64,000 bases of DNA from Eubacterium sp. (lineage in GTDB: Bacteria; Bacillota; Clostridia; Oscillospirales; Acutalibacteraceae). Positions 1 to 64,000 of this stretch are shown here, piece by piece (the first letter of the stretch is position 1; every line of letters starts with the position of its first letter). The stretch covers positions 1 through 64,000 of the forward strand of contig JAGHJI010000069.1 of NCBI GenBank assembly GCA_017886765.1, given 5' to 3'. Both the position numbers and the translations under genes were made by a program. The notes under the pieces are model-generated. The model saw nothing but the letters and a program-made list of their open reading frames with translations. It did no database searches and was not told the DNA's origin.

Positions 1-28
1 CCCTTATATGTCGATAACTTCTAGCCAT
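1..28 (-). CDS. IS3-like transposase OrfA, N-terminal fragment cut by window edge
   Basis: An ATG at 26-28 follows a good ribosome site (AGGAGGG, complement of 37-43) with 8 nt spacing. Nine codons are visible, MARSYRHIR. OrfA of IS3 elements is a helix-turn-helix protein that binds the IS ends and is fused to the OrfB catalytic part by frameshifting, but nothing of that lies in the window. The call depends on the short N terminus and the IS-like end upstream. Confidence 0.45.
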
Positions 29-32
29 TAAA

Positions 33-69
33 AAATCCCTCCTGATGTTTATTTTACATCAAGAGGGTT
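33..69 (-). promoter_or_regulatory. Hairpin that sequesters the transposase ribosome site; may also terminate
   Basis: AACCCTC-T-TGATGT pairs with ACATCA-G-GAGGG across a 7-nt loop (minus-strand reading). The 3' arm contains the Shine-Dalgarno sequence of the transposase start. IS elements often carry such hairpins so that read-through transcripts are not translated. T-rich runs on both sides mean it could also work as a bidirectional terminator for the neighbouring rnf-linked gene. Confidence 0.55.
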
Positions 70-138
70 CTTTTTTCTATTGTCCACTTTTTACGGACTT
101 GTTCAGTTTGCCCACAGTTTTTCTATTATATAAACGAA

Positions 139-1128
139 TTATTTATTAATAGCCTTTACTACATTCTCAACGATTGAGTCAACTATAATTGTGCAGCCTG
201 CTGAAAGGTCAGCGTCCGTCGGATAACCGTCATCGCCTACTGCTGCGGTGAGCTCATCAGCGGTCTTGCCCTTTGCGAACTCCTCAAAAGCAGCCGCCTG
301 CTCAAACCACTCTTTCTGAATCGGTGAAGCAGCTCTCATATTGTAGTCGTCCTGAAGCTCTTTCTTGGAAGCGAAAGTGCCTTCTGCAACAGTGAACGCG
401 CCGTCAGCCATTGAGCACTTAGCCTGTGAAGCGTCAATCAGACAAGAGGTGATTTTACCGTCAGCATCAAGGGTTACTACAGCGTAGTTAGAATCATACT
501 GAAGATTGGTCTCGTTGCTTTCATAATACTTTTCTGTTGTGATTGCCATCTTAAGCGTATCCGTAGCGGAAGCGCCGAGGTCCTGCGCATTGTTTACTGC
601 ATTGACAACAGCTGCAGAAATGTCTGAAACATCAATTGTGCAGCCGGCTTTAAGGTCAGCGTCTGTCGGAAAACCGTCATCGCCTACCGCGGCACTGATT
701 TCATCAGCGGTCTTACCCTTTGCGAAAGCTTCAAAAGCGTCGATCTGCTCATACCACTCTTTACCGATTGGAGAAACGCCTTTCATATTGTAGTCTTCCA
801 GCTTCTCATCTTTTGTTCTGAGATCTGATACATCTCCGTCATTTGTGGCAAGATCAGGCTGCGTCTGCGCCTCGTCGATCTTACAGTCGATAATCTTTCC
901 GTCAGCGTCAACAAGAACAGCTGCGCATACGGAGTCGATAGTAAGCGTTGTCTGCTCCACGTCTGAGATAGAGCTGATAACGGCATAACCTGTTTTTGCC
1001 GTTGCAGCGTTTGCGGCGTCACCTGTCGTTGTGCTTCCTGAATCGTCTGCGCCGTTGCTGCAGGCAGCAAACGAAAGAGCAAGAACAGAAGCAAGCCCCG
1101 CTGCAAGAATTTTTTTCATTTTTGTCAT
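139..1128 (-). CDS. Lipoprotein with two FMN_bind-like repeats, next to the rnf operon
   Basis: 329 residues. A lipoprotein signal ends at Cys23 (FAAC), so the protein should be anchored outside the membrane. Two repeats of about 130 residues follow; each has DYNM..SPI.KEW..Q, AF..FAKGKTADE and a PTDADL.AGCTI segment (AGCT at 161-164 and 310-313). The last segment matches in position and flanks the SGATITT flavinylation motif of RnfG, but with Cys where Ala is expected; Thr is kept. It lies just downstream of rnfB with its own promoter, which suggests an accessory redox or flavin role with Rnf. That function is inferred. Start chosen by the GGAGAGG ribosome site. Confidence 0.7.
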   Translation of the reverse strand: MTKMKKILAAGLASVLALSFAACSNGADDSGSTTTGDAANAATAKTGYAVISSISDVEQTTLTIDSVCAAVLVDADGKIIDCKIDEAQTQPDLATNDGDVSDLRTKDEKLEDYNMKGVSPIGKEWYEQIDAFEAFAKGKTADEISAAVGDDGFPTDADLKAGCTIDVSDISAAVVNAVNNAQDLGASATDTLKMAITTEKYYESNETNLQYDSNYAVVTLDADGKITSCLIDASQAKCSMADGAFTVAEGTFASKKELQDDYNMRAASPIQKEWFEQAAAFEEFAKGKTADELTAAVGDDGYPTDADLSAGCTIIVDSIVENVVKAINK

Positions 1129-1173
1129 AAGTTTCCTCTCCTATAAGTTATTATACCTTAAAAGTACAGATAT

Positions 1174-1202
1174 ATAATATATTAAAACCCAGAGATTGTC
1201 AA
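1174..1202 (-). promoter_or_regulatory. Promoter of the FMN_bind-like lipoprotein
   Basis: Minus-strand -35 TTGACA (1197-1202), 17-bp spacer, -10 TATTAT (1174-1179). The lipoprotein can therefore be made independently of the rnf operon that ends at 1244. Confidence 0.7.
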
Positions 1203-1243
1203 TATTTTATCAATATATTGACATTATTTTGTCAAGTTTTTCT

Positions 1244-2044
1244 TTAAGCGTAGACCTTAATGATCTTTCTGGGGCATTTTTCGGCGCATAAACCGCATTG
1301 TGTACATTTAGTATAGTCAATTTTTGCGATATTATTTTCAAATACGATAGCGTCCCTGGGACAATTTTTAACACAGATACCACAAGCTATGCATCCCGCC
1401 GAACACGCATCGGTCACTGTCTTGCCCTTTGCGCGTGAAGAACACTGCACCCTGTTTTTTGCGTTTACCGGAATCAGCTCAATAAGATTATGCGGACAAA
1501 CCCTTACGCACTTTCCGCACGCAATACAAAACTCCTCGTCAACAACGGCTTTTCCGTCGATGATTCTTATCGCGCGCTGGTCGCAGACTTTGGCGCAGGA
1601 GCCGTAACCGAGACAGCCATATTTACAGGAATACGGGCTGGACCCCGGCATTTTAGCGGCATAGGCACAGTTATCCACACCTATATAATTATAATCTATA
1701 TGCTTCTTATCGCGGGTGCCGTCACATTTGACATAGGCAACCTTCTTTTCAATCTCTCCGACTTCCTGTCCCATGATTTGAGCAATTTTTTCAGCGACGG
1801 GTCTTCCGCCTACGGGGCAGGCGGAAACCTTTGCTTCTCCGCCGGCAATCGCTTTTGCCAAGCTGTCACAGCCTGCGTATCCGCATCCGCCGCAGTTACT
1901 GCCGGGTAAAACCTCACGCACCGCAACCTCAAGCTCATTTATATCCACATGAAACGCTTTTTCGGCGATACTCAGTATAACACCGATAAGGATACTGAGT
2001 ATTCCGACTGTTACGACCGCGATAATAATTTCGTTGATATTCAT
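1244..2044 (-). CDS. rnfB: Rnf complex subunit B (ferredoxin-type Fe-S protein)
   Basis: 266 residues from ATG at 2044, chosen over an upstream in-frame start because GAGGAAAGG sits 7 nt before it. An N-terminal membrane helix is followed by the CGGCGYAGC...C cluster domain and then ferredoxin-like CxxCxxCxxxCP motifs (CIACGKCVRVCP, CIACGICVKNCP, CTQCGLCAEKCP). RnfB takes electrons from reduced ferredoxin and passes them into the Rnf complex. It is the last rnf gene of the operon, and its start lies just beyond the end of rnfA. Length and motifs are normal for clostridial RnfB. Confidence 0.96.
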   Translation of the reverse strand: MNINEIIIAVVTVGILSILIGVILSIAEKAFHVDINELEVAVREVLPGSNCGGCGYAGCDSLAKAIAGGEAKVSACPVGGRPVAEKIAQIMGQEVGEIEKKVAYVKCDGTRDKKHIDYNYIGVDNCAYAAKMPGSSPYSCKYGCLGYGSCAKVCDQRAIRIIDGKAVVDEEFCIACGKCVRVCPHNLIELIPVNAKNRVQCSSRAKGKTVTDACSAGCIACGICVKNCPRDAIVFENNIAKIDYTKCTQCGLCAEKCPRKIIKVYA

Positions 2045-2060
2045 AATAATCCTTTCCTCA

Positions 2061-2639
2061 TTAAGCAAAAGCGTTAAATCCGTAAAACGCAATGGACATC
2101 AAACAGGCAGTCATAAGAACTGCCGGAGTTCCCCTGAACGATTCAGGGAAATCATTGTTTTCGGTTTTTTCACGCACGCCGGCCATAATGATGATTGCTA
2201 TGCAAAAGCCTACCGCTGTTCCGAAACCTGTTACAACGCTTGTCACAAAATCATTTGACTGCTGCACATTGGTCAAAGCCGTACCCAGAACGGCGCAGTT
2301 GGTGGTTATCAGCGGCAGATATACGCCCAGAGCTTTATAAAGCGCCGGTGAGGCTTTTTTCAGAAACAGCTCAACAAGCTGAACAAGAAAAGCAATCACC
2401 AGAATAAATACAATCGTTTTGAGATAAGTCAAATCGAGTTTAACAAGCACATAATCGTAAAGAAGACTTGTGACCGCTGAGGAGATCGTAATGACAAATA
2501 TTACGGCCCCGCCCATACCGGCGGCGGTTTTTATATTCCTTGACACGCCGAGGAACGGGCATATTCCGAGGAACTGACTGAGAACGACATTATTGATAAG
2601 CGCAGTCGTCAGGAGTACTAAAAATAAAGTCTTAGCCAT
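2061..2639 (-). CDS. rnfA: Rnf complex membrane subunit A
   Basis: 192 residues, six predicted membrane helices. GICPFLG near the N terminus and TNCAVLG in the middle carry the two Cys that, with their counterparts in RnfE, bind an intramembrane [2Fe-2S] cluster in studied Rnf/Nqr complexes. The start has GGAGG about 9 nt upstream, inside the end of rnfE. It is a homologue of RnfE in inverted topology. Length is typical. Confidence 0.96.
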   Translation of the reverse strand: MAKTLFLVLLTTALINNVVLSQFLGICPFLGVSRNIKTAAGMGGAVIFVITISSAVTSLLYDYVLVKLDLTYLKTIVFILVIAFLVQLVELFLKKASPALYKALGVYLPLITTNCAVLGTALTNVQQSNDFVTSVVTGFGTAVGFCIAIIIMAGVREKTENNDFPESFRGTPAVLMTACLMSIAFYGFNAFA

Positions 2640-3310
2640 TATTCATTACCTCCTTCTTTTGCGCCGCATTCATCGCACTTACCATTGCATCCGCCTTTTC
2701 CTACCGTGCGGCGTTTTGCGCTTTTCGGTCTGATCTTATTCATCAGAGCGCAGAGAATAGAAAGCACGAAAAATGCGCCGGGAGCCAGAACAAAAATAGA
2801 TATCGGCTCAAAGTTTTCGGGCGTTACCTTATATCCGAACAGCGTTCCGGCACCGAGGAGTTCCCTCACAATACCGATTACGGTAAGGCCAACGGTGAAA
2901 CCCAGTCCGATTCCGATACCATCGAATATGGAAAGGATGGGGCCGTGCTTTGAAGCATAGGTCTCAGCCCTGCCGAGAATAATGCAGTTTACGACAATAA
3001 GCGGAATGAAAATTCCCAGGCTGTCGTAAAGTGCCGTCACATAAGCGTGCATCAGCATCTCTACTATCGTGACAAACGAAGCGATGATGATGATATATAC
3101 GGGTACTCTTACCCCGCTGGGAATGAATTTGCGCAAAAGCGAAATCAGAAGGTTTGACATCACAAGAACAGCCGTTGTGGCCATACCCATGCCCAGACCG
3201 TTCTTTGCGTCGGTGGTTACCGCAAGAGTGGGACACATACCCAGCATAAGAACAAAAGTCGGATTTTCTTTTATCAGTCCGTTATAGAGCCTTTCTAAAA
3301 TAGCCTTCAT
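2639..3310 (-). CDS. rnfE: Rnf complex membrane subunit E with Cys-rich tail
   Basis: 223 residues from ATG 3310; an upstream GTG at 3319 is possible, but GGAGAG with 8 nt spacing fits the ATG. There are six predicted helices, with cluster-ligand Cys in GMCPTLA and VNCIILG. Unusually, the C terminus ends in a basic stretch and then CNGKCDECGAKEGGNE, a Cx3Cx2C motif (about residues 208-215) that I do not recall in ordinary RnfE. It might bind a metal or cluster, or be a harmless extension. It overlaps rnfG at its start and rnfA at its stop. Confidence 0.94.
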   Translation of the reverse strand: MKAILERLYNGLIKENPTFVLMLGMCPTLAVTTDAKNGLGMGMATTAVLVMSNLLISLLRKFIPSGVRVPVYIIIIASFVTIVEMLMHAYVTALYDSLGIFIPLIVVNCIILGRAETYASKHGPILSIFDGIGIGLGFTVGLTVIGIVRELLGAGTLFGYKVTPENFEPISIFVLAPGAFFVLSILCALMNKIRPKSAKRRTVGKGGCNGKCDECGAKEGGNE

Positions 3311-3315
3311 CTGTC

Positions 3316-4404
3316 TCACTCTCCTTTCAGATTTGTATTGTAAAAGTCGATTGCTCCATTAACCGCAGTCAGAACCGCGTCTGTTGTTATGGTAGCGCCG
3401 GCAATCATATCTATCTCGTTATTTTCAGGGCTTGCGCCTGATGGCACGTGGGTAACTTCTTCTGCTTTCATACCCACAAACTGCTGTGCAAACTCGTCGC
3501 TTGTGCACTGTCCGCCCAGCGGCTTTGTTTCATTGCACACAAGGGTTGAGAAGCCCTTTACCAATCCGTCGTTACCGATGCCCAGTGCAATCTGCAGATC
3601 GCCGTCGTAAGCATTGTGCGCGGTGACGGTGATGATATATCCCATATCTCCGGCAGTCTGTACATCGTCTATTGTATATTCCTCATTGGAAACGGCGGTA
3701 AATTCATACGGGGTCAGAGCGGTGATGTCGGCTTCAGGAAACGCTTTCTGCAGCGGGTCCTCAGCCGCTTCCTCCTCAAGCCCTCCGCCGAAGTTGGTCT
3801 GATAAAATACGATAGCCGCGTTGGCAGCCTCCGTTACAGCGTTTGTGGTTATGGTCGCGCCGCTTACTGCGTCGATCTCATTGTCAGCCGTGGCACCGGA
3901 GCTTGTGTATTCCAGAACGGACGCCTTTTTGTCAGCGAACTGGGAGGTAAAATCAGGCTCCGCGCATTTTGAGCCTATACCTGCTGTTTCACTGTGGGAC
4001 ACAACATTCAGACCGGTAATCGTTCCGTCTGAGGTAATTCCCACTGCCACCTGAACATCTCCTCCGTAACCGTTAGGAGAAGTTGCCGCTATTACATAGC
4101 CTAAAATATTGCTGCCGCTTTCATCCGTAACCGCAAGCGTATCGTTGATAACACAGCCTTCATAACCGGCCGAAGAAAGGGCCTCAGCCGAGCCGTCAAT
4201 AAGGCTTTCGCTGTTTTCCACTTCCGCGAAATACTGTGAATCGGGGTATACAACTTTATACACTTGAGCTCTGGCGTCTATCTCCGCCTGCTCAATCGGC
4301 CCTCTTGTAATCTGATTTACAACTGCCAGAGCAAGCACAGCCACAACGGTCACTACAAAAAGAACAAGCGTATTTACTAAAATGCCTGATTTTTTCTTAG
4401 CCAT
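3316..4404 (-). CDS. rnfG: Rnf complex flavoprotein subunit G, with duplicated FMN_bind domain
   Basis: 362 residues against about 180-210 usual for RnfG. After one N-terminal membrane helix there are two FMN_bind-like units: DAVSGATITTNAV (SGAT at 181-184) and DMIAGATITTDAV (AGAT at 335-338), each preceded by a GY..DLQ/VQVA.GI segment and a conserved ET..(I)G..C motif. Thr of SGAT is where ApbE attaches FMN by a phosphoester bond. The second copy keeps Thr but has Ala for Ser. Overlaps rnfD by 8 bp. Two flavins on one subunit are possible but not shown. Confidence 0.93.
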   Translation of the reverse strand: MAKKKSGILVNTLVLFVVTVVAVLALAVVNQITRGPIEQAEIDARAQVYKVVYPDSQYFAEVENSESLIDGSAEALSSAGYEGCVINDTLAVTDESGSNILGYVIAATSPNGYGGDVQVAVGITSDGTITGLNVVSHSETAGIGSKCAEPDFTSQFADKKASVLEYTSSGATADNEIDAVSGATITTNAVTEAANAAIVFYQTNFGGGLEEEAAEDPLQKAFPEADITALTPYEFTAVSNEEYTIDDVQTAGDMGYIITVTAHNAYDGDLQIALGIGNDGLVKGFSTLVCNETKPLGGQCTSDEFAQQFVGMKAEEVTHVPSGASPENNEIDMIAGATITTDAVLTAVNGAIDFYNTNLKGE

Positions 4405-5347
4405 TGCTCTTTTCCCCCTTCGTCATTTTTTCACAGCCGAAAGGCTTTGGAATGGTTATTTTCTCAATAATCGGCACGAGAAGATTTCCGATAATGATAG
4501 CATAGGAAACACCTTCCGCAGATGATCCCAGCATTCTGAAGAGCGCCGTCATAAGACCCAGGAGAATGCCGTAAATAATCTGACCTTTGGCGGTTATCGG
4601 ACTTGTTACATAATCGGTAGCCATAAAGAACGCACCGACAAGAAGTCCGCCGGAAAGAAGCTGACCGGCAATATAATTTACCGTGATCTCATTGCCGGAA
4701 ATCAGGTTAATCAGAATAACAAACACAAGGGTCGATAGAATATAGGTCAGCGGTATTCTCACTGAAATAACTTTCTTTATAATAAGATACAGTCCGCCGA
4801 CCAGTATGGCAAGGGCGGACACCTCACCGATACATCCGCCGTGGTAGCCCAAAAACAGCGTCAAAAGATCCGGAGACTCCCCTGCCTTTATCATCGCAAG
4901 CGGCGTAGCAGAGGAAACACCGTCAATGGAAAAGTCATTCATCCTGGACGCAAAGGAAATCAGAAGGAAGCACCTTGCCGCCAGCGCCGGGTTCATAAAA
5001 TTCTGACCCAATCCGCCGAAAAGCATTTTTACCGCAATAATCGCGAACACACCGCCGATTACGGGAATCCACCAGGCAACGGTTGACGGCAGGTTAATCG
5101 CAAGTATAAGACCGGTGACAACGGCGCTGTAGTCAAAAATGGTAATAGGTTTTTTCGCAATCAGCTCAAACAGCAGTTCGCTGAGCACGCAGGTAACCAC
5201 GCTGATGGCAATGACCATTAACGCATCCAGGCCGAAATGATAAACACCGAAGGCAAGTACGGGAAGAAGTGCAATAACTACATCGCGCATAATCGCCTTA
5301 GTTGTGCTTTGCTCTCTCACATGGGGAGATACTGAAACATTATACAT
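4397..5347 (-). CDS. rnfD: Rnf complex membrane flavoprotein subunit D
   Basis: 316 residues, about ten membrane helices. The IDGVSSATPLAM segment contains the covalent FMN attachment site, with Thr148 the likely acceptor, as in RnfD/NqrB. NPALAARCF and the TDYVTSPIT stretch are also family hallmarks. Ribosome site GGAAGTG precedes ATG 5347, and the gene overlaps rnfG at its 3' end. RnfD is a core part of the ion-translocating path. Confidence 0.96.
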   Translation of the reverse strand: MYNVSVSPHVREQSTTKAIMRDVVIALLPVLAFGVYHFGLDALMVIAISVVTCVLSELLFELIAKKPITIFDYSAVVTGLILAINLPSTVAWWIPVIGGVFAIIAVKMLFGGLGQNFMNPALAARCFLLISFASRMNDFSIDGVSSATPLAMIKAGESPDLLTLFLGYHGGCIGEVSALAILVGGLYLIIKKVISVRIPLTYILSTLVFVILINLISGNEITVNYIAGQLLSGGLLVGAFFMATDYVTSPITAKGQIIYGILLGLMTALFRMLGSSAEGVSYAIIIGNLLVPIIEKITIPKPFGCEKMTKGEKSNG

Positions 5348-5365
5348 AAATCACACTTCCTTTCC

Positions 5366-6688
5366 TTAATTTGCCGCACGCATCTCGTGCACTTTCGCCT
5401 TGCCCTGCTTGCAAAGCTGAGTAAGCGGAATTTTTGCCGGACAGACATAAGAGCAGCTGCCGCATTCTATACATTCCATACCGCCCAGGCGTTCAAATTT
5501 TTCAAAATTCTCCGAACGCACCGCTTTTGCCAGCATCTGCACCACCAGCGTCTGGGGGCAATGGTTTACACATCTGCCGCAGTGAATACATGCCGACTGC
5601 GGCAGGGCCGCAACATCATCCTTTAAAAACGCGAGTATGGACGCCGATGTTTTTACAACCGGAACATCCAGCGAACTCATCGCCGTTCCCATCATCGGTC
5701 CGCCGGAAATAAATTTCACAACGTCTTCCTTGGCGCCTCCGGCAGTTTCCAGAACGTATCTGTGACTTACGCCGAGAGGAACGTCCAGATTACAGGGCGT
5801 ATTCACGCCTTCACCGGTGACAGTCATGACCTTATGAATCAGCGGCATATTCTTATAGACCGCCTCATAGACCGCGAAACAAGTAGCAGTGTTCAGCACG
5901 ATACAGCCCTTGTCCGCGGGAAGCATTTTGGAATTGATTTTTCTGCGGGTTACGGCATAAATCAGCTGTCTCTCTCCGCCCTGTGGATATTTGGTCTTAA
6001 GTGGGCAAACGCTGATTTTTTCTTCCGACGCGGTTTTTTCCTCCAGCAGTTTGATTGCCTCCGGCTTATTATTTTCTATACCTATAACGGCCTTCGCGTT
6101 GGGCAGGACTTTCAGAGCGGCTTTTACACCCTTAATTATTTCATCGCTTTTTTCCAGCATAAGACGGTAGTCCGCCGTCAGATAAGGCTCGCACTCGGAA
6201 CCGTTTATGATCAGTGTATCAATATTCGCCGCATTTTTCGGCGAAATTTTAACACTGGTGGGAAATCCCGCTCCGCCGAGACCTACGATACCGGAATTTC
6301 TGACGATATCAATAATCTCATCCGCCGACAATGAATCCAGCTCGCGGTCACTGCCAAAGCCTGAAACGACTTCCTCCAGACCATCGTTTTCAATAATGAT
6401 ACAGTCCTCACTGCCGCTGTTTACCACGAGTCTTTTTTCTATTGCCTTGACCGTGCCCGATACCGAACTGAAAACCGGCGCGCAAATATGTCCGTCGGCC
6501 TCAGCGATAAGCTGACCTCTGCGCACTCTGTCACCCGGGGAGACGACAGCTTTCGCAGGCTTACCTATATGCTGGGACAACGGATATACCATCATTTGCT
6601 CCGCGCCGACTTGGCGAATCGGGCAATCCATGGCAAGCTCCTTACCCTCATAAGGATGTATGCCTTTTTTAAATGATTTTTGCTTCAT
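5366..6688 (-). CDS. rnfC: Rnf complex peripheral subunit C (NADH/FMN and Fe-S)
   Basis: 440 residues. A barrel-sandwich N-terminal region (V.PGDRVRRGQLIAEADG) leads into the Complex-I-51-kDa-like NAD/FMN domain (GLGGAGFPTSVK; NGSECEPYLTADYRLM). Two [4Fe-4S] motifs lie near the C terminus (CIHCGRCVNHCP and CIECGSCSYVCP). RnfC is the site of NAD reduction. First gene of the operon, with AAGGGG before its ATG and an 85-nt leader containing a hairpin. Confidence 0.97.
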   Translation of the reverse strand: MKQKSFKKGIHPYEGKELAMDCPIRQVGAEQMMVYPLSQHIGKPAKAVVSPGDRVRRGQLIAEADGHICAPVFSSVSGTVKAIEKRLVVNSGSEDCIIIENDGLEEVVSGFGSDRELDSLSADEIIDIVRNSGIVGLGGAGFPTSVKISPKNAANIDTLIINGSECEPYLTADYRLMLEKSDEIIKGVKAALKVLPNAKAVIGIENNKPEAIKLLEEKTASEEKISVCPLKTKYPQGGERQLIYAVTRRKINSKMLPADKGCIVLNTATCFAVYEAVYKNMPLIHKVMTVTGEGVNTPCNLDVPLGVSHRYVLETAGGAKEDVVKFISGGPMMGTAMSSLDVPVVKTSASILAFLKDDVAALPQSACIHCGRCVNHCPQTLVVQMLAKAVRSENFEKFERLGGMECIECGSCSYVCPAKIPLTQLCKQGKAKVHEMRAAN

Positions 6689-6718
6689 GAAACTACAACC
6701 CCTTAAGCTAATGTTGAT

Positions 6719-6761
6719 GTCCGTCGTTTTACCGAACCGGCGCCGGTTTCAAACGACCGAC
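6719..6761 (-). promoter_or_regulatory. Long hairpin in the rnf leader
   Basis: A perfect 14-bp palindrome, AACCGGCGCCGGTT (6735-6748), sits inside outer arms GTCcGTCGTTT and AAACGACcGAC (10 of 11 paired). In the rnf transcript it lies about 12 nt from the predicted start and 30 nt before the rnfC start codon. No U-run follows, so it looks like an mRNA-stabilising or protein-binding element rather than a terminator. The palindrome could also be a DNA operator. Confidence 0.6.
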
Positions 6762-6779
6762 ATATTTACACATTTTAAC

Positions 6780-6808
6780 ATATTACATTGTATCATAACT
6801 AAAGTCAA
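6780..6808 (-). promoter_or_regulatory. rnf operon promoter
   Basis: Minus strand: -35 TTGACT (6803-6808), 17-bp spacer, -10 TAATAT (6780-6785), predicting a start near 6773. No Rex-like box is seen, unlike at adhE. Confidence 0.75.
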
Positions 6809-6906
6809 CAATCAATCCATTATTCAGAAAATAAGCAGGTGAGGTAAATGCGGGATACCTTTCCTTTTATTATTCGTATTCATTACATTTTTAAAACAAA
6901 GGTGTG

Positions 6907-7572
6907 TCAGCCGGATAAGCTCTCCCTTTTCTTCTCCCTGAAACTTTTTCCGTAATACTTTTTCAGCAGCCTTTGGATCTGTCTTTCACAAACGCCGATT
7001 TTCCCCGCAAGCTCGGATAAAGTCAGATCCGGCGTGTATAGAAACGCCTGCTCAATGATAACGAATCGTCTGTCATTAAGGCTTTCCGATGACACATTCG
7101 TGACAAAGGACGCCGGCAGAAATCTGCGGACAATGTTGGTTAAAAGAAGCATAGCCAATCCGCTTACGGCGCTTTGATAGTCCGCATACTGATTTCTGTA
7201 TTCTGATAAAAGCGCACATGCCGGGCTGATATCAAAATTTTTCAAATAGCAAAACGCATTGGAGAGAAACACGGATGAAACGGCATTGGCTCTATCTGCA
7301 TTTACCGCCTGGAGCATGAAAAAAACATCCTGCACCGGATCCTTTCTGTCAGCCTTCTGGCTGTGATAGATACCGGGACCGGTGACAAAAAAATCACCGC
7401 TTTCAAGTTCATACGTTTTTGTATCCGTAAGCAGCTCCCCCCTGCCCCTTACAATAAAATGAAGCTCATAGCTGTTTTTGGCGTGAGCGTGCATCGGGAT
7501 ATCCTCCGACAGAGGTCCGCCTCCGATATCCGTTATATCAAATAAAACATGGTTCCAGGTAAATCGAATCAT
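6907..7572 (-). CDS. AraC-family regulator lacking the second helix-turn-helix
   Basis: 221 residues. Residues 1-140 look like an AraC-type cupin sensor (H.H..YELHFIVRGRGEL.TD, LE.GDFFVTGPGIYH). The C terminus has LTLSELAGKIGVCERQIQRLLKKYYGKSF, the first HTH of the AraC DNA-binding domain, then stops at FREKKRESLSG. The second HTH of about 50 residues is absent, and reading the other frames beyond the stop does not restore it. It is divergent from the GH95 gene and probably regulates it. The protein may be a natural short form or a decaying gene. Ribosome site GGTGATA. Confidence 0.75.
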   Translation of the reverse strand: MIRFTWNHVLFDITDIGGGPLSEDIPMHAHAKNSYELHFIVRGRGELLTDTKTYELESGDFFVTGPGIYHSQKADRKDPVQDVFFMLQAVNADRANAVSSVFLSNAFCYLKNFDISPACALLSEYRNQYADYQSAVSGLAMLLLTNIVRRFLPASFVTNVSSESLNDRRFVIIEQAFLYTPDLTLSELAGKIGVCERQIQRLLKKYYGKSFREKKRESLSG

Positions 7573-7587
7573 ATTATCACCGAAATC

Positions 7588-7616
7588 ATCTTATCATAAA
7601 CACGACATTAATTCAA
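7588..7616 (-). promoter_or_regulatory. Promoter of the AraC-type regulator gene
   Basis: Minus strand: -35 TTGAAT (7611-7616), 17-bp spacer, -10 TAAGAT (7588-7593). The -35 box lies between the two arms of the inverted repeat at 7602-7628, so a protein bound there would affect this promoter too. Confidence 0.6.
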
Positions 7617-7628
7617 TAAAAATGTCGT
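7602..7628. promoter_or_regulatory. Inverted repeat, candidate operator between regulator and GH95 gene
   Basis: Perfect 8-bp arms ACGACATT and AATGTCGT with an 11-bp spacer. The repeat overlaps the regulator promoter and sits just upstream of the GH95 -10 box (TATAAT, 7650-7655), which has no good -35. A weak -35 next to an operator is typical of activator-dependent promoters. Confidence 0.55.
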
Positions 7629-7672
7629 ATTTGGCAAAATTTTATATGCTATAATTTCCTTGAGGTGATGAT

Positions 7673-10357
7673 ATGAATCAACATGTAAAAAAAGCGCTTT
7701 GCTTTATTCTTTGCGGTACTTTCATTTTTTCAATGTCTGCCTGTTCAGGCAGCAAAATAGAGACCGGTGAAATCGAAAAGCTGTTTGAGAATCTAAGCAA
7801 AATCTCATACAGCGAAAGCTATGAAGAACTGTCTGATTCAAAAGAAAACAAAACGGATACCTGGCGCCACGGTATGGTATCCGGCAACGGTATGCAGGGA
7901 TTTGTTGAAAGCGGTTCCCCTTATTCTGATACATTCATTTTTCAGAATATGCATTTCATTATGCCCAATGAAAATGTGCGTTACTGCCCCGAAACCTTTG
8001 ATGAACTGGAAACAGTCAAGCAATCCATAGTCAAGGGTGAGGACATCACGGACAACGCCAGCTATGATGACGTTTACCGCTTTCATCCCGGCGGTCAGCT
8101 GAGAATAGAAACCGACGGAAAAGGAGCAGACGATTATGTCAGATACACCGACTATGAGACCTCTCAGGTGGGCGTTCATTACAAAAACGACGACGGTGTA
8201 TGGGACAGAAAGTCCTTTACCTCCATGGCGGACAGTGTAGTGATCACACAAATAACCTCCTCCGACATCGGCGCGCAAATCAACGCCACCCTTTCCTTTG
8301 ATGATATTTCGACCATGGCAAACTTCGGAGACAGCGACGAGGTTAATCTGAAATACAAAAAAATCGTAAGTGAAAACGCCGACTCCATAGCTATGGCGGC
8401 ACACTATCCTGATTATGAAAACAGCGAACTGAAAAACGGCGGTTACGCTACGCTGACTTACGTGGTCACGTCAGGCGGAACAAAGGAAAAGGTCGTCTTG
8501 GACAAAAATACGGACGAGGAACAGTTTTTCGGCGACAATAACGGTATACGGATAACAGGAGCGGACGAGGTATATCTGATCACTGTATCAGACCGCACCT
8601 ACGATATGGGAACTTACAGTGACTTTGACAGCCAGGAAAGCTTTGCCCTGACAGACGAACTCTATCAGCGGACAAAAGCGGTCGCCGACAAATATACGTC
8701 AGACGGCCATTTTAACTACGAAGCCGCCCTGGAAAATCATCTTGCAATTTATCAGCCGCAATTTGACTCCGTTGCGCTCACCTTGGGAGAAAACGATATG
8801 CGGTCAAATGAGGAACTCCTGAAAGAACAGCGCGGCAGCGACGATATCAGTTCTGCCCTTGCCCAAAGAGCATACTATGCCGGAAGGTACGCATATCTTT
8901 GCTGCAGCGGATATTCCACCAGCAGACTTTACGGTATGTGGACCGGGGAATGGAACACCGGCTGGGGCAGCAAATACACAATGGACGCCAATGTTAATCT
9001 CCAGACCTCTTCCATGAACACCGGTAATATGTCCTCCTCACCGGTAGGATACGCGTATTTTATACTGAGGCAATTACCAGACTGGGAGGAAAACGCATAC
9101 GCCACCCACGGCTTTACGGACGCGATACAGGCTCCGGTAAACACAGACGGCGACAAGGCGGTCATAACAGAGACCTGCTATCCTTACCCGTTCAGGTACT
9201 GGAACGCCGGAACCTCATGGATGATACAGCCCTTATATGAAACGCTCAAATGCTACGGCAACATAAACATTCCCCTCAGTGATGAATTTGACCTGGACGA
9301 TCTCCGGTCCGTCCTGTCCGTTACGGAGGAGGATCTGACAGACTCTCAGATTGAGGAAATGGAGCAGAGAGGATATCTGCGGCTTACCGAGGATATTCTC
9401 TATCCCCTGCTTGTGAAATCGGCAAACTACTGGGCGCAGCTTATGACTCCCGAATACTACACCGACAGCACCGGCGGTATTCACTACGAAGAAGGAAAGA
9501 CAGCTTTAAACGACGGGGAGAGTTATTGCATACTGCCCAGCTATTCGCCGGAAAACAATCCGTCAAATTATCCCAGCCCGTCTGATGCCAACTGCGCCAT
9601 TGACATAGCGGCGTGCAGGGATAATCTCAATATGCTGATTGATATTATGTCACAGGTGGACCCGCAGGCGGATACTTCCAAGTGGCAGCAGCTTCTTGAA
9701 GATTTGCCCCCTTACCTGTATGACGAGACCGGCGCACTGAAAGAATGGGCGACAACCGCCTTCGAGGAAAACAACGAGCACAGGCATCTGAGCCATCTTT
9801 ACTGCGTATGGCCGTTATTTGAAACACAGGATAACCAGGAGCTTGCAGACGCCTGTATCCAGGCAATCAACAACCGTGAAAGTGAAAATGAAGCCAGCCA
9901 CGCCCTTGTTCACCGTTCGCTGATTGCGGCAAGACTCAAAGACAGGGAAAGCCTGACCAACGCGGTTACGGATCTGATGAATCATAAAATACATTACGAT
10001 TCGCTTATGACCAACCACGATTATGACCGAGGAAGCTGTTACTGCACGGACTTTGCCATCGGCTATCTCGGCATCATCAACGAAAGCCTTGTATTCTCCA
10101 ACACCGGAGAGATTGAAATACTGCCGGCGCTTATGACCAACGGCTTCGATAAGGGTGTTCTTACCGGTGTAAGGGCAAGAACCAGAGCAGAGATACAGCG
10201 GCTGGAATGGGATATTGAAACAGGCACCGCCACGGTGGAGATCAAATCGGATATCGACCAGGAAATCAAAGTATCCTGCGGACTGTCCGACAAGGAAGAA
10301 ACAATGAAATTCAAAGCAGGAGAAGTAAAATCCGTGACCTTTGAGCTCAGCGCATAA
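7673..10357 (+). CDS. Glycoside hydrolase family 95-type lipoprotein (alpha-L-fucosidase/galactosidase class)
   Basis: 894 residues. A lipoprotein signal ends at SAC (Cys24), so the enzyme should sit outside the cell. TWRHGMVSGNGMQGF near residue 65 matches the N-terminal beta domain of GH95. The (alpha/alpha)6 part has DANVNLQ (the N-x-N pair used by GH95), PSYSPENNPS and NEHRHLSHLYCVWP. GH95 enzymes remove terminal alpha-1,2-L-fucose or alpha-L-galactose from host glycans, milk oligosaccharides or plant xyloglucan; which one applies here cannot be read from sequence. Ribosome site GAGGTGAT. Divergent from the AraC-type regulator. Confidence 0.88.
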   Translation: MNQHVKKALCFILCGTFIFSMSACSGSKIETGEIEKLFENLSKISYSESYEELSDSKENKTDTWRHGMVSGNGMQGFVESGSPYSDTFIFQNMHFIMPNENVRYCPETFDELETVKQSIVKGEDITDNASYDDVYRFHPGGQLRIETDGKGADDYVRYTDYETSQVGVHYKNDDGVWDRKSFTSMADSVVITQITSSDIGAQINATLSFDDISTMANFGDSDEVNLKYKKIVSENADSIAMAAHYPDYENSELKNGGYATLTYVVTSGGTKEKVVLDKNTDEEQFFGDNNGIRITGADEVYLITVSDRTYDMGTYSDFDSQESFALTDELYQRTKAVADKYTSDGHFNYEAALENHLAIYQPQFDSVALTLGENDMRSNEELLKEQRGSDDISSALAQRAYYAGRYAYLCCSGYSTSRLYGMWTGEWNTGWGSKYTMDANVNLQTSSMNTGNMSSSPVGYAYFILRQLPDWEENAYATHGFTDAIQAPVNTDGDKAVITETCYPYPFRYWNAGTSWMIQPLYETLKCYGNINIPLSDEFDLDDLRSVLSVTEEDLTDSQIEEMEQRGYLRLTEDILYPLLVKSANYWAQLMTPEYYTDSTGGIHYEEGKTALNDGESYCILPSYSPENNPSNYPSPSDANCAIDIAACRDNLNMLIDIMSQVDPQADTSKWQQLLEDLPPYLYDETGALKEWATTAFEENNEHRHLSHLYCVWPLFETQDNQELADACIQAINNRESENEASHALVHRSLIAARLKDRESLTNAVTDLMNHKIHYDSLMTNHDYDRGSCYCTDFAIGYLGIINESLVFSNTGEIEILPALMTNGFDKGVLTGVRARTRAEIQRLEWDIETGTATVEIKSDIDQEIKVSCGLSDKEETMKFKAGEVKSVTFELSA

Positions 10358-10366
10358 ATCTAAAAC

Positions 10367-10402
10367 AAAAGGCTGTGAAAAAATCACAGCCTTTTATTTT
10401 TT
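10367..10402. terminator. Bidirectional intrinsic terminator
   Basis: AAGGCTGTGA and TCACAGCCTT form a perfect stem with an A5 loop, followed by TTATTTTTTT on the plus strand and a T-run on the minus strand. It serves the GH95 gene and the converging flavodoxin-like gene. Confidence 0.9.
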
Positions 10403-10413
10403 TAATGATATAC

Positions 10414-10974
10414 TTATTTAATGCTTTTTCCCAGCTCATATGCCTGAGCTGTTTTTTCTTTTCCTTCGTCAGTATTATGAATGTCCCCTGCGCCCATAAC
10501 GCCGCCGCAGAGAATTTTGCCGAGACTTTTCCAGCCAAGGTGCTTTTCAAGTCGGTCATACCAGTATTCGCTCTCTTCAAAGCCGTGTCCCTCGGCCGCC
10601 ATAATCAGAACGCTCTCTTTTTTCGGATTACGGTAATCCGGGTCGCACTCCGCTACAGCAAACAAACGGTCAAAAGCGTTCTTGAGCTGACCGCTGATGG
10701 TCCAGTAATAAAGCGGCGTTGCCAGAACAACGATATCCGCCTCTTTATAAACAGGATAAATTTTATCCATATCGTCTTTCTGTACACAGAGACTGTCAGG
10801 ATTTTTACCGCCGCAGAAACAGCCTTTGCAGCCGTGGATATTCATTCTGTCCAGGGAAAACGCCGTAACGCTGTTTCCCGATTCCCGCGCGCCTTTGACG
10901 AACGCGTCTATAAGAGCCGAAGTATTTCCCTTAGCCCTGGGACTGCCGTTTAAAACGATTATTTTTTTACTCAT
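10414..10974 (-). CDS. NADPH-dependent FMN reductase / flavodoxin-fold protein
   Basis: 186 residues from ATG 10974 (GAGGTGA 7 nt upstream), preferred to an upstream in-frame start. KKIIVLNGSPRAKGNTSALIDAF is the phosphate-binding loop of the NADPH-dependent FMN reductase family. CKGCFCGGKN is the Cys-containing insert of the iron-sulfur flavoprotein-like group, and ATPLYYWTISGQLKNAFDRL contacts the flavin ring. It is divergent from an HxlR regulator, the usual arrangement for electrophile- or nitro-stress reductases. The substrate is unknown. Confidence 0.88.
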   Translation of the reverse strand: MSKKIIVLNGSPRAKGNTSALIDAFVKGARESGNSVTAFSLDRMNIHGCKGCFCGGKNPDSLCVQKDDMDKIYPVYKEADIVVLATPLYYWTISGQLKNAFDRLFAVAECDPDYRNPKKESVLIMAAEGHGFEESEYWYDRLEKHLGWKSLGKILCGGVMGAGDIHNTDEGKEKTAQAYELGKSIK

Positions 10975-11083
10975 AACATTCACCTCATTGACTGATTTTG
11001 TTTTTATGCTATAATTGTAACATAAATAATCCATTCGTAAAGTACGCACATTAAGGTAATATACTATAGTTGAGGAAAGTATT

Positions 11084-11416
11084 ATGATAAAAAATTATAT
11101 TGAAAACGCTAATTTTGAAGACACCGGATTTTATTATACCCTCTCTCTAATCAGCGGTAAATACAAAATGGTAATCCTGTACTGCCTGATGGAGTTTGGC
11201 GTTGTCAGATTCAATGAGCTTCAGCGGTATATCAAAACCATTTCCTACAAAACGCTGAGCGCGAACCTCAAGGAACTGGAAAAGGATAATCTTATCACAA
11301 GAAAAGAATACCCGCAAATACCGCCTAAGGTAGAATACAGTCTGACACAGCGGGGACGTTCACTTGTGGAGGTGCTTGATCGTCTTTGTGTCTGGGGAGA
11401 GGAAAACAGACAATAA
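11084..11416 (+). CDS. HxlR-family winged-helix regulator
   Basis: 110 residues. GKYKMVILYCL...RFNELQRYI.TISYKTLSANLKELEKDNLITRKEY.Q.PPKVEYSLTQRG covers the whole HxlR winged helix, whose members sense aldehydes, quinones or disulfide stress. Only the N-terminal 25 residues are non-canonical. The gene faces away from the flavodoxin-like reductase across 109 bp, so it probably controls that gene and itself. No Cys is placed near the N terminus as in HypR or YodB. Confidence 0.88.
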   Translation: MIKNYIENANFEDTGFYYTLSLISGKYKMVILYCLMEFGVVRFNELQRYIKTISYKTLSANLKELEKDNLITRKEYPQIPPKVEYSLTQRGRSLVEVLDRLCVWGEENRQ

Positions 11417-11480
11417 ACAGCTTATACGGACTGTTGCCTATTCCCGTCTTGTTTATTCTTACAACAGTGGAGCAATGATT

Positions 11481-11510
11481 AAAGCCCTTGGGACAATTCC
11501 CAAGGGCTTT
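11481..11510. terminator. Hairpin terminator after tRNA-Arg (and after the HxlR gene)
   Basis: AAAGCCCTTGGGA and TTCCCAAGGGCTTT form a near-perfect stem directly beside the CCA end of the tRNA. The T-run is short on both sides (TTTAAT toward minus, TTTT toward plus). Confidence 0.7.
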
Positions 11511-11587
11511 TGGCGCGCCGGAAGGGACTCGAACCCCCGACCTACTGGTTCGTAGCCAGTCACTCTATCCAGCTGAGCTACCGGCGC
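11511..11587 (-). tRNA. tRNA-Arg (anticodon ACG), CCA encoded
   Basis: Acceptor stem GCGCCGG/CCGGCGC; D arm GCTC-AGCTGGATA-GAGT; anticodon stem ACTGG/CCAGT with loop CTACGAA, giving anticodon ACG (inosine-modified in bacteria to read CGU, CGC and CGA). T arm contains GGTTCGAGTCC with two G-U pairs; discriminator G; encoded CCA. No attachment-site duplication or integrase is visible nearby. Confidence 0.97.
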
Positions 11588-11602
11588 ATACGGTAAAATA
11601 TC

Positions 11603-11633
11603 AGCTAAGCACAATCCGTTTTTGTGCTTAGCT
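11603..11633 (-). other. 12-bp perfect hairpin in the tRNA-Arg 5' leader
   Basis: AGCTAAGCACAA pairs exactly with TTGTGCTTAGCT across a 7-nt loop. It begins at the predicted transcript start and ends 15 nt before the mature tRNA. It may terminate transcription arriving from the gene at 11680, or protect the precursor. Confidence 0.65.
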
Positions 11634-11662
11634 AATATAACACATTATGATTAAAATTGCAA
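11634..11662 (-). promoter_or_regulatory. tRNA-Arg promoter
   Basis: Minus strand: -35 TTGCAA (11657-11662), 17-bp spacer, -10 TATATT (11634-11639). Confidence 0.75.
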
Positions 11663-11679
11663 TACTTTTTTATATAAAA

Positions 11680-12114
11680 TTATTTCGGATTCTCTTTCAG
11701 GTACCTGTCAAGTAAATCCGCCGCAAAGGCGATCATTTCCGGACACGGGCGCTTTTTATAATAGGCAGAGGTCCTTGCTTCCGGCACCGGAGAATCGGCA
11801 CCTTTGGTCTTTAGACCTAACAGCTCACGGCAGACGATGGATCCATACTGCTTACGGAATGCACCGGCCATCTCCTGCACTCTTGCGTAAATACCCGCTC
11901 TGTCATCGTCATACACAGCGGAAAGGACAAAGGTCATTCCGGATACTGCTCCGCATACCTCTCTCATTCTGCCCATACCGCCGCCGAAGCCAATGGTAAG
12001 CTTTTTGGTGAGATGTTCATCCAGCCCGGTTTCCTCACAAAACGCCGCCGCAACGGCCTGTGAGCAGTTGCAGCCTGACATAAAGAGACTTTTTGCCTTT
12101 TCCCCTTTCGTCAT
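11680..12114 (-). CDS. C-GCAxxG-C-C family putative redox protein
   Basis: 144 residues from ATG 12114, just 2 nt beyond the stop of the upstream gene, so translation is probably coupled. Motifs are SGCNCSQAVAAAF, FGGGMGRMREVCGAVSG, CRELLG and CPEM, the spaced Cys pattern of the small redox-active C_GCAxxG_C_C family common in anaerobes. The family is usually assigned a cofactor- or redox-related role without a proven reaction. A longer upstream frame exists, but its N terminus is just the neighbouring gene read in another frame. Confidence 0.85.
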   Translation of the reverse strand: MTKGEKAKSLFMSGCNCSQAVAAAFCEETGLDEHLTKKLTIGFGGGMGRMREVCGAVSGMTFVLSAVYDDDRAGIYARVQEMAGAFRKQYGSIVCRELLGLKTKGADSPVPEARTSAYYKKRPCPEMIAFAADLLDRYLKENPK

Positions 12115-12115
12115 A

Positions 12116-12856
12116 TCATTCACCAAAATTGACATCGCCCTCACCGGAATCATCCGCTGTAGTCTCCACTCGGTTAAACACGGCGGAAAAGCTTGCATTC
12201 TCGTTAGCCGTAAACGAATAACTTGCGGAACTGCTGACCTTAATTCCGTCAGAGTACCAGCCGTCAAACACATAACCGTTGTCAGCTGTTGCGGTCAAAG
12301 TGACTCTGTCACCGTTTTGATATTCACCGCCGCCGCTGACCGTTCCGCCGCCGCTGCTGTTGGCGTTGATATACCATGTGGCAGCCGTTGTAGTAGTGGT
12401 GGTTTGCGGAGCCGTTGTGGTAGTTGTTGTCGTGGTCGTTCTTCTTTCTGTTGCGCGCTGGGTCGTCCACCGGGTCGTACTTTCCGTAGTCTGCTGGGTA
12501 GTCGTTGTGTCCGTCGTGGTTTCGTCTTCATTTCTTGAGCTGTTAACGGCAACAACAATAACAGAAACAATGATTGCCACCAGCACCACGGCCAAAATGG
12601 CTATTACTATAATACTCTTTTTTTCCGCCGGTGTTTTTTCATTTTTCCCGTCCTTATCCGGTCTGTCCGGCTGCGGCGCTGACGGAGACGGTGAAGCGTC
12701 AGTCGGCCTGACCGGTTCCGTTACCGCATTAAAGGTCTGGGTACGGGTTTCTTCTTCAGGAGTCTGGATATCCTCCTCATCATAAAGGGGCGAACCGCAG
12801 GTTTCACAAATATATCGGTTATCATCATTATATGTTCCGCAATTTTTACATCTCAT
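12116..12856 (-). CDS. Zinc-ribbon membrane protein with Thr-rich stalk and InlB-type repeat
   Basis: 246 residues from ATG 12856 (GGGAGAAA 6 nt upstream). Order: N-terminal zinc ribbon CKNCGTYNDDNRYICETCG; acidic and proline-rich linker; one membrane helix (SIIVIAILAVVLVAIIVSVIVV); a stalk of about 45 residues, mostly Thr and Gln; then a GGG/WYINANSSGGGTV...DGWYSDG domain like the divergent InlB B-repeat. The cytoplasmic ribbon and exported repeat suggest an inside-outside membrane protein, function unknown. The Thr stalk may be O-glycosylated. Confidence 0.75.
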   Translation of the reverse strand: MRCKNCGTYNDDNRYICETCGSPLYDEEDIQTPEEETRTQTFNAVTEPVRPTDASPSPSAPQPDRPDKDGKNEKTPAEKKSIIVIAILAVVLVAIIVSVIVVAVNSSRNEDETTTDTTTTQQTTESTTRWTTQRATERRTTTTTTTTTAPQTTTTTTAATWYINANSSGGGTVSGGGEYQNGDRVTLTATADNGYVFDGWYSDGIKVSSSASYSFTANENASFSAVFNRVETTADDSGEGDVNFGE

Positions 12857-12998
12857 ATTTATTTCTCCCATTACATATTAAATATGTTAAAATTATGCAA
12901 TATCATATTTATTATAGCACAAGCGGTGTCAAATCTCAATAAAATATAGTTTAAATTTATAATATCGTAAAATAATTAAGAGAATTTTTAAAATTCTA

Positions 12999-13027
12999 TT
13001 GACTTTTTGTTCAAATTAATATAAATT
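12999..13027 (+). promoter_or_regulatory. Promoter of the 13085 lipoprotein gene
   Basis: -35 TTGACT (12999-13004), 17-bp spacer, -10 TAAATT (13022-13027). Confidence 0.55.
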
Positions 13028-13084
13028 TTATATGTAGTGTTTTGTTTGAAACAGACTCGTACTATTTTGAAAGGGGATCCTGAA

Positions 13085-14062
13085 ATGAACAAATATGTGA
13101 AAAAAGGATTATGCATTGCACTTGCAGCAGGACTTATCGCAAGTTCCTTTGCCGGATGTGCAAAAATCAATTATGTAACAAACAGCGCTGTTGAGGCTAT
13201 CTATAAGGTTAAAGACGGAAGCTGGCAGGAAACAGAAGCCGAGGGCGAAGGTACGGGAGAGAGCGATCCTGTTGTTATCGATCCGCTTACTCCGGGTACA
13301 TACGGCGGTATTGAGTTCAACACGCTGGAGGATGTAGCCAATTATTATGTAACGGCTTATGATTATACCAAGACTCTTACAGCAGAATATATTGACGAAG
13401 AGGGCAATACGCAGACTTACTACAAGCTTCTCGGCGATGAGAACCTTGATGTAGGAGAAATTATGATCGACGGTTCAAGCAACGCTGTAATCAACAACCT
13501 TGTTCCCGGCATTGTCGGCGGATTATTTGCGCCAAGCACATACGGTCTTGTTCCCAGCTATAACAGAGATCCTAATCTTGATAACAACTCTGAGGACGCA
13601 ACCCGTAAGGCTGACCATGATTTCAGAACATCCGGCGTAACGGCTGACGATATTCTTGAGGCGAACGTAACCGATAACGGCGACGGCACAATCACAATGG
13701 TAATCCAGCCGAAAGCAGGTCAGATGAGCACACGAGGCGATGATTCACAGGGACGTTTCTTTGAGGTTCTGGGTGACATCGGCGGCGTTGTATCAAGCAT
13801 TGATATGATTTCCTTTGCCGAGGGTACTGCTGAGGAGAATGTTATCGTTGACTACAAAGGCGGCACTGTAACGGTTAAGATCGATACCGCTACCAACGAA
13901 ATCGTTGAGGCTGATTATAAAATGATCGCCAACGTTTCTGTTAACCACGCAACTGTTGCGGTTATCAGAGATAAGAGCGCTTCACTTGTTATCACATACA
14001 CAAACCATTTCCCTGCTTCTGACGAATATCTTCTGGAATCAAGAGGTATTAAAAGAGCGTAA
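13085..14062 (+). CDS. Lipoprotein of unknown function
   Basis: 325 residues from ATG 13085, chosen for its AAAGGGG ribosome site. The lipoprotein signal MNKYVKKGLCIALAAGLIA...FAGC has its Cys at residue 24. The mature part is acidic, with no catalytic motif I recognise. It has alternating strands typical of a beta-rich extracellular domain (GTITMVIQPKAGQ, IVDYKGGTVTVKIDTATNEIVEADYKMIANVSV). Between its own promoter and terminator it forms a single-gene unit. Confidence 0.7.
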   Translation: MNKYVKKGLCIALAAGLIASSFAGCAKINYVTNSAVEAIYKVKDGSWQETEAEGEGTGESDPVVIDPLTPGTYGGIEFNTLEDVANYYVTAYDYTKTLTAEYIDEEGNTQTYYKLLGDENLDVGEIMIDGSSNAVINNLVPGIVGGLFAPSTYGLVPSYNRDPNLDNNSEDATRKADHDFRTSGVTADDILEANVTDNGDGTITMVIQPKAGQMSTRGDDSQGRFFEVLGDIGGVVSSIDMISFAEGTAEENVIVDYKGGTVTVKIDTATNEIVEADYKMIANVSVNHATVAVIRDKSASLVITYTNHFPASDEYLLESRGIKRA

Positions 14063-14076
14063 CAAATGAAAGGATT

Positions 14077-14104
14077 AAAGCCCGGCATAACGCCGGGCTT
14101 TTTC
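14077..14104 (+). terminator. Intrinsic terminator after the 13085 lipoprotein
   Basis: AAAGCCCGGC-ATAAC-GCCGGGCTTTTT: strong GC stem with a T5 tail. Confidence 0.92.
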
Positions 14105-14132
14105 TATATTTGTATTGTTAATAATTTATATA

Positions 14133-14161
14133 TTGATAAGGAAATTATTATGTAGTATAAT
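14133..14161 (+). promoter_or_regulatory. Promoter of the 14228 membrane protein gene
   Basis: -35 TTGATA (14133-14138), 17-bp spacer, -10 TATAAT (14156-14161). A leader of about 60 nt follows, with ribosome site CAGGAG before ATG 14228. Confidence 0.75.
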
Positions 14162-14227
14162 TAGATTACTGTTTCCGGCGCAGTGCAAACTGATGCCCCT
14201 CAGTAATTTAACGACAGGAGAATGTAA

Positions 14228-16111
14228 ATGGACAACAAACTGCCTAATATGGATTATGATGCCGATGAGGTAATCAATGAATTCAAGGAAAAAATCAAAT
14301 GGCCGAAAAATAAGGAAGTGACCGCAGTTGTCAAGCCATCAAAGCTTCCGCTGAGGATTTTGCTTTCCCTTTTAATAACAATCGTTGTGGGAGCAGCCGC
14401 GTACTATATGATGCTCCCCGCTCTGAATATACACGACTTGCAGATGTACCTTTACCTAATACTGCTTGTTGTTGTTTTTATGCTGTCGTTTGCTCTGGTG
14501 TGCAGAGCAAATAAAAAAGTCGAGCGCAAAGAATATGTAAAGAAAAAGTCACTGGTACCGGTTATCATCATAGGCGTGATTTTGGTTGTGATGGCAGTCG
14601 GTTATGTTGCCGGAGTCACTCTTTTCAGAGCAGAGTCATACAGTCAGCTTATGGAAGTCACCGACAGTGACTTTGAAACCGATTTTGAAGATATAAGCTA
14701 TGATAAAGTTCCCAGGATTGACGCGCAGCGTGCGCTTACTCTGGCTGACCAGCAGCTGGGCTCTCTTTCCGAATACAAGAGCCAGTATGTTGTTTCCGAT
14801 TACTCTACGCAGATCAATTACAAAAACACGCCTGTGCGTGTCGCTTATCTCGAATATGCGGACGTATTCAAATGGTTTAATAATACAAAAGACGGTTTGC
14901 CGGCATATATGCTGATTGACCTTGTAAGTCAGCAGGTAAGCGCTGTTAACTGCGTAGATGAATTTGGTGAGGGAATCAAATATTCACCTACTGAACTGTT
15001 CAACGAAAAGCTCATACGTCATCTGCGTTTTCAGTATCCCACCGAACTTTTGGATACCCCCAATTTTGAAATTGACGATACCATGCACCCTTATTGGGTT
15101 ACGGCCGTTCTTGACAAAACCATCGGTCTTTTCGGCGGAACAGATGTTAAAGGTGCAATCATTACCGATGCGCTTACCGGTGAAAGTCAGTATTACGATA
15201 TTGAACAAATAAGGACGGACAGTTCGCTGAACTGGATTGATGTGGTATACAGTGAGGCGCTTATAATCGAACAGTACAATTATTACGGCAAGCTGCAAAA
15301 CGGCTTCTGGAATTCAATCATATTCCAGGAGGATGTAAATATCGCGTCAACCGGCAGCGGAAATATCGCTATGGATGATGATGTGTGGGTATATACCGGT
15401 GTTACCTCCGCGGAATCCGACACGTCAAACTTTGGTTTCATCCTCTGCAATCAGCGCACCAAGGAAACCAGATATTACGCAAACGCCGGAGCGATTGAAA
15501 GCGCTGCTCAGCAATCGGCGACGGACGCCGTTCAGAATTATAATTACGGTGCTACATTCCCGATACTGCTGGGAATTGACGGAACACCGACATACTTTAT
15601 GTCCCTTTACGGTGATGGGGATACGGTTAAAGGCTACGCCTTTGTAAATCTGGAGGATAAGACGATTGTCGGCACCGGTCTTCTTGACGTTGCCAAAAGC
15701 GATGCCGGAGCCCTTAACAGCGCCCTTGAAAGCTATATTGACGCGCTGAAGGAAAAAGGTATCGCCGGAGATGTAAATAAGGAAGATGTACTTGTTGATG
15801 AAAATGACATTGCCGGCTCCGACAATGTATCAGACAGTGAAACGCCGGACACCACAGACACGGCGGAAAACACCGGCGGAGGCGAAAGAGATAACGCCAA
15901 CACCATAACCGGAGAGGTCACGGACATACGCTCATCAGTCAACGACGGAAACACGGTTTATTACCTGCAGATTGACGGCAAGTATTATTATATCAGCGTT
16001 GTTGACGCTATGGAGGTTCTGCTCATCTCGACCGGTGACACAGTCACCGTGGAGTTTGAGGATTCAGACAACGATACGTTCATCCCGGCAACCTCTGTAA
16101 CAACAGAATAA
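14228..16111 (+). CDS. Membrane protein with large extracytoplasmic domain, unknown function
   Basis: 627 residues. A charged N-terminal segment precedes three membrane helices (about residues 42-62, 72-92 and 108-130). A domain of about 390 residues follows, with repeated beta-propeller-like stretches (VRVAYLEYADVFKWFNN, PAYMLIDLVSQQVSAV, PYWVTAVLDKTIGLFGGTDVKGAIITDALTGE). Next comes an Asp/Ser/Thr-rich linker and a C-terminal OB-like piece (ITGEVTDIRSSVNDGNTVYYLQIDGKYY). I know no function for it. The C-terminal unit resembles nucleic-acid- or ligand-binding OB folds only in pattern. Confidence 0.65.
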   Translation: MDNKLPNMDYDADEVINEFKEKIKWPKNKEVTAVVKPSKLPLRILLSLLITIVVGAAAYYMMLPALNIHDLQMYLYLILLVVVFMLSFALVCRANKKVERKEYVKKKSLVPVIIIGVILVVMAVGYVAGVTLFRAESYSQLMEVTDSDFETDFEDISYDKVPRIDAQRALTLADQQLGSLSEYKSQYVVSDYSTQINYKNTPVRVAYLEYADVFKWFNNTKDGLPAYMLIDLVSQQVSAVNCVDEFGEGIKYSPTELFNEKLIRHLRFQYPTELLDTPNFEIDDTMHPYWVTAVLDKTIGLFGGTDVKGAIITDALTGESQYYDIEQIRTDSSLNWIDVVYSEALIIEQYNYYGKLQNGFWNSIIFQEDVNIASTGSGNIAMDDDVWVYTGVTSAESDTSNFGFILCNQRTKETRYYANAGAIESAAQQSATDAVQNYNYGATFPILLGIDGTPTYFMSLYGDGDTVKGYAFVNLEDKTIVGTGLLDVAKSDAGALNSALESYIDALKEKGIAGDVNKEDVLVDENDIAGSDNVSDSETPDTTDTAENTGGGERDNANTITGEVTDIRSSVNDGNTVYYLQIDGKYYYISVVDAMEVLLISTGDTVTVEFEDSDNDTFIPATSVTTE

Positions 16112-16127
16112 GCATTGCAAAATGATG

Positions 16128-16160
16128 AAAGACCTGCTGATTTTATTCAGCAGGTCTTTT
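16128..16160. terminator. Intrinsic terminator between convergent genes
   Basis: AAAGACCTGCTGA and TCAGCAGGTCTTTT pair around TTTTAT. It ends the 14228 gene and may also end the anSME transcript arriving from the other side. Confidence 0.9.
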
Positions 16161-16185
16161 GCATATCAGGTATAAAACGTCGATA

Positions 16186-17283
16186 TTAAAATTCCGGAGG
16201 GTTTTCATTGGCGAATACTCTGAACAGCGGCAGACAGGCGGAAAAGAACTTCTTATACGCCTCGCAGTAGTCCGCGCTCTGCCGTGTGCGCTTGCAGCCC
16301 CCCGCCCTGCAGATGCCGTAAAATTTGCAGTTCTTGCATTTTTCCGGTATAACGGCGCTCTCTGTAATAAATTTCTTTGCCGTATCGCAGAACGCAAGCT
16401 CTTTAAATGATTTTTCCTTTATATTCCCAAGGAGGTATTCATCCGTGCAATAGAAATCGCAGGGATAAATATTTCCGTTGCTCTCGCTGACAAACTGGTG
16501 GGAGCAAAAGCCGTTCATTCCGCACTGCTCCGAGGGTTGTCCCAGATAAATACGCACCCAGTTATCAAACTGCCGAATGCTTATGTACCGGTGACGGACA
16601 TAGTCCTTGACATAAAGATTAAAAACCTTGATAAGAAAATCGGCGTACTGCTCATTTGTCATATAAAGCTCGCTTTCCTCCGCAGAATCAAAGGGGCGCA
16701 GACAGGGTATGAACTGAAGATATCTGAAGCCCTTGCTCCTGAAATATTTATATATATCAGCGGCGTTTTCCGCGCAATAGCCCGTCAGTACGGTAAGTAT
16801 ATTGAACTGCGTGCCGTTTCTTTCAAAACATTCAGCGGCACTGAGTATACGGTAAAAGGCGTTTGTGCCGTTAGGCTTTTTTCTGAATTTATTTCTTTCC
16901 CGGTCTCCGTCAAGACTGAGCCCCACAAGAAAATGATTTTTTGTCAGAAACCTTGCCCATTCATCGTCAATCAGCATACCGTTCGTCTGTATACTGTAAT
17001 AAACGGGACTGTTTTTTTTATTTTCAGCCCTGACAGTATCGGTAAAATATCTGAAATAATCAAGCCCTGCCATTGTCGGCTCGCCGCCCTGAAAAGCAAA
17101 CGCCACCGGATGGGCATCCGCAAACACAAGGGCTTTTTGTATCAGCGATTTTGCCGTTTCCCTGTCCATAATACCGTAACCCAGGTGCTCCCTGTGCTCT
17201 GAAACATCACGGTAAAAACAGTATTCACAGGAAAGGTTGCACAGCGACGAGGCAGGCTTTATCATGATGGAAAGCGGCGGCAT
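16186..17283 (-). CDS. Anaerobic sulfatase-maturating enzyme (radical SAM/SPASM)
   Basis: 365 residues. CNLSCEYC (Cys15, Cys19, Cys22) binds the SAM cluster; AFQGGEPTMAG and YSIQTNGMLI are the GGEP and core strands. The C-terminal part has CGMNGFCSHQFVSESNGNIYPCDFYC and CKNCKFYGICRAGGCKR, the SPASM cluster ligands and the signature of anSME. The enzyme oxidises the Cys or Ser of the sulfatase motif to formylglycine without oxygen. Its substrate is almost surely the sulfatase encoded 127 bp upstream. Ribosome site GGAGGG. Confidence 0.93.
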   Translation of the reverse strand: MPPLSIMIKPASSLCNLSCEYCFYRDVSEHREHLGYGIMDRETAKSLIQKALVFADAHPVAFAFQGGEPTMAGLDYFRYFTDTVRAENKKNSPVYYSIQTNGMLIDDEWARFLTKNHFLVGLSLDGDRERNKFRKKPNGTNAFYRILSAAECFERNGTQFNILTVLTGYCAENAADIYKYFRSKGFRYLQFIPCLRPFDSAEESELYMTNEQYADFLIKVFNLYVKDYVRHRYISIRQFDNWVRIYLGQPSEQCGMNGFCSHQFVSESNGNIYPCDFYCTDEYLLGNIKEKSFKELAFCDTAKKFITESAVIPEKCKNCKFYGICRAGGCKRTRQSADYCEAYKKFFSACLPLFRVFANENPPEF

Positions 17284-17373
17284 GGTGGTGTCCCTCCGAA
17301 AAGCATTATTTTTATATGTTTATATTAAACCACAAAATCAAATCCGTCAATAGATACCGGAAACTGCAAAACA

Positions 17374-17400
17374 AAGCCGTCTGAAAATTCAGACGACTTT
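17374..17400 (-). terminator. Hairpin between sulfatase and anSME genes
   Basis: AAGTCGTCTGAA and TTCAGACGGCTT pair (one G-U), followed by TGTTTTG on the minus strand. Its place inside an otherwise co-directional pair suggests partial termination, giving less activating enzyme than sulfatase. Confidence 0.7.
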
Positions 17401-17410
17401 ATGATTTTTA

Positions 17411-19432
17411 TCAGCGTTCTATAATTCCTCTGCGGTTTTCCTTAAAATCCTTTTGAATCTCCTGCAGGCGTTCGTTCATTTCATCGGCAATCTCCGGGTA
17501 AACAGTCGTCCTGTTATAATTCTCTCCCGAATCATCCGTAAGAATATGGAGCCAGTTGTTTCTGTACTTGTCAAAGAAGGCTGAATTGTCATTTTGAATC
17601 CTGTCAAAATACTTGAAAGTCACATAATCGTTATCTGTCAGCACATCATATGTGTAATCCGGATACTGTTGCATAACGCTTTCGGTAGAAACGGTATACT
17701 GTATAGCCTTGATATCCTCACGCTTCATATGGAGAATGGGGTGCCCCGAGGTATGAATGACCGTATCATTTTTCAGCAGCTGTGCCATGGAAACACCGTC
17801 AATGACTCTGTCCGCAGGCATGTAATTCACATCCGAGCCGCCGTTTCCGGTAATACCGCAAAGTTCAACAAGGGTGGGATAAAGGTCCACAAGGGTAGCG
17901 GACTGTGTCCTGACAGTACCGGTTTCACCCAATGCGCCGTCGGAATGATCCCATCTGATCATAAACGGCACCTTCTGTCCCCCTTCGTACGCAAGGTACT
18001 TGCCTCCCCTTAACTCATTTACCGAGCCTTCAAGAGCAGGGCCATTATCGCTCGTAAATACGATAATCGTATCTTCAAGCACACCGAGCTCCTCCATCGT
18101 GTTAAAAAGAATGCCAAGGTATGTGTCAAACTCCGTGATGCAATCCACATAGGTACCCATTCCCGACACGCCGTCATAGTCGTCACCGGCGTAAACAGGA
18201 GCATGAGGCCAGGGAGATGTATACATGGCAAAAAACGGCGAATCCGACTGCGCCTGCTCGGATATCCAGGCGGAAATTTCATCGTGGATCCACTGTGTTG
18301 CCATGGACTGATCCTTTAGCTCATCCGTACCGTGAACGATGGTATACTCACCGTTTTCTTCCCTGACATGATAAAACGGCGTCATATCGTTTACATAATG
18401 GCTTCCGTAAAAATAATCAAAGCCCTGATTTGTCGGCAAATACTCGCCGTAGTCACCCAAATGCCATTTGCCGAAAATTCCTGTAGAGTAACCTGCTGCC
18501 TTAAATGTTTCCGCAACCGTGATCTCATCTCCCAGCATACCATCGGCATTAGCTCCCAATTCAATAGAATTGAATATTCTTGTGGAGGCAAAAGGTGAAA
18601 GCGTATCGACCGTCGGATAAATAACATTGTCCGCATACCCCCTGTACGGATATCTGCCGGTAAGGCAGGCAAAACGCGCCGGAGAACATACAGAATAAGA
18701 CGAATAGAAATTTTCAAAATTAAGGCCGTTTTCACCAATACTGTCGATATTTGGCGTACTGTATATGGAGCCGTTCAGGGATACGTCTCCGTAGCCCAGG
18801 TCGTCCATCAATATAATCAGGACATTCGGGCTGTCTGAACCGGCTGTTTTGTCCACATTGTTGAGGTAATCATCCTGTCCCTCCCAAAGTCTGTCCGTAT
18901 TTGGCTTGGAGCGCATATTCATGGTCAGAACATAAAAGATACTTGTACCCACCAGCGCTATACACAGTACAGCGGAGGTAAACCGCTTTAACCATTCTTT
19001 TTTAAATGTTTTTTTCGCTGTAAAAAACAGTCCCCAAAGCGCAACGGCGCTGGGAAAAATCAGGAGTAGATTCCCAAGGAGTCTGGTGCCGAAATTGCCC
19101 TCCCCTGTCAGCCACGGATGGTCAGCGGAATGAAACCCGGCGAGTCCTGATGTGAAAGCTCCGAATCCTGCGTCGGCGCCCCAAATAATGTAATAGATCA
19201 CAATACCGATACAAGCCGCAGCGTAACCGAAAATCATAGGTGCGTATACTTTTTTCTTAATGATCAGCGTCAGCGCAATAACTGCCGACATGATACAGCA
19301 GTACGCAACGCCCACCACAGCCACAATATTTAACCGTACTATCCATGTTGCCAGCATAATTCCGATACCCAAAACCATCAGAATGACTGGGAATACCTTT
19401 CTTCCGGTATCAAGCGTGATTTTATTTTTCAT
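17411..19432 (-). CDS. Membrane-anchored type I sulfatase (Cys-type)
   Basis: 673 residues. About five membrane helices fill residues 15-170, then the sulfatase domain starts at SPNVLIILMDDLGYGD (metal-binding Asp210-Asp211). The catalytic motif is CSPARFACLTGR with Cys249 as formylglycine precursor; GKWHLGDYG and TSDNGP are further metal and sulfate contacts. The catalytic domain should face outward. Type I sulfatases normally carry a simple signal peptide, so this polytopic anchor is unusual. The substrate is unknown; sulfated mucin or glycosaminoglycan is a guess. Ribosome site AAGGAGGGG. Confidence 0.92.
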   Translation of the reverse strand: MKNKITLDTGRKVFPVILMVLGIGIMLATWIVRLNIVAVVGVAYCCIMSAVIALTLIIKKKVYAPMIFGYAAACIGIVIYYIIWGADAGFGAFTSGLAGFHSADHPWLTGEGNFGTRLLGNLLLIFPSAVALWGLFFTAKKTFKKEWLKRFTSAVLCIALVGTSIFYVLTMNMRSKPNTDRLWEGQDDYLNNVDKTAGSDSPNVLIILMDDLGYGDVSLNGSIYSTPNIDSIGENGLNFENFYSSYSVCSPARFACLTGRYPYRGYADNVIYPTVDTLSPFASTRIFNSIELGANADGMLGDEITVAETFKAAGYSTGIFGKWHLGDYGEYLPTNQGFDYFYGSHYVNDMTPFYHVREENGEYTIVHGTDELKDQSMATQWIHDEISAWISEQAQSDSPFFAMYTSPWPHAPVYAGDDYDGVSGMGTYVDCITEFDTYLGILFNTMEELGVLEDTIIVFTSDNGPALEGSVNELRGGKYLAYEGGQKVPFMIRWDHSDGALGETGTVRTQSATLVDLYPTLVELCGITGNGGSDVNYMPADRVIDGVSMAQLLKNDTVIHTSGHPILHMKREDIKAIQYTVSTESVMQQYPDYTYDVLTDNDYVTFKYFDRIQNDNSAFFDKYRNNWLHILTDDSGENYNRTTVYPEIADEMNERLQEIQKDFKENRRGIIER

Positions 19433-19440
19433 AACACCCC

Positions 19441-19480
19441 TCCTTAGTCTAAGGATATATTAATTCAGTATTTAAGTCAA
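19441..19480 (-). promoter_or_regulatory. Sulfatase promoter with overlapping 15-bp palindrome
   Basis: Minus strand: -35 TTGACT (19475-19480), 17-bp spacer, -10 TATCCT (19452-19457). The palindrome TCCTTAG-T-CTAAGGA (19441-19455) covers the -10 end, the likely start and part of the Shine-Dalgarno sequence. It could be a repressor site or limit ribosome access. Confidence 0.65.
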
Positions 19481-19491
19481 ATGAAAAAAAA

Positions 19492-20036
19492 TTACAAATT
19501 GAATTTATCTTTTATATATGCAGCAGCCTGCGCCGCCGTAATATCCGTATTATTTATTCTGAGATAATTCTCAAACGGGATTTCCCCTTCCTTGCTGACG
19601 AAACGGTGATTTTTATCATCATCGAGCAGTCTGCGATTTGACGTTTCAATATCTCTTTTTGACGGCTTGTTGTGCAGCCTGTTTTCCGTAGCGTTTCTCT
19701 GCAGACGTATTTCCTGAGGGGCAATAAGCTCCGCGCAGTACACTTGTGCACCACTGAACATATCGCAGACATGTGCCACATAGTCCCAATCCTCCTGACA
19801 GTCAAACGCCCACATAAATGTGAAAATCAGACCGTAATGATTGGATTTCGCATATTCTTTGAATATAACCTCCCTGACCTGCTTTATGGCATCAACGTTA
19901 AAATAGCCGAAAATATCAAGCACCGGCTCAATGGTCATATGGTTGTGAAACAGCCTTAAGTCTGTTATTTTCATCAGCTCCTGACCGACAGTCATTTTCC
20001 CACCGCCGCGTCACCCGTTATCAATACTAATTTCAT
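19492..20036 (-). pseudogene. P-loop kinase-like gene with a -1 frameshift in the Walker A motif
   Basis: From ATG 20036 the frame reads MKLVLITGDAAVGK and stops at TGA. A -1 shift continues with MTVGQELMKITDLRLFHNHMTIEPV and runs 167 more codons to 19492. Joined, the 181 residues match my memory of small AAA/shikimate-kinase-like proteins of Bacillota with GxGAVGKMTVGQEL. The shift lies at G_GGA_AAA (complement of 19995-20001) in exactly the phase of a canonical slippery heptamer, immediately before the stop. It may be a mutation, a sequencing error, or programmed frameshifting. It lies 13 bp downstream of the GNAT gene in the same attenuated operon. Confidence 0.75.
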
Positions 20037-20049
20037 TTTCTTTTTCCTT

Positions 20050-20502
20050 TCACAGTAATTTCAGCATTTTGTAAAACTTACCATACTCGTCCTCACATTC
20101 CGCAATACATCTGAAATCTTTTTTCTCATAAAGATGAATCGCTGTGCTGTTGCTGATATCCACTCCCAAAGCAGCCTCCTTATATCCCAGCCACTTTGCT
20201 TGCTCAAGAAGATGATCAAGAATATCCGAACCTATCCCCTGATTGCGGTATTCCTTTTTTACAATCAGCCTGGAAAAATAAATTCTCCTGCCGGGTATGA
20301 AATAATCACGGTCATCCATACCGGTTACCAAATCACCTTCTCCTATAAATTCACCGCCGATTTTGTATATATAGACCAGGCGTTTACCGTCTATAATCTG
20401 CTTTCTGAATTTTTCAGTAAACGGACATGTTTCCATATTCCATATATTACCGCACTTACCATACTCGTCAATGCCGATTTGTTCTATTGTATATTCCCGC
20501 AT
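20050..20502 (-). CDS. GNAT-family N-acetyltransferase under leader-peptide attenuation
   Basis: 150 residues from ATG 20502, the start best spaced from GGAGG (9 nt). RLIVKKEYRNQGIGSDILDHLLEQA is the acetyl-CoA pyrophosphate-binding motif A; ALGVDISNSTAIHLYEKKDFRCI is motif B. The N-terminal part WNMETCPFTEKFRKQI is not one I can tie to a substrate. The upstream leader (peptide, overlapping hairpins and terminator) is the type used for translation-inhibiting antibiotics or amino-acid supply. A drug- or ribosome-related acetyltransferase is therefore a fair guess, unproven. Confidence 0.85.
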   Translation of the reverse strand: MREYTIEQIGIDEYGKCGNIWNMETCPFTEKFRKQIIDGKRLVYIYKIGGEFIGEGDLVTGMDDRDYFIPGRRIYFSRLIVKKEYRNQGIGSDILDHLLEQAKWLGYKEAALGVDISNSTAIHLYEKKDFRCIAECEDEYGKFYKMLKLL

Positions 20503-20515
20503 AGACATAAACCTC

Positions 20516-20553
20516 CAAAATAAAAATACCACCGATGATAGCTCATCCGTGGT
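20516..20553 (-). terminator. Attenuator terminator before the GNAT gene
   Basis: In the transcript ACCACGGATGA (20543-20553) pairs with TCATCGGTGGT (20528-20538), 10 of 11 pairs, followed by ATTTTTATTTT. It ends directly at the GNAT ribosome site. The 5' arm can instead pair with TCATCTATGGT at the end of the leader peptide gene (20581-20591), forming an antiterminator. Confidence 0.8.
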
Positions 20554-20578
20554 CAGGTACAAAAATAAATATAGTATA

Positions 20579-20668
20579 TCACCATAGATGAACAGCACAA
20601 ATGAGTCCCATGCGAAATCTACGCATAAGATGCATCTGTCTGTTCATTTTATTAACCTGATTCATCAT
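20579..20668 (-). CDS. 29-residue leader peptide of the GNAT operon
   Basis: ATG 20668 to TGA 20579, with AAGGTGA well placed upstream. The peptide starts MMNQVNKMNRQMHLM, continues with a basic RRFRM stretch and ends in AVHLW. Six Met and four Arg are notable. Within the gene, ATGAACAG (20640-20647) pairs with CTGTTCAT (20588-20595), a pause hairpin whose 3' arm overlaps the antiterminator segment. A ribosome held early in the peptide would free that segment and permit read-through. Confidence 0.72.
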   Translation of the reverse strand: MMNQVNKMNRQMHLMRRFRMGLICAVHLW

Positions 20669-20688
20669 AAAAATCACCTTGTTTTTCT

Positions 20689-20717
20689 ATGGTAACATAT
20701 TCCCTTACCCGTGTCAA
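20689..20717 (-). promoter_or_regulatory. Promoter of the attenuated GNAT/kinase operon
   Basis: Minus strand: -35 TTGACA (20712-20717), 17-bp spacer, -10 TACCAT (20689-20694), giving a leader of about 180 nt before the GNAT start codon. It begins right beside the stop codon of the upstream metallophosphoesterase gene. Confidence 0.8.
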
Positions 20718-20719
20718 CA

Positions 20720-22120
20720 TCATGCCCTCGCAGGAACGGGCAGAACCGCGTCATTGTCCGGCAATCCGGCGTCATAGAGTACGCCTTCCATAACCTTATC
20801 TATTTCATCCGAACCGAGAATCTTATGCAAAAGAGGCGCCACACGATGATAGATTGCCATAAACGAATCGTACTCCGCTGTTCCGGGCGCGTAGGGCTCG
20901 TCGCCGGCGTACATATTCCTGACAAGTTCAATGATGAAATCGGCAAGACGGACATTGTACATCCTCGGGGCAATTTTGTTTTTGCAGCAAAGAAGGGTAC
21001 CGGCCTTTTTAAATGTCAGAGTATCCAGAATCTTACCGAGTATCTGAATCGGGACAGCCAGCTTTTTTGCCTTTTCCTTAGGCAGGCTGAAGCTTTCACT
21101 GATTTCACAAAACCGGTCTATATCATGGGCGGCAGAATAAAGAATATCCTTGAGTATATAATCAAAATGTTCTCTGCTGTAAGTCATATACGACATACCC
21201 TTTAAATCATAGTCGATATGTGAGATATGCAGTGTTTCCACCTTAAGCGTTTTTTCCGTCAGTTCCATTCTCCTTATAGGACTGGGATATGCGATAAGAC
21301 TTGCCGTATTTATGTCATAAATCCTGTTGCCCTTAGGCGTATCAAAATAATTTATATTCTGCATATGGGTATGACCGGTAAACATAAATCGCACGCCGTA
21401 ATCGGCAAAGAGTTCGGCTATCTCCTCACAGTTTCCCAGCATCTGATCCTTGCAGTAAAAGGCATAAAAGGGACTGGGCGCCAGAAGCGGATGGTGACCC
21501 ATGACAAGCATTGTGTCACCGCTTGTCTTCCCCTCCTCAAGCTGTTCTTTTATCCAGTTCAGTTCATCATCAAAATAGCCGTGAAAACCGTCCTCAAAAC
21601 CGATTCCGTCATCGTTAAGTACAAACAGTCTGGTATGTTCGTCAAGCTTCGCAACATAGGAAAAGGTGTCCGGATGAACGGCAATGGCGTCATTATATCC
21701 AAACTCACCGTATATTTCAATAAGTTCCTGCCTGGTGCATCCTTCAGCAATATACTCGCCCTTTTCCTCGGAGTAGCCTTTCGGCTCAGGGTGCAGGTCG
21801 TGCGTACCCGTAATTAGAAATACTTTTTTATCGGCGTCCGTCAGTCTGCGCAGTTTTTTCTGCAGAGCGTAATGCCCTGCTCTTTCACCGTCACAGACAT
21901 TATCGCCGCTTACGAGCAGAATATCAATCTCCTTATCGGCAAGCAGAAAATCAATGGTGGAATCAATAATCGCTTCACTTTCAGCAATACATTTTTGGTC
22001 ATATGCTGCTCGCTTTTCCCATTCCTTTCCGCAGGCTTTCATTTCTTTTGCCGGATAAAAATGCAGATCCGTAATCTGATAAAATCTCAAATTCTCACCC
22101 CTTGTTATTTCTATTTTCAT
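20720..22120 (-). CDS. Metallophosphoesterase, paralogue of the 47753 gene
   Basis: 466 residues. Calcineurin-like metal motifs appear in order: TDLHF (D-x-H), SGDN, TGTHD (Thr replaces the usual Asn of GNHD), MGHHPLLAPSPFYAF and GHTHMQN. The catalytic domain fills about 1-300. A helical C-terminal part has FIIELVRNMYAGDEPYAPGT, shared with the second metallophosphoesterase of this window. There is no signal peptide, so it is probably cytoplasmic. Substrate unknown (nucleotide, phospholipid headgroup or sugar phosphate). Confidence 0.85.
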   Translation of the reverse strand: MKIEITRGENLRFYQITDLHFYPAKEMKACGKEWEKRAAYDQKCIAESEAIIDSTIDFLLADKEIDILLVSGDNVCDGERAGHYALQKKLRRLTDADKKVFLITGTHDLHPEPKGYSEEKGEYIAEGCTRQELIEIYGEFGYNDAIAVHPDTFSYVAKLDEHTRLFVLNDDGIGFEDGFHGYFDDELNWIKEQLEEGKTSGDTMLVMGHHPLLAPSPFYAFYCKDQMLGNCEEIAELFADYGVRFMFTGHTHMQNINYFDTPKGNRIYDINTASLIAYPSPIRRMELTEKTLKVETLHISHIDYDLKGMSYMTYSREHFDYILKDILYSAAHDIDRFCEISESFSLPKEKAKKLAVPIQILGKILDTLTFKKAGTLLCCKNKIAPRMYNVRLADFIIELVRNMYAGDEPYAPGTAEYDSFMAIYHRVAPLLHKILGSDEIDKVMEGVLYDAGLPDNDAVLPVPARA

Positions 22121-22266
22121 ATTATCATAATCATTCTTAGTAGTAAAGAATCAAAATTTTCGGATTGTTATAAATAATATGAAATTTTAATTAAAATTTT
22201 TCATCGTGCTGATTTTTTATCCGCCATTGCAAAAAATAAAACCAAACAGAAAATTTAGAGGTATGA

Positions 22267-23208
22267 ATGAAAAAGTCAGTTAAATTTTTAGTCATCGGGC
22301 TTTGCCTTGTTTCTTTCAGCGCCGCCGCCTTTATCGTTACGGTGAATGTCCGAGGCAACTGTGACGGATACAGTCTGCCGCAGGGATTTGAGGAATCGCT
22401 TCAAAATGCCGATACCACCCGTAATCCAAGCGCTTACTCAAGAATCATGAGCGCGAACCTGCTGGCAAACTACGAAAGCTGGGGCGGCACCGACGCACAC
22501 AAAAGGGCAAAAATATTTTTTAAAATACTGGATACTTACAGGCCGGATGTGGTGGCCATCCAGGAAATGAGCAACCAATGGTACTGCTGTATTACAAAAA
22601 ATAAAGGCAGTTATCAGCTTATATATCCCATTTCGTCAGGTATTTTATACCATATGACGGGGCTTATGTATAACTCGCAGACAGTTACCCTTCTGGATTA
22701 TGGAAGAATGGAGTACACACAAGGCGACGATCCGAGACTCAGGAGAATCGTATGGGGATACTTTGAGGATAAAGCAACAAAAACGAGATATGCAGTCACC
22801 TCCACTCATTTTGATTTAATCCGCAGCGGTAAAGAAAAAGAAGAACTAAGAATAATGAATACCCAGGCGAACGAACAGATTGAACTGGCGGCAGAACTCG
22901 GGAAACGCTTTGGATGTGCCGTATATTGTGCCGGTGATTTTAACTCTATGGATAACGGCGGATACGAAAATGAATATTTCGCTCCCTCTATATACAATAA
23001 AATTACTGACACCTTGACCGATACAAAATATATTGCCGAATGCAAAACCCAGGGCAACTCCAGAAAAGTGGATAAACCTACTTTTGATCACATATTTTTA
23101 AAGGGCGAAGCAACCGTTTGCAGGTATTCCATACTGTCGGATGAAATCATGAGCCAAATGAGCGACCACTTCATTATATTCGCGGACGTGGCAAAAGCGG
23201 AGCAATAA
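22267..23208 (+). CDS. Exported endonuclease/exonuclease/phosphatase-family protein
   Basis: 313 residues. An N-terminal signal or anchor helix (KSVKFLVIGLCLVSFSAAAFIVTV) has no lipobox. EEP-fold motifs: MSANLLANYE, DVVAIQEMSN (metal-binding Glu), VTSTHFDL, AGDFNSMD and SDHFIIFADV (terminal catalytic His). Such enzymes cut nucleic acids, phosphoinositides or sphingomyelin; an extracellular DNase or phosphodiesterase is likely. Ribosome site AGAGG. Divergent from the metallophosphoesterase. Confidence 0.85.
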   Translation: MKKSVKFLVIGLCLVSFSAAAFIVTVNVRGNCDGYSLPQGFEESLQNADTTRNPSAYSRIMSANLLANYESWGGTDAHKRAKIFFKILDTYRPDVVAIQEMSNQWYCCITKNKGSYQLIYPISSGILYHMTGLMYNSQTVTLLDYGRMEYTQGDDPRLRRIVWGYFEDKATKTRYAVTSTHFDLIRSGKEKEELRIMNTQANEQIELAAELGKRFGCAVYCAGDFNSMDNGGYENEYFAPSIYNKITDTLTDTKYIAECKTQGNSRKVDKPTFDHIFLKGEATVCRYSILSDEIMSQMSDHFIIFADVAKAEQ

Positions 23209-23216
23209 TAAAAAGA

Positions 23217-23245
23217 AAGGGATATGCACCTTGTGCATATCCCTT
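23217..23245. terminator. Bidirectional intrinsic terminator
   Basis: AAGGGATATGCAC-CTT-GTGCATATCCCTT: perfect 13-bp stem, flanked by AAAAATATTTT on the plus side and TTTCTTTTT on the minus side. Confidence 0.9.
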
Positions 23246-23257
23246 AAAAATATTTTA

Positions 23258-23998
23258 TTATTGGAAGTCAAAAACATTTACCCAGGAATCAAGGAGTTCC
23301 TTTTCTCCCGGAATATTCTTAACGCTTTCAGAGCAGGCGACAATCGGCATCCACTGCTGTACAAGCTGTTTTGGAATATCCGCCTTTTTGCAGAACAGGT
23401 TGAGATATTTCTCAGCAAGTTCCTTATTGCCCTGAAGATTAAAGGTAAGGTAAGTCCTGGCGGCATCGGCGGAAGCGTTGCCCTGTGTTGCGTGCGACCA
23501 GTCGATGATATAGTACTCGCCGTCGGCGGTAACCAGCACGTTTGACGGGCAGTAATCGCCGTGAAGCACCTTGGTATGTTTTTTCATACCCTCAAGACGG
23601 TTATGAAGATCATACCGAATGGTTGCCTCATAGGATGACGCGCTGATTTTCTCATGCATCTTATCCTTGATTTTGTTCAGGTGGGGAGACCTCTTTGAAT
23701 GGATCTCCATCTGAAGATCAACGAATTTTTCAAGATATTCGTCTTCCTTTTCGGGATTTTCATCCATAAGCTCGGAAAGGGTCTTACCCTCAATATATTC
23801 CCTGGTAATCGCCCAGCCGTTCTCTGTTTTTCTGACGTCAAGGAGCTTTGGAATTTTCAGACCTGTTTCCTCCACCCTGGCGTTATTCAGCGCCTCGTTG
23901 AGCACCTCCGCTTTTGTAAAGGTTTCATCAAATTCCTTAACGAGCTTGTCGCCGTCACGGTAAAATTTCTTATGTTCTCTCTCTTTAATCGTTGCCAT
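23258..23998 (-). CDS. Aminoglycoside-phosphotransferase-like kinase
   Basis: 246 residues. HGDYCPSNVLVTADGEYYIIDWSHA carries the catalytic Asp and the metal-binding DW of the APH/choline-kinase fold. TREYIEGKTLSELMDENP is the hinge region. It is shorter than typical aminoglycoside kinases and looks like the broad family acting on small metabolites, so resistance should not be assumed. Ribosome site GGGGGTG; own promoter at 24016-24044. Confidence 0.85.
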   Translation of the reverse strand: MATIKEREHKKFYRDGDKLVKEFDETFTKAEVLNEALNNARVEETGLKIPKLLDVRKTENGWAITREYIEGKTLSELMDENPEKEDEYLEKFVDLQMEIHSKRSPHLNKIKDKMHEKISASSYEATIRYDLHNRLEGMKKHTKVLHGDYCPSNVLVTADGEYYIIDWSHATQGNASADAARTYLTFNLQGNKELAEKYLNLFCKKADIPKQLVQQWMPIVACSESVKNIPGEKELLDSWVNVFDFQ

Positions 23999-24015
23999 AA
24001 TGACACCCCCTGTTA

Positions 24016-24044
24016 ATTATACCTGAATACCGTTATAGATTCAA
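24016..24044 (-). promoter_or_regulatory. Promoter of the APH-like kinase gene
   Basis: Minus strand: -35 TTGAAT (24039-24044), 17-bp spacer, -10 TATAAT (24016-24021). No terminator separates it from adhE, so read-through is possible. Confidence 0.75.
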
Positions 24045-24048
24045 GTGA

Positions 24049-26646
24049 TTACTTGCCGTAATACGCTCTGAGATACATATCCTTGATTTCACTCATAAGC
24101 GGATATCTCGGGTTGGCGGCTGTGCACTGGTCATCAAAAGCCTGTTCAACCATATCGTCCAGCGTGTCAAGGAAGTACTTTTCATCAACGCCGTAATCCT
24201 TGATGGTCTTTTTGATACCGCAGTATTCCTTAAGTTCGTCAATCTTCTTGATCAGTCCCTTAAGCTTCGTTTCATCTGTTCTGCCCTTTACTCCAAGCGC
24301 GTCAGCCACCTGTGCGTAGCGTTCCAGCGTGTGAGGATGGTCGTACTGACTGAAAGTACCCATCTTAGCCGGAGCCTCAGCCGCATTGAATTCAAGAACG
24401 TAGTCGATCATAAGCGCGTTGGCAACACCGTGAGGAAGGTGATGGAAAGCGCCCAGCTTGTGCGCCATGGAGTGACATACGCCCAGAAACGCGTTGGCGA
24501 AAGCCATACCTGCCATCGTGGCGGCATTTGCCATTTTCTCCCTTGCTACCGGATCGTTGGGACCATTGTCATAGGCTCTCGGCAGATACTCGAAAATATT
24601 TTTAAGCGCTTCAATAGCAAGACCGTCCGTAAATTCCGTAGCCATCATAGAGGCGTAGGCTTCCAGGGCGTGCGTAACTGCGTCAATACCGGAAGCGGCA
24701 GTAAGGCCCTTGGGAGCTGTCATATGGAAATCAGCGTCAACGATTGCCATATTCGGCATAAGCTGATAGTCGGCAAGCGGATACTTGGTTCCGGTCTTTT
24801 CGTCTGTAATAACGGCGAAAGGCGTTACCTCGGAACCGGTACCTGCTGATGTGGGGATAGCAATAAAGTACGCTTTTTCACCCATTTTCGGGAAGGTGTA
24901 AACTCTCTTGCGGATATCCATGAATCTCATTGCAAGGTCATAGAAATCCTCTTCCGGATGCTCGTAAAGTACCCACATAATCTTAGCGGCGTCCATTGCG
25001 GAACCACCGCCTACCGCGATAATGCAGTCAGGCTGGAACGCATTAATCTGCGCAACGCCCTCTTTCGCGCAGGCAAGGGTCGGGTCCGGAGCAACATTAA
25101 AGAATGTGGAATGAACGATACCCATGGAATCGAGCTTATCTGTAATCGGCTTTGTGTAGCCGTTGTTGTAAAGGAATGAGTCGGTTACGATAAATGCCTT
25201 TTTCTTACCCATCACTGTGCCCAGCTCATCGAGAGCAACAGGGAGACAGCCTTTTTTGATATAAACCTTTTCAGGAGCCCTGAACCAAAGCATATTTTCC
25301 CTTCTTTCCGCAACGGTCTTTATATTGAGCAGGTGCTTAACACCTACATTTTCAGATACTGAGTTGCCGCCCCAGGAGCCGCAGCCCAGTGTAAGTGACG
25401 GAGCCAGATCAAAGTTGTAAAGGTCTCCGATACCGCCGAAGGAAGACGGCGTATTGACAAGAATACGGCAGGTCTTCATACGCGCGGCAAATTCGTCGAT
25501 CTTTGCTCTCTGTGTTGTTTCATTCAGATAAACAGAAGAAGTATGACCGTAACCGCCGTCTGCAATAAGCTGTTCCGCTTTATCCAGCGCGTCGCTGAAA
25601 TCATTGCTCTTATACATAGCCAGTACGGGAGAAAGCTTTTCGTGCGCGAATTCCTCGCTGATGTCAACGGACTCGACCTCGCCGATCAGAATCTTGGTCT
25701 CCTCCGGTACCTTAACGCCTGCCAAAGCGGCGATGGTCACAGGTTTCTGACCAACGATTTTCGCATTCAGCGCACCGTTGATAATAATTGTCTTGCGCAC
25801 CTTGTCAATCTCGTCACCCTTGAGGAAATAACAGCCTCTGTCCTCAAACTCCTTGCGTACTTCTTTATAAACCTTTTTGTCGACGATACAGGACTGCTCT
25901 GAAGCACAGATCATACCGTTATCAAAGGTCTTGGAATGGATAATGGAATTGACCGCTTTAACGATATCCGCGCTCTCGTCAATGATTGCCGGGGTGTTTC
26001 CGGCGCCTACGCCCAGAGCCGGCTTGCCGCTGGAATAAGCAGCCTTGACCATACCGGGACCGCCTGTAGCGAGGATAATATCAGCTTCTTTCATCAGAAG
26101 ATTTGTCATGTCCAGTGACGGCGCGTCGATCCAGGAAATAATGCCCTCGGGAGCGCCTGCCTCAACAGCAGCCTCAAGAACCACCTGAGCGGCAGCTGCA
26201 GTTGATTTTTTCGCTCTCGGATGAGGAGAAATGATAATACCGTTTCTCGTCTTAAGGGCGATAAGCGTTTTAAATATTGCCGTGGAAGTGGGGTTCGTAG
26301 TTGGAATAACAGCGGCAATAACACCCAGAGGCTCCGCAATCCTCATTGTGCCGAAAGCCTTGTTCTCTTCAATAACGCCGCAGGTCTTTGTGTTCTTATA
26401 CTTATTATAGATATACTCAGCAGCATAGTGGTTTTTGATAACCTTATCCTCAACTATGCCCATACCCGTTTCCTCAACCGCCATCTTTGCCAGAGGAATC
26501 CTCTGCATATTCGCGGCTTTGGCAGCAGCCAGGAAAATCTTATCAACCTGCTCCTGCGTGTAGGTTGAAAACTTTTTCTGCGCGGCGCGAACCTTAGCAA
26601 GCTCCGCTTCAAGCTTTTCAACACTGTCGATAACTTCTCTTGCCAT
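24049..26646 (-). CDS. adhE: Bifunctional acetaldehyde-CoA/alcohol dehydrogenase
   Basis: 865 residues from ATG 26646; an upstream in-frame ATG is part of the GGAGG site itself. The N-terminal half is an aldehyde dehydrogenase (VIPTTNPTSTAIFKTLIAL; catalytic Cys in GMICASEQS). The C-terminal half is an iron-dependent alcohol dehydrogenase (AVGGGSAMDAAKI, CHSMAHKLGAFHHLPHG with iron-binding His). It reduces acetyl-CoA to ethanol in two steps, regenerating 2 NAD, and in relatives forms spirosomes. A Rex-type operator overlaps its promoter. Confidence 0.97.
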   Translation of the reverse strand: MAREVIDSVEKLEAELAKVRAAQKKFSTYTQEQVDKIFLAAAKAANMQRIPLAKMAVEETGMGIVEDKVIKNHYAAEYIYNKYKNTKTCGVIEENKAFGTMRIAEPLGVIAAVIPTTNPTSTAIFKTLIALKTRNGIIISPHPRAKKSTAAAAQVVLEAAVEAGAPEGIISWIDAPSLDMTNLLMKEADIILATGGPGMVKAAYSSGKPALGVGAGNTPAIIDESADIVKAVNSIIHSKTFDNGMICASEQSCIVDKKVYKEVRKEFEDRGCYFLKGDEIDKVRKTIIINGALNAKIVGQKPVTIAALAGVKVPEETKILIGEVESVDISEEFAHEKLSPVLAMYKSNDFSDALDKAEQLIADGGYGHTSSVYLNETTQRAKIDEFAARMKTCRILVNTPSSFGGIGDLYNFDLAPSLTLGCGSWGGNSVSENVGVKHLLNIKTVAERRENMLWFRAPEKVYIKKGCLPVALDELGTVMGKKKAFIVTDSFLYNNGYTKPITDKLDSMGIVHSTFFNVAPDPTLACAKEGVAQINAFQPDCIIAVGGGSAMDAAKIMWVLYEHPEEDFYDLAMRFMDIRKRVYTFPKMGEKAYFIAIPTSAGTGSEVTPFAVITDEKTGTKYPLADYQLMPNMAIVDADFHMTAPKGLTAASGIDAVTHALEAYASMMATEFTDGLAIEALKNIFEYLPRAYDNGPNDPVAREKMANAATMAGMAFANAFLGVCHSMAHKLGAFHHLPHGVANALMIDYVLEFNAAEAPAKMGTFSQYDHPHTLERYAQVADALGVKGRTDETKLKGLIKKIDELKEYCGIKKTIKDYGVDEKYFLDTLDDMVEQAFDDQCTAANPRYPLMSEIKDMYLRAYYGK

Positions 26647-26702
26647 TTTGTCTACCTCCATAAACTGTATCTGCCGGAATAAAAATCTCCGCTTTTCGCA
26701 AA

Positions 26703-26720
26703 TCGTTAATTTATTAACAA
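26703..26720. promoter_or_regulatory. Rex-type operator at adhE
   Basis: TCGTTAATTTATTAACAA matches the Rex consensus TTGTTAA-N4-TTAACAA with a single mismatch. It lies just downstream of the adhE -10 box, over the predicted start, where binding would block transcription. Rex releases DNA when NADH rises, inducing ethanol formation. Confidence 0.82.
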
Positions 26721-26733
26721 TTTGATCGTAGAT

Positions 26734-26762
26734 ATAATAATATTAAATAAAAACAATTTCAA
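26734..26762 (-). promoter_or_regulatory. adhE promoter
   Basis: Minus strand: -35 TTGAAA (26757-26762), 17-bp spacer, -10 TATTAT (26734-26739). Upstream to 26890 the sequence is almost pure A/T tracts, possibly an UP element; no gene is seen there. Confidence 0.7.
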
Positions 26763-26890
26763 TATTTTTTGTGTGATTTCTCCATATGATATAAAAATGA
26801 TAAAAAAATAACAATATTTTTGTGCTGTTTTTTTCTCAATTTTTTAATTTGTGAAAAATTTAACAAATTCGTTCTGTAATCTGACAAAAT

Positions 26891-26918
26891 AAAAGAGCCA
26901 ATCTTATATCAGCTCTTT
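26891..26918 (-). terminator. Terminator at the end of pflA
   Basis: AAAGAGC and GCTCTTT flank a 13-nt loop, with TTTTATTTTG following on the minus strand. The stem begins inside the pflA stop codon. Confidence 0.72.
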
Positions 26919-27636
26919 ATCTCTTTATACTATTATCCAGGATTGTCTGGAGTTCCTTTAATCTTTCTTTGTCAAGGGCAAGAGTTTCTTTCAGCGGATT
27001 GTCAATTTTAAGATTATCATATTTAAAAAATCCCATCGTGTGAAAGGCAAGCAATTCGTATTTTTCAAATTGAAACTGTTTGGAAAATTCAGCGTATTTT
27101 TTTATGCTTTCGGCGCTGTCATTTATACCGGGCACAATGACCGTTCTTAACCAGAGTCTTATCCCCCTTTCAGAACAATACTTACCTATGGCGACAAAAT
27201 GGTCAAAATTGCCTTTGGTATATTGGGCATAATCCTCCCTGTCATAAAATTTCAGGTCCAGTATAACAAGGTCGGCGCCGTCAAGAGCTTTTTTAACAGA
27301 ATCCGTCAAAGGCACGCTGCCGGAGGTATCAACAGCATAATGGATATTCTCCTCTTTAAGCAGCTTTCCGGTCTCAATAATAAATTCCGCATTTAAAAGA
27401 GGCTCTCCTCCGGAAAAGGTAACACCGCCGCCGTTTTTAAAATAAGGCTTGTACCGCTTTATTTTTTTTACCAGATCTTCAGACGTCCATGCGTTGCCGG
27501 ACTTATACCAGGTATCGGGATTATGGCAGTAGACGCACCGCAGCGGACAGCCGGTCAGAAACACGGCGTAGCGTATACCGTCGCCGTCCAGCGCCGCCAT
27601 GGATTCAAAGGAATGTATATCAGCCGTCAAAGCCAT
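26917..27636 (-). CDS. pflA: Pyruvate formate-lyase activating enzyme (radical SAM)
   Basis: 239 residues from ATG 27636 (AGGAGAT, 7 nt spacing). TGCPLRCVYCHNPDTW holds the CxxxCxxC cluster; VTFSGGEPLL is the SAM-binding GGE motif; KFYDREDYAQYTKGNFDHF and LRTVIVPGIND fit PflA. It uses SAM to place the glycyl radical on PflB. Its ribosome site and first codons lie inside the end of a RAYT transposase gene, which now separates it from pflB. Confidence 0.94.
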   Translation of the reverse strand: MALTADIHSFESMAALDGDGIRYAVFLTGCPLRCVYCHNPDTWYKSGNAWTSEDLVKKIKRYKPYFKNGGGVTFSGGEPLLNAEFIIETGKLLKEENIHYAVDTSGSVPLTDSVKKALDGADLVILDLKFYDREDYAQYTKGNFDHFVAIGKYCSERGIRLWLRTVIVPGINDSAESIKKYAEFSKQFQFEKYELLAFHTMGFFKYDNLKIDNPLKETLALDKERLKELQTILDNSIKR

Positions 27637-28147
27637 TTTTATCATCTCCTGTATAATATTTATCGTCATGCCATCTAAGAGGATTATCTTCTATGTATTG
27701 CCATATGTTCAGATAATCCGCTTCATTTCGTATGATGTGGTCGTAAAAGGAACGCTGGAAAATGCGTGTGCCTGCAGATTTTTTTAATGAATTCATTTCC
27801 TTTGTTGATGTGTATTTTAACCATGCAACAATATTTGATATTGTAGGGGACGGGTCTCCCGTCCCGTTATGATTGATTATTGCCAAAATAATATGTATAT
27901 GATTGGGCATAATTACATATTTATCAACAATTACATTTGGATATTTATTAGAAATTTCATTGATTAATTTCAAAACAATATCACCGTATATTGTCAATTT
28001 CGGGACGGGAGACCCGTCCCCTACGTTAATTTGCGATAATATTTCTTTTCGATTATGCGTACATATCGTGATAAAATATGCGCCGTTTTGGCTGTAATCA
28101 AACTGTTTTAACCTGTTTGTTTTTCTCTTTGGACAAACATCATGCAT
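27620..28147 (-). CDS. REP-associated tyrosine transposase (RAYT) inserted between pflB and pflA
   Basis: About 175 residues from ATG 28147 (an ATG 18 bp upstream is possible; no clear ribosome site for either). Y1-type HUH nuclease: YFITICTHNRK, the metal-binding MPNHIHIIL, and a tyrosine in RNEADYLNIWQYIEDNPLRWH. Two 24-bp palindromic REP copies lie in frame inside the gene, encoding GTGDPSPT and VGDGSPVP. The C terminus (KYYTGDDKNGFDG) is spliced onto the pflA start region and overlaps it by 17 bp. RAYTs move or copy REP elements. Confidence 0.9.
   Translation of the reverse strand: MHDVCPKRKTNRLKQFDYSQNGAYFITICTHNRKEILSQINVGDGSPVPKLTIYGDIVLKLINEISNKYPNVIVDKYVIMPNHIHIILAIINHNGTGDPSPTISNIVAWLKYTSTKEMNSLKKSAGTRIFQRSFYDHIIRNEADYLNIWQYIEDNPLRWHDDKYYTGDDKNGFDG
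27843..27866. repeat. REP element copy 1, inside the RAYT gene
   Basis: GTA-GGGGACGGG-TCT-CCCGTCCC-G: a palindromic hairpin of 8 bp with a 3-nt loop. It is in inverted orientation to the second copy at 28001-28024 and identical over 24 bp. Confidence 0.9.
28001..28024. repeat. REP element copy 2, inverted, inside the RAYT gene
   Basis: Exact reverse complement of copy 1 over 24 bp, 134 bp away. It is read in a different frame, so the two copies give different peptides without breaking the gene. Confidence 0.9.
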
Positions 28148-28163
28148 AATAAAAGAATAACAC

Positions 28164-28199
28164 AAAACCCGTTGAAATACAATGACTCCAACGGGTTTT
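28164..28199 (-). terminator. Terminator after pflB
   Basis: AAAACCCGTTG and CAACGGGTTTT pair around a 14-nt loop, followed by GTGTTATTCTTTT. It separates pflB from the RAYT gene and pflA, so pflA must rely on read-through or another promoter. Confidence 0.75.
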
Positions 28200-28221
28200 A
28201 TCCATAAACTGTAAAGAACGA

Positions 28222-30450
28222 TTACATAGACGTATGGAATGTTCTTGCGATAACCTCTTCCTGCTTTTCTCTTGTAAGCTTATTGAAGTTTACGGCATAT
28301 CCGCTTACACGAATCGTGAGAGAAGGATAAAGAGTCGGGTCGTTCATAGCCGCGATAAGCTTTTCACGGTTAAGAACATTGACGTTAAGATGATGCGCGT
28401 CCTGCGCAAAATAGCCGTCAAGCATGGTTGTAAGGTGGTCGATCTGCTCCTGTCTGTCATGACCCAGTGTATCTGGTGTAATGGAGAAGGTGTTTGAAAT
28501 ACCATCCTGACAGCAGGCATAGTCCAGCTTGGCAACGGAGTTCAGTGACGCGAGAGCGCCTTCTGCGTCCCTGCCGTGCATCGGGTTTGCTCCCGGAGCA
28601 AAAGGTTCGCCGGCTTTACGTCCGTCAGGCGTTGAACCTGTCTTTTTACCGTACATTACATTGGATGTGATCGTAAGAATAGAAAGCGTATGCTTAGCGC
28701 CGCGGTACGCAGGCGTCTTGCAAAGCTCATGATAGAAATAATCAACAAGCTCCTTGCCGATAAGGTCTACCCTGTCATCATCGTTGCCGTATTTTGGGAA
28801 ATCTCCCTCAACATTAAATTCGGTGATGATGCCGCGCTCGTCCTTGATCGGCGTTACCTTCGCGTACTTGATGGCTGAAAGCGAATCGGTGGCAACGGAC
28901 ATACCGGAAACACCGAAAGCCATTAGTCTTTCCACATTTGTATCATGAAGACCCATCATAAGTCTTTCATAAGCGTATTTATCGTGCATATAGTGGATGA
29001 CGTTCATGGTGTTTACATAAAGCTTCGCCATCCAGGAAAGGTACTTTTTATAGGAAGCCATTACCTTGTCATAATCAAGGACTTCTTCCTCAAATACTTC
29101 TCCCGCGGGAGCAATCTGCTCGCCTTCGATCTCATCCTTACCGCCGTTAAGCGCCATAAGAAGTACTTTGGCAAGATTGCATCTGGCGCCGAAGAACTGC
29201 ATCTGCTTGCCTTCCTTCATAGCGGATACGCAGCAGGCAATGGCATAGTCGTCGCCGTACATTCTTCTCATAACATCGTCGTTTTCATACTGGATAGAGT
29301 CGGTATCTATGGAAACCTGAGCGCAGAAATCCTTGAATCCCTGAGGAAGATGCTCTGACCAGAGAACTGTGATGTTCGGCTCAGCGGACGGTCCGAGATT
29401 GTAAAGCGTCTGCAGAACACGGAAAGAAGTCTTGGAGCACATAGATTTGCCCTCACCCGTTACACCAGCAAGGGAAAGTGTTACCCAAACCGGATCTCCG
29501 GCAAAAAGCTCGTTGTATTCCGGTGTACGAAGGTGACGTACCAGACGAAGCTTAAGAACAAGATCGTCGATCAGCTCCTGCGCGCCTTTTTCGTCAAGAG
29601 TTCCCTCAGCAAGATCTCTTTCAATATAGCAGTCGATAAACTCAGCGATTCTGCCGATGGAGTTTGCGGCGCCGTTCTGCTCCTTGATAGCTCCGAGATA
29701 ACCGAAATACAGCCACTGGATCGCTTCCTTGGCCGTTGTGGCAGGCTTTGAAATATCATAACCGTAATCAAGAGCTAGTCCCTTGAGCTGATTCATGAAG
29801 TCAAGCTGCTTGGAAAGATCCTCAAGAAGATGAATGGTCTCCTCGTCAAAAACATCCGCTTCCCCTATTCTTTTCTTGTCAAGCTTTTTCTGCTCAATCA
29901 GATAATCCATACCGTACAGCGCGATACGTCTGTAGTCGCCGATAATTCTTCCGCGGGCATAAGCGTCCGGCAGACCGGTAAGAATACCTGCGTGACGCGC
30001 CTTTTTCATTGTGTCGGTATAAACACGGAACACACCAGTATTATGAGTGGTCCTGTATGTGAACTCGTCCTTGATCTTGTCGGAAATCTCATAGCCGTAA
30101 GCATGACATGCCTGAACGGCATTTCTGTATCCGGCAAAGGGAGATACGCCTCTTTTCAGCGGCTCGTCGGTCTGTAATCCAACGATTATATCCTTTTCCT
30201 TATCAATATATCCCGGCTTGTGTGAAAGGATTGAAAGCACCTTTTCCGTATCCACGTCAAGCACACCGCCGTTTTCATTTTCTTTGATCAGAAGCTCTTT
30301 AACCTGCTCAAGAACGTCCTTTGTTCTGTCCGTAGCACCCGCAAGAAAAGATGAATCCCCATCATAGGCAGTGTAGTTGAGTTTAATGAAATTGCTTACG
30401 TTGATCTCATCACACCATACGCCTTCTTTAAAGTTTCTCCACGCTTCCAT
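28222..30450 (-). CDS. pflB: Pyruvate formate-lyase
   Basis: 742 residues, typical length. [10 protein letters not shown] holds the active-site Cys pair; [26 protein letters not shown] near the C terminus has the radical Gly at about residue 717. Converts pyruvate and CoA to acetyl-CoA and formate under strict anaerobiosis. Start has GGAGGAAAATAA before the ATG. Only 40 bp separate it from the DUF134 gene upstream, with no terminator, so the two are probably co-transcribed. Confidence 0.97.
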
Positions 30451-30490
30451 TTATTTTCCTCCTAAAAATAAAATATATAAAAATATTTAA

Positions 30491-30904
30491 TCAGTTATAT
30501 TGTACCACAAAGCACTCCATACCCGGCTCGTGAAAAATACCGATACATCTGTCGCAGGAGCCGTGTTTGCATCTGCCGCACCGGTTCTTTCCGCACTGAC
30601 CGCAGCAATGTTTGGAATTGGGGCAGACCTCATAGTCGCCGCCCTCCACCTTAATGGCTTTGCTGTTTACGATTGAATCGGAAATCTTGTACCTTACCGT
30701 ATCGTAAATGGCGGTTATCGTGGAGCGGGCAACCTGCATCTGCCTGGCGCATTCCTGCTGCGTCAGCCCCACATAATCAATAAGCCTGACCACTTCGTAT
30801 TCATCCACGGTAATATCAATCGTTTTATCCTTATTTGCGTTTACATTGTAGTTTTTTTCATCAGGTACAGAACATACTCTCCTGTGTTTTCTCGGACGGG
30901 ACAT
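30491..30904 (-). CDS. DUF134-family helix-turn-helix protein with Cys-rich tail
   Basis: 137 residues. MSRPRKHRRV, VDEYEVVRLIDYVGLTQQECARQMQVARSTITAIYD is the DUF134 sigma-4-like HTH. The C-terminal third has CCGQCGKNRCGRCKHGSCDRC, eight Cys that could bind Fe-S or zinc. Many DUF134 proteins sit beside iron-sulfur or NifB/X-type genes. Here it heads the pflB transcript, which invites a role as a redox- or iron-sensitive regulator, not proven. Ribosome site GAGGTG. Confidence 0.85.
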   Translation of the reverse strand: MSRPRKHRRVCSVPDEKNYNVNANKDKTIDITVDEYEVVRLIDYVGLTQQECARQMQVARSTITAIYDTVRYKISDSIVNSKAIKVEGGDYEVCPNSKHCCGQCGKNRCGRCKHGSCDRCIGIFHEPGMECFVVQYN

Positions 30905-30997
30905 TTAGCACCTCATTTCTCCGCTGGGGAATTATCCGGCCGCTTCAATAAACCGGAAATATCCTCGCCCTGATATATTATCAATGACTACGCTCAT

Positions 30998-31025
30998 ATT
31001 ATACATTATTTCTGACATATGTCAA
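30998..31025 (-). promoter_or_regulatory. Promoter of DUF134-pflB with overlapping 12-bp palindrome
   Basis: Minus strand: -35 TTGACA (31020-31025), 16-bp spacer, -10 TATAAT (30998-31003). TGACATATGTCA (31013-31024) is a perfect palindrome covering the -35 box, a plausible repressor site, possibly for the DUF134 protein itself. Confidence 0.72.
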
Positions 31026-31145
31026 TTATATTTTGCGAAATAGACTGTTTATTTTTTAAAATCGTAACTTTATATAAAATAACAGGAACTGGAAAAAATT
31101 TTTTGCCCATACTGCACAATATAAAATCAAAAGCCCTACATAAAG

Positions 31146-31174
31146 AAAAAGACACACTTACAAAGTGTGTCTTT
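31146..31174 (-). terminator. Terminator after the ferredoxin gene
   Basis: AAAGACACACTT-TGT-AAGTGTGTCTTT stem, followed by TTCTTTATG on the minus strand. Between here and 30905 the sequence holds only the DUF134 promoter. Confidence 0.88.
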
Positions 31175-31193
31175 CCCTTAAGAAATGTATGTC

Positions 31194-31364
31194 TTATGCC
31201 TGAGAAGGAGCGCTTACAGGGCAGGCTGCTTCACAAGCGCCGCACTCGATACATGTGTCAGCGTCGATAACAAATTTGCCGTCACCCTCAGAAATAGCAC
31301 TTACAGGACATTCGGCAGCACAAGCACCGCATGAAATACAATCATCGGAAATTACGTATGCCAT
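31194..31364 (-). CDS. 2[4Fe-4S] ferredoxin
   Basis: 56 residues, MAYVISDDC... ending PSQA. CISCGACAAECP and CIECGACEAACP are the two cluster motifs of clostridial ferredoxin. GGAGGTG lies 8 nt before the ATG; it has its own promoter and terminator. As a low-potential carrier it would link pyruvate or other oxidoreductases to the Rnf complex and hydrogenases. Confidence 0.96.
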   Translation of the reverse strand: MAYVISDDCISCGACAAECPVSAISEGDGKFVIDADTCIECGACEAACPVSAPSQA

Positions 31365-31398
31365 TTATATACACCTCCTACATCAAACTTCCAACTTT

Positions 31399-31427
31399 AA
31401 TATAACAGTAAAAGCATTAAAAATCAA
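31399..31427 (-). promoter_or_regulatory. Ferredoxin promoter
   Basis: Minus strand: -35 TTGATT (31422-31427), 17-bp spacer, -10 TATATT (31399-31404). Confidence 0.75.
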
Positions 31428-31478
31428 GTATTTTTAATGTTTTCCTCTTTTTTCTTTTTCGAATGAAATATAAACAAA

Positions 31479-32333
31479 TTATGATTTACGCTCGGATTTT
31501 ACCGCTCTCGCCCCCGGCGCGTTATCCCTTATGACCATAACATTTTCCCTGTCCGCGATAATCGGGAGACCGTCGGGAGATTTGTCAAGCTGTATCTTGA
31601 CCTTGCCGGTTAAAATGGATGTATCCACAACAACGCCCCTCTCCCCGTTAACTTCCACAACGGTATTTTTCTTAGGCGTTATTTTATTGAGATATTCGTA
31701 TGCATTCTGCTCATATTTCAGACAACACATCAGTCTGCCGCAGGTTCCGCTGATTTTGCTGGGGGCAAGGGAGAGACCCTGGTCCTTTGCCATTTTAATT
31801 GTTACGGAATGAAAATCATCCAGGAAGGTTGAACAGCAAAACGGTCTGCCGCAGATGCCCAGACCGCCCAGCAGTCTGCTTTCATCCCTGACACCGATTT
31901 GCCTGAGTTCAATTCTTGTATGGAAATGGGAACCTAAATCCTTCACAAGTTCTCTGAAATCCACCCTGCCGTCGGCAGTAAAAAAGAAAATGATCTTTGA
32001 CCGGTCAAAAGAATATTCGGCGTCCGTCAAATACATCTCCAGTCCGTGTTTCTTTATTTTTTCCGCGCAGATTTTAAGCGCTTCCTTCTCCAGCTTTTTG
32101 TTCTCCTCAAGTACGGTCAGATCTTCTTCTGTAGCAATTCTTTTCACTGGTTTTAAGGGAGAAACGATTTTATCCTCCTCAATCTCCTTCACCGGATACT
32201 GAGCGGTTCCGCATTCGATGCCCTTGGACGTTTCCACCACCAGCGTCTGACCTCTTTTTATATCAAGACCCCGCGGGTCAAAATAATAAGTCTTGCCCGT
32301 ATCCTTAAAACGGACACCAACAACCTTTATCAT
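31479..32333 (-). CDS. ricT: PSP1-domain protein RicT (YaaT)
   Basis: 284 residues. The PSP1 core VGVRFKDTGKTYYFDP..L.I.RG..VVVETSKG is intact. CGRPFCCSTFL and CGRLMCCLKYE supply Cys used in the [4Fe-4S] clusters of the RicAFT (Y) complex of Bacillus, which helps RNase Y cut operon mRNAs. Follows holB, as in the yaaQ-holB-yaaT order of Bacillus. Ribosome site GGAGGAT. Confidence 0.93.
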   Translation of the reverse strand: MIKVVGVRFKDTGKTYYFDPRGLDIKRGQTLVVETSKGIECGTAQYPVKEIEEDKIVSPLKPVKRIATEEDLTVLEENKKLEKEALKICAEKIKKHGLEMYLTDAEYSFDRSKIIFFFTADGRVDFRELVKDLGSHFHTRIELRQIGVRDESRLLGGLGICGRPFCCSTFLDDFHSVTIKMAKDQGLSLAPSKISGTCGRLMCCLKYEQNAYEYLNKITPKKNTVVEVNGERGVVVDTSILTGKVKIQLDKSPDGLPIIADRENVMVIRDNAPGARAVKSERKS

Positions 32334-32366
32334 TTATATATCCTCCGTTAATTTTACGGCGCATTA

Positions 32367-33350
32367 CTATCTGCCCGCCGCCTGTCTTAAGCTGTAGCAG
32401 ATCTTTGTAATTAAAATCGAATTGTTTGAATTCATTAACGCCATTTTCTTAAGTGTATCACAAACGCGCAGTAAGTCAACCAGTTTTTGTCTGGTAAGTT
32501 TTGTTTTTAACAGCTTGGCTGTATCCTTTTGCCCTGACATAAGCTGCGCGCCGCTGCCGTACACCAAAGCGTCCCTGAAAATATTTTTTAAAAAATCGCA
32601 GGCAAAAACAATAGATTCCCTGTCCTTCTGAAATACCGAACAGGCGCACAAAAGAGAATATTCATTTTCATTCACAAGCGCCCGGCATATATCACGGCAG
32701 ACCTGCGCCATTTCATTTTCCTTTCCGCCGGAAAGGCTGTCGATGGTTTTTCCTATATTTCCGTTGAATGTTTCAAGCCCGCTTTTCGCTTTATCATAAT
32801 CCGTATCGGCAAATCTCGAGCAAATGTACTTGGCGCCCTCATCAGGATCCACACCCTCAAGGGTAACCGTCACCGACCTGGACAGCACCGTTTCCAGCAG
32901 CTTGCTTTTTGACTGAGCCGTAAGTATAAACACGGCGTAGGCCGGCGGCTCCTCTAAAACCTTTAAAAGCGCGTTCTGGGCTGAAATGCTCATACAGTCG
33001 GCATTGCCAAGTATATAGACCTTATGCTCCGCCTCATTCGGCTGAATGAAGACATCCTTTATAATATCCCGCACAACATCAATATGAAAAGAATTGGCGC
33101 CTCCCGGGGCGCTGTACTCAAAAATATCAGGATGAATCCTTTCCTCTGCCTTACGGCACTGGGAGCACTGACCGCACGGTTTTTCCCCGCCCCTGCAAAC
33201 AAGAGCGGACGCCAGCAAACGGGCAAGGGTTTTCTTTCCGAGGCCCTGCTCCCCTTCAATAACCACCGCCTGGGGAAAACGATTGGCGTCAATCAGACAG
33301 CCCAGCTGCTCCGTTATTCTTTTATTTCCGATAAAATCCGATGTTCTCAT
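32367..33350 (-). CDS. holB: DNA polymerase III delta-prime subunit
   Basis: 327 residues. Walker A GEQGLGKKTLARLLA near residue 34, a zinc-binding CRGGEKPCGQCSQC insert, the ALLKVLEEPPAYAVFILT motif and the SRC-region analogue ETVLSRSVTV of clamp-loader delta-prime. It helps load the beta clamp. The ribosome site is weak, suggesting coupling to darA, whose stop lies 30 bp upstream. Confidence 0.93.
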   Translation of the reverse strand: MRTSDFIGNKRITEQLGCLIDANRFPQAVVIEGEQGLGKKTLARLLASALVCRGGEKPCGQCSQCRKAEERIHPDIFEYSAPGGANSFHIDVVRDIIKDVFIQPNEAEHKVYILGNADCMSISAQNALLKVLEEPPAYAVFILTAQSKSKLLETVLSRSVTVTLEGVDPDEGAKYICSRFADTDYDKAKSGLETFNGNIGKTIDSLSGGKENEMAQVCRDICRALVNENEYSLLCACSVFQKDRESIVFACDFLKNIFRDALVYGSGAQLMSGQKDTAKLLKTKLTRQKLVDLLRVCDTLKKMALMNSNNSILITKICYSLRQAAGR

Positions 33351-33380
33351 AACATTTACAAATATGTAACCATAATGTAA

Positions 33381-33704
33381 TTACAGCTTTTTAAACTGCT
33401 CCACGTCAATAACGAACGCAACCGCGCCGTACTCCTCCACATCAACGGGTTTTTTAAGCAAAGAGCCCTCAATGGTGCTTTCAATACCCGTTTTCTTAAC
33501 AACACGTTTTGTAACATTTTTTTCAATCAGGTCAAACAGGAAATCGACCTTGTCATCATTTACGCCGAAAAGAACGGTAGTGTGTCCGCCCTCCAAAAAC
33601 TGACCGGCTGTAGCTATTTTTGTTGAAAAAAATCCCTCTGCACTGGCAGCAGCAAGAACTTTTGCCAAGTCCTTGTTAGAAATAATTACGATAACCAGTT
33701 TCAT
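33381..33704 (-). CDS. darA: Cyclic-di-AMP receptor DarA (YaaQ, PII-like)
   Basis: 107 residues. MKLVIVIISNKD...L...GF..TKIATAGQFLEGGHTTVLFGVNDDKVD covers the PII-like fold and c-di-AMP loop of the YaaQ family. First gene of the darA-holB-ricT operon, with AAAGGGTGAT before its ATG. DarA senses c-di-AMP; its output partner is not known in most species. Confidence 0.93.
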   Translation of the reverse strand: MKLVIVIISNKDLAKVLAAASAEGFFSTKIATAGQFLEGGHTTVLFGVNDDKVDFLFDLIEKNVTKRVVKKTGIESTIEGSLLKKPVDVEEYGAVAFVIDVEQFKKL

Positions 33705-33766
33705 GTAAAATCACCCTTTAATAGTATATATTTCTTCCCCTCTGTTCATTCCGTTCCTTAAAATCC

Positions 33767-33795
33767 ATTATACATTATCTGCCAAAAAAGTTCAA
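33767..33795 (-). promoter_or_regulatory. Promoter of darA-holB-ricT
   Basis: Minus strand: -35 TTGAAC (33790-33795), 17-bp spacer, -10 TATAAT (33767-33772). Confidence 0.78.
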
Positions 33796-33846
33796 CTTGT
33801 GTCTATTTATTTTAAAATAAAATTTACAATTCATTAACCTGTTTTT

Positions 33847-34779
33847 CTATATAACAACCGTCGCAAGAGCCACAATTACAGGCATGGTAAGGATCGAAAG
33901 CACCGACGACTGCGCCACCACTTCCGAGCCGAGCGCCGGGTCGTTATCATATTTTGCGGCGTACATTGCGGTATTGGTAGCAGCCGGCGCGGACGCTGAA
34001 ATAATCATTGCCGTTAAAATATTCCCCCTGACGCCGCAAAGGTAAAACAGGCCCAGCATACACACGGGAATAAAAATCAGCCTTATAAAAGACACAAAAT
34101 AAATTTCCTTCTTGGCAAACATATTTCTGAAGTTTGAATTGGCGAGAAACGTACCGAAAATAATCATTGCCAAGGGGGAATTGCAGTTGCCCACGATCTC
34201 CATAGGGTACTCGATAAAATACGGAATATCCGGCTGTAAAAAGAAAAGAGGCAGGCCGATGATTACCGAAATCGTACCCGGATTGAAAATCAGTTTTTTT
34301 ACATCCAGTTTCGCCTGTCTGCCGGATATTTCATAAATACCGAAAGTAAACGCCACCATATTGAATACGGCCACATATACCGAGCAATAAAATATTCCCT
34401 CGTTTCCGATAATACTCTTTGCCATAGGCAGGGCAAGAAAAGCGGCGTTTGACAATATCATCGCGTAATGATAAAGGCCGCGCTCCTTAAGCGGCTTTTT
34501 TCTGAAGGTCAGCATGGATACAAGCGCGCCGAATATATGCGTCGCGAAAGCGCAGGCAAACGCAACCAATATGCCTCTGACATGTTCGGCTGAGTATTCC
34601 ATCGTCATAAAGGTATGGATAATGGCTATGGGCAAGATCGTATAAAACAGCAGGTCGATAAGTCTTTTACCGTCCGACTGTTTGAATATCCCGGTTTTGT
34701 CCGTAACAAAGCCGATACCCGCTATAAGATATAAGATCAGAACCTGCAGAGCAATGGTTTTTAAATTATCTAAAAACAA
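33847..34779 (-). CDS. AEC-family transporter (auxin efflux carrier fold)
   Basis: 310 residues, about ten membrane helices in two halves. PLAMIIFGTFLA and ASAPAATNTAMYAAKYDNDP are the crossover region typical of the AEC/MadM-like permeases; FFLQPDIPYFIE is the inter-half loop. The start is TTG at 34779 (AAAGGG about 11 nt upstream), one base beyond the preceding stop codon, so translation is coupled to the 34781 gene. Family substrates are small organic acids or auxin-like anions. Confidence 0.88.
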   Translation of the reverse strand: MFLDNLKTIALQVLILYLIAGIGFVTDKTGIFKQSDGKRLIDLLFYTILPIAIIHTFMTMEYSAEHVRGILVAFACAFATHIFGALVSMLTFRKKPLKERGLYHYAMILSNAAFLALPMAKSIIGNEGIFYCSVYVAVFNMVAFTFGIYEISGRQAKLDVKKLIFNPGTISVIIGLPLFFLQPDIPYFIEYPMEIVGNCNSPLAMIIFGTFLANSNFRNMFAKKEIYFVSFIRLIFIPVCMLGLFYLCGVRGNILTAMIISASAPAATNTAMYAAKYDNDPALGSEVVAQSSVLSILTMPVIVALATVVI

Positions 34780-34780
34780 A

Positions 34781-35626
34781 TTACATATTTCCCTTTAAAT
34801 TTAGTTTACTGCGTTTATTCACATCATTTAAAAGGCACAGCGAAAAAACGCCCAGCATTATGTATGTTACAGCCGAATAAGTCGCCTGACCGGCAGCTGC
34901 AGCGCCCGCAAGGATCCCCGCAATTCTGGAGACCCCCACGGTAAAGGACATAAAGCCGAGAAAAGCGCAGGAAAAAACAAACATCCTTGTCGCAGGGGCA
35001 TCCTTTTTATCAACTGCCGATATCATGCTTAAAAGAAAGCACAGTATGGAACACAACAGGATAAATTCGCAAGCAACGTCAACATTTTCGCTTATATCAA
35101 CAATCTGAAGCATAATGGAGAATAATTTTGTGAACGCCCAGACGACAGGGATAAAATGCAGCAGCGTAAAATTCCTGAAATCATAATTTGTGTTTTTCAC
35201 GCTGACAGCTACCGTGATAAAATAAAAGCAGCTGAAAAGCGCAAAAATACAGGTAATACACAGGGGTACAAGATATGTATAATCCATATATGACGTGTCT
35301 GAAACATATTGATAGCAATTATATCCCTGATGAATAAAATCATAAAAAAAAGTCAGCGCCAAAAGCCACGATGATAAATAAACGCTGTTACCGGTATGCT
35401 CAAAATCAAATGCCGCTGCAAGATTTTTCTTTAACAAAGCATATATTACGGAAAAAGCCAAACCTAAAAATATCAGCGGATATACTGAATATGCAGGCAG
35501 CGCAAGCCCGGCAATATATGTATACGTGTCTCCCTCCCGGGTCAACTGAAAAAAGCGCAAAATACAAGCGGCGACAGCTGTTATTACAATCAATAAAGCA
35601 GGTATTTTCGCTCTTGTATTTCGCAC
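34781..35626 (-). CDS. Polytopic membrane protein, unknown function
   Basis: 281 residues from GTG 35626 (AAGGAGAT upstream). Seven to eight hydrophobic helices alternate with short loops; no catalytic motif is recognised. It sits directly before the AEC transporter with a one-base gap, so the two are expressed together and might cooperate. Related proteins are annotated only as hypothetical membrane proteins, as far as I recall. Confidence 0.7.
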   Translation of the reverse strand: MRNTRAKIPALLIVITAVAACILRFFQLTREGDTYTYIAGLALPAYSVYPLIFLGLAFSVIYALLKKNLAAAFDFEHTGNSVYLSSWLLALTFFYDFIHQGYNCYQYVSDTSYMDYTYLVPLCITCIFALFSCFYFITVAVSVKNTNYDFRNFTLLHFIPVVWAFTKLFSIMLQIVDISENVDVACEFILLCSILCFLLSMISAVDKKDAPATRMFVFSCAFLGFMSFTVGVSRIAGILAGAAAAGQATYSAVTYIMLGVFSLCLLNDVNKRSKLNLKGNM

Positions 35627-35653
35627 TTTTTACAATCTCCTTAAATATAATAG

Positions 35654-37030
35654 TTATTTTTCTGTTCTGTCATTTATATCCACAAACTTTTTGCTGTGGC
35701 TGACGCTCTTATATGCGGGACGCATAATTCTGCCGCCTGAAATAAGTTCTTCAAGACGGTGGGCGCACCAACCGGCAACTCTGGCAGTAGCAAAGAGCGG
35801 TGTGTACAGATCCTCCGGTATTCCCAGCACCTTATAAACAAGTCCGGAATAAAGGTCAACATTGGCGCACATTTCCTTTTCGTCCCCCTTAACCTCCGCA
35901 AAGACCTGAGGCGTCAGACGTTCAATATTCTCAAGAGTCTTAAATTCCTTTTCAAATCCCTTTTCATAAGCGAGTTTTCTGGCGTTTTCCTTAAGAATAA
36001 CGGCACGCGGGTCAGATAATGTATAAACAGCATGACCCATTCCGTAAATCAGTCCCGATTTATCGCCGGCCTCCTTATTGAGTATTTTAACAAGATAATC
36101 CTTTACCTGAGCCGGATCTGTAGAATCGGGAACAGCCTCCATAATCTCATTCATCTGCTGCGCAACTCTGATATTCGCGCCGCCGTGACGGGGACCCTTA
36201 AGAGAGCCGAAGCCGGCAGTAATGGCGGAATATGTATCGGTGCCGCTGGAGGTCAGAACCCTTGTTGAAAAGGTTGAGTTATTACCGCCGCCGTGATCCG
36301 CATGAAGCAAAAGACAGATGTCCAGTAGCTTTGCTTCCTCCCGGGTGAATTTTTTGTCAACTCTCAGCTGATTGAGTATATACTCCGCAGTGGACTGGTC
36401 TTTTCTGATCGGATGGAGAAACATGGTCTTATTATAAAAAGCGCGGCGTTTTACCTGATAAGCGCTGTTCATAATCGTAGGCATCTGCGCGATCAGCTGG
36501 AGCGACTGCCTAAGAACATTGGGGATGGATATGTCATCCGGATCCTCGTCAAAGGAATAAAGGGACATAACGCTTCTTGCCATCTTATTCATTATATCCT
36601 TTGAGGCATGCTTCATGATCATGTCCTCGATAAATTCATCCGGAAGCGCTCTGCACTCGGCAATGACTTCCCTGAGGCTGTAAAGCTGCTGTACTGTCGG
36701 CAGCTCGCCGAAAAGTAACAGCCATACGACCTCCTCATAACCGAATCGGTCGTCTTTAATACAGCTGTTTACAATATCATTGATGTCATATCCTCTGTAG
36801 GAGAGCTTACCCTCCTTGGGTATTCTTTCACCATCCAGAATATAATATCCCTCAACGGAACAGATACGTGTCAAACCGGCCATAACACCCGTTCCGTCAC
36901 TGTTTCTGAGTCCCCTTTTCACATGATATCTTTCATAATCGCTTTTTCTTATATAGTTATTTTTATCAAGCTCCGAGCATAAACTTGAAAGAGCATCCAT
37001 TGAAATCGGGGAAATGTAACTTGAAGGCAT
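35654..37030 (-). CDS. gltA: Citrate synthase
   Basis: 458 residues. LLLHADHGGGNNSTFSTRVLTSSGTDTYSAITAGFGSLKGPRHGGANIRV contains the first catalytic His region and GPRHGGAN; GMGHAVYTLSDPRAVIL has the second His. An extended N terminus of about 60 residues precedes the core, as in several clostridial enzymes. It condenses oxaloacetate and acetyl-CoA, feeding glutamate synthesis. Ribosome site AAAGGAG. The leader carries a hairpin. Confidence 0.95.
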   Translation of the reverse strand: MPSSYISPISMDALSSLCSELDKNNYIRKSDYERYHVKRGLRNSDGTGVMAGLTRICSVEGYYILDGERIPKEGKLSYRGYDINDIVNSCIKDDRFGYEEVVWLLLFGELPTVQQLYSLREVIAECRALPDEFIEDMIMKHASKDIMNKMARSVMSLYSFDEDPDDISIPNVLRQSLQLIAQMPTIMNSAYQVKRRAFYNKTMFLHPIRKDQSTAEYILNQLRVDKKFTREEAKLLDICLLLHADHGGGNNSTFSTRVLTSSGTDTYSAITAGFGSLKGPRHGGANIRVAQQMNEIMEAVPDSTDPAQVKDYLVKILNKEAGDKSGLIYGMGHAVYTLSDPRAVILKENARKLAYEKGFEKEFKTLENIERLTPQVFAEVKGDEKEMCANVDLYSGLVYKVLGIPEDLYTPLFATARVAGWCAHRLEELISGGRIMRPAYKSVSHSKKFVDINDRTEK

Positions 37031-37074
37031 ATTTTTTCTCCTTTCCTTAAATAAAATAGCAGTAAATAAAATTC

Positions 37075-37117
37075 AGCGCCGGCTGCAAACGCCTGATGCA
37101 CAGCCGCTTTTTGCGCT
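37075..37117 (-). promoter_or_regulatory. Hairpin in the citrate synthase leader
   Basis: AGCGC/GCGCT and CGGCTG/CAGCCG form one stem interrupted by an AAAAAG bulge, with a 15-nt loop. It sits mid-leader, 45 nt before the start codon; an attenuator or mRNA-stability element is possible. Confidence 0.5.
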
Positions 37118-37151
37118 GATATCTTATAACAAAAAAATTTTATATCAATTT

Positions 37152-37180
37152 ATTATACATTTTTATGCATATAAAGTCAA
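37152..37180 (-). promoter_or_regulatory. Citrate synthase promoter
   Basis: Minus strand: -35 TTGACT (37175-37180), 17-bp spacer, -10 TATAAT (37152-37157). Its -35 box touches the ribosome site of the opposing small frame at 37193. Confidence 0.8.
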
Positions 37181-37192
37181 GGAGATGGCGTT

Positions 37193-37345
37193 GTGAAAAA
37201 AATACTGATCGTATACGTTATTATGTTCGCCCTTACGATAATCATTCCAGCCATGGTTTGTTTTATAGAAACGGGCGGCACGGAAAATGAGGAACTGGTC
37301 ACGATTTTCAGGCAGTGTATCAGTCTAATTGCGTGTTGTCACTGA
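37193..37345 (+). pseudogene. spoIID-like N-terminal stub (50 codons)
   Basis: GTG 37193 with a good AAGGAGAT site. It reads MKKILIVYVIMFALTIIIPAMV, a membrane anchor, then CFIETGGTENEELVTIFRQ. This resembles the start of SpoIID (stage II sporulation protein D), which continues for about 300 residues; here the frame leaves homology near 37313 and ends inside the 3' end of the opposing gerC-type gene. Either spoIID was cut by a rearrangement, or it is an unrelated small membrane peptide. No promoter of its own is evident. Confidence 0.5.
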
Positions 37346-38468
37346 GCTCCTTAAGATGTGTTTCCACGTCCACCGAATAGCTTACTGTTTTAAAATACGT
37401 GTCCCATTCATCTGCGAGCTTGCGGTATGAACCCGGGCTGTCCCTTGCCAGATATTCCCCGACTCTCAGTGAATCGCTGGAATTTTCACAGCAGGCGAAA
37501 AACGCTTTGGTACACAGACGTTCTATTTCTTTATCCGCGTTCTCACATATCTCTTCCAGCTTTTTTTGACTTAGTGCGGAAGCTATACCGTTTTCAATTT
37601 CATTGATAACAAGCTGGGTATCTATTTCCGATACGAACACCATTTTGCCGTCCACAATCTCAACATGATTTTTTGCTTTCACGGATGAGATTTCCACGCT
37701 TGCCAAACCCAGATCGCCGTTGTCAAAATCAATGGAACAATTTTTGATTTTTCCGGAAATGAAAAGAAAGCCCATCGTTTCCTCATCATCGGTTATATAG
37801 ACGAGCCTTTCATTGTCAAACAGTCCTATACCGGCGGTTTGGACGCTATCTCTGTCCTCTTCCTTTTTCACAACGGGCAGATAAATGTCAGAGGTTTTAT
37901 CAGCATATAAATTGAGAACATCATTGGTTGACACATAGGCGCTCACACCGGCATCCTGACCGTTCTGTAAAAGATAAACAATGTTTTCGCTGGGAATGTG
38001 CGCGTCGTTTTCCTTGCTTTCTATAATATCCTTGGCCGTTGTTTCGGACATGCAGACCGCCACATCCGGACGGGAATTGGACGAACGGAGAAAATAATCC
38101 AGTTTTTTTTCAAAATCCGACCGAGTAGCCTCATTGCCGAAAATGATAATTTTATTCTGTCCGAAAAACAAATTTTTAGAAAGGCTTTTCGACATCGCGG
38201 CAATCGCGTCCACTATCGTATCACCGCTGTCCTCGGTATTAACAGTCATATTGCCCTGGGGCATTTCACTGCCGGAGGAACTGCCGGTGTTCAGCGTCTG
38301 GACGATAAGGCTTAATTTATCATCCTTTAAGTCTATTGCCGTACTCTCAACCACCACGATATCTTTCAGGTCGTTCAGATTCACGCTGTTCATACAGCCT
38401 GAAAGCACGGCGGCAATTAAAACGGCGCTGATTATTACTTTAAAACTTTTCAACAAGCTCATCACCAT
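37320..38468 (-). CDS. Spore germination lipoprotein, Ger(x)C family
   Basis: About 382 residues. A lipoprotein signal ends at LSGC, followed by NSVNLNDLKDIVVVESTAIDLKDDKLSLIVQTLN, the Ger(x)C N-terminal domain, and LAVINEIENGIASALSQKK in the C-terminal domain. It is the C subunit of a GerA-type nutrient receptor in the spore inner membrane. The start is uncertain: an ATG at 38468 overlaps gerB, while a TTG about 15 bp later fits GGTGATGAG better. Confidence 0.92.
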   Translation of the reverse strand: MVMSLLKSFKVIISAVLIAAVLSGCMNSVNLNDLKDIVVVESTAIDLKDDKLSLIVQTLNTGSSSGSEMPQGNMTVNTEDSGDTIVDAIAAMSKSLSKNLFFGQNKIIIFGNEATRSDFEKKLDYFLRSSNSRPDVAVCMSETTAKDIIESKENDAHIPSENIVYLLQNGQDAGVSAYVSTNDVLNLYADKTSDIYLPVVKKEEDRDSVQTAGIGLFDNERLVYITDDEETMGFLFISGKIKNCSIDFDNGDLGLASVEISSVKAKNHVEIVDGKMVFVSEIDTQLVINEIENGIASALSQKKLEEICENADKEIERLCTKAFFACCENSSDSLRVGEYLARDSPGSYRKLADEWDTYFKTVSYSVDVETHLKELSDNTQLD

Positions 38469-39489
38469 AATTTCTTTTTTTGAATATCAGCGTAGCAACG
38501 GGTATGACAATACAGAAAACAGCAAACGGAACAATATATACGATTTGTTTCACATTGCTTACGGGCACAAATTCAGAAAGATAGATTGACAGCGCCAGCG
38601 CCAAAGCGGCGGAAATCACACATTTTACACTGTTTTTCATTTTCGGAAAAGATATGCTCGCGCAGTAAATCAGCAAAACCGATTTTATAAAAATACCGAA
38701 TATCCAAAAGGATATATAAAAAACATCTATCCTTTCGAGCAATCCTATCTTTGCAAGCTGGAACATCGTATACAGCGGAAAAGCGTTAAGCGCCGCGCTG
38801 TCGCCCAGAATACCGACGGCGGACATAAAGAGCATGAATATGGTCAGAAAAGCTGCGACGATAGACCATAAAAACGGTTTTACTGCTTTGCCGTTTACCC
38901 TTTTGCACAGGCATAAAAATATCACGGACTCTGAAGAGCTTGCGGTCATATACATAATATTTTTCATAATCGTCTGCGCATCATTGGAAACAAGCGGATA
39001 ATAATTAAGCTGCTGAAAATTCTCCAGATTACAAAGAACGGCCGCAAGGATCGCAAGAACCAATAAAATAAAACCGAATGCGGAAAATCTTGAAAGGCTT
39101 TCAATACCGAGATAAGCGCCATAACATGCGCATACGGCTACAATCAGCGAAAACACCCACGCCTGTGAATCGGGATTCAGCGTTGTGGAAGCAAAATAAG
39201 AAAACCTGCTGATATTTACTCCGGCCAGAAAGATAAAATATATGGAATACAACAGACCGATCCATTTAACGTCAAAGGGATTTTTATGCTTTATATAACA
39301 TAAAACCGCAGGCAGCGCCAAAAGCAGCGTAACAAACATCGCAATACAGATGCTTATCAGTATATCCGTTTTCATTTTTCCGGTAGTAACCAGCTGGGCG
39401 CTTGTCAGGCTGACAACGATCCTGCTTATATAAAGCAGAAAGAATATGCTGACGGGAGCCACTTTATTTTTCTTTGCCTGTATCAACAT
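38440..39489 (-). CDS. Spore germination permease, GerAB family
   Basis: 349 residues from ATG 39489 (GAGAGG, 5 nt). Ten or more membrane helices; the APC-superfamily spore permease fold, with ISIASALV-type N-terminal region and a YYP.V.ND central loop. It is the B subunit, thought to bind the germinant. Overlaps gerA by about 26 bp and the gerC-type gene by 29 bp, so the three are translated together. Confidence 0.92.
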   Translation of the reverse strand: MLIQAKKNKVAPVSIFFLLYISRIVVSLTSAQLVTTGKMKTDILISICIAMFVTLLLALPAVLCYIKHKNPFDVKWIGLLYSIYFIFLAGVNISRFSYFASTTLNPDSQAWVFSLIVAVCACYGAYLGIESLSRFSAFGFILLVLAILAAVLCNLENFQQLNYYPLVSNDAQTIMKNIMYMTASSSESVIFLCLCKRVNGKAVKPFLWSIVAAFLTIFMLFMSAVGILGDSAALNAFPLYTMFQLAKIGLLERIDVFYISFWIFGIFIKSVLLIYCASISFPKMKNSVKCVISAALALALSIYLSEFVPVSNVKQIVYIVPFAVFCIVIPVATLIFKKRNYGDELVEKF

Positions 39490-40930
39490 CTGCACCTCTC
39501 AATTTATTTACACGTACTCTGCGCTTTGACAGCTTAAGCCACGTCTCTCTGTAGAAAATATCGCCCAATGAATGTCTGTCAAGCGGTGAAATCGGTGAAG
39601 ACAGAGGCACGCCGTAAGGATTAAGGGCGCATATATTGATAAATATAACACCTGCGCCGAGTATGATTCCGTACATTCCCAGCAGACCGCCGATAAGAAT
39701 AAAAAGAAATCTTAATACAGACACGCTCTCATAAAGAGAATAAACCACATAGGACGAAATCGCCGTCATGGCTATTACCACCAGCATAGGCGCTCCGATA
39801 AGTCCTGCCATTACGGTGGTCTCACCTATTACGATACCGCCGATGATCGACACGGCATGACCGATTGTTTTCGGCAGCCTGAGTCCCGCTTCTCTCATAA
39901 TTTCATACAATACCAGAAGTAAGACCGCCTCGCTCATCAGGGAAAAGGGCGTCGCAATCTCCTCTGACGCAATAGTATACAAAAGGTTTGTGGGTATCAG
40001 TTCCTGGTGAAACGTGCCGATAGCCACATAAATTCCCGGTAAAAATATGGACATAAAAAAACTGAAATATTTCAGTATTCTGATAAAACCGCTGTAAAAC
40101 GGCGGGTTGTCATAATCATCAACCGACTGAAAATTATCGCTGAAAAGATAGGGCAGATAGATGGCAAAGGGCGTGCCCTCCGTCATAATCACCACTCTGC
40201 CTTCAAGAAGCTTTGAAACCGCCACATCAGGCCTTTCCGTGTGACCGACACAGGAAAAGAAAGATTTAATATCCGTATCCACAAACGGGACAAGTTCCCC
40301 GTAATCCACAACGGTATTCAGATTTGCCGCTTTAAGGCGACACTCTACCTCTTTTACAAGACTTTCATCCGCGCGGTTGTCCATATACGCAATAGCTACG
40401 GGTGTTCCCGCAGAGGTACCCAATTTAATCTGTTTAAATTTGAGGTGATGCGTTTTAAGCCTTTTCCTCAACAGAGCCTTATTATCGTTAAGCGCTTCAA
40501 TAAAGCATTCTTTGGCACCCTTGACGTTACTTTCATTTGATGGTTCGTCAATGGAACGCTTTGCCCAGCCCTGAATACCGAATACCAGCGCTTTATTGCA
40601 CCCGTCAAGTATGAACACGCAAAAACCGCTCATTAAAAAATAATAACAGTCCTCAAATGTGAACGCGTCCTTAAGCTCTACTGAATTTACAACACTGAGC
40701 TTGATTTTATTCTGCAAATCCTGACTGTCTTTAAAAGTTATATCCCTTTCAAGAATCGGTGAAACGACCATCTGCGAAAGCTGCAGTGAATTGATAAGCC
40801 CGTCCATAACGCAGAAAAATCCTTTTTCTCCGCATATTACAGCCTCTCGCAAAAGAAAATCAGAACATTCCTTAAAATCGTCCTCAAACCGTTTTTTGTT
40901 GCTGTCATAATCCGTGTACAGATTATCCAT
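39464..40930 (-). CDS. Spore germination protein, GerAA family
   Basis: 488 residues from ATG 40930 (GGTGATC, 3-4 nt). A hydrophilic N-terminal half with two related lobes (SVV..VELKDAF; GRVVIMTEGTPFAIYLPYLFSDNFQS) precedes five or six helices containing PDNPPFYSGF-like and LRLPKTIGHAVSIIGGIVIGETTVMAGLIGAP. These are hallmarks of GerAA, which forms the ion-channel-like oligomer of the receptor. First gene of the ger operon; divergent from the DUF421 gene. Confidence 0.94.
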   Translation of the reverse strand: MDNLYTDYDSNKKRFEDDFKECSDFLLREAVICGEKGFFCVMDGLINSLQLSQMVVSPILERDITFKDSQDLQNKIKLSVVNSVELKDAFTFEDCYYFLMSGFCVFILDGCNKALVFGIQGWAKRSIDEPSNESNVKGAKECFIEALNDNKALLRKRLKTHHLKFKQIKLGTSAGTPVAIAYMDNRADESLVKEVECRLKAANLNTVVDYGELVPFVDTDIKSFFSCVGHTERPDVAVSKLLEGRVVIMTEGTPFAIYLPYLFSDNFQSVDDYDNPPFYSGFIRILKYFSFFMSIFLPGIYVAIGTFHQELIPTNLLYTIASEEIATPFSLMSEAVLLLVLYEIMREAGLRLPKTIGHAVSIIGGIVIGETTVMAGLIGAPMLVVIAMTAISSYVVYSLYESVSVLRFLFILIGGLLGMYGIILGAGVIFINICALNPYGVPLSSPISPLDRHSLGDIFYRETWLKLSKRRVRVNKLRGADVDTGKEK

Positions 40931-41026
40931 AAAGATCACCACGATTAATTTTTGCCGAAATACGGACCTTATTCATAAAACATAATATTCAAGTAAAAAT
41001 TTCACACAATATAAACGGTGAACTGT

Positions 41027-41704
41027 ATGGCGATAAATTTTATTAGAGCGATAATAATTTATATTTTCATTATTATTGCCGTAAGACTTATGGGAAAGCG
41101 TCAGGTGGGAGAACTAAAACCCCACGAGCTGGTTATAACGATTCTATTAAGCGCGGTAGCCGTGATTCCCCTGGAGGAAAATTCCATGCCTCTGGGGAAC
41201 TGTCTTGTACCGATACTGCTTTTTATCAGTATGGAGATTATTATGTCCGTCATCTCAATGAAAAGCATACGTTTCAGGAATCTGCTCCAGGGCAGGCCCA
41301 TATTTATTATCAGAAAAGGAAAACTGGATCAAAAAAAGCTCAGGGAAATGCGGTTTACAATGGATGACGTTGTGGATGCGCTGCGGCAGAAGGATATTTT
41401 CGACCTGTCGGAAGTGGAGGACGCGGTCATTGAAACCAACGGTTCAATCTCCGTTTTACCAAAAGCGGAATATAAACCGCTGACGCCTAATGACGTCAAC
41501 ATTTCCGTAAAAGATAAGGGCATGCCAATCACAATCGTTATGGACGGCAAGCCCGTAAATGAATATTTTAACGAATGTAAAATCAGGGACAGTGAGATCG
41601 AACTCGTTATCCAGACCGTGGGAAAGGAAGTCAGCAAAATCATGTTGCTTACCATTGACGACAACGGCAACACTTATCTGATTGAAAAGGAGCCGAAAAA
41701 ATGA
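41027..41704 (+). CDS. DUF421 (YetF-like) membrane protein
   Basis: 225 residues from ATG 41027 (GGTGA, 5 nt). Two to three N-terminal helices with AVRLMGKRQVGELKPHELVITILLSAVAVIPLEENSMPL, the DUF421 signature; then a soluble YetF domain (IFIIRKGKLDQKKLREMRFTMDDVVDALRQKDIFDLSEVEDAVIETNGSISVL). The family is common in spore formers and often spore-membrane related. Its last bases overlap the DUF4363 start (ATGA). Confidence 0.92.
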   Translation: MAINFIRAIIIYIFIIIAVRLMGKRQVGELKPHELVITILLSAVAVIPLEENSMPLGNCLVPILLFISMEIIMSVISMKSIRFRNLLQGRPIFIIRKGKLDQKKLREMRFTMDDVVDALRQKDIFDLSEVEDAVIETNGSISVLPKAEYKPLTPNDVNISVKDKGMPITIVMDGKPVNEYFNECKIRDSEIELVIQTVGKEVSKIMLLTIDDNGNTYLIEKEPKK

Positions 41705-42078
41705 AAAAACTATATGTGGCAGCAGCTTTTCTGATCGTATCCATAGCTCTCTGCGTTTATGAGCAGTATACGGTCAATACGTCTTATAAAGAAGCCACCA
41801 TCATTATAAACTCTGCTATAGAAAACGTGGAAAAGGAAGATTATGACGGCGCAACGGAAAACTGCAAAAAACTGAATGAATACTGGACCGAGCGGCAGAA
41901 ATATATGGCGCCGATCATTGACCACGGCGCCCTTGACGACGCCAGTATGACCATAAATAATCTTGAAGACCTGGCAAAAAATGAAAGCGACAGTCTTGCC
42001 GACGAGCTGATAACCGCTAAAAATCAGGTGAAAGCAATTTACGAAAACCAGAAAATCACCTTTGGAAATGTGTTTTAA
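41701..42078 (+). CDS. DUF4363 family protein
   Basis: 125 residues. Signal or anchor helix MKKLYVAAAFLIVSIALCVYEQYTV, then two helical repeats (SAIENVEKEDYDGATENCKKLNEYW..RQKY..PIIDHGALDDASMTINNLEDLAKNE). DUF4363 proteins are frequently paired with DUF421 in Clostridia, as here with a 4-bp overlap. The pair probably acts at a membrane during sporulation, but the mechanism is unknown. Confidence 0.88.
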   Translation: MKKLYVAAAFLIVSIALCVYEQYTVNTSYKEATIIINSAIENVEKEDYDGATENCKKLNEYWTERQKYMAPIIDHGALDDASMTINNLEDLAKNESDSLADELITAKNQVKAIYENQKITFGNVF

Positions 42079-42095
42079 AAAGCGCAGCATAAAAT

Positions 42096-42137
42096 GATAT
42101 GCACCCCAAAAGTTATCTAACTTTTGGGGTGCATATC
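42096..42137. repeat. Perfect 20-bp inverted repeat with IS-end-like sequence
   Basis: GATATGCACCCCAAAAGTTA and its exact complement are separated by only TC. The arm resembles the terminal repeats of IS3-family elements (TGCACCCCAAAAGTTAGA as I remember them). No T-run follows on either side, so it is a weak terminator candidate. It could be two IS ends joined after loss of the middle, or a small palindromic mobile repeat. It lies between the DUF4363 gene and the lepA 3' end. Confidence 0.75.
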
Positions 42138-42240
42138 AAAACCAATCTTTTTCTTTTATAATGTGTTTGCATTAGCAAAACCAAATCATATTATCGGGCT
42201 GGTAAAAATTCATTTTAGCATTCGCTCAACTATAACAATA

Positions 42241-44058
42241 TTATTCATCATCGCTGGACAGTTTGAGAACAGCAAGAAACGCCTCCTGCGGTACTTCCAC
42301 CTGACCGAACTGGCGCATACGCTTTTTGCCCTCTTTCTGCTTTTCCAGCAGCTTTTTCTTACGTGTTACGTCACCGCCGTAGCACTTGGCAAGCACATCC
42401 TTGCGCAGCGCCTTAACGGTTTCTCGGGCGATAACCTTTCCCCCGATTGCCACCTGAATAGGAATCTCAAACAGATGACGGGGTATATGCTTTTTAAGCT
42501 GCTCGGCAATCCTTCTGGCTCTGGCATACGCCTTTTCTTTATGGATGATAAAGGAAAGGGCGTCTATAATATCCCCATTGAGCAGGACGTCCACCTTGCA
42601 CAGATCCGACTTACGGTAATCCGCAATCTCATAATCAAAGGAAGCGTAGCCTCTTGTCCTTGATTTAAGCGCGTCAAAGAAATCATAAATAATTTCATTA
42701 AGGGGCAATTCGTAGTGAATATCGACCCTGTCGGGCGTGATATAGTTCATATCCTTGAACACGCCCCGGCGCTCCTGGCACATATCCATAACCGTACCCA
42801 CAAAATCACTGGGTACATATACATGCGCATTGGCAAAGGGCTCCTCGCAGTAATCAATCAGCGCAGGGTCAGGATAATTTGTAGGATTGTCAATTTCCAC
42901 CATTGTCCCGTCGGTAAGATGAATCTTATAAACGACGCTGGGAACGGTGGTGATCAGGTCCAGATTGTATTCCCTCTCCAGCCTTTCCTCAATGATCTCC
43001 AGATGCAGAAGTCCCAAAAAGCCGCAACGGAAACCGAATCCCAGCGCGCCGGAGGTTTCAGGCTCATAGGAGAGCGAAGCGTCATTGAGCTGTAGCTTTT
43101 CCAGAGCGTCCCTGAGATTTTCGTAATCCGCTCCGTCAGCCGGATAAACACCGCAGAACACCATGGGATTGACCTTTCGGTATCCCGGAAGCGCTTCTTT
43201 GGCAGGGTTATTCGCAAGGGTGACGGTATCGCCTACCCTTGCCTCGCTGACCGTCTTGATAGACGCCGTAATATATCCTACCTCGCCCGCGCACAGCTCG
43301 TCGGTCTTTTCCATGGAGGTGGCGCGCATATATCCAACCTCAACCACAGTAAATTCAGCGCCGGTCGCCATCATACGCATTGTATCGCCGGCTTTCAGTT
43401 TCCCGTCCATGAGGCGCACATACACAATAACGCCTCTGTAGGAATCATATATGGAATCAAATATCAAGGCCCTGAGCGGTTTATCGTCATCCCCCTCAGG
43501 CGGAGATACTTCCCTAACGATATACTCCAGTACCTCCTCCACGTTTTCGCCTGTTTTGGCGCTGACACGGGGCGCGTCCATACAGGGTATGCCGATGACC
43601 TCCTCAACCTCCTCTGCAGCCTTTTCCGGGTCTGCGGCAGGCAGGTCTATCTTATTGATAACGGGCAATATATCCAGGTCATGATCAAGGGCAAGATACG
43701 TATTCGCAAGGGTCTGCGCCTCGACGCCCTGGGACGCATCTACAATCAGAATCGCGCCCTCGCATGCGGCAAGGGAACGGGACACCTCATAATTAAAGTC
43801 AACATGTCCCGGTGTGTCAATGAGATTGAATTCATACAGCTCGCCGTTTTTCGCCGTGTAATCCAGCTTTACGGCGTGCGCTTTGATTGTAATGCCTCTC
43901 TCACGCTCCAGGTCCATATCATCCAGGATCTGTTCCTGCATATCACGCTTTGAAACGGAGCTGGTAAGCTCCAGAAGTCTGTCCGCAAGGGTCGATTTAC
44001 CGTGGTCAATATGGGCAATGATTGAAAAGTTCCTTATATGCTTTTTGTCAACTGCCAA
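42241..44058 (-). CDS. lepA: Elongation factor 4 (LepA)
   Basis: 605 residues, standard length, from TTG 44058 (GGAGG, 7 nt); an ATG between the two is out of frame. [18 protein letters not shown] is the G1 loop, DTPGHVDF G3, NKIDLP G4. The LepA-specific C-terminal domain ends at [41 protein letters not shown]. It is a back-translocating ribosomal GTPase used under stress. Follows the nucleotidyltransferase gene by 21 bp. Confidence 0.97.
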
Positions 44059-44079
44059 GGGTCATCCTCCGTTAAGTCA

Positions 44080-45180
44080 TTATTTTTCTATCTTTTTTAT
44101 TTCCTCAAGTTCTTTTTTAGCTGATTTTGCATTGTACTTCAGCTTCGTAAAAAGTCTTACTATATAGTAAAACGGTAAAAGCCAGGGCTTTTTCTCAAGC
44201 TGTCTGTAATTGGCGGTCATTTTCTTTTTCTCGGGGAAAACGCGCCGGAAAAGGTATTTTGCTTTCGAGCCGCTATACTGAGAAAGCTTTTTAGAGTAAT
44301 CCACCACCAGATTGCCGTAAACACCGCTGCTGAGCAGAAAATCCAGCATCTTCTGCTGATTTTCCGTCACATCGCCGCCATTGAAAACAGCGTTTGTCAG
44401 ATTGATTGCATCAACGGCAAAGTCCTTTATACCTATGCTTTCAAGCCTTGCCATTGCTCTGTTCATATTTATTTCTTCGCCGTAATGCATCAGCACATAG
44501 ATATCGCAAAGAAAACGTATGCCGCAGCCGTTTGTGGCGTAATGCTTAAACATATGACATATCGTATACACAAAATGCTCCGTGCTCTCCACATAATATT
44601 TATATGGATTATCCCTGTCCTGCTCTGCATTTTTCCACAGGTCAAAATGAGGACAGAATGCTGCCTCCTCGAAAAATAACTCCCTGTGCCACTCAAAGGT
44701 ATAAAACGGCTCTTTGAAAAAATCGTCTGAATTCTCGCAAGAGGTGGTAAGCCTGAATCCCCGGGATTTCATGATTTTAAACAGTTCGTCACGCTTGCTG
44801 TAATCATAGAGAATATCTATGTCGCTCATCTGGCGCATTTTCTGCTGAGGATAATAATCTCTGATAACGCTCCCCTTAAGAAGCATAAATCTTATCTCTT
44901 TTTCCTTGAGCGCGTTTTCCAGAGCCTCCAGCTCGCTTTTCATGGAAAGCAGTCTTAAAAGCTCGTTTTTTGTGTAAACAGAAAGCTCCTCAGCCTGCTT
45001 CTCCGGCAAAACCGACGGCGCAAGAACAGCGGCGATAATGGAATAGACCTGCTGCTTTTTTGAAAGCGCGACAAGCCTTTCCCAATCAAGACCATCCGGG
45101 GCGGCAGGCACCGGTTCCTGCTTTACGGCCGATCTCAGCAGGCGTACGAGATATTCACTTTCAGCAGATGAATAGCGCAT
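44080..45180 (-). CDS. Nucleotidyltransferase-like protein (NTP_transf_5 type)
   Basis: 366 residues. LKGSVIRDYYPQQKMRQMSDIDILYDYSKRDELFKIMKSRGF holds the D-x-D catalytic pair of the pol-beta fold. The rest is helical, with HFVYTICHMFKHYATNGCGIRFLCDIYVLMHY. Members of this family occur in lasso-peptide and polysaccharide clusters and are otherwise orphan. It begins 2 bp after the PqqD-like gene, and its ribosome site lies inside it, so the two are made together. Substrate unknown. Confidence 0.85.
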   Translation of the reverse strand: MRYSSAESEYLVRLLRSAVKQEPVPAAPDGLDWERLVALSKKQQVYSIIAAVLAPSVLPEKQAEELSVYTKNELLRLLSMKSELEALENALKEKEIRFMLLKGSVIRDYYPQQKMRQMSDIDILYDYSKRDELFKIMKSRGFRLTTSCENSDDFFKEPFYTFEWHRELFFEEAAFCPHFDLWKNAEQDRDNPYKYYVESTEHFVYTICHMFKHYATNGCGIRFLCDIYVLMHYGEEINMNRAMARLESIGIKDFAVDAINLTNAVFNGGDVTENQQKMLDFLLSSGVYGNLVVDYSKKLSQYSGSKAKYLFRRVFPEKKKMTANYRQLEKKPWLLPFYYIVRLFTKLKYNAKSAKKELEEIKKIEK

Positions 45181-45182
45181 AA

Positions 45183-45449
45183 TTATTCCTCAATCAGATG
45201 TTTACTTTTCAGCAGTGCGATGAGTTCCCTGACGTCCGCGCGTACCGTGCTTTCGTCCACATCGTATTTTCCCAGCATTGCGCTGACGATACTGTCCTCC
45301 GTCTGCTCCGTTTTCAGCAGTTCAAAGATGAACGCAGCCGTGGGATTGTTTTTAACAAGTCCGTTAAAGTCCTTTGCCGCCTTGCCGGTGGCAATGGCAA
45401 AGCTCTCGCCGTCTATGGAATTTGTAACGATTCCGTCTTTTAGTTTCAT
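45183..45449 (-). CDS. PqqD-like protein (RiPP recognition element fold)
   Basis: 88 residues from ATG 45449, the start best spaced from AAAGGTGAT. Pattern MKLKDGIVTNSIDGESFAIATGKAAKDFNGLVKNNPTAAFIFELLKTEQTEDSIVSAMLGKYDVDESTVRADVRELIALLKSKHLIEE fits PqqD: a beta hairpin with a winged-helix-like C-terminal part. PqqD proteins bind leader peptides of ribosomally made natural products. No precursor peptide or other maturase is visible here. Its only close partner is the nucleotidyltransferase. Confidence 0.85.
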   Translation of the reverse strand: MKLKDGIVTNSIDGESFAIATGKAAKDFNGLVKNNPTAAFIFELLKTEQTEDSIVSAMLGKYDVDESTVRADVRELIALLKSKHLIEE

Positions 45450-45498
45450 ATCCATCACCTTTATACTATAAATAAATATTTGGCATTTATAATCAACA

Positions 45499-46869
45499 TT
45501 ATTGCATAGCGCAAGAAAATTTCTCAAGCAGTGCTACTGTCTCCACGTGTGGTGTGCGGGGGAACATATCCACCGCCGTTACTTTATTTACGGTAAAACC
45601 TTTTGAGTTTAATATTTCCAGATCTCTTGCCAGGGTGGCGCTGTCGCAGGAAACGTAAACGATCCTGTCCGGTGACAGCTCAGTTATGGTATCCAGCAAT
45701 GCTCTGTCGCAACCCTTACGGGGAGGGTCAAGGATGATAACATCCGGATTTATCCCCTGCTGCTTCAGGATCTCTGCGCCCTTCGGCGCGTCGGCGCATA
45801 GGAACTGCGCGTTTTCGATACCGTTTATTTTCGCGTTTTCCTTTGCGTTTTCAATCGCCTGAGGAATGATCTCAATACCCACAAGCTGTTTTGCGCTGTC
45901 CGCCATAGTCAGTCCGATAGTGCCCACACCGCAGTATAAGTCCAGCAGTGTTTCCTCTCCCGTCAGTCCGGCAAATGCCTTTGCTGTTTCGTACAGCTTT
46001 TCACACTGATCATGATTGACCTGGTAAAAGGAGTTTGGAGAAATCAGAAATGTTTTGCCTAAAAGCCTGTCCTGAATATGTTGTTCTCCCCAGATTATTC
46101 TGGTCTGTTTACCTAAAATAACATTTGTTTTTTCTTTATTGAGATTAAGCGCTATGGATTTTAAGCCGTCCACATTTTTTCTGAGGAGGGATATCAGCAG
46201 TTGGGCGTTTGGAACACTGTCACCGTTTATCACGGCGCACGCCATAATCTCCCCGGTGGCAAAGCCCTTTCTGAAATAAATATGGCGCAGCAGTCCCCTG
46301 CCCGTCTGCTCATCATAGGAGGTAATATTTTCTTTTTTAATCCACTCTGAAAAAGCGCCCAGCCCTTTCTCAAATTCCGCCGGCTGTAACTGGCAGTTGT
46401 GGCAGGGTATGATCCGGTGGCTCTTGTAGGCGTAAAATCCGGCAGAAAGCGTACCGCCGGAAATTTCAACAGGATACTGCGCCTTGTTTCTGTAATGATT
46501 CAGCTTCTGAGCGCCGATTATTTCTTCAACCTTGATATCCAGATGACCTATCCGGCTGAGCGCGTCCTGTACCCTGCTTTTTTTATACCTGAGCTCCTCT
46601 TCATAGGTCATGTGGCGGAAGGAACAGCCGCCGCATTTTTGGGAATATGGACAATCGCTCTCTATCCTTTGAGACGAGGGGAAAAGGAGCTTATCTATAA
46701 TACCCACAGCGTAATGCTTAGACCTTTTGATGATATGCGCGATGATTTTATCCCCGGGAACCGTTCCCCTGACAAACACGGCAAGTCCGTTATATCTGCC
46801 GACACCGCTCCCTTCCGATGTCAGAGCGTCAATGGTCAATTCAATTTTGTCATTTTTCGCCAGCTCCAA
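45499..46869 (-). CDS. rlmD: 23S rRNA (uracil-C5)-methyltransferase, RlmD/RumA type
   Basis: 456 residues from TTG 46869, the start closest to GGTGA (5 nt). Longer in-frame readings begin in non-coding AT-rich sequence. N-terminal TRAM domain (ELTIDALTSEGSGVGRYNGLAVFVRGTVPGD); Fe-S Cys in CPYSQKCGGCSFRH; SAM-binding LLDLYCGVGTIGL; DPPRKGCD; catalytic Cys in VYVSCDSATLARDL. Exact target (U747 or U1939) cannot be told from sequence. Confidence 0.92.
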   Translation of the reverse strand: MELAKNDKIELTIDALTSEGSGVGRYNGLAVFVRGTVPGDKIIAHIIKRSKHYAVGIIDKLLFPSSQRIESDCPYSQKCGGCSFRHMTYEEELRYKKSRVQDALSRIGHLDIKVEEIIGAQKLNHYRNKAQYPVEISGGTLSAGFYAYKSHRIIPCHNCQLQPAEFEKGLGAFSEWIKKENITSYDEQTGRGLLRHIYFRKGFATGEIMACAVINGDSVPNAQLLISLLRKNVDGLKSIALNLNKEKTNVILGKQTRIIWGEQHIQDRLLGKTFLISPNSFYQVNHDQCEKLYETAKAFAGLTGEETLLDLYCGVGTIGLTMADSAKQLVGIEIIPQAIENAKENAKINGIENAQFLCADAPKGAEILKQQGINPDVIILDPPRKGCDRALLDTITELSPDRIVYVSCDSATLARDLEILNSKGFTVNKVTAVDMFPRTPHVETVALLEKFSCAMQ

Positions 46870-46944
46870 GAAAATCACCGCTAAACATAATAAATCATTA
46901 TGTATAATAACATATATAACAAAAATAATAAAGAGGAAAATTAA

Positions 46945-46977
46945 AAATTCCCGTTTGCTTTTGTGCAAACGGGAATT
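46945..46977. terminator. Bidirectional intrinsic terminator
   Basis: AATTCCCGTTTGC and GCAAACGGGAATT form a 13-bp perfect stem; TTTTTAATTTT follows on the minus strand. Ends the 46994 gene upstream of rlmD. Confidence 0.85.
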
Positions 46978-46993
46978 AAATTCATTCAAAAGA

Positions 46994-47683
46994 TTATTCC
47001 GCTTTCTGGGCTGTTTCGTCCTCGCCGTCCTTTTTCTTTTCCTTAAGGAGTACGAATTTTTCCATCGGGAAGAGGACGATCATCTGTACAAGACCTGCCG
47101 CCAGACCGGCTATTGTTCTTGCCAGGCCGTTAAGCCATGCCCAAGGCGCCTTGGCAATAACGCCTACCAGCCATCCCTGGAACCAGGTGGAGAACAGAAT
47201 AAGCGCAATCATAAGTACAATATATATTGCAAAATTGTACCAAGGCGCGTCTGACTTGAATGTAGTCTTTTTGTTCTGCCAGAAGCCATAAATATTAGCA
47301 ATAAGATTAGAAAGGAAAAACGGAAGCAGATATCCCCATGTAACGACTCCGCCTACTACAACGCCGTTTTCAATTACGCCGCCCAAATTGCCTGTAGCCG
47401 TATCTACAACATATTTTCCGATCTGCTCAATACCTTCCTGAGTGGTGGGGTCAAAGATAAAATTCGGATCAAAAATGCCCTGAAGGAATGCCGGTAATGT
47501 CGTTGTTACACTGTCAAAAATCAGCGGAAGAACATTAGCCAGAACAAGCTGGATAATTGTTACAAGGCCGGAAACCACAAGGAACTTTACAAGCTGCCAA
47601 AGGGTCTTTATAAACGATCCCTTTTCCTCCGCGGCGTTATCAATGCCGCCGAGGCTGATTTTCTTTTTTTCTTTGTCTGCCAT
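46994..47683 (-). CDS. GtrA-like membrane protein
   Basis: 229 residues, four main helices with charged ends. FLVVSGLVTIIQLVLANVLP and LSNLIANIYGFWQNKKTTFKSDAPW fit the GtrA pattern (flippase-like accessory of bactoprenol-linked sugar transfer), with an unusually long periplasmic loop (FDPNFIFDPTTQEG) and a Lys/Glu-rich C-terminal tail. Own promoter; ribosome site AAGGAG. The sugar partner is not encoded nearby. Confidence 0.7.
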   Translation of the reverse strand: MADKEKKKISLGGIDNAAEEKGSFIKTLWQLVKFLVVSGLVTIIQLVLANVLPLIFDSVTTTLPAFLQGIFDPNFIFDPTTQEGIEQIGKYVVDTATGNLGGVIENGVVVGGVVTWGYLLPFFLSNLIANIYGFWQNKKTTFKSDAPWYNFAIYIVLMIALILFSTWFQGWLVGVIAKAPWAWLNGLARTIAGLAAGLVQMIVLFPMEKFVLLKEKKKDGEDETAQKAE

Positions 47684-47716
47684 AAATTTTTCTCCTTAAA
47701 TAAATTCAGTAAACTC

Positions 47717-47745
47717 ATTATATCAGCAATACATAATAAATGCAA
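47717..47745 (-). promoter_or_regulatory. Promoter of the GtrA-like gene
   Basis: Minus strand: -35 TTGCAT (47740-47745), 17-bp spacer, -10 TATAAT (47717-47722). Confidence 0.78.
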
Positions 47746-47752
47746 CAATAAT

Positions 47753-49417
47753 TTAAAGCAGTCCTAAAACGGCGAAACCGGCAACAGTATGAACGATTGC
47801 CACCACCGCCCAGACAATCAGCGCAACAATACCCACAACAACCGCAAGCAAAAGAATTACCAGCAGAATCAGTATCAGGAGAATAAGCGGACCCTTTTTA
47901 CTTTTCTTAACGGTATCGTTAAAGGCTTTTTTCTCTCTCTTTGGAGCCGGATTGTTTTCATCATAAATGGGATAAATCGGCAGCGTAGCTTTTGCGTCGC
48001 AGTAGCCGGGATTCCACAGCAGCGGCTCTACAAGACCGCGGACGGAATCCGCTCCCTTAAGGAATTTTCCGATCTTAAGATGGATGGTATCCAGGAAGGA
48101 ATCGATCACATTCAGCAGTCCGCAGGTGAGCCTATATTCCCTTGTATCCGGACCGTAGGGAGAATCTCCGCAGTAGAGGTTCTGCACAAGCTCAAGGATA
48201 AAATCGACCACCTTATTATCCGCAATATCCGCGATATCCTCTTTTTTCAGACCGGACTCTTTTTTGCAGAGCTTCCAGACTTTTTTGAAGGTGAGTTTAT
48301 TTAGGAATTTACCTATGGGCTTGATAATCCATGCAAGTTTTTTAACCTTTTCCCCGGATATGGAAAAGGCGGGCGTCATCTCAGCAAGGCGGTCAATATC
48401 ATTGCCCATAGCCCAGACGACCTCAGCAATCATGCCAAAGAAAAAGCCCTTCATATATTCGTCAAAGGGCTTGCCCTTTGTATCAAGTCCGGGAACTTCT
48501 TTTATGACAACAGTGTCTACGTCGATCTTTGCGTTTTTCGGGTCAAAGGTTATATTACGCATAACCGGCGGACAGCCGATCATGGCGCCGCAGGCAATAT
48601 CATAGAACACATTGCCTTTTTTGGTAACAACATAGCTGATATCGTGGACATGTGTGTGTCCGGTCAGCATACAGTGCAGACCCGCGTCGGCAAAAATCTC
48701 CCTTGTGGTCTCATGATTTCTCTGCATATCGCCTTTTCCGATAATGGCGTAAAACGGCGACGGAGCAATCATCGGATGATGCGTCATTGCGATAACATAC
48801 TGATCGTTTTTCTCGGCGTCCTCCAGCTGCTCCAGTATCCATTTCATACAGTCGTCGGAAAAGCCCGAGCCTCTTTCCCCTTCAGGCTTATAGTTCGTGT
48901 CATCATTGAGCGCGAAAAGACGGTAGCCCGGCGCAAGCTGTACAACGTAGCTCATGGATTCCTTATGGGTGGAGATTGCCTCATTGGGCCCGAACTCATA
49001 ATACATATCCCACAGATCGTGTCTGTCCTCCACCGCAGGTACTTTGATGGTTTCATCGCCTACGTATCCGTCGGTCACGCCCCCGTCACGGAAATCGTGG
49101 GTCGCCGTGATAACATACACTCTCTTGCCCCTTTTTTTCAGATCACGGAGCATTTCAATAAACTCCTTGTGGGAGTCAATCTCACCGTTGTGCGTAGTAT
49201 CTCCGGAAAGAAGGACAATATCTGTTGACGTGTCCCTGCACAGCATATCAAAGCCCGCTTTGATGACAAGGTCGCTGTCCTTTATGACCATCTGTGACTT
49301 GGATTCAGCTTTTTCATAGGCCTTACCCTGTGTTCCAACTTTTCTTGAGTAATAATGCGTGTCGGTTATGACCTGAATCTTAAGCGGCTCATTATTGCTT
49401 CCATAAATTTTACCCAT
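47753..49417 (-). CDS. Metallophosphoesterase with C-terminal membrane anchor
   Basis: 554 residues, paralogue of the 20720 gene. Motifs: ITDTHYYSR, SGDTTHNGE, TATHDFRD, MTHHPMIAPSPFYAI, TGHTHVHDI. A shared helical region with FILELVQNLYCGDSPYGPDT follows, and then, unlike the paralogue, a membrane helix (GPLILLILILLVILLLAVVVGIVALIVWAVVAIVH). No signal peptide, so the catalytic domain is probably cytosolic and tail-anchored. Lies 18 bp after the glycosidase gene on the same strand. Confidence 0.85.
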   Translation of the reverse strand: MGKIYGSNNEPLKIQVITDTHYYSRKVGTQGKAYEKAESKSQMVIKDSDLVIKAGFDMLCRDTSTDIVLLSGDTTHNGEIDSHKEFIEMLRDLKKRGKRVYVITATHDFRDGGVTDGYVGDETIKVPAVEDRHDLWDMYYEFGPNEAISTHKESMSYVVQLAPGYRLFALNDDTNYKPEGERGSGFSDDCMKWILEQLEDAEKNDQYVIAMTHHPMIAPSPFYAIIGKGDMQRNHETTREIFADAGLHCMLTGHTHVHDISYVVTKKGNVFYDIACGAMIGCPPVMRNITFDPKNAKIDVDTVVIKEVPGLDTKGKPFDEYMKGFFFGMIAEVVWAMGNDIDRLAEMTPAFSISGEKVKKLAWIIKPIGKFLNKLTFKKVWKLCKKESGLKKEDIADIADNKVVDFILELVQNLYCGDSPYGPDTREYRLTCGLLNVIDSFLDTIHLKIGKFLKGADSVRGLVEPLLWNPGYCDAKATLPIYPIYDENNPAPKREKKAFNDTVKKSKKGPLILLILILLVILLLAVVVGIVALIVWAVVAIVHTVAGFAVLGLL

Positions 49418-49435
49418 CTATACATCTCCTTGCTT

Positions 49436-52117
49436 TCATTGGATTTTCACTATTTTAAGGACGCCGGATTGAACATTACCATCAAAGGTAAATTCCAGCG
49501 AACCCTTGTTTCTTTCGTTAAATTCAACCTTTTCTCCGTCAAGAAACGCCTTATACTGTTCCTTGTCTGAAAGGGTCACGATCATCGTATAGCTTTCATT
49601 TTCGCCGTAATATCTGAACGAGATCTCCGCGCCAGTATCGGAAGCCCTCTGATAATCCGTCCAGATATCAAAACCCGTGGTCACCGTGCCGGGCTTGTAA
49701 TACGCATTTGCCCAGATACAGATCGGAGCGGAAAGTCCGCCGAAATTGTGAAACCAGCCGCCGCGTCTTGTAGCAATCCCGAAACATTCATATGTATTGT
49801 AGGAAAAATCCGTTTCTTCTTTCCACATATCCAGGGCGCGTTTAGCGATCTCATAGGCAAAATCCGCCTCGCCGTTGTCCAGCATCGTTTTCCATACATA
49901 CCACTGATGGCTCATCCAGACGTTTCCGTTCCAGTAACCGTCGTCAAAATAATAGGAAGCGGACATATCCACGGCTGAGATTCCCGCCCGTGACCACATC
50001 TCGTTTGGATTTTTTATATGTTCAAGTATTCTCTTTTTCCTGTCTCCCTTAACGGCGCCTGCAACAAGCGGATAGATACCGTCCATACCCTTGTTCCAGT
50101 TTTCGCCGTCCTCAGTTTTCATAATTCCTGTAAGATTGCCCTGCTTGTCATATAGGGTATAGCCGAAATATCCGCTCTCCTCATCCCATGCAAGCTCGTT
50201 GAGCGCTCTCGTTGAATACGCAATATCGGCGTCGTATACCTTTACGTCGTCCAGTCTGCCGAGTGAAAGGGCAACCATTTTCATAATCTTTCCGGCACGG
50301 ATGATCTGCGCGGTGGAAAGGCAGGGACACGTATACGCCTGCGCGTAATTTTTCATCATCTCCACCTGGGCAGGATAATCATCCATACCGCAGTGAGAAT
50401 ACCAGTAATCGTAAGTTGTCAGAAGTCCGTTCTGAAATTTGGCGCAGGTCGAGCCGTGATTTCTGCCGCGCAGAAATTCATAATACAGCTTGATCTTATC
50501 ATACAAAAACGCCAGACTTTCCTTATTCTCCGTGCGTTTGAGCAGCTCCAAGTATTCGGCAAACTGGGTAGGCACAAGGGAGCCGTGAAGAAGAAAAGCA
50601 AAGTCCCTGTTGGTATCATCGCACAAGTACATATCAAGAGCGTACCTGCAAAGCTCCCGGGAAAATTCCAGAAGTCCCATGCCGATAAACCCGCTGTCCC
50701 AGGTGTAAAAGCTGTCCCAGCGCTTACCGGGCGTATGGTGAATTACATTTTCACCGTGGCGGTAAACGGGATAAACCACGTTTGTAAGCAGAGTGGCTTT
50801 GAGAATTTCCGTGGACAAGGTGTATTTTTCACCGGCTTCATTATACGGCGCTTTACTGCTGTCGTCCCTGGCATTCTCATAGATCTTTTCATATTCCGCA
50901 TCCGTCAGCGGCTCAAACACATCGTTTGACAAAACGACATACTCGGTATGAGAAGTCCCCGGCTCAATGAATATGGACTTGATCAGCGTGTTGTGGAAAA
51001 AACCGGGATCACTGGTCTTTCTGCTGAAAGAGGCTGAAAAAGTTTCCTTTAAATCATCATATGTATGGTCGCCGTTTGAAAGGCGGTTGATAAGCGCGTC
51101 CTCCAGGGAACCGGACTCCAGCGTCCTTTCCCTTGTGTTCTGATTATGCGTCAGAATATAAAACGGCTTTTCTATCCCGTCATATTTTAAGGCTGTCCTG
51201 TGACCGTTTTCCAAAACGCTTGTTTCAATATCGGGAACATATCCGAAAGGCACATTTTCAGCCGTCAGCTTATCTCTGTCCTCTTTCTCGATCACCGCAA
51301 GAAAATCAAGCTCAATCCCGGCTGTACCCTGGCTCTCCAAAGTAAAGCTTTCCATATACGGAATATAGGCGAAAGAAAGCTTGCCGCTGTTTTCAAACAC
51401 AACACGGGTGCCGTTCATGTCAAATACTGCGTCACCGTCGGTAACCGTCTTATACCTGACAGCGATAACCGGATCTGAAAATCCGTCCGCTTTTAATTTA
51501 TATGAAACCTTATCCCCTTTCTCACAGCCAAAGGGTTTAAGATTCAGAAAATGCACATGATAATTCTCGCACCTGTCGCCAAGTCCCTTGCCGAGATAAA
51601 AACCCTTGTCTGCAAACATACCCTTGAACATACCGTCGGGGTTTTCCTCATCCCAGGGGCGCGAAACCTTATAGGAATATTCCTCATAGTCATTGGCGGT
51701 CTTAAGCACGCATTTTTCCGGTGTATTTACCTTGCAGTAAGTGGGGTACGGAAATTCAAGAGCGCCGAACACGTTTAAAATGCAGTTCTGGGCAAGCAGC
51801 GTATTGTTAAAAAATTCGCACCGCATAAGATACGCGTCACTGTCTATCTTTGAAAAGGAGACATCGGCATATACCTGATCCTTCCACATAAGCTCGTATC
51901 TGTAGGAAAAATATGTATAATCGCTTTTACAGTGCCACAAATGGTAATTTGAGGGAACGGTGACATTCGGAACGGGCGTGGCGCTGTTCCACAATGTGGG
52001 ATGTACGGAGAAATCAAATCTCGCGCCGACATCCCTCATACTGTCGATAATCTTTGAGATTCCCATGTATTTTTTTGAATACGGGCCCCATACGGGCAGT
52101 GTGATGTTTTTATTCAT
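49436..52117 (-). CDS. MGH1/GH63-like (alpha/alpha)6 glycosidase
   Basis: 893 residues. A beta-rich N-terminal half (residues 1-420) is followed by an (alpha/alpha)6 barrel containing KRWDSFYTWDSGFIGMGL, MDDYPAQVE, DKQGNLTGIMKTEDGENWNKGMDGIYPLVAG and YWNGNVWMSHQWYVWKTML, the layout of trehalase, GH63 and mannosylglycerate-hydrolase-type enzymes. No signal peptide is apparent, so it is likely intracellular, acting on imported oligosaccharides. The exact sugar is not predictable. Ribosome site AAGGATT. Confidence 0.8.
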   Translation of the reverse strand: MNKNITLPVWGPYSKKYMGISKIIDSMRDVGARFDFSVHPTLWNSATPVPNVTVPSNYHLWHCKSDYTYFSYRYELMWKDQVYADVSFSKIDSDAYLMRCEFFNNTLLAQNCILNVFGALEFPYPTYCKVNTPEKCVLKTANDYEEYSYKVSRPWDEENPDGMFKGMFADKGFYLGKGLGDRCENYHVHFLNLKPFGCEKGDKVSYKLKADGFSDPVIAVRYKTVTDGDAVFDMNGTRVVFENSGKLSFAYIPYMESFTLESQGTAGIELDFLAVIEKEDRDKLTAENVPFGYVPDIETSVLENGHRTALKYDGIEKPFYILTHNQNTRERTLESGSLEDALINRLSNGDHTYDDLKETFSASFSRKTSDPGFFHNTLIKSIFIEPGTSHTEYVVLSNDVFEPLTDAEYEKIYENARDDSSKAPYNEAGEKYTLSTEILKATLLTNVVYPVYRHGENVIHHTPGKRWDSFYTWDSGFIGMGLLEFSRELCRYALDMYLCDDTNRDFAFLLHGSLVPTQFAEYLELLKRTENKESLAFLYDKIKLYYEFLRGRNHGSTCAKFQNGLLTTYDYWYSHCGMDDYPAQVEMMKNYAQAYTCPCLSTAQIIRAGKIMKMVALSLGRLDDVKVYDADIAYSTRALNELAWDEESGYFGYTLYDKQGNLTGIMKTEDGENWNKGMDGIYPLVAGAVKGDRKKRILEHIKNPNEMWSRAGISAVDMSASYYFDDGYWNGNVWMSHQWYVWKTMLDNGEADFAYEIAKRALDMWKEETDFSYNTYECFGIATRRGGWFHNFGGLSAPICIWANAYYKPGTVTTGFDIWTDYQRASDTGAEISFRYYGENESYTMIVTLSDKEQYKAFLDGEKVEFNERNKGSLEFTFDGNVQSGVLKIVKIQ

Positions 52118-52149
52118 ATACCAATCCTTGTAAAAATATTTTATAAATC

Positions 52150-52227
52150 ATTATGTAACTTTTAGACAAATTTGTCAATAGATACACAACAAGTATTATT
52201 GACAAATTTTTTAATATAAAGTAATAT
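52150..52227. promoter_or_regulatory. Divergent promoters with mirrored motifs (GH and BY-kinase operons)
   Basis: Minus strand, for the glycosidase: TTGACA (52173-52178), 17 bp, CATAAT (52150-52155). Plus strand, for the polysaccharide-regulator operon: TTGACA (52199-52204), 17 bp, TAATAT (52222-52227). The 13-bp motif TATTGACAAATTT occurs at both -35 boxes in inverted orientation (52168-52180, 52197-52209), 16 bp apart; one half continues into the palindrome GACAAATTTGTC. A shared regulator is possible. Confidence 0.7.
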
Positions 52228-52261
52228 ATAAGTTAAGAAAAACACTGAACAAGGAGAATAT

Positions 52262-53023
52262 ATGAATATTGACGCAAACGTGCAAAAGATCATTTCCCTG
52301 CTTTTAAAAAAATGGAAAATCATCGTTTTATTTGCACTTATAGGAGCGCTGCTCGCATATGTTTACACCGCTAATTTCACAACCCTTACCTATTCCTCAA
52401 GCGTGGAATTCCTCGCGTATTCACAGGACTCACAGCAGGAACTGAGCGACTCTACGACCGCTTCCCAGCAGGCAAGCAACACCAGTAAGATGAATTATGC
52501 CATTAAAATGCTGGACACATATATTGAGCTTTTTAAAACAAATGAATTCAACCAGGCGATCGCCGATGACGTCAATAAGGAATACAGTACCTCCTATACT
52601 TCAAGCCAAATAAAAAACGCGCTGACATTTGAGATCATCGAAAATACCGCGATGTTTAAAATAACGGCTACCACGACAGACGCAGATATGTCTTACCAGA
52701 TCGCACATCAGCTGGAGACAAGCATTCCCGAAAAGATGGAAGACACAAATAACGGTCTTGTAAACGCGTCGGTTGAAGATATTGCCCTTAAGGCGAGCAC
52801 GTCGGAAAGTCTCGAATATCCAAAAAAATGCCTGATAGGCTTTGCCGCCGGAGCCGTTTTGGCAGCAATATATGTTATTTTGCGTGACATTCTTGATATA
52901 CGTGTCAAGGGCAGCGATGATTTGGCGGAGCGCTACGGTATCCCCGTACTGGGTACGATTCCGGAATTTGAATTCAAGCCTGCCGCGAAAAATTCGGCTA
53001 AGGAGAAAGGGGCGCGTAAATAA
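52262..53023 (+). CDS. Wzz/YveK-type chain-length and kinase-modulator protein
   Basis: 253 residues. Two membrane helices (about 20-38 and 195-215) flank an extracytoplasmic helical region, with PKKCLIGFAAGAVLAAIYVILRDILDIRVKGSDDL just before the C-terminal cytosolic tail, as in CapA/YwqC. It activates the cognate BY-kinase (next gene, TAATG overlap) and sets polymer length. Confidence 0.93.
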   Translation: MNIDANVQKIISLLLKKWKIIVLFALIGALLAYVYTANFTTLTYSSSVEFLAYSQDSQQELSDSTTASQQASNTSKMNYAIKMLDTYIELFKTNEFNQAIADDVNKEYSTSYTSSQIKNALTFEIIENTAMFKITATTTDADMSYQIAHQLETSIPEKMEDTNNGLVNASVEDIALKASTSESLEYPKKCLIGFAAGAVLAAIYVILRDILDIRVKGSDDLAERYGIPVLGTIPEFEFKPAAKNSAKEKGARK

Positions 53024-53871
53024 TGGCAATAAGATCAAAAAAGATAAAAAACGACGATCAGGCATCGTCACGTTACCTGCTGGCAAACGCGCCTATTCAG
53101 TCGGCTTTAAAATTCAGAATCGAGGAATCCTATAAAACCATCCGCGCCAACATTATGTTTTCCGTAATGAAAAAGGGCTGTAAAATGATCGTCGTCACCT
53201 CCTCCGCTCCCAATGAGGGAAAGACAACGACTACGGTCAATCTGGCAGTAAGCATTTCACAGGCGGACCAGAAAGTATTGCTGATTGACGGCGACCTGAG
53301 GAAACCAAAAATCCATCAGTATTTTGCCGTACCGAACGCACCGGGGCTCACAAATTATCTGGGAGATAAGATTCAGGGGAAAAGGAGCGCCGATTTATTC
53401 AGCGTAATCCACCCCACGGAGTATGAAAACCTCAGTTTACTGTGTTCCGGCACCATTCCGCCCAATCCGGCAGAACTCCTGGGCTCTGAACTGATGGCAG
53501 AATTTTTGGATGATGTCAGCAAGGATTTTGACTATATTATCATTGACACACCCCCGATCAACGTTGTGTCGGACTCGCTCCCGCTCATAAGGGAATCCGA
53601 CGGTGTTGTTCTTGTGGTGCGTTCAAACCAGTCCACGCATCCGGAACTCCAGAAGGCGCTTTCTGCTCTTGAGTTCATAGACGCGAAAATACTGGGCTTT
53701 GTTGTGAACTTTGTTGAGTCGAAAGCAGGCAAATACGGCAGAGGATCATACGGATACGGAAAATACGGCAAATACGGATACGGAGCCTACGGCGGTTACG
53801 GTACATACGGCACATATGGTACATACGGGACTTACGGCAACCGCAATAACTCCTATGAGCCGAGAAACTAA
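53023..53871 (+). CDS. Bacterial tyrosine kinase (CpsD/YwqD type) with Tyr-rich tail
   Basis: 282 residues. SSAPNEGKTTTTVNLA is Walker A, LLIDGDLRKPK is A-prime, DYIIIDTPP is Walker B. The C terminus is a Gly/Tyr tail: GRGSYGYGKYGKYGYGAYGG followed by four YGTYGT-type repeats and NSYEPRN. About 13 Tyr could be autophosphorylated. The DNA of the tail is a short tandem repeat prone to length change. Starts inside the stop codon of the preceding gene. Confidence 0.95.
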   Translation: MAIRSKKIKNDDQASSRYLLANAPIQSALKFRIEESYKTIRANIMFSVMKKGCKMIVVTSSAPNEGKTTTTVNLAVSISQADQKVLLIDGDLRKPKIHQYFAVPNAPGLTNYLGDKIQGKRSADLFSVIHPTEYENLSLLCSGTIPPNPAELLGSELMAEFLDDVSKDFDYIIIDTPPINVVSDSLPLIRESDGVVLVVRSNQSTHPELQKALSALEFIDAKILGFVVNFVESKAGKYGRGSYGYGKYGKYGYGAYGGYGTYGTYGTYGTYGNRNNSYEPRN

Positions 53872-53883
53872 GGAGCGGTCTGT

Positions 53884-54600
53884 ATGCTTATCCATAATCT
53901 TGTAGAAACACACTGCCATATCCTGCCGGGTATTGACGACGGCGCACCCGACATAGAAACAAGTCTTAAAATGATAAAGAAGCTTCAGCTTCAGGGCGCG
54001 AAGGCCATTATACTTACGCCCCACTATTATTCGGACTCTATCTCACTGAACGATTTTCTTGAAAGGCGTGACAACGCTTACAGAGAACTGGTCAACGCGC
54101 TGCCCCAGGACAGTCCCAAACTGATTCCTGCGGCGGAGGTTTATATAAGCCAGTATCTTTTCAGCAATGAAAATCTGGAAAGGATAGCCATCGGCAATTC
54201 CGGATACGCGCTGATTGAACACCCGTTTTCCTCAACCTTTTCCCAGGGCTCTTATGACAGGCTGCTGAATCTGAATTACGAATTCGGCATCAAACCGATT
54301 CTCGCTCATATTGAGAGATACCCTGCTCTGATGGAAAATGAAGGTCTGCTGGACGAATATATTGAAATGGGCTGTCTTGTTCAGGTGAATATCAGCTCCT
54401 TTACAGGCGCGTCAAGGCATATTAGAAAAAAGCTTTTCAAATATCTTGAAACCGGCAGGATTCACCTTATCGGCTCTGATTGCCACAATTTATCTTCCCG
54501 TCCTCCCGAATATGAAAAGGGAATCAGTGAGATCATAAAAAAATGCGGCAAAGAGGCGATTGATGTACTTGAAGACAATGCGGCTCTGCTGATAAAGTAA
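53884..54600 (+). CDS. CpsB/YwqE-type PHP-domain tyrosine phosphatase
   Basis: 238 residues. ETHCHILPGIDDGAPDIETSLKMIKKL holds the first metal-binding HCH...DDG; TPHYY, IPAAEVYI, ALIEHPFSS, LAHIERYP and LIGSDCHNLSSRPP supply the other ligands of the PHP fold. Opposes the BY-kinase. Third and last gene of the module, 12 bp after it, ending in a terminator. Confidence 0.95.
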   Translation: MLIHNLVETHCHILPGIDDGAPDIETSLKMIKKLQLQGAKAIILTPHYYSDSISLNDFLERRDNAYRELVNALPQDSPKLIPAAEVYISQYLFSNENLERIAIGNSGYALIEHPFSSTFSQGSYDRLLNLNYEFGIKPILAHIERYPALMENEGLLDEYIEMGCLVQVNISSFTGASRHIRKKLFKYLETGRIHLIGSDCHNLSSRPPEYEKGISEIIKKCGKEAIDVLEDNAALLIK

Positions 54601-54605
54601 TGATT

Positions 54606-54652
54606 AATCCGGCATCTGAAACAAATCGTTTCAGGTATCGGATTTTTATTTT
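54606..54652 (+). terminator. Terminator after the BY-kinase/phosphatase module
   Basis: ATCCGGCATCTGAAAC and GTTTCAGGTATCGGAT pair with two mismatches around AAATC, followed by TTTTATTTT. No sugar transferase follows it. Confidence 0.82.
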
Positions 54653-54709
54653 GCTCATCTGCTCATAATAATACTTGGTTGTTACAAAAAATTCACGCAG
54701 GAGGTTAAA

Positions 54710-55686
54710 ATGATGAAAAATTATAACTGGGCGGTTCTGGGCTGCGGCGTTATTGCCAATCAGCTTGCTCAGGCAATACAAAGTGAGGGAAGGTCGCTTT
54801 ACGGGGTCGCCAACAGGACTTACAAAAAAGCTGTTGATTTCGCCGAAAAGTACAACATTCCAAAAGTTTATAAAAACATACAAAGCATTTTTACGGATGA
54901 AAATGTGGATATTATTTATATCTCCACACCGCATAATACACACATCGGATATTTAAGAGAAGCTCTGAAAAACGGAAAGCATGTGCTCTGCGAAAAATCC
55001 ATCACACTAAATTCAGAGGAGCTGGAGGAAGCCGAAAAGCTGGCAAATAAGAATCATTTGATTTTGGCAGAGGCAATGACCATCTACCATATGCCTCTTT
55101 ATAAAAAGCTACGTGCATTTACGCAAAACGGTGATTTGGGCAAACTGAACATGATTCAGATGAATTTCGGAAGCTACAAAGAATACGATATGAGCAATCG
55201 CTTTTTTAATCCCGATTTGGCCGGAGGGCTTTGCTTGACATAGGGGTATACGCCCTTTCCTTTATCAGATGGTTTATGTCCGCAAAGCCGGACGAAGTCG
55301 TATCACAGGTCAAATTCGCTCCCAGCGGCGTGGATGAGCAGGCCGGGATTCTTCTGATGAATCCTTGCGGGGAAATGGCAGTTGCGGCTATTACGCTTCA
55401 TGCCAAGCAGCCGAAAAGAGGATTGATTGCCTTTGATAAAGGATATATTGAAATATATGAGTATCCGCGGGCCGAAAAAGCTGTTGTGACCTATACAGAG
55501 GACGGAAGTCAGGAAACGATTACTTGCGGCAGAACCTGTGACGCTCTGGTATATGAGATACGGGACATGGAACAGGCGATATCCGGCGGAGAAAACGAAA
55601 TGCATCTGGATTATACTGCAGATGTTATGTCCGTTATGACACAGCTGAGAAAAAGCTGGAACTTATCCTATCCCGAGGAGCAATAA
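54710..55686 (+). pseudogene. Gfo/Idh/MocA-type oxidoreductase split by a 1-base frameshift
   Basis: WAVLGCGVIANQLAQAIQ (NAD-binding GxGxxA), YISTPHNTHIGYLREALKNGKHVLCEK (EKP-like motif) and LAEAMTIYHMP are intact. The frame breaks at about 55228: the sequence reads GGAGGGCTTTGC..., while the family motif DxxGGALLDIGVY needs one more G. The downstream frame resumes with LLDIGVYALSF and runs to 55686, together about 325 residues. No slippery heptamer fits, so a mutation or a missed base in a G-run is likely. Ribosome site AGGAGG. It converges on the uronate operon. Confidence 0.85.
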
Positions 55687-55720
55687 AAGAAAGAGGCTAT
55701 GCAATAGCCTCTTTCTTTTA
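55685..55720. terminator. Bidirectional intrinsic terminator
   Basis: AAAGAAAGAGGCTA-TGCAA-TAGCCTCTTTCTTT: perfect 14-bp stem shared by the broken oxidoreductase gene and the kdgA gene. Confidence 0.92.
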
Positions 55721-55729
55721 TGGTTAAAT

Positions 55730-56386
55730 CTATTTACTCATTTCCGCTCTGGCTTCTTTAATGCGCTGAACAAAGAGCTTTCCGGTTTCGGTAATCTTGT
55801 CATAATCGCCTGTTTTCGCTCCGGCAATCAGGGACGAGCCGGCGCCGCAGGCAATGGCTCCCGCCTTAATCCAGTCCTTAACATTATTGACGTCCACACC
55901 GCCGGAGGGCATCATAACCGCATTGGGAATCGGCCCGTGAATATCCTTAATAAACGCCGGACCGGCAATATCACCCGGGAATACTTTCAGAACATCCGCT
56001 CCGCATTCCATAGCGTGAACGGCCTCTGTAGGCGTATAGATACCCGGCATGGAAGGCACGCCGTATCGGTTGCAGGTCTTAACCGTTTCCGGATCAAAAT
56101 AAGGTGATACGATATATTCCGCGCCCGCAAGGATCGCTATACGCGCGGTGGCCGCGTCCATAACTGTACCGGCACCGATAATAATCTCACCGGAATTGTA
56201 TTTCTCCTTCATCGCCTCAATCAGCTTGTCAGCGTGAGGTACCGTAAAGGTAAGCTCAATCGCCGCCACGCCGCCGGCAATACAAGCGTCCGTAATTTTG
56301 GCAGCCTGTTCTATGGAAGTGGCGCGAACTACGGCAACGATGCCGACCTCCTGAATTTTTGCAAGTGTTTCAATTTTATTTGCCAT
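55730..56386 (-). CDS. kdgA: KDPG/KHG aldolase
   Basis: 218 residues. VVRATS.EQA, AIELTFTVPHADKLI (catalytic Glu), IIGAGTVMDAATA, EYIVSPYFDPETV and LKVFPGDIAGPAFIKDIHGPIP, with the Schiff-base Lys in the LKVFP loop, are all family features. Splits 2-keto-3-deoxy-6-phosphogluconate into pyruvate and glyceraldehyde-3-phosphate, the last step of the uronate pathway. Confidence 0.95.
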   Translation of the reverse strand: MANKIETLAKIQEVGIVAVVRATSIEQAAKITDACIAGGVAAIELTFTVPHADKLIEAMKEKYNSGEIIIGAGTVMDAATARIAILAGAEYIVSPYFDPETVKTCNRYGVPSMPGIYTPTEAVHAMECGADVLKVFPGDIAGPAFIKDIHGPIPNAVMMPSGGVDVNNVKDWIKAGAIACGAGSSLIAGAKTGDYDKITETGKLFVQRIKEARAEMSK

Positions 56387-56436
56387 AATCGTTCTCCTAA
56401 AAACAGTAATTTATTCTATGGATAAAATCAAGTATT

Positions 56437-57534
56437 TTATCTCTGCACTCTGGACGAGCCGCCGTTGACCTTGTTTTCAACTTCCTTCAGCGACGCCATG
56501 GAAGTATCACCCGGCGTAGTCATGGCAAGCGCGCCGTGAACAACACCGTAGTTGACTGCCTTCTGCGCGTCCTGATAGGTCATAAGCCCGTAGATTAAGC
56601 CGGACGCAAAGGAATCTCCGCCGCCTACTCTGTCCAGAATTTCCAGCTCCGGATACTCTATTGACCGGTATATCTTTCCGTCAGCCCAGCAAATTGCTTT
56701 CCACTCATTTACCGTGGCAGTTTTAACGGTCCTGAGGGTCGTGGCGATAACCTTGAAATTCGGATATACCTTCGTCACGGCTTCAATCATTTTGTAATAT
56801 CCGTCGATGTTCAGCTCCTTAAGCTCAGCGTCGTTACCCTCAACCTCAAAGCCGAGAGCGGCAGTGAAATCCTCCTCATTGCCTATCATAACGTCAATAT
56901 ACTTGGCAATCTCCCTGTTGACCTCCTGGGCTTTTGCCTGGCCGCCGATATCCTTCCATAAAGACGGGCGGTAGTTCAGGTCATAGGAAACGATGGTGCC
57001 GTATTCCTTTGCCTTCTTGACAGCCTCTATAACCACTTCTGCCGAGGTTTCTGAAAGCGCCGCGTAAATACCGCCGGTATGTAGCCAGCGCACACCAAGA
57101 GTTCCGAAAATGTAATCCCAGTCAATATCGCCCGGCTTAAGCTGGGAAGCGGCGGTGTTTCCTCTGTCGGAAGCGCCTACCGCGCCGCGTATGCCGAAGC
57201 CGCGCTCCGTAAAGTTGATACCGTTTCTGACTGTCCTGCCGATACCGTCAAAGGGCATCCATTTGATAAGGGAGGTATCAACGCCGCCTTGTAAAATAAA
57301 GTCCTCCAGAAGATAACCGATCTCATTCTCCGCGAAAGCCGTGACAACGCTGGTCTTTAAACCGAAGCATCTTCTCAGTCCTCTGGCGACATTGTACTCG
57401 CCGCCGCCCTCCCAGGCACGAAACGAACGGGCGGTTTTTATCCTGCCCTCGCCCGGGTCAAGTCTGAGCATAATTTCACCCAGAGAGATTTCGTCAAATG
57501 CGCATTCCTCTTTCGGTCTTAATTTCAAGTCCAT
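56437..57534 (-). CDS. kdgK: 2-keto-3-deoxygluconate kinase (PfkB family)
   Basis: 365 residues. GEIMLRLDPGEGRI, WEGGGEYNVARGLRRCFG, DLNYRPSLWKD, GNEEDFTAALG and DRVGGGDSFASGLIYGLM (catalytic Asp in GGGDSFA) follow the PfkB order. It sits between uxaC and the KDPG aldolase, so KDG is the likely substrate. Somewhat longer than E. coli KdgK (309), mainly through loops. Starts 18 bp after the uxaC stop codon. Confidence 0.92.
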   Translation of the reverse strand: MDLKLRPKEECAFDEISLGEIMLRLDPGEGRIKTARSFRAWEGGGEYNVARGLRRCFGLKTSVVTAFAENEIGYLLEDFILQGGVDTSLIKWMPFDGIGRTVRNGINFTERGFGIRGAVGASDRGNTAASQLKPGDIDWDYIFGTLGVRWLHTGGIYAALSETSAEVVIEAVKKAKEYGTIVSYDLNYRPSLWKDIGGQAKAQEVNREIAKYIDVMIGNEEDFTAALGFEVEGNDAELKELNIDGYYKMIEAVTKVYPNFKVIATTLRTVKTATVNEWKAICWADGKIYRSIEYPELEILDRVGGGDSFASGLIYGLMTYQDAQKAVNYGVVHGALAMTTPGDTSMASLKEVENKVNGGSSRVQR

Positions 57535-57551
57535 TTTCTATTCCTCCGTCA

Positions 57552-58955
57552 TTATGAAAAATTAAAATATTTTATCGCGTTATTGTAACATATACCCTGT
57601 ACGATCTCCTTAAGGATATCCATATCACAGGCATACCAGCCGTCCTCCACCCATCTGCCGATCAGCGCGCACAGAATACGCCTGAAATATTCGTGTCTGC
57701 CGTAGGAGGTAAAGGAACGGGAATCCGTTTCCATACCCACAAATTTACCGAGAACGCCCAAGTTACCAAGGGTCTTCATCTGATTTATCATACCGTCCAT
57801 GGTGTCAAGGAACCACCAGGCAGGACCGAACTGTATCTTGGATTCAGCGTCGGCGGACTGGAAATTACCGAGCATGGTGCCAAGCACGATATTGTCCTTG
57901 TCATTCAGGTTAAACAGAATGGTTTTCGGCAGCTTATCCCTGCTGTTCAGAGCGTCAAGGAAGCGTGAGAGCGGCTGCGCAATCTCGCTGTCCCCTACCG
58001 AGTCAAAGCCTGTGTCCGCTCCGATTTTATTGAACATAAGGGTATTGTTGTTTCTCATCGCGCCGATATGAATCTCCATCGCCCAGCCAAGCTCATGATA
58101 TTTCTCACCCAGCGCAAGGAGGACAGGCGTTCTGTATTTGTCACACTCTGCGGACGTGAGCTTTTCGCCGCGCATCGCTTTTGCGAATATTGCCTCGATC
58201 TCGTCCTCACCGGCAACCGCGTACGGCGGATAGTCAAACGCCTGGTCGGAAACACGGCATCCGACACGATGAAAATAGTCAGCCCTTATCAGCAGAGCCT
58301 TAATAACGTCCTTATAGCTTTTAATCTCCACGCCTGCTGCCACACCCAATTCTCTGATATAATCGGCAAAGCCGTCCAGATGGGCATTAAGCGCCTTGTC
58401 CGGTCTGAAACTCGGCAGTACCTTACAGTCAAAGTTACTGACCTCTTGCAGCAGCTTATGATATTTCAGATCATCAACAGGGTCGTCCGTTGTGCATACG
58501 ATTTTTACGTTGCTCTTAGTAATCAGGCTTTGGGGTCTGAAATCGCCTTTAGCGATTGCCTCGTTCGCCCTGTCGTATATTTCTCCCGCGGTTTTTGCGT
58601 TCAGCGGCGTATCAATACCGAAATAGCGCTGAAGCTCAATATGCGCCCAGTGATAAAGCGGATTGCCGATGCAGTACTGGAGAGTATAGCCGAATTTCTC
58701 AAACTTCTCCTTCGGGGACGCGTCACCGGTGCAGTATTTTTCCTCCACGCCGCAGCTCCTCATCGCTCTCCACTTGTAATGGTCGCCGGAAAGCCACAGG
58801 TCAGAAATGTTTTCCGGCTGTTTGTTCTCATAGATCTCCTTAGGACTGAGATGGCAGTGATAGTCACAAATAGGCATATCCTCAGCAAATTCGTGAAACA
58901 GCTTTTTTGCCGTATCGGTGTCCAGAAGAAAATCCTTATCCATAAAGCTTTTCAT
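57552..58955 (-). CDS. uxaC: Uronate isomerase
   Basis: 467 residues, standard length. MPICDYHCHLSPKEI (metal His), LWLSGDHYKWRAMRSCGVEE, CTTDDPVDDLKYH, MEIHIGAMRNNNTLMFNKIGADTGFDSVGD and GKFVGMETDSRSFTSYGRHEYFRRI are the UxaC signatures. Converts D-glucuronate or D-galacturonate to fructuronate or tagaturonate. The reductase and dehydratase (UxuB/UxuA or UxaB/UxaA) needed to reach KDG are not in the window. Confidence 0.96.
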   Translation of the reverse strand: MKSFMDKDFLLDTDTAKKLFHEFAEDMPICDYHCHLSPKEIYENKQPENISDLWLSGDHYKWRAMRSCGVEEKYCTGDASPKEKFEKFGYTLQYCIGNPLYHWAHIELQRYFGIDTPLNAKTAGEIYDRANEAIAKGDFRPQSLITKSNVKIVCTTDDPVDDLKYHKLLQEVSNFDCKVLPSFRPDKALNAHLDGFADYIRELGVAAGVEIKSYKDVIKALLIRADYFHRVGCRVSDQAFDYPPYAVAGEDEIEAIFAKAMRGEKLTSAECDKYRTPVLLALGEKYHELGWAMEIHIGAMRNNNTLMFNKIGADTGFDSVGDSEIAQPLSRFLDALNSRDKLPKTILFNLNDKDNIVLGTMLGNFQSADAESKIQFGPAWWFLDTMDGMINQMKTLGNLGVLGKFVGMETDSRSFTSYGRHEYFRRILCALIGRWVEDGWYACDMDILKEIVQGICYNNAIKYFNFS

Positions 58956-58988
58956 ATAAAACTCCGTAACTTTCTTTTTTTCAATGTA

Positions 58989-59017
58989 ATTATATACCTA
59001 TAAGTCTGTCAATGCAA
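58989..59017 (-). promoter_or_regulatory. uxaC-kdgK-kdgA promoter
   Basis: Minus strand: -35 TTGCAT (59012-59017), 17-bp spacer, -10 TATAAT (58989-58994). No clear operator repeat beside it. Confidence 0.75.
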
Positions 59018-59107
59018 TAATAAATTGTGTCTTTTTGCGCTTTGTCCGGCGAAAAAATCCGTGCATGGAACGGATGCAGATTCAACAGGCGTTATCTCCT
59101 AAAAAGT

Positions 59108-59141
59108 AAAAAGCCGGCGGATAAATTTCCGTCAGCTTTTT
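59108..59141 (-). terminator. Terminator after the toxin gene
   Basis: AAAAAGCTGACGGA and TCCGCCGGCTTTTT pair imperfectly around AATTTA; the stem starts at the toxin stop codon and runs into TTACTTTTT. Confidence 0.75.
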
Positions 59142-59461
59142 GTTTCATTCAAATGTCTGCTTATATCTCTGCCGCCATACATAATACGAACAATATAAAC
59201 CGTATTTGTTTTGACATGCGCTGTATAAAAGACAAGGAAATGATCAACCGGTATTTTTCTGAGTCCCCGGCTGTGCCACGGCTCCTCATCGTACAGAGCA
59301 AACCGAGCCGGCATTTCATCCAGGCTCTCAATAACGTCCATTATTCTGTTTACCTGCCTTTTAGCCGTTTGCTTTTCCAACAGCTGAAACGCAATATATT
59401 CATAAATATTTTTTAAATCCTGCCTGGCGGCATCCGAATAAAAAACAGACCAGCGACTCAT
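59132..59461 (-). CDS. RelE/ParE-family toxin
   Basis: 109 residues. WSVFYSDAARQDLKNIYEYIAFQLLEKQTAKRQVNRIMDVIESL, ALYDEEPWHSRGLRKIPVDHFLVFYTAHVKTNTVYIVRIMYGGRDI matches the ParE/RelE fold with its C-terminal Arg/Tyr strand. Either an mRNA interferase or a gyrase poison. Its ATG overlaps the antitoxin stop (ATGA). Confidence 0.9.
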   Translation of the reverse strand: MSRWSVFYSDAARQDLKNIYEYIAFQLLEKQTAKRQVNRIMDVIESLDEMPARFALYDEEPWHSRGLRKIPVDHFLVFYTAHVKTNTVYIVRIMYGGRDISRHLNETKS

Positions 59462-59763
59462 AAATGATATTCCTGCCGCATTTCATCCCTGACATTTTCT
59501 GCAGCAATAACCTTTCCTGATTTTATATCCGAAATTCCCTTTGAAATTTCAGTATCAAACTGTTCTTTATCCAGAGCGGAAACATCAAGGACTTTTCCAT
59601 CCGGCAATTTCATTTCAAACGGCAGACCGTTATGCAAAACCACCTGTCTCAGAAAAACATTTATCGCGCTGGACATGGGCATACCAAGCTGATTTAACAC
59701 CTTCTCCGCCTGCGCTTTTACCTCTGGCTCAACGTGGGCAAATACATTGGATGTTTTAGCCAT
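59458..59763 (-). CDS. RelB/DinJ-family antitoxin
   Basis: 101 residues. AHVEPEVKAQAEKVLNQLGMPMSSAINVFLRQVVLHNGLPFEMKLPD is the ribbon-helix-helix of DinJ/RelB; the C-terminal half would wrap the toxin. GGAGGTG before its ATG. As usual it precedes the toxin and should repress the shared promoter. Confidence 0.92.
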   Translation of the reverse strand: MAKTSNVFAHVEPEVKAQAEKVLNQLGMPMSSAINVFLRQVVLHNGLPFEMKLPDGKVLDVSALDKEQFDTEISKGISDIKSGKVIAAENVRDEMRQEYHL

Positions 59764-59792
59764 AATGCACCTCCTGTAATAAATTCATTATT

Positions 59793-59833
59793 ATTATATC
59801 AAAAAATATTGCAATATGCAAGCGATTCGCTTG
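59793..59833 (-). promoter_or_regulatory. TA promoter with two overlapping palindromic operators
   Basis: Minus strand: -35 TTGCAT (59816-59821), 17-bp spacer, -10 TATAAT (59793-59798). ATATTGCAATAT (59806-59817) lies in the spacer, and CAAGCGA-T-TCGCTTG (59819-59833) covers the -35. Both are perfect palindromes, fitting autorepression by the antitoxin. Confidence 0.8.
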
Positions 59834-60025
59834 TAAAATTAATCTAATCTTGTTATATCTGCACGCCGTAATGCAAACAAAAATACAATATATTAAAACG
59901 AAACCACAGTTGCACGTTAGTGTCTTGTCAAATATTACTAATCAATTGTGATAATTATACTTTAATCTATTAGTGATATAATAGCACCAGATAACATTTA
60001 ATATACAATGAAATGATGCATTGCA
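59834..60025. other. AT-rich non-coding stretch between TA pair and ribbon-helix-helix gene
   Basis: No coding signal is visible on either strand. It contains GATATAATAG near 59983, a possible -10 box without a clear -35, and the palindrome ATGCA-T-TGCAT at 60016-60026 immediately before the direct repeats. Confidence 0.5.
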
Positions 60026-60069
60026 TGTTATTTTCCTGTTATTTTTCTGTTATTTGTATGTTGTTTATC
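60026..60069 (+). repeat. Four tandem 11-bp direct repeats (iteron-like)
   Basis: TGTTATTTTCC, TGTTATTTTTC, TGTTATTTGTA, TGTTGTTTATC: four contiguous 11-bp units, one helical turn each, ending 41 bp before the ribosome site of a ribbon-helix-helix gene. Such phased repeats are typical operators for this protein class (CopG, omega, ParG) or replication iterons. Confidence 0.8.
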
Positions 60070-60122
60070 ATAACATATATTTCCACAATATTCCATGATA
60101 AAATACTAGTGAGGTGAAAAAC

Positions 60123-60317
60123 TTGAGAGACGAAATAATTATTAATAAAAAAGCTCTCATTGGCGAAGATGGTTACAGAACTTTTTCGCTTAGAATAAAA
60201 GAGGAAACTGTAAACAGACTTGAAGACTTATCACAGGAGACAAATAGGTCAAGAAACGAATTAATAACAATATTTATCGAATACGGTCTTGATCATTATA
60301 AAATAAATACAAAGTAA
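60123..60317 (+). CDS. Small ribbon-helix-helix DNA-binding protein
   Basis: 64 residues from TTG 60123 (GAGGTG, 6 nt). A GTG inside the ribosome site is the alternative. YRTFSLRIKEETVNRLEDLSQETNRSRNELITIFIEYGLDHY is a ribbon (RTFSLRI) followed by two helices with the N-cap SRNEL. It resembles CopG/Arc-type proteins such as antitoxins or plasmid repressors, but no toxin or partner follows. It probably binds the four direct repeats upstream. Confidence 0.8.
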   Translation: MRDEIIINKKALIGEDGYRTFSLRIKEETVNRLEDLSQETNRSRNELITIFIEYGLDHYKINTK

Positions 60318-60320
60318 ACA

Positions 60321-60342
60321 CTCTGAAATAAAATTATTTCAG
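60321..60342 (+). terminator. Weak hairpin after the ribbon-helix-helix gene
   Basis: TCTGAAAT and ATTTCAGA pair around AAAATT, but no T-run follows. The right arm is also the first part of the long inverted repeat that begins at 60338. Confidence 0.4.
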
Positions 60343-60489
60343 ATATGATTTATGAGCCGTACGTTGGACAGACATGTCCATAAACAACTGCATACATATT
60401 ACACACAGTTAACAGCGAAATGCGTATAAAGACTATTTGATTTTCAGAGTATATATGCATTGGCGTGCGGTTCATAAACCATCTCTGAA
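60338..60489. repeat. 152-bp imperfect long inverted repeat (MITE-like or structured RNA)
   Basis: The 26-bp arms begin TTCAGATATGATTTATGAGC (60338) and end ATCTCTGAA (60489). Twenty-two of 26 positions pair exactly; two of the four mismatches are G-U pairs on the plus-strand RNA. Inside, TGGACA-GACA-TGTCCA (60365-60380) is a further hairpin, and TGCATA...TATGCA adds an inner stem. No open frame. It could be a non-autonomous mobile element or a non-coding RNA. The rest of the gap (60490-60646) shows nothing I can assign. Confidence 0.65.
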
Positions 60490-60646
60490 GTCTTATCTTA
60501 ACAGAATCACCCGAAGTGTTCTTTTAAGAAAAAGATTTTAGGGGCGGAATAAGATTCTCCACATTTTTAAAATTATAATTAGTTAAGCCTGAATCAAGTA
60601 AAATATCTACATACAACTCGCATGTATTTTTTACTTCCTTAAAGCG

Positions 60647-60682
60647 AAAAGACCGGCGGTCTAATACCGTCGGCCTTTTTGC
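60647..60682 (-). terminator. Terminator of rpsF-ssb-rpsR
   Basis: AAGGCCGACGGT-ATTAG-ACCGCCGGTCTT stem (two G-T wobble positions), followed by TTCGCTTT on the minus strand. Confidence 0.85.
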
Positions 60683-60698
60683 ATTTATTTTCATAAAA

Positions 60699-60938
60699 TT
60701 AATCAGCAGTGTAAGGGAGAAGAGCCAGATGTCTTGCTCTCTTGATAGCTGTGGTAAGCTCTCTCTGATGCTTCGCGCAGGTACCTGTTACACGGCGGGG
60801 AAGAATCTTTGCTCTTTCAGAAACAAATCTCTTAAGCCTTGTAACGTCCTTATAGTCGATAACCTCAACCTTTTCAACGCAGAAAGTGCAAACCTTTTTG
60901 CGACCCTTGCGCGGTCCGTTGGCTTTATTGTATGCCAT
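60699..60938 (-). CDS. rpsR: 30S ribosomal protein S18
   Basis: 79 residues, standard length. [54 protein letters not shown] is the S18 core; the N terminus [10 protein letters not shown] keeps zinc-ribbon-like Cys. Forms the S6-S18 dimer of the platform. Third gene of the conserved operon, 15 bp after ssb. Confidence 0.97.
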
Positions 60939-60953
60939 AATCAGTTTCCTCCT

Positions 60954-61385
60954 TTAAAATGGTAAATCGTCGTCATCATCAACGATTTCTTCAAAATCCG
61001 AATTATCAGCGCTTGCATAACTTGGTGCAGGCTGTGAGAATGCGGGATTGGTGGTACCACTCTCCGCCTTTGAGCCGCAGAATGATACGTTGTTTGCAAC
61101 AACTGTTACAGATTTTCTCTTATTTCCGTCCTTGTCAGTGAAATTGTCAGTCTGGATAGAACCCTCGATGGCAATCATTGACCCTTTGTGGAAATAGCGT
61201 GAAACAAACTCAGCGGTCTGTCTCCATGCGGTAACATCAATGAAATCGGCGCGTCTTTCCTCGCCCTTTGCCTGATACTGTCTGTCACAGGCAATCTGAA
61301 AGCTGATTACGGAAAGACCGTTTGACGTCGTTCTCAGTTCCGGCTCATACGTTAATCTGCCCATAAGTACAACAGAATTAATCAT
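60954..61385 (-). CDS. ssb: Single-stranded DNA-binding protein
   Basis: 143 residues. MINSVVLMGRLTYEPELRTTSNGLSVISFQIACDR is the OB-fold start; the acidic tail ends in DDDDLPF, the partner-binding tip. Between rpsF and rpsR as in most Bacillota. Confidence 0.97.
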   Translation of the reverse strand: MINSVVLMGRLTYEPELRTTSNGLSVISFQIACDRQYQAKGEERRADFIDVTAWRQTAEFVSRYFHKGSMIAIEGSIQTDNFTDKDGNKRKSVTVVANNVSFCGSKAESGTTNPAFSQPAPSYASADNSDFEEIVDDDDDLPF

Positions 61386-61400
61386 TACACAAGCCCTCCG

Positions 61401-61691
61401 TTACTCGCCCTTGGCAACGATCAGTGAACGGAGCACGCCGTCAGTGATGTTGATTACACGGTCAAGCTCTGCAGGGAAGCTTTCCTCACAGGCGAAATCA
61501 ATAACCATGTAATATCCCTCGGTCTCGTAGTTGATCGGATAAGCCAGCTTGCGCTTGCCCCATGTTTCAACTTCGCCGAGAGTGCCATTTTTGCTGATGA
61601 GATCTGTAAACTTTTCCTTAAGTCTCTCAACATTCTCTTCTCCGTTTGCAAGGGAGAAAACCAATACGATTTCGTAATTCTTTAATGCCAT
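61401..61691 (-). CDS. rpsF: 30S ribosomal protein S6
   Basis: 96 residues. NYEIVLVFSLANGEENVERLKEKFTDLISKNGTLGEVETWGKRKLAYPINYETEGYYMVIDFACEESFPAELDRVINITDGVLRSLIV matches S6 throughout. First gene of rpsF-ssb-rpsR, with GGAGGTGC 9 nt before the ATG. Confidence 0.97.
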   Translation of the reverse strand: MALKNYEIVLVFSLANGEENVERLKEKFTDLISKNGTLGEVETWGKRKLAYPINYETEGYYMVIDFACEESFPAELDRVINITDGVLRSLIVAKGE

Positions 61692-61720
61692 TCTTCAGCA
61701 CCTCCTTCTGGTCTTTTGGC

Positions 61721-61800
61721 CTATGCTCAGCGGCATAGACAAGGATTGCCCCTGTTTCCAAAGGCTTAGATATTATATCAGATAGAATAAAGGTTGTCAA
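61721..61800 (-). promoter_or_regulatory. rpsF operon promoter and leader hairpin
   Basis: Minus strand: -35 TTGACA (61795-61800), 17-bp spacer, -10 TATAAT (61772-61777), both at full consensus. In the leader, CTATGC-CGCTGA-GCATAG (61721-61738) forms a hairpin before the ribosome site. S6:S18 autoregulatory leaders sit in this place, but the match to their conserved core is not certain. Confidence 0.75.
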
Positions 61801-61817
61801 CCATTTTTTAATGCCGG

Positions 61818-62702
61818 TTATACCGCGTAAAACAAATTGGTATAATACTCCGTGCCGTTCATATCCAGTCCGCTGTATACGGTCACGATAAGGCAGACAA
61901 AGTCGCTGCCGACCTTTCTGACGGCAAGGGTCTGGGTCGTGCCGTAGGACGTATAGTCAACATTGACCGCCTTATAATTCTCTCCTGCGATGGTCAGGTC
62001 ATAGGTGTCCCCGATCACGGTGGTGGAATCAGCCAGGCTGCTTGTGGCGTTGCTGAGGTACAGATCCTCTGACGTAATAACGCCCGCAACCGCGTTGGTA
62101 TCAGAAAGAATGACCTGGATATTGGTACCCGTGGTGCTGTTCATCATCATAAGGTCATAATAGGCGGTCTCCGCCTCGGACTCAATATAGATCGCACCGT
62201 TTTCATCCCTCTGGGGACTGTTTTCGGCAAGCATTTCATAAAGCTGGTCTCCGGTTACAAAAGCCCAGTTGGAGTCCGGAAGGTCAATTCCGAAACCGGC
62301 AAAGGCGTTTGAATACGTATTATCGCTGATAACGCCCTGGGTGATACCGCTGCCGGAGGACTGTGTTTGTGATTCCGTCTCTCCTGTCTGTCCGTCAGCC
62401 TGGGTTGTGGTCTGTGTAACAAATCCATCGTCCTCAGAATCGTCAACAAACAAGCCGATGACAAAAAGAGCCACAAATATGAATACGATGATTCCCAGAA
62501 TAATGCCTATGATTTTGCCCGCTTTATTCTTTTTCTTAGGCGGCTGAGGGGGCGGATACATACCGCCGTTGTCAGCGGGGGGCTGATAATACTGCTGCGG
62601 ATTACTGTTGTCAGCGGGCGGCTGATAATAAACGCCGTTCTGGTTATCGGCGCCGCCCGTATTCTGACCGTTTGTGTACTGATTGTTGTTTTGTTCTTCC
62701 AT
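61818..62702 (-). CDS. Membrane-anchored protein with Gln/Asn/Pro-rich N terminus
   Basis: 294 residues. Residues 1-55 are low complexity with QPPADN repeats (VYYQPPADNSN, QYYQPPADNGG, PPPQPPKKK). One helix (KIIGIILGIIVFIFVALFVIGLFV) precedes a Thr/Gln-rich linker and a domain of about 180 residues, beginning NTYSNAFAGFGIDLPDSNWAF, of the kind seen in PsbP-like or lipoprotein-type extracellular domains. Function unknown. Ribosome site AAGGAG. Its 3' end lies just beyond the rpsF promoter. Confidence 0.75.
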   Translation of the reverse strand: MEEQNNNQYTNGQNTGGADNQNGVYYQPPADNSNPQQYYQPPADNGGMYPPPQPPKKKNKAGKIIGIILGIIVFIFVALFVIGLFVDDSEDDGFVTQTTTQADGQTGETESQTQSSGSGITQGVISDNTYSNAFAGFGIDLPDSNWAFVTGDQLYEMLAENSPQRDENGAIYIESEAETAYYDLMMMNSTTGTNIQVILSDTNAVAGVITSEDLYLSNATSSLADSTTVIGDTYDLTIAGENYKAVNVDYTSYGTTQTLAVRKVGSDFVCLIVTVYSGLDMNGTEYYTNLFYAV

Positions 62703-62723
62703 TTTTACTCTCCTTATTCTTAT

Positions 62724-63386
62724 TTAAACGTATTTTAATACGTCTATTATACTTTCAATGGCGGGGACGTCGTCCCTTAAATCCCGGTCCTTAAACCAGC
62801 CGTAGTTCATACGAATCGCTTTCATTCCGGCATCCAGAGAGCCCCTGATATCGTTTACGGGATGGTCACCCACGTAGACGCATTCCTCCGTTTTAAGTCC
62901 CAATTTTTCCGCTGTATATGTAAAGATTGCCGGGTCCGGCTTATGCACGCCCACATCGCCGCTGACGACCACGATATCGCAATAGGGTCTCAGCCCGCTG
63001 GCGTCCATTTTATGATTCTGCAGGACCGACGGTCCGTTGGTTATAACGCCGGTAATGTATCCCCTGCTTTTCAGCTCCTTAAGGAGTCTGACTGAATCGG
63101 GAAAAATAACATTGTGGTCGCCGAACCTTGTGTCATAATGCTCGGCAAGTTTTTTACTGGACGGCGCGTCGGTCCAGTTCCAGCTCTTTATCAGATTTGC
63201 ATACCATTCCTCACGGTTCACATATCCGCCGTTGCCGGTAACACGCATCTCTTCTTTTCTTTTTTCCTTTTCATCCCCGCTGATATCCGGGCAGAAATCG
63301 GCAAAAAAAGTATCCATATACTTTTCAAAGGCTGCCGTTCTGTCCTGCAGGGTTTCGTCAAAATCAAATAATACTGCTTTTATCAT
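62724..63386 (-). CDS. HAD-family hydrolase
   Basis: 220 residues from ATG 63386 (a TTG 6 bp upstream fits AAGGG equally well). IKAVLFDFDETLQDR is motif I (nucleophile Asp), GVITNGPSVLQNHKMDASGL motif II, KPDPAIFTYTAEKLG motif III, YVGDHPVNDIRGSLDAGMKAIRMNYG motif IV. A four-helix cap suggests a small phosphatase such as pyrophosphatase-, phosphoglycolate- or nucleotidase-like enzymes. Overlaps ribF by 23 bp. Confidence 0.92.
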   Translation of the reverse strand: MIKAVLFDFDETLQDRTAAFEKYMDTFFADFCPDISGDEKEKRKEEMRVTGNGGYVNREEWYANLIKSWNWTDAPSSKKLAEHYDTRFGDHNVIFPDSVRLLKELKSRGYITGVITNGPSVLQNHKMDASGLRPYCDIVVVSGDVGVHKPDPAIFTYTAEKLGLKTEECVYVGDHPVNDIRGSLDAGMKAIRMNYGWFKDRDLRDDVPAIESIIDVLKYV

Positions 63387-64000
63387 AATCAAGCTGAGCC
63401 CTTACCTCATCAACCGATGAAAATTTCTTTTCCTCTCTTAAATATCTGACAAGCTCAATCCTGACGCATCTGCCGTACAAATCCCCGTCAAAATCAAATA
63501 TGTGCGTCTCGCTGAGCGGTATATCCACCTTCCAGGTAGGACGCTGACCGATGTTGGTGAAGGATTTGTATTCCCTGCCGTCAACAAAAGTTCTGCTCTC
63601 ATATACCCCGAATTTGGGTATAACAAGTCCCCGGGGCAGATGCTGGTTTATGGTGGGATAGCCGATAATCTTTCCGCCTCTTTTATCCCCCTCGATCACC
63701 TCTGCCTCAAAGGTGAAATGATAACCCAGCATTTGATTTGCCTTTTCTATCTCACCGTAGGCAACGGCTTCCCTTATTCTTGTAGAAGAAATGGGCGCGC
63801 CGTCAAAATCGAGATGGTCCAGGATTCTGACCCAAACGTCTTTTTTTTCAAGATATTCTCTCAGGTCAAGAGCCGTCCATCCGGCATTCCTGCCGAACCG
63901 GAAATTAAAGCCGCATAGAATGATTCCGGCGTTAAACTTCTTAAGAAGTATCTTTTCAATAAACTCCTGACCGGACAGATTTTTAAGCTCGTCAAAATCA
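63364..64000 (-). CDS. ribF: Bifunctional riboflavin kinase/FAD synthetase, C-terminal part (cut by window edge)
   Basis: The frame is open to position 64000, so the N terminus is missing. Visible: LCGFNFRFGRNAGWTALDLREYL and the FAD-synthetase tail DFDGAPISSTRIREAVAYGEIEKANQMLGYHFTFEAEV, then the kinase domain with GDKRGGKIIGYPTINQHLPRGLVIPKFGVYES (GYPT). Produces FMN and FAD, the cofactors used by Rnf and the flavodoxin-like enzymes of this window. Confidence 0.95.
   Translation of the reverse strand, partial: DFDELKNLSGQEFIEKILLKKFNAGIILCGFNFRFGRNAGWTALDLREYLEKKDVWVRILDHLDFDGAPISSTRIREAVAYGEIEKANQMLGYHFTFEAEVIEGDKRGGKIIGYPTINQHLPRGLVIPKFGVYESRTFVDGREYKSFTNIGQRPTWKVDIPLSETHIFDFDGDLYGRCVRIELVRYLREEKKFSSVDEVRAQLDYDKSSII

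Follow-up and report, generated by a model that had tools for sequence, protein, structure and literature searches.

The leader and its operon in the window

The window is the whole stretch of DNA that was analysed, 64,000 nucleotides from Eubacterium sp. (assembly GCA_017886765.1, contig JAGHJI010000069.1, positions 1 to 64,000). A leader spans 20717-20517 on its minus strand, directly after a phosphoesterase gene of the same strand (stop codon at 20722-20720) and in front of a GNAT acetyltransferase gene and a P-loop kinase-like gene. Its parts and the two genes are as follows.

20689..20717, minus strand: promoter, TTGACA at 20717-20712, a 17 nt spacer and TACCAT at 20694-20689 (score 10/12)
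20697-20696, minus strand: TG of the promoter, before TACCAT, as read in the sequence
20675..20680, minus strand: ribosome-binding site AAGGTG of the leader ORF, as read in the sequence
20579..20668, minus strand: leader ORF of 29 codons plus TGA, MMNQVNKMNRQMHLMRRFRMGLICAVHLW, as read in the sequence
20640..20647, minus strand: segment 1, ATGAACAG, outer part of the long ORF hairpin, with segment 2 as its partner
20605..20631, minus strand: inner hairpin of codons 13-21, 20631-20622 pairing with 20614-20605, nested in 1:2
20588..20595, minus strand: partner stretch of segment 1, CTGTTCAT, 1:2 pairing at 8/8 positions
20581..20594, minus strand: segment 2, UGUUCAUCUAUGGU, antiterminator 5' strand, shared with the final codons of the leader ORF
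20591-20581 with 20553-20543, minus strand: 2:3 pairing of TCATCTATGGT with ACCACGGATGA, 10/11 including one G-U
20543..20553, minus strand: segment 3, ACCACGGATGA, antiterminator 3' strand, doubling as the terminator 5' strand
20528..20538, minus strand: segment 4, TCATCGGTGGT, 3' strand of the terminator
20517..20527, minus strand: U-rich terminator tail, ATTTTTATTTT, abutting the GNAT ribosome site GGAGG at 20516-20512
20050..20502, minus strand: GNAT acetyltransferase gene, ATG at 20502 with an alternative ATG at 20508 (Pfam PF00583, 52.9 bits)
19492..20036, minus strand: P-loop kinase-like gene, frame interrupted shortly after the start and open only from 19995

Direct reading of the sequence bore out the coordinates and pair counts that a first-pass annotation had assigned to the leader. 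The 3:4 pairing of ACCACGGATGA with TCATCGGTGGT holds at 10/11 positions, with one G-G mismatch, and 1:2 reads as the outer part of a longer stem. Both genes of the GNAT/kinase pair described there are present, but the kinase frame is broken in this assembly, which reflects either real damage or an assembly error.

The 170-nt leader has a predicted folding energy of -56.0 kcal/mol compared with -33.0 (sd 3.5) for its shuffles (z -6.6); the terminator alone gives z -5.1, and the stretch containing 2:3 but lacking strand 4 gives z -3.7. Promoter-like sites are not commoner in this region than chance (6 vs 7.9 in shuffles). A generic terminator scan of the region did not list the 3:4 terminator and listed a hairpin inside the ORF, at 20630-20606. 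This is the conserved inner hairpin of codons 13-21, a covarying element overlooked in the original set of three pairings, which was to that extent incomplete. At the level of sequence the leader is confirmed as a real feature of the window, and the decisive support for it is comparative.

Related leaders and their conserved structure

Relatives of the GNAT numbered 34 in GTDB genomes, 14 of them close. Directly upstream, five of the close relatives have a leader closely akin to that of the window and one (L012) has a divergent one. The majority of the GNAT-relative loci carry no leader in the flanks that were fetched. A covariance model built from seven leaders (R1) placed leaders farther upstream at loci headed by a gene other than this GNAT, namely a kinase at L007, another GNAT at L001 and L008, a methyltransferase at L011 and an S51 peptidase at L043, the last of these from a search of 398 genomes of the family. 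Gene order differs among these loci, and the leader heads the operon in each.

Within the window's own genus of gut Clostridia, R1 matched 36 of 80 genomes at 50 sites (E <=0.001). Three of the 49 fetched R1 sites (L133, L154, L159) were dropped before counting as not leader-like, and the working set of 50 leaders comprises the remaining genus sites, including the window, together with L008, L043 and L037. The dropped site L133 (G1194:C41) scores 70.1 bits with R1 and 77.7 bits with the second model described below, but has neither an ORF with a ribosome site nor an expected downstream gene; perhaps it is a decayed or orphaned attenuator.

All 50 leaders went into a second model, R2, whose base pairs are those of the inner hairpin and the terminator. 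It spans the start codon to the U-run and takes in neither promoter nor ribosome site nor the 2:3 pairing; the start codon and the letters of segment 2 are not independent of it. R2 matched 46 of the 80 genus genomes at 81 places, and 11 of 398 genomes in the family. At 31 of 35 R2 sites outside the training set the leader was accepted, with an ORF and, 62-78 nt from its start, the beginning of a 2:3 duplex (looked for from 60 nt onwards), and 30 of these 31 sites have a promoter scoring at least 9/12. Of the other four, three look false (L196, L197, L201), and at L180 no ORF was called. Altogether 82 sites were judged genuine: 77 in the genus (the 81 R2 matches minus the rejected L133, L154, L196 and L197) and five in four other genera of the family (L043, L037, L198, L199 and L200). 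L037 carries the same leader as L006, and was left out of the 81-site count and the set of 79 peptides used below. The genome of the window itself contains a second copy (L188), in front of a GNAT and a methyltransferase.

Beyond the family, no convincing match to the leader was found in samples of the order (394 genomes for R1 and 245 for R2, both samples including the genus and both under strict filters). R1 matches above 60 bits occurred only in genomes G000 and G149, the others reaching about 43 bits at most, and seven weaker matches that were inspected (L068-L074) showed no such leader; R2 gave a single match outside the genus, at 45.9 bits. When 391 genomes of the class were searched with a profile of the peptide, the only convincing match was the window itself, and three further ones were weak (E ~0.003) and lay in unlike places. 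The peptide is thus a poor search handle, and the RNA a good one. Rfam (release 15) had no match at the window leader at the gathering threshold and none at the leaders of seven other loci at E up to 1, the scan covering the window and seven of the other 81 sites. Searches of the open-access PMC literature listed no paper on the leader family. Viral contigs searched with the window GNAT held no relative, and one methyltransferase leader locus compared with phage records matched two unannotated records, solely in the sequence upstream of the leader.

The layout of the leader recurs across the family. The consensus promoter of the first-pass annotation, TTGACA-N17-TACCAT, is present in the window, and a TTGACA-like and TANNNT-like pair scoring at least 9/12 starts 48-63 nt upstream of the start codon at 49 of the 50 sites, a score that 191 of 1000 random positions also reach. 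At 10/12 or more the figures are 44/50 and 29/1000, and the spacer is 17 nt at all but two sites. The 29-codon peptide with its own ribosome site, likewise seen in the sequence, has counterparts at the other sites: an ORF was called at 49/50, the exception being L043, which is cut by a contig end. These ORFs have 27-39 codons, most commonly 29, and end in or past segment 2. A ribosome-site motif from the author's list precedes 49/49 ORFs of the first set and 29/31 of the held-out ORFs (all except L175 and L191).

Measured from the first base of the ORF, the start of segment 2 lies 69-80 nt downstream in 48 of the 49 leaders aligned, the exception being L146 (84 nt). The inner hairpin ends 10-11 nt before it in all 50 aligned rows, whereas the terminator follows segment 2 at a variable distance (24-46 nt). 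The register-free energy test described below took the segment-2 core nearest to one offset, and the narrow range of offsets in that test is partly forced; the alignment-based offsets of 69-80 nt and the two-frame split given below are independent of that choice. In a free duplex search the best segment-2 partner lay elsewhere at 5/49 sites, 43-51 nt into the ORF.

Covariation across homologous leaders had been named by the first-pass annotation as a check on its reading, and it was found for both 3:4 and 2:3 in an alignment of the 50 leaders (A4). In this alignment 97.8% of the cells of the 3:4 terminator are paired, with both-side changes in 9/12 pairs, and 91.6% of those of the inner hairpin, with both-side changes in 8/10 pairs. 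Together these two helices hold 136 cells with both-side changes compared with 33.2 in shuffles, and none of 500 shuffles was as high. In slid registers pairing falls to 31-49%, with far fewer both-side changes; the structure was derived from A4 itself, which favours the unslid register.

For the 2:3 antiterminator, 87.6% of cells are paired and both-side changes occur in 5/11 pairs; the 40 cells with such changes exceed the shuffled mean of 8.7, with 0/500 shuffles as high. Two of five measures are not clearly above shuffles (number of pairs with both-side changes, 52/500; further pair types, 463/500) because the core, UGUUCAU of segment 2 with GAUGA, is nearly invariant. The covariation evidence for 2:3 comes from the outer half of segment 2, which varies jointly with segments 3 and 4 (UGGU/ACCA, CGG/CCG and GUAGUU/AACUGC). 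Segments 3 swapped between sites bind nearly as well (mean -11.4 kcal/mol compared with -13.1 for a site's own). Ranked against the others, a site's own segment 3 comes first just once in 50 sites, with a median rank of about 13.

The 1:2 pairing fared differently. In the exact register first proposed, 67.0% of cells are paired family-wide compared with 66.1% in shuffles, with no covariation, and the helix in that register was rejected as a conserved lock. Since segment 1 occupies different columns across subfamilies, a register-free energy test was chosen. In this test segment 2 pairs upstream with a mean of -8.9 kcal/mol, compared with -4.4 when segment 1 is shuffled, and at most 3 of 60 shuffles were as good at 26 of 49 sites. 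The window is one of these (-11.0 vs a shuffled mean of -5.0 kcal/mol; 3/60 shuffles as good). At several sites (L139, L147, L151, L008) the register-free pairing was no better than in shuffles, which suggests that some members may be ON when the leader goes untranslated. Of the three pairings originally proposed, 3:4 and 2:3 stand, and an upstream pairing of segment 2 is supported at about half of the sites. Taken as a whole, the alignment supports the attenuator reading, which survives the covariation test.

Downstream operons

The proteins encoded behind the first set of leaders fall into seven recurrent clusters: GNAT (47), P-loop kinase (18, including two or more that are incomplete), two methyltransferase clusters (12 and 8), S51 peptidase (9), NUDIX (4) and HAD (2). 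Further downstream proteins are one S66 peptidase and one nucleotidyltransferase (Pfam, one member each) and a gene judged by eye to be phosphoesterase-like. Where a held-out site has its first gene within 320 nt, that gene belongs to one of the seven first-set clusters in 30 of 32 cases. Over all 81 sites the figure is 71 of the 78 not at a contig end, a count that includes the first set, which had helped to define the clusters; the background is 1/145 ORFs, with spurious antisense frames counted. The window's own genome encodes 18 GNATs (PF00583) in 1.9 Mb, two of which are the first gene behind a leader.

The recurrent clusters are modification enzymes rather than biosynthetic or transport proteins. 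No transporter occurs among the seven, and one ABC-transporter-like ORF lies further downstream of L126. None of 14 downstream proteins scanned, the window GNAT included, reaches an NCBIfam cut-off, so a role as resistance enzymes is putative. The P-loop kinase cluster (L118_2 and 17 further proteins) carries the motif GDAAVGKMTVGQEL, and intact members stand behind other leaders, unlike the interrupted frame of the window. One intact member has no match in Pfam, NCBIfam or PDB sequences. Its predicted structure (mean pLDDT 82.7) resembles many small-molecule P-loop kinases, a fold which is accordingly predicted for this member; the matches include PSTK and gluconate, shikimate and APS kinases, with chloramphenicol phosphotransferase at rank 38, and name no substrate.

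Two observations concern individual operons. An S66 LD-carboxypeptidase-type protein is encoded by the second gene of the L155 operon, together with GNATs behind one leader. The combination of a peptidase (S66 at L155, S51 elsewhere) with an acetyltransferase is reminiscent of immunity to peptide-nucleotide antibiotics. In related genera (L040, L042, L046, L047, L048 and L050) the same GNAT lies inside a longer frame of 423-453 aa with an uncharacterised N-terminal part, and no leader was found within the flanks fetched for these loci.

Proposed mechanism, alternatives and known systems

Sequence comparison supports the promoter, the ORF, helices 2:3 and 3:4, the inner hairpin, the geometry and the operon types. 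Together these features point to a family of ribosome-mediated transcription attenuators whose operons would be ON when translation of the leader ORF is impeded, a reading to which a probability of about 0.72 is given. Transcription would begin just upstream of the leader ribosome site. Since the leader ORF ends over segment 2, normal translation would hide that segment: a ribosome reaching the stop codon would cover it, 3:4 would form and RNA polymerase would terminate before the first gene. If no ribosome were loaded, segment 2 would, in the window's subfamily, be held by the upstream RNA through 1:2, which again would give termination. A ribosome slowed or stalled at about codons 5-20 would leave segment 2 free to form 2:3, allowing read-through. 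A hairpin so close to the growing RNA end is what is expected of a pause hairpin, and the inner hairpin, which ends 10-11 nt short of segment 2, may be one, holding RNA polymerase until the leading ribosome comes. As a delayed ribosome would give read-through and full translation would give termination, the signal is likely to be slowed elongation, and it probably comes from ribosome-targeting compounds. With their GNAT, methyltransferase, kinase, S51 peptidase and NUDIX genes, the operons probably serve to modify or destroy such compounds or to repair the damage that they cause. Transcription start, ribosome positions, pausing, signal and enzyme role are the parts of this scheme that we infer.

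What the leader ORF encodes bears on several other explanations. The RNA core of segment 2 is read as C-V-H in 27 of 49 leaders and as C-S-F, in another frame, in 22/49, so its conservation is at the level of the RNA. Over codons 2-22 pN/pS in frame 0 is 0.50, 0.62 and 0.68 in three peptide groups and 0.77-1.03 in the other frames, a comparison tilted towards low frame-0 values, since its pairs were chosen for peptide identity; another frame is lower in two sub-ranges (codons 2-12 of group D and 13-22 of group B). These values suggest a modest constraint on the peptide. Such purifying selection, and the position of the short ORF before methyltransferase, GNAT, kinase and peptidase genes, would suit a functional small peptide, for example the precursor of a modified peptide, which the downstream enzymes tailor, the hairpin being an ordinary intergenic terminator. 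This is very unlikely in view of the conserved 3' end of the ORF being read in two frames, the covariation of 2:3 and the inner hairpin, the lack of a peptide core common to the subfamilies and the seven recurrent clusters holding no transporter. Pairings arising by chance around an intergenic terminator, with no regulatory role, are the least credible explanation, and its probability is close to nil. Terminators are common, and R1 alone gave many matches of ~27-43 bits among genomes of the order that do not resemble this leader, but the comparative results on ORF, promoter, covariation, held-out sites and first-gene clusters all stand against it.

The two remaining alternatives keep an attenuator and change its signal. 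The architecture is that of amino-acid attenuators, in which a ribosome stalled at hungry codons (e.g. for Met, Arg, Cys or Trp) opens a metabolic operon, and the first-pass annotation had offered Met or Arg starvation as an option. The window peptide has five Met besides the start and four Arg, and Trp occurs at residues 16-24 in 42 of 79 leaders. Runs of at least three identical residues are found, however, in only 3/79 peptides, with a different residue in each; no codon run is common to the 79, other subfamilies have different residues where that of the window is rich in Met and Arg, and none of the recurrent downstream clusters is one of biosynthesis or transport. Met or Arg starvation was rejected as a feature of the family, and a starvation signal in general is improbable. 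A somewhat better candidate, though still an unlikely one, is a drug-specific arrest peptide of the macrolide type (R/K-x-R/K, as in tlrB/yxjB), each leader serving one drug class. It is favoured by the constraint on the peptide, by R-F-R at residues 17-19 of the window leader, which fits a stall that leaves segment 2 free, and by the RYR motif that acts in this way in the tlrB leader (PMC6851288). Against it, R/K-x-R/K at residues 7-22 occurs in 5/79 leaders, fewer than in shuffled peptides (15.2), the nearest relatives of the window leader have no R-F-R, and what the subfamilies have in common is the RNA, not the peptide. A common R-x-R arrest motif was rejected for the family, the single case of the window being set apart.

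The attenuator proposed here is of a known kind. In trp-type amino-acid attenuators, 1:2, 2:3 and 3:4 follow the same logic and the leader ORF ends over segment 2; the present leaders would share the pairing logic, but have no regulatory codon run and no biosynthetic operon. Two genes of an Escherichia coli operon, yjhQ and yjhP, are presumably GNAT-like and methyltransferase-like, and the operon that contains them, topAI-yjhQ-yjhP, is controlled by a uORF as the operons here would be. This uORF, toiL, answers several classes of ribosome inhibitor by controlling ribosome-site access with Rho-dependent termination, and topAI-yjhQ is described as a toxin-antitoxin pair (PMC12121999); the family described here uses an intrinsic terminator and an antiterminator instead.

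The toiL uORF and the tlrB (yxjB) leader of Bacillus subtilis are the closest worked examples. The latter has a leader ORF, an antibiotic-stalled ribosome, a terminator before the gene, pausing at a hairpin and a modifying enzyme (PMC6851288), the ribosome and pausing steps being the ones that are proposed for the present leaders. Its peptide has nine residues and a C-terminal RYR arrest motif, it serves a single target gene, and its ribosome site is blocked in addition (PMC6851288). The present family differs in having 27-39 codons, mutually exclusive 2:3 and 3:4, no arrest motif in common and, within one genus, many copies that precede different operons. Firmicute uORFs of ARE ABC-F genes (cplR, vmlR, lsaA) also act through premature termination that stalled ribosomes relieve, as may happen here, but they have 3-4 codons (MRI, MIN, MAGN) and the gene encodes an ABC-F factor (PMC10201436), whereas the present ORFs are far longer and precede other genes. 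The uORFC-6-1 motif before hflX resembles the family in having covarying RNA structure inside a Firmicute uORF and a proposed control by antibiotic stalling; it has a conserved Arg-Leu-Arg, is found mainly in Bacillales and has chiefly one downstream gene (PMC8632094). In an earlier survey of premature terminators, neither 'GNAT' nor 'acetyltransferase' appears in the main text (PMC2965389).

What is unusual is that one attenuator recurs throughout a genus in front of modifying-enzyme operons of many kinds, its RNA conserved and its peptide variable. A wider reading, which is tentative and to which we give somewhat less than even odds, is that of a genus-wide regulon, in which dozens of such operons each have their own modular copy of the attenuator, the RNA being conserved and the peptide free to diversify and so tunable to different translation inhibitors. 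The leader would then mark hidden inducible enzymes against ribosome-targeting compounds in gut Clostridia. If this is right, it could serve as a sequence tag for finding operons induced by translation stress, with no prior knowledge of their enzymes, and GNATs, methyltransferases, the P-loop kinase family and S51 peptidases would be joined in one programme of uncultured gut bacteria, by an attenuator copied across the genus with conserved RNA and variable peptide.

Two further features of the window were noted. A sulfatase (PF00884) followed by a radical-SAM-like ORF, presumably akin to an anaerobic sulfatase maturase, occupies 16186-19432 on the minus strand. An ORF at 23258-23998, also on the minus strand, contains an HGDYCPSN motif and looks to us like a kinase of the aminoglycoside/choline phosphotransferase type.
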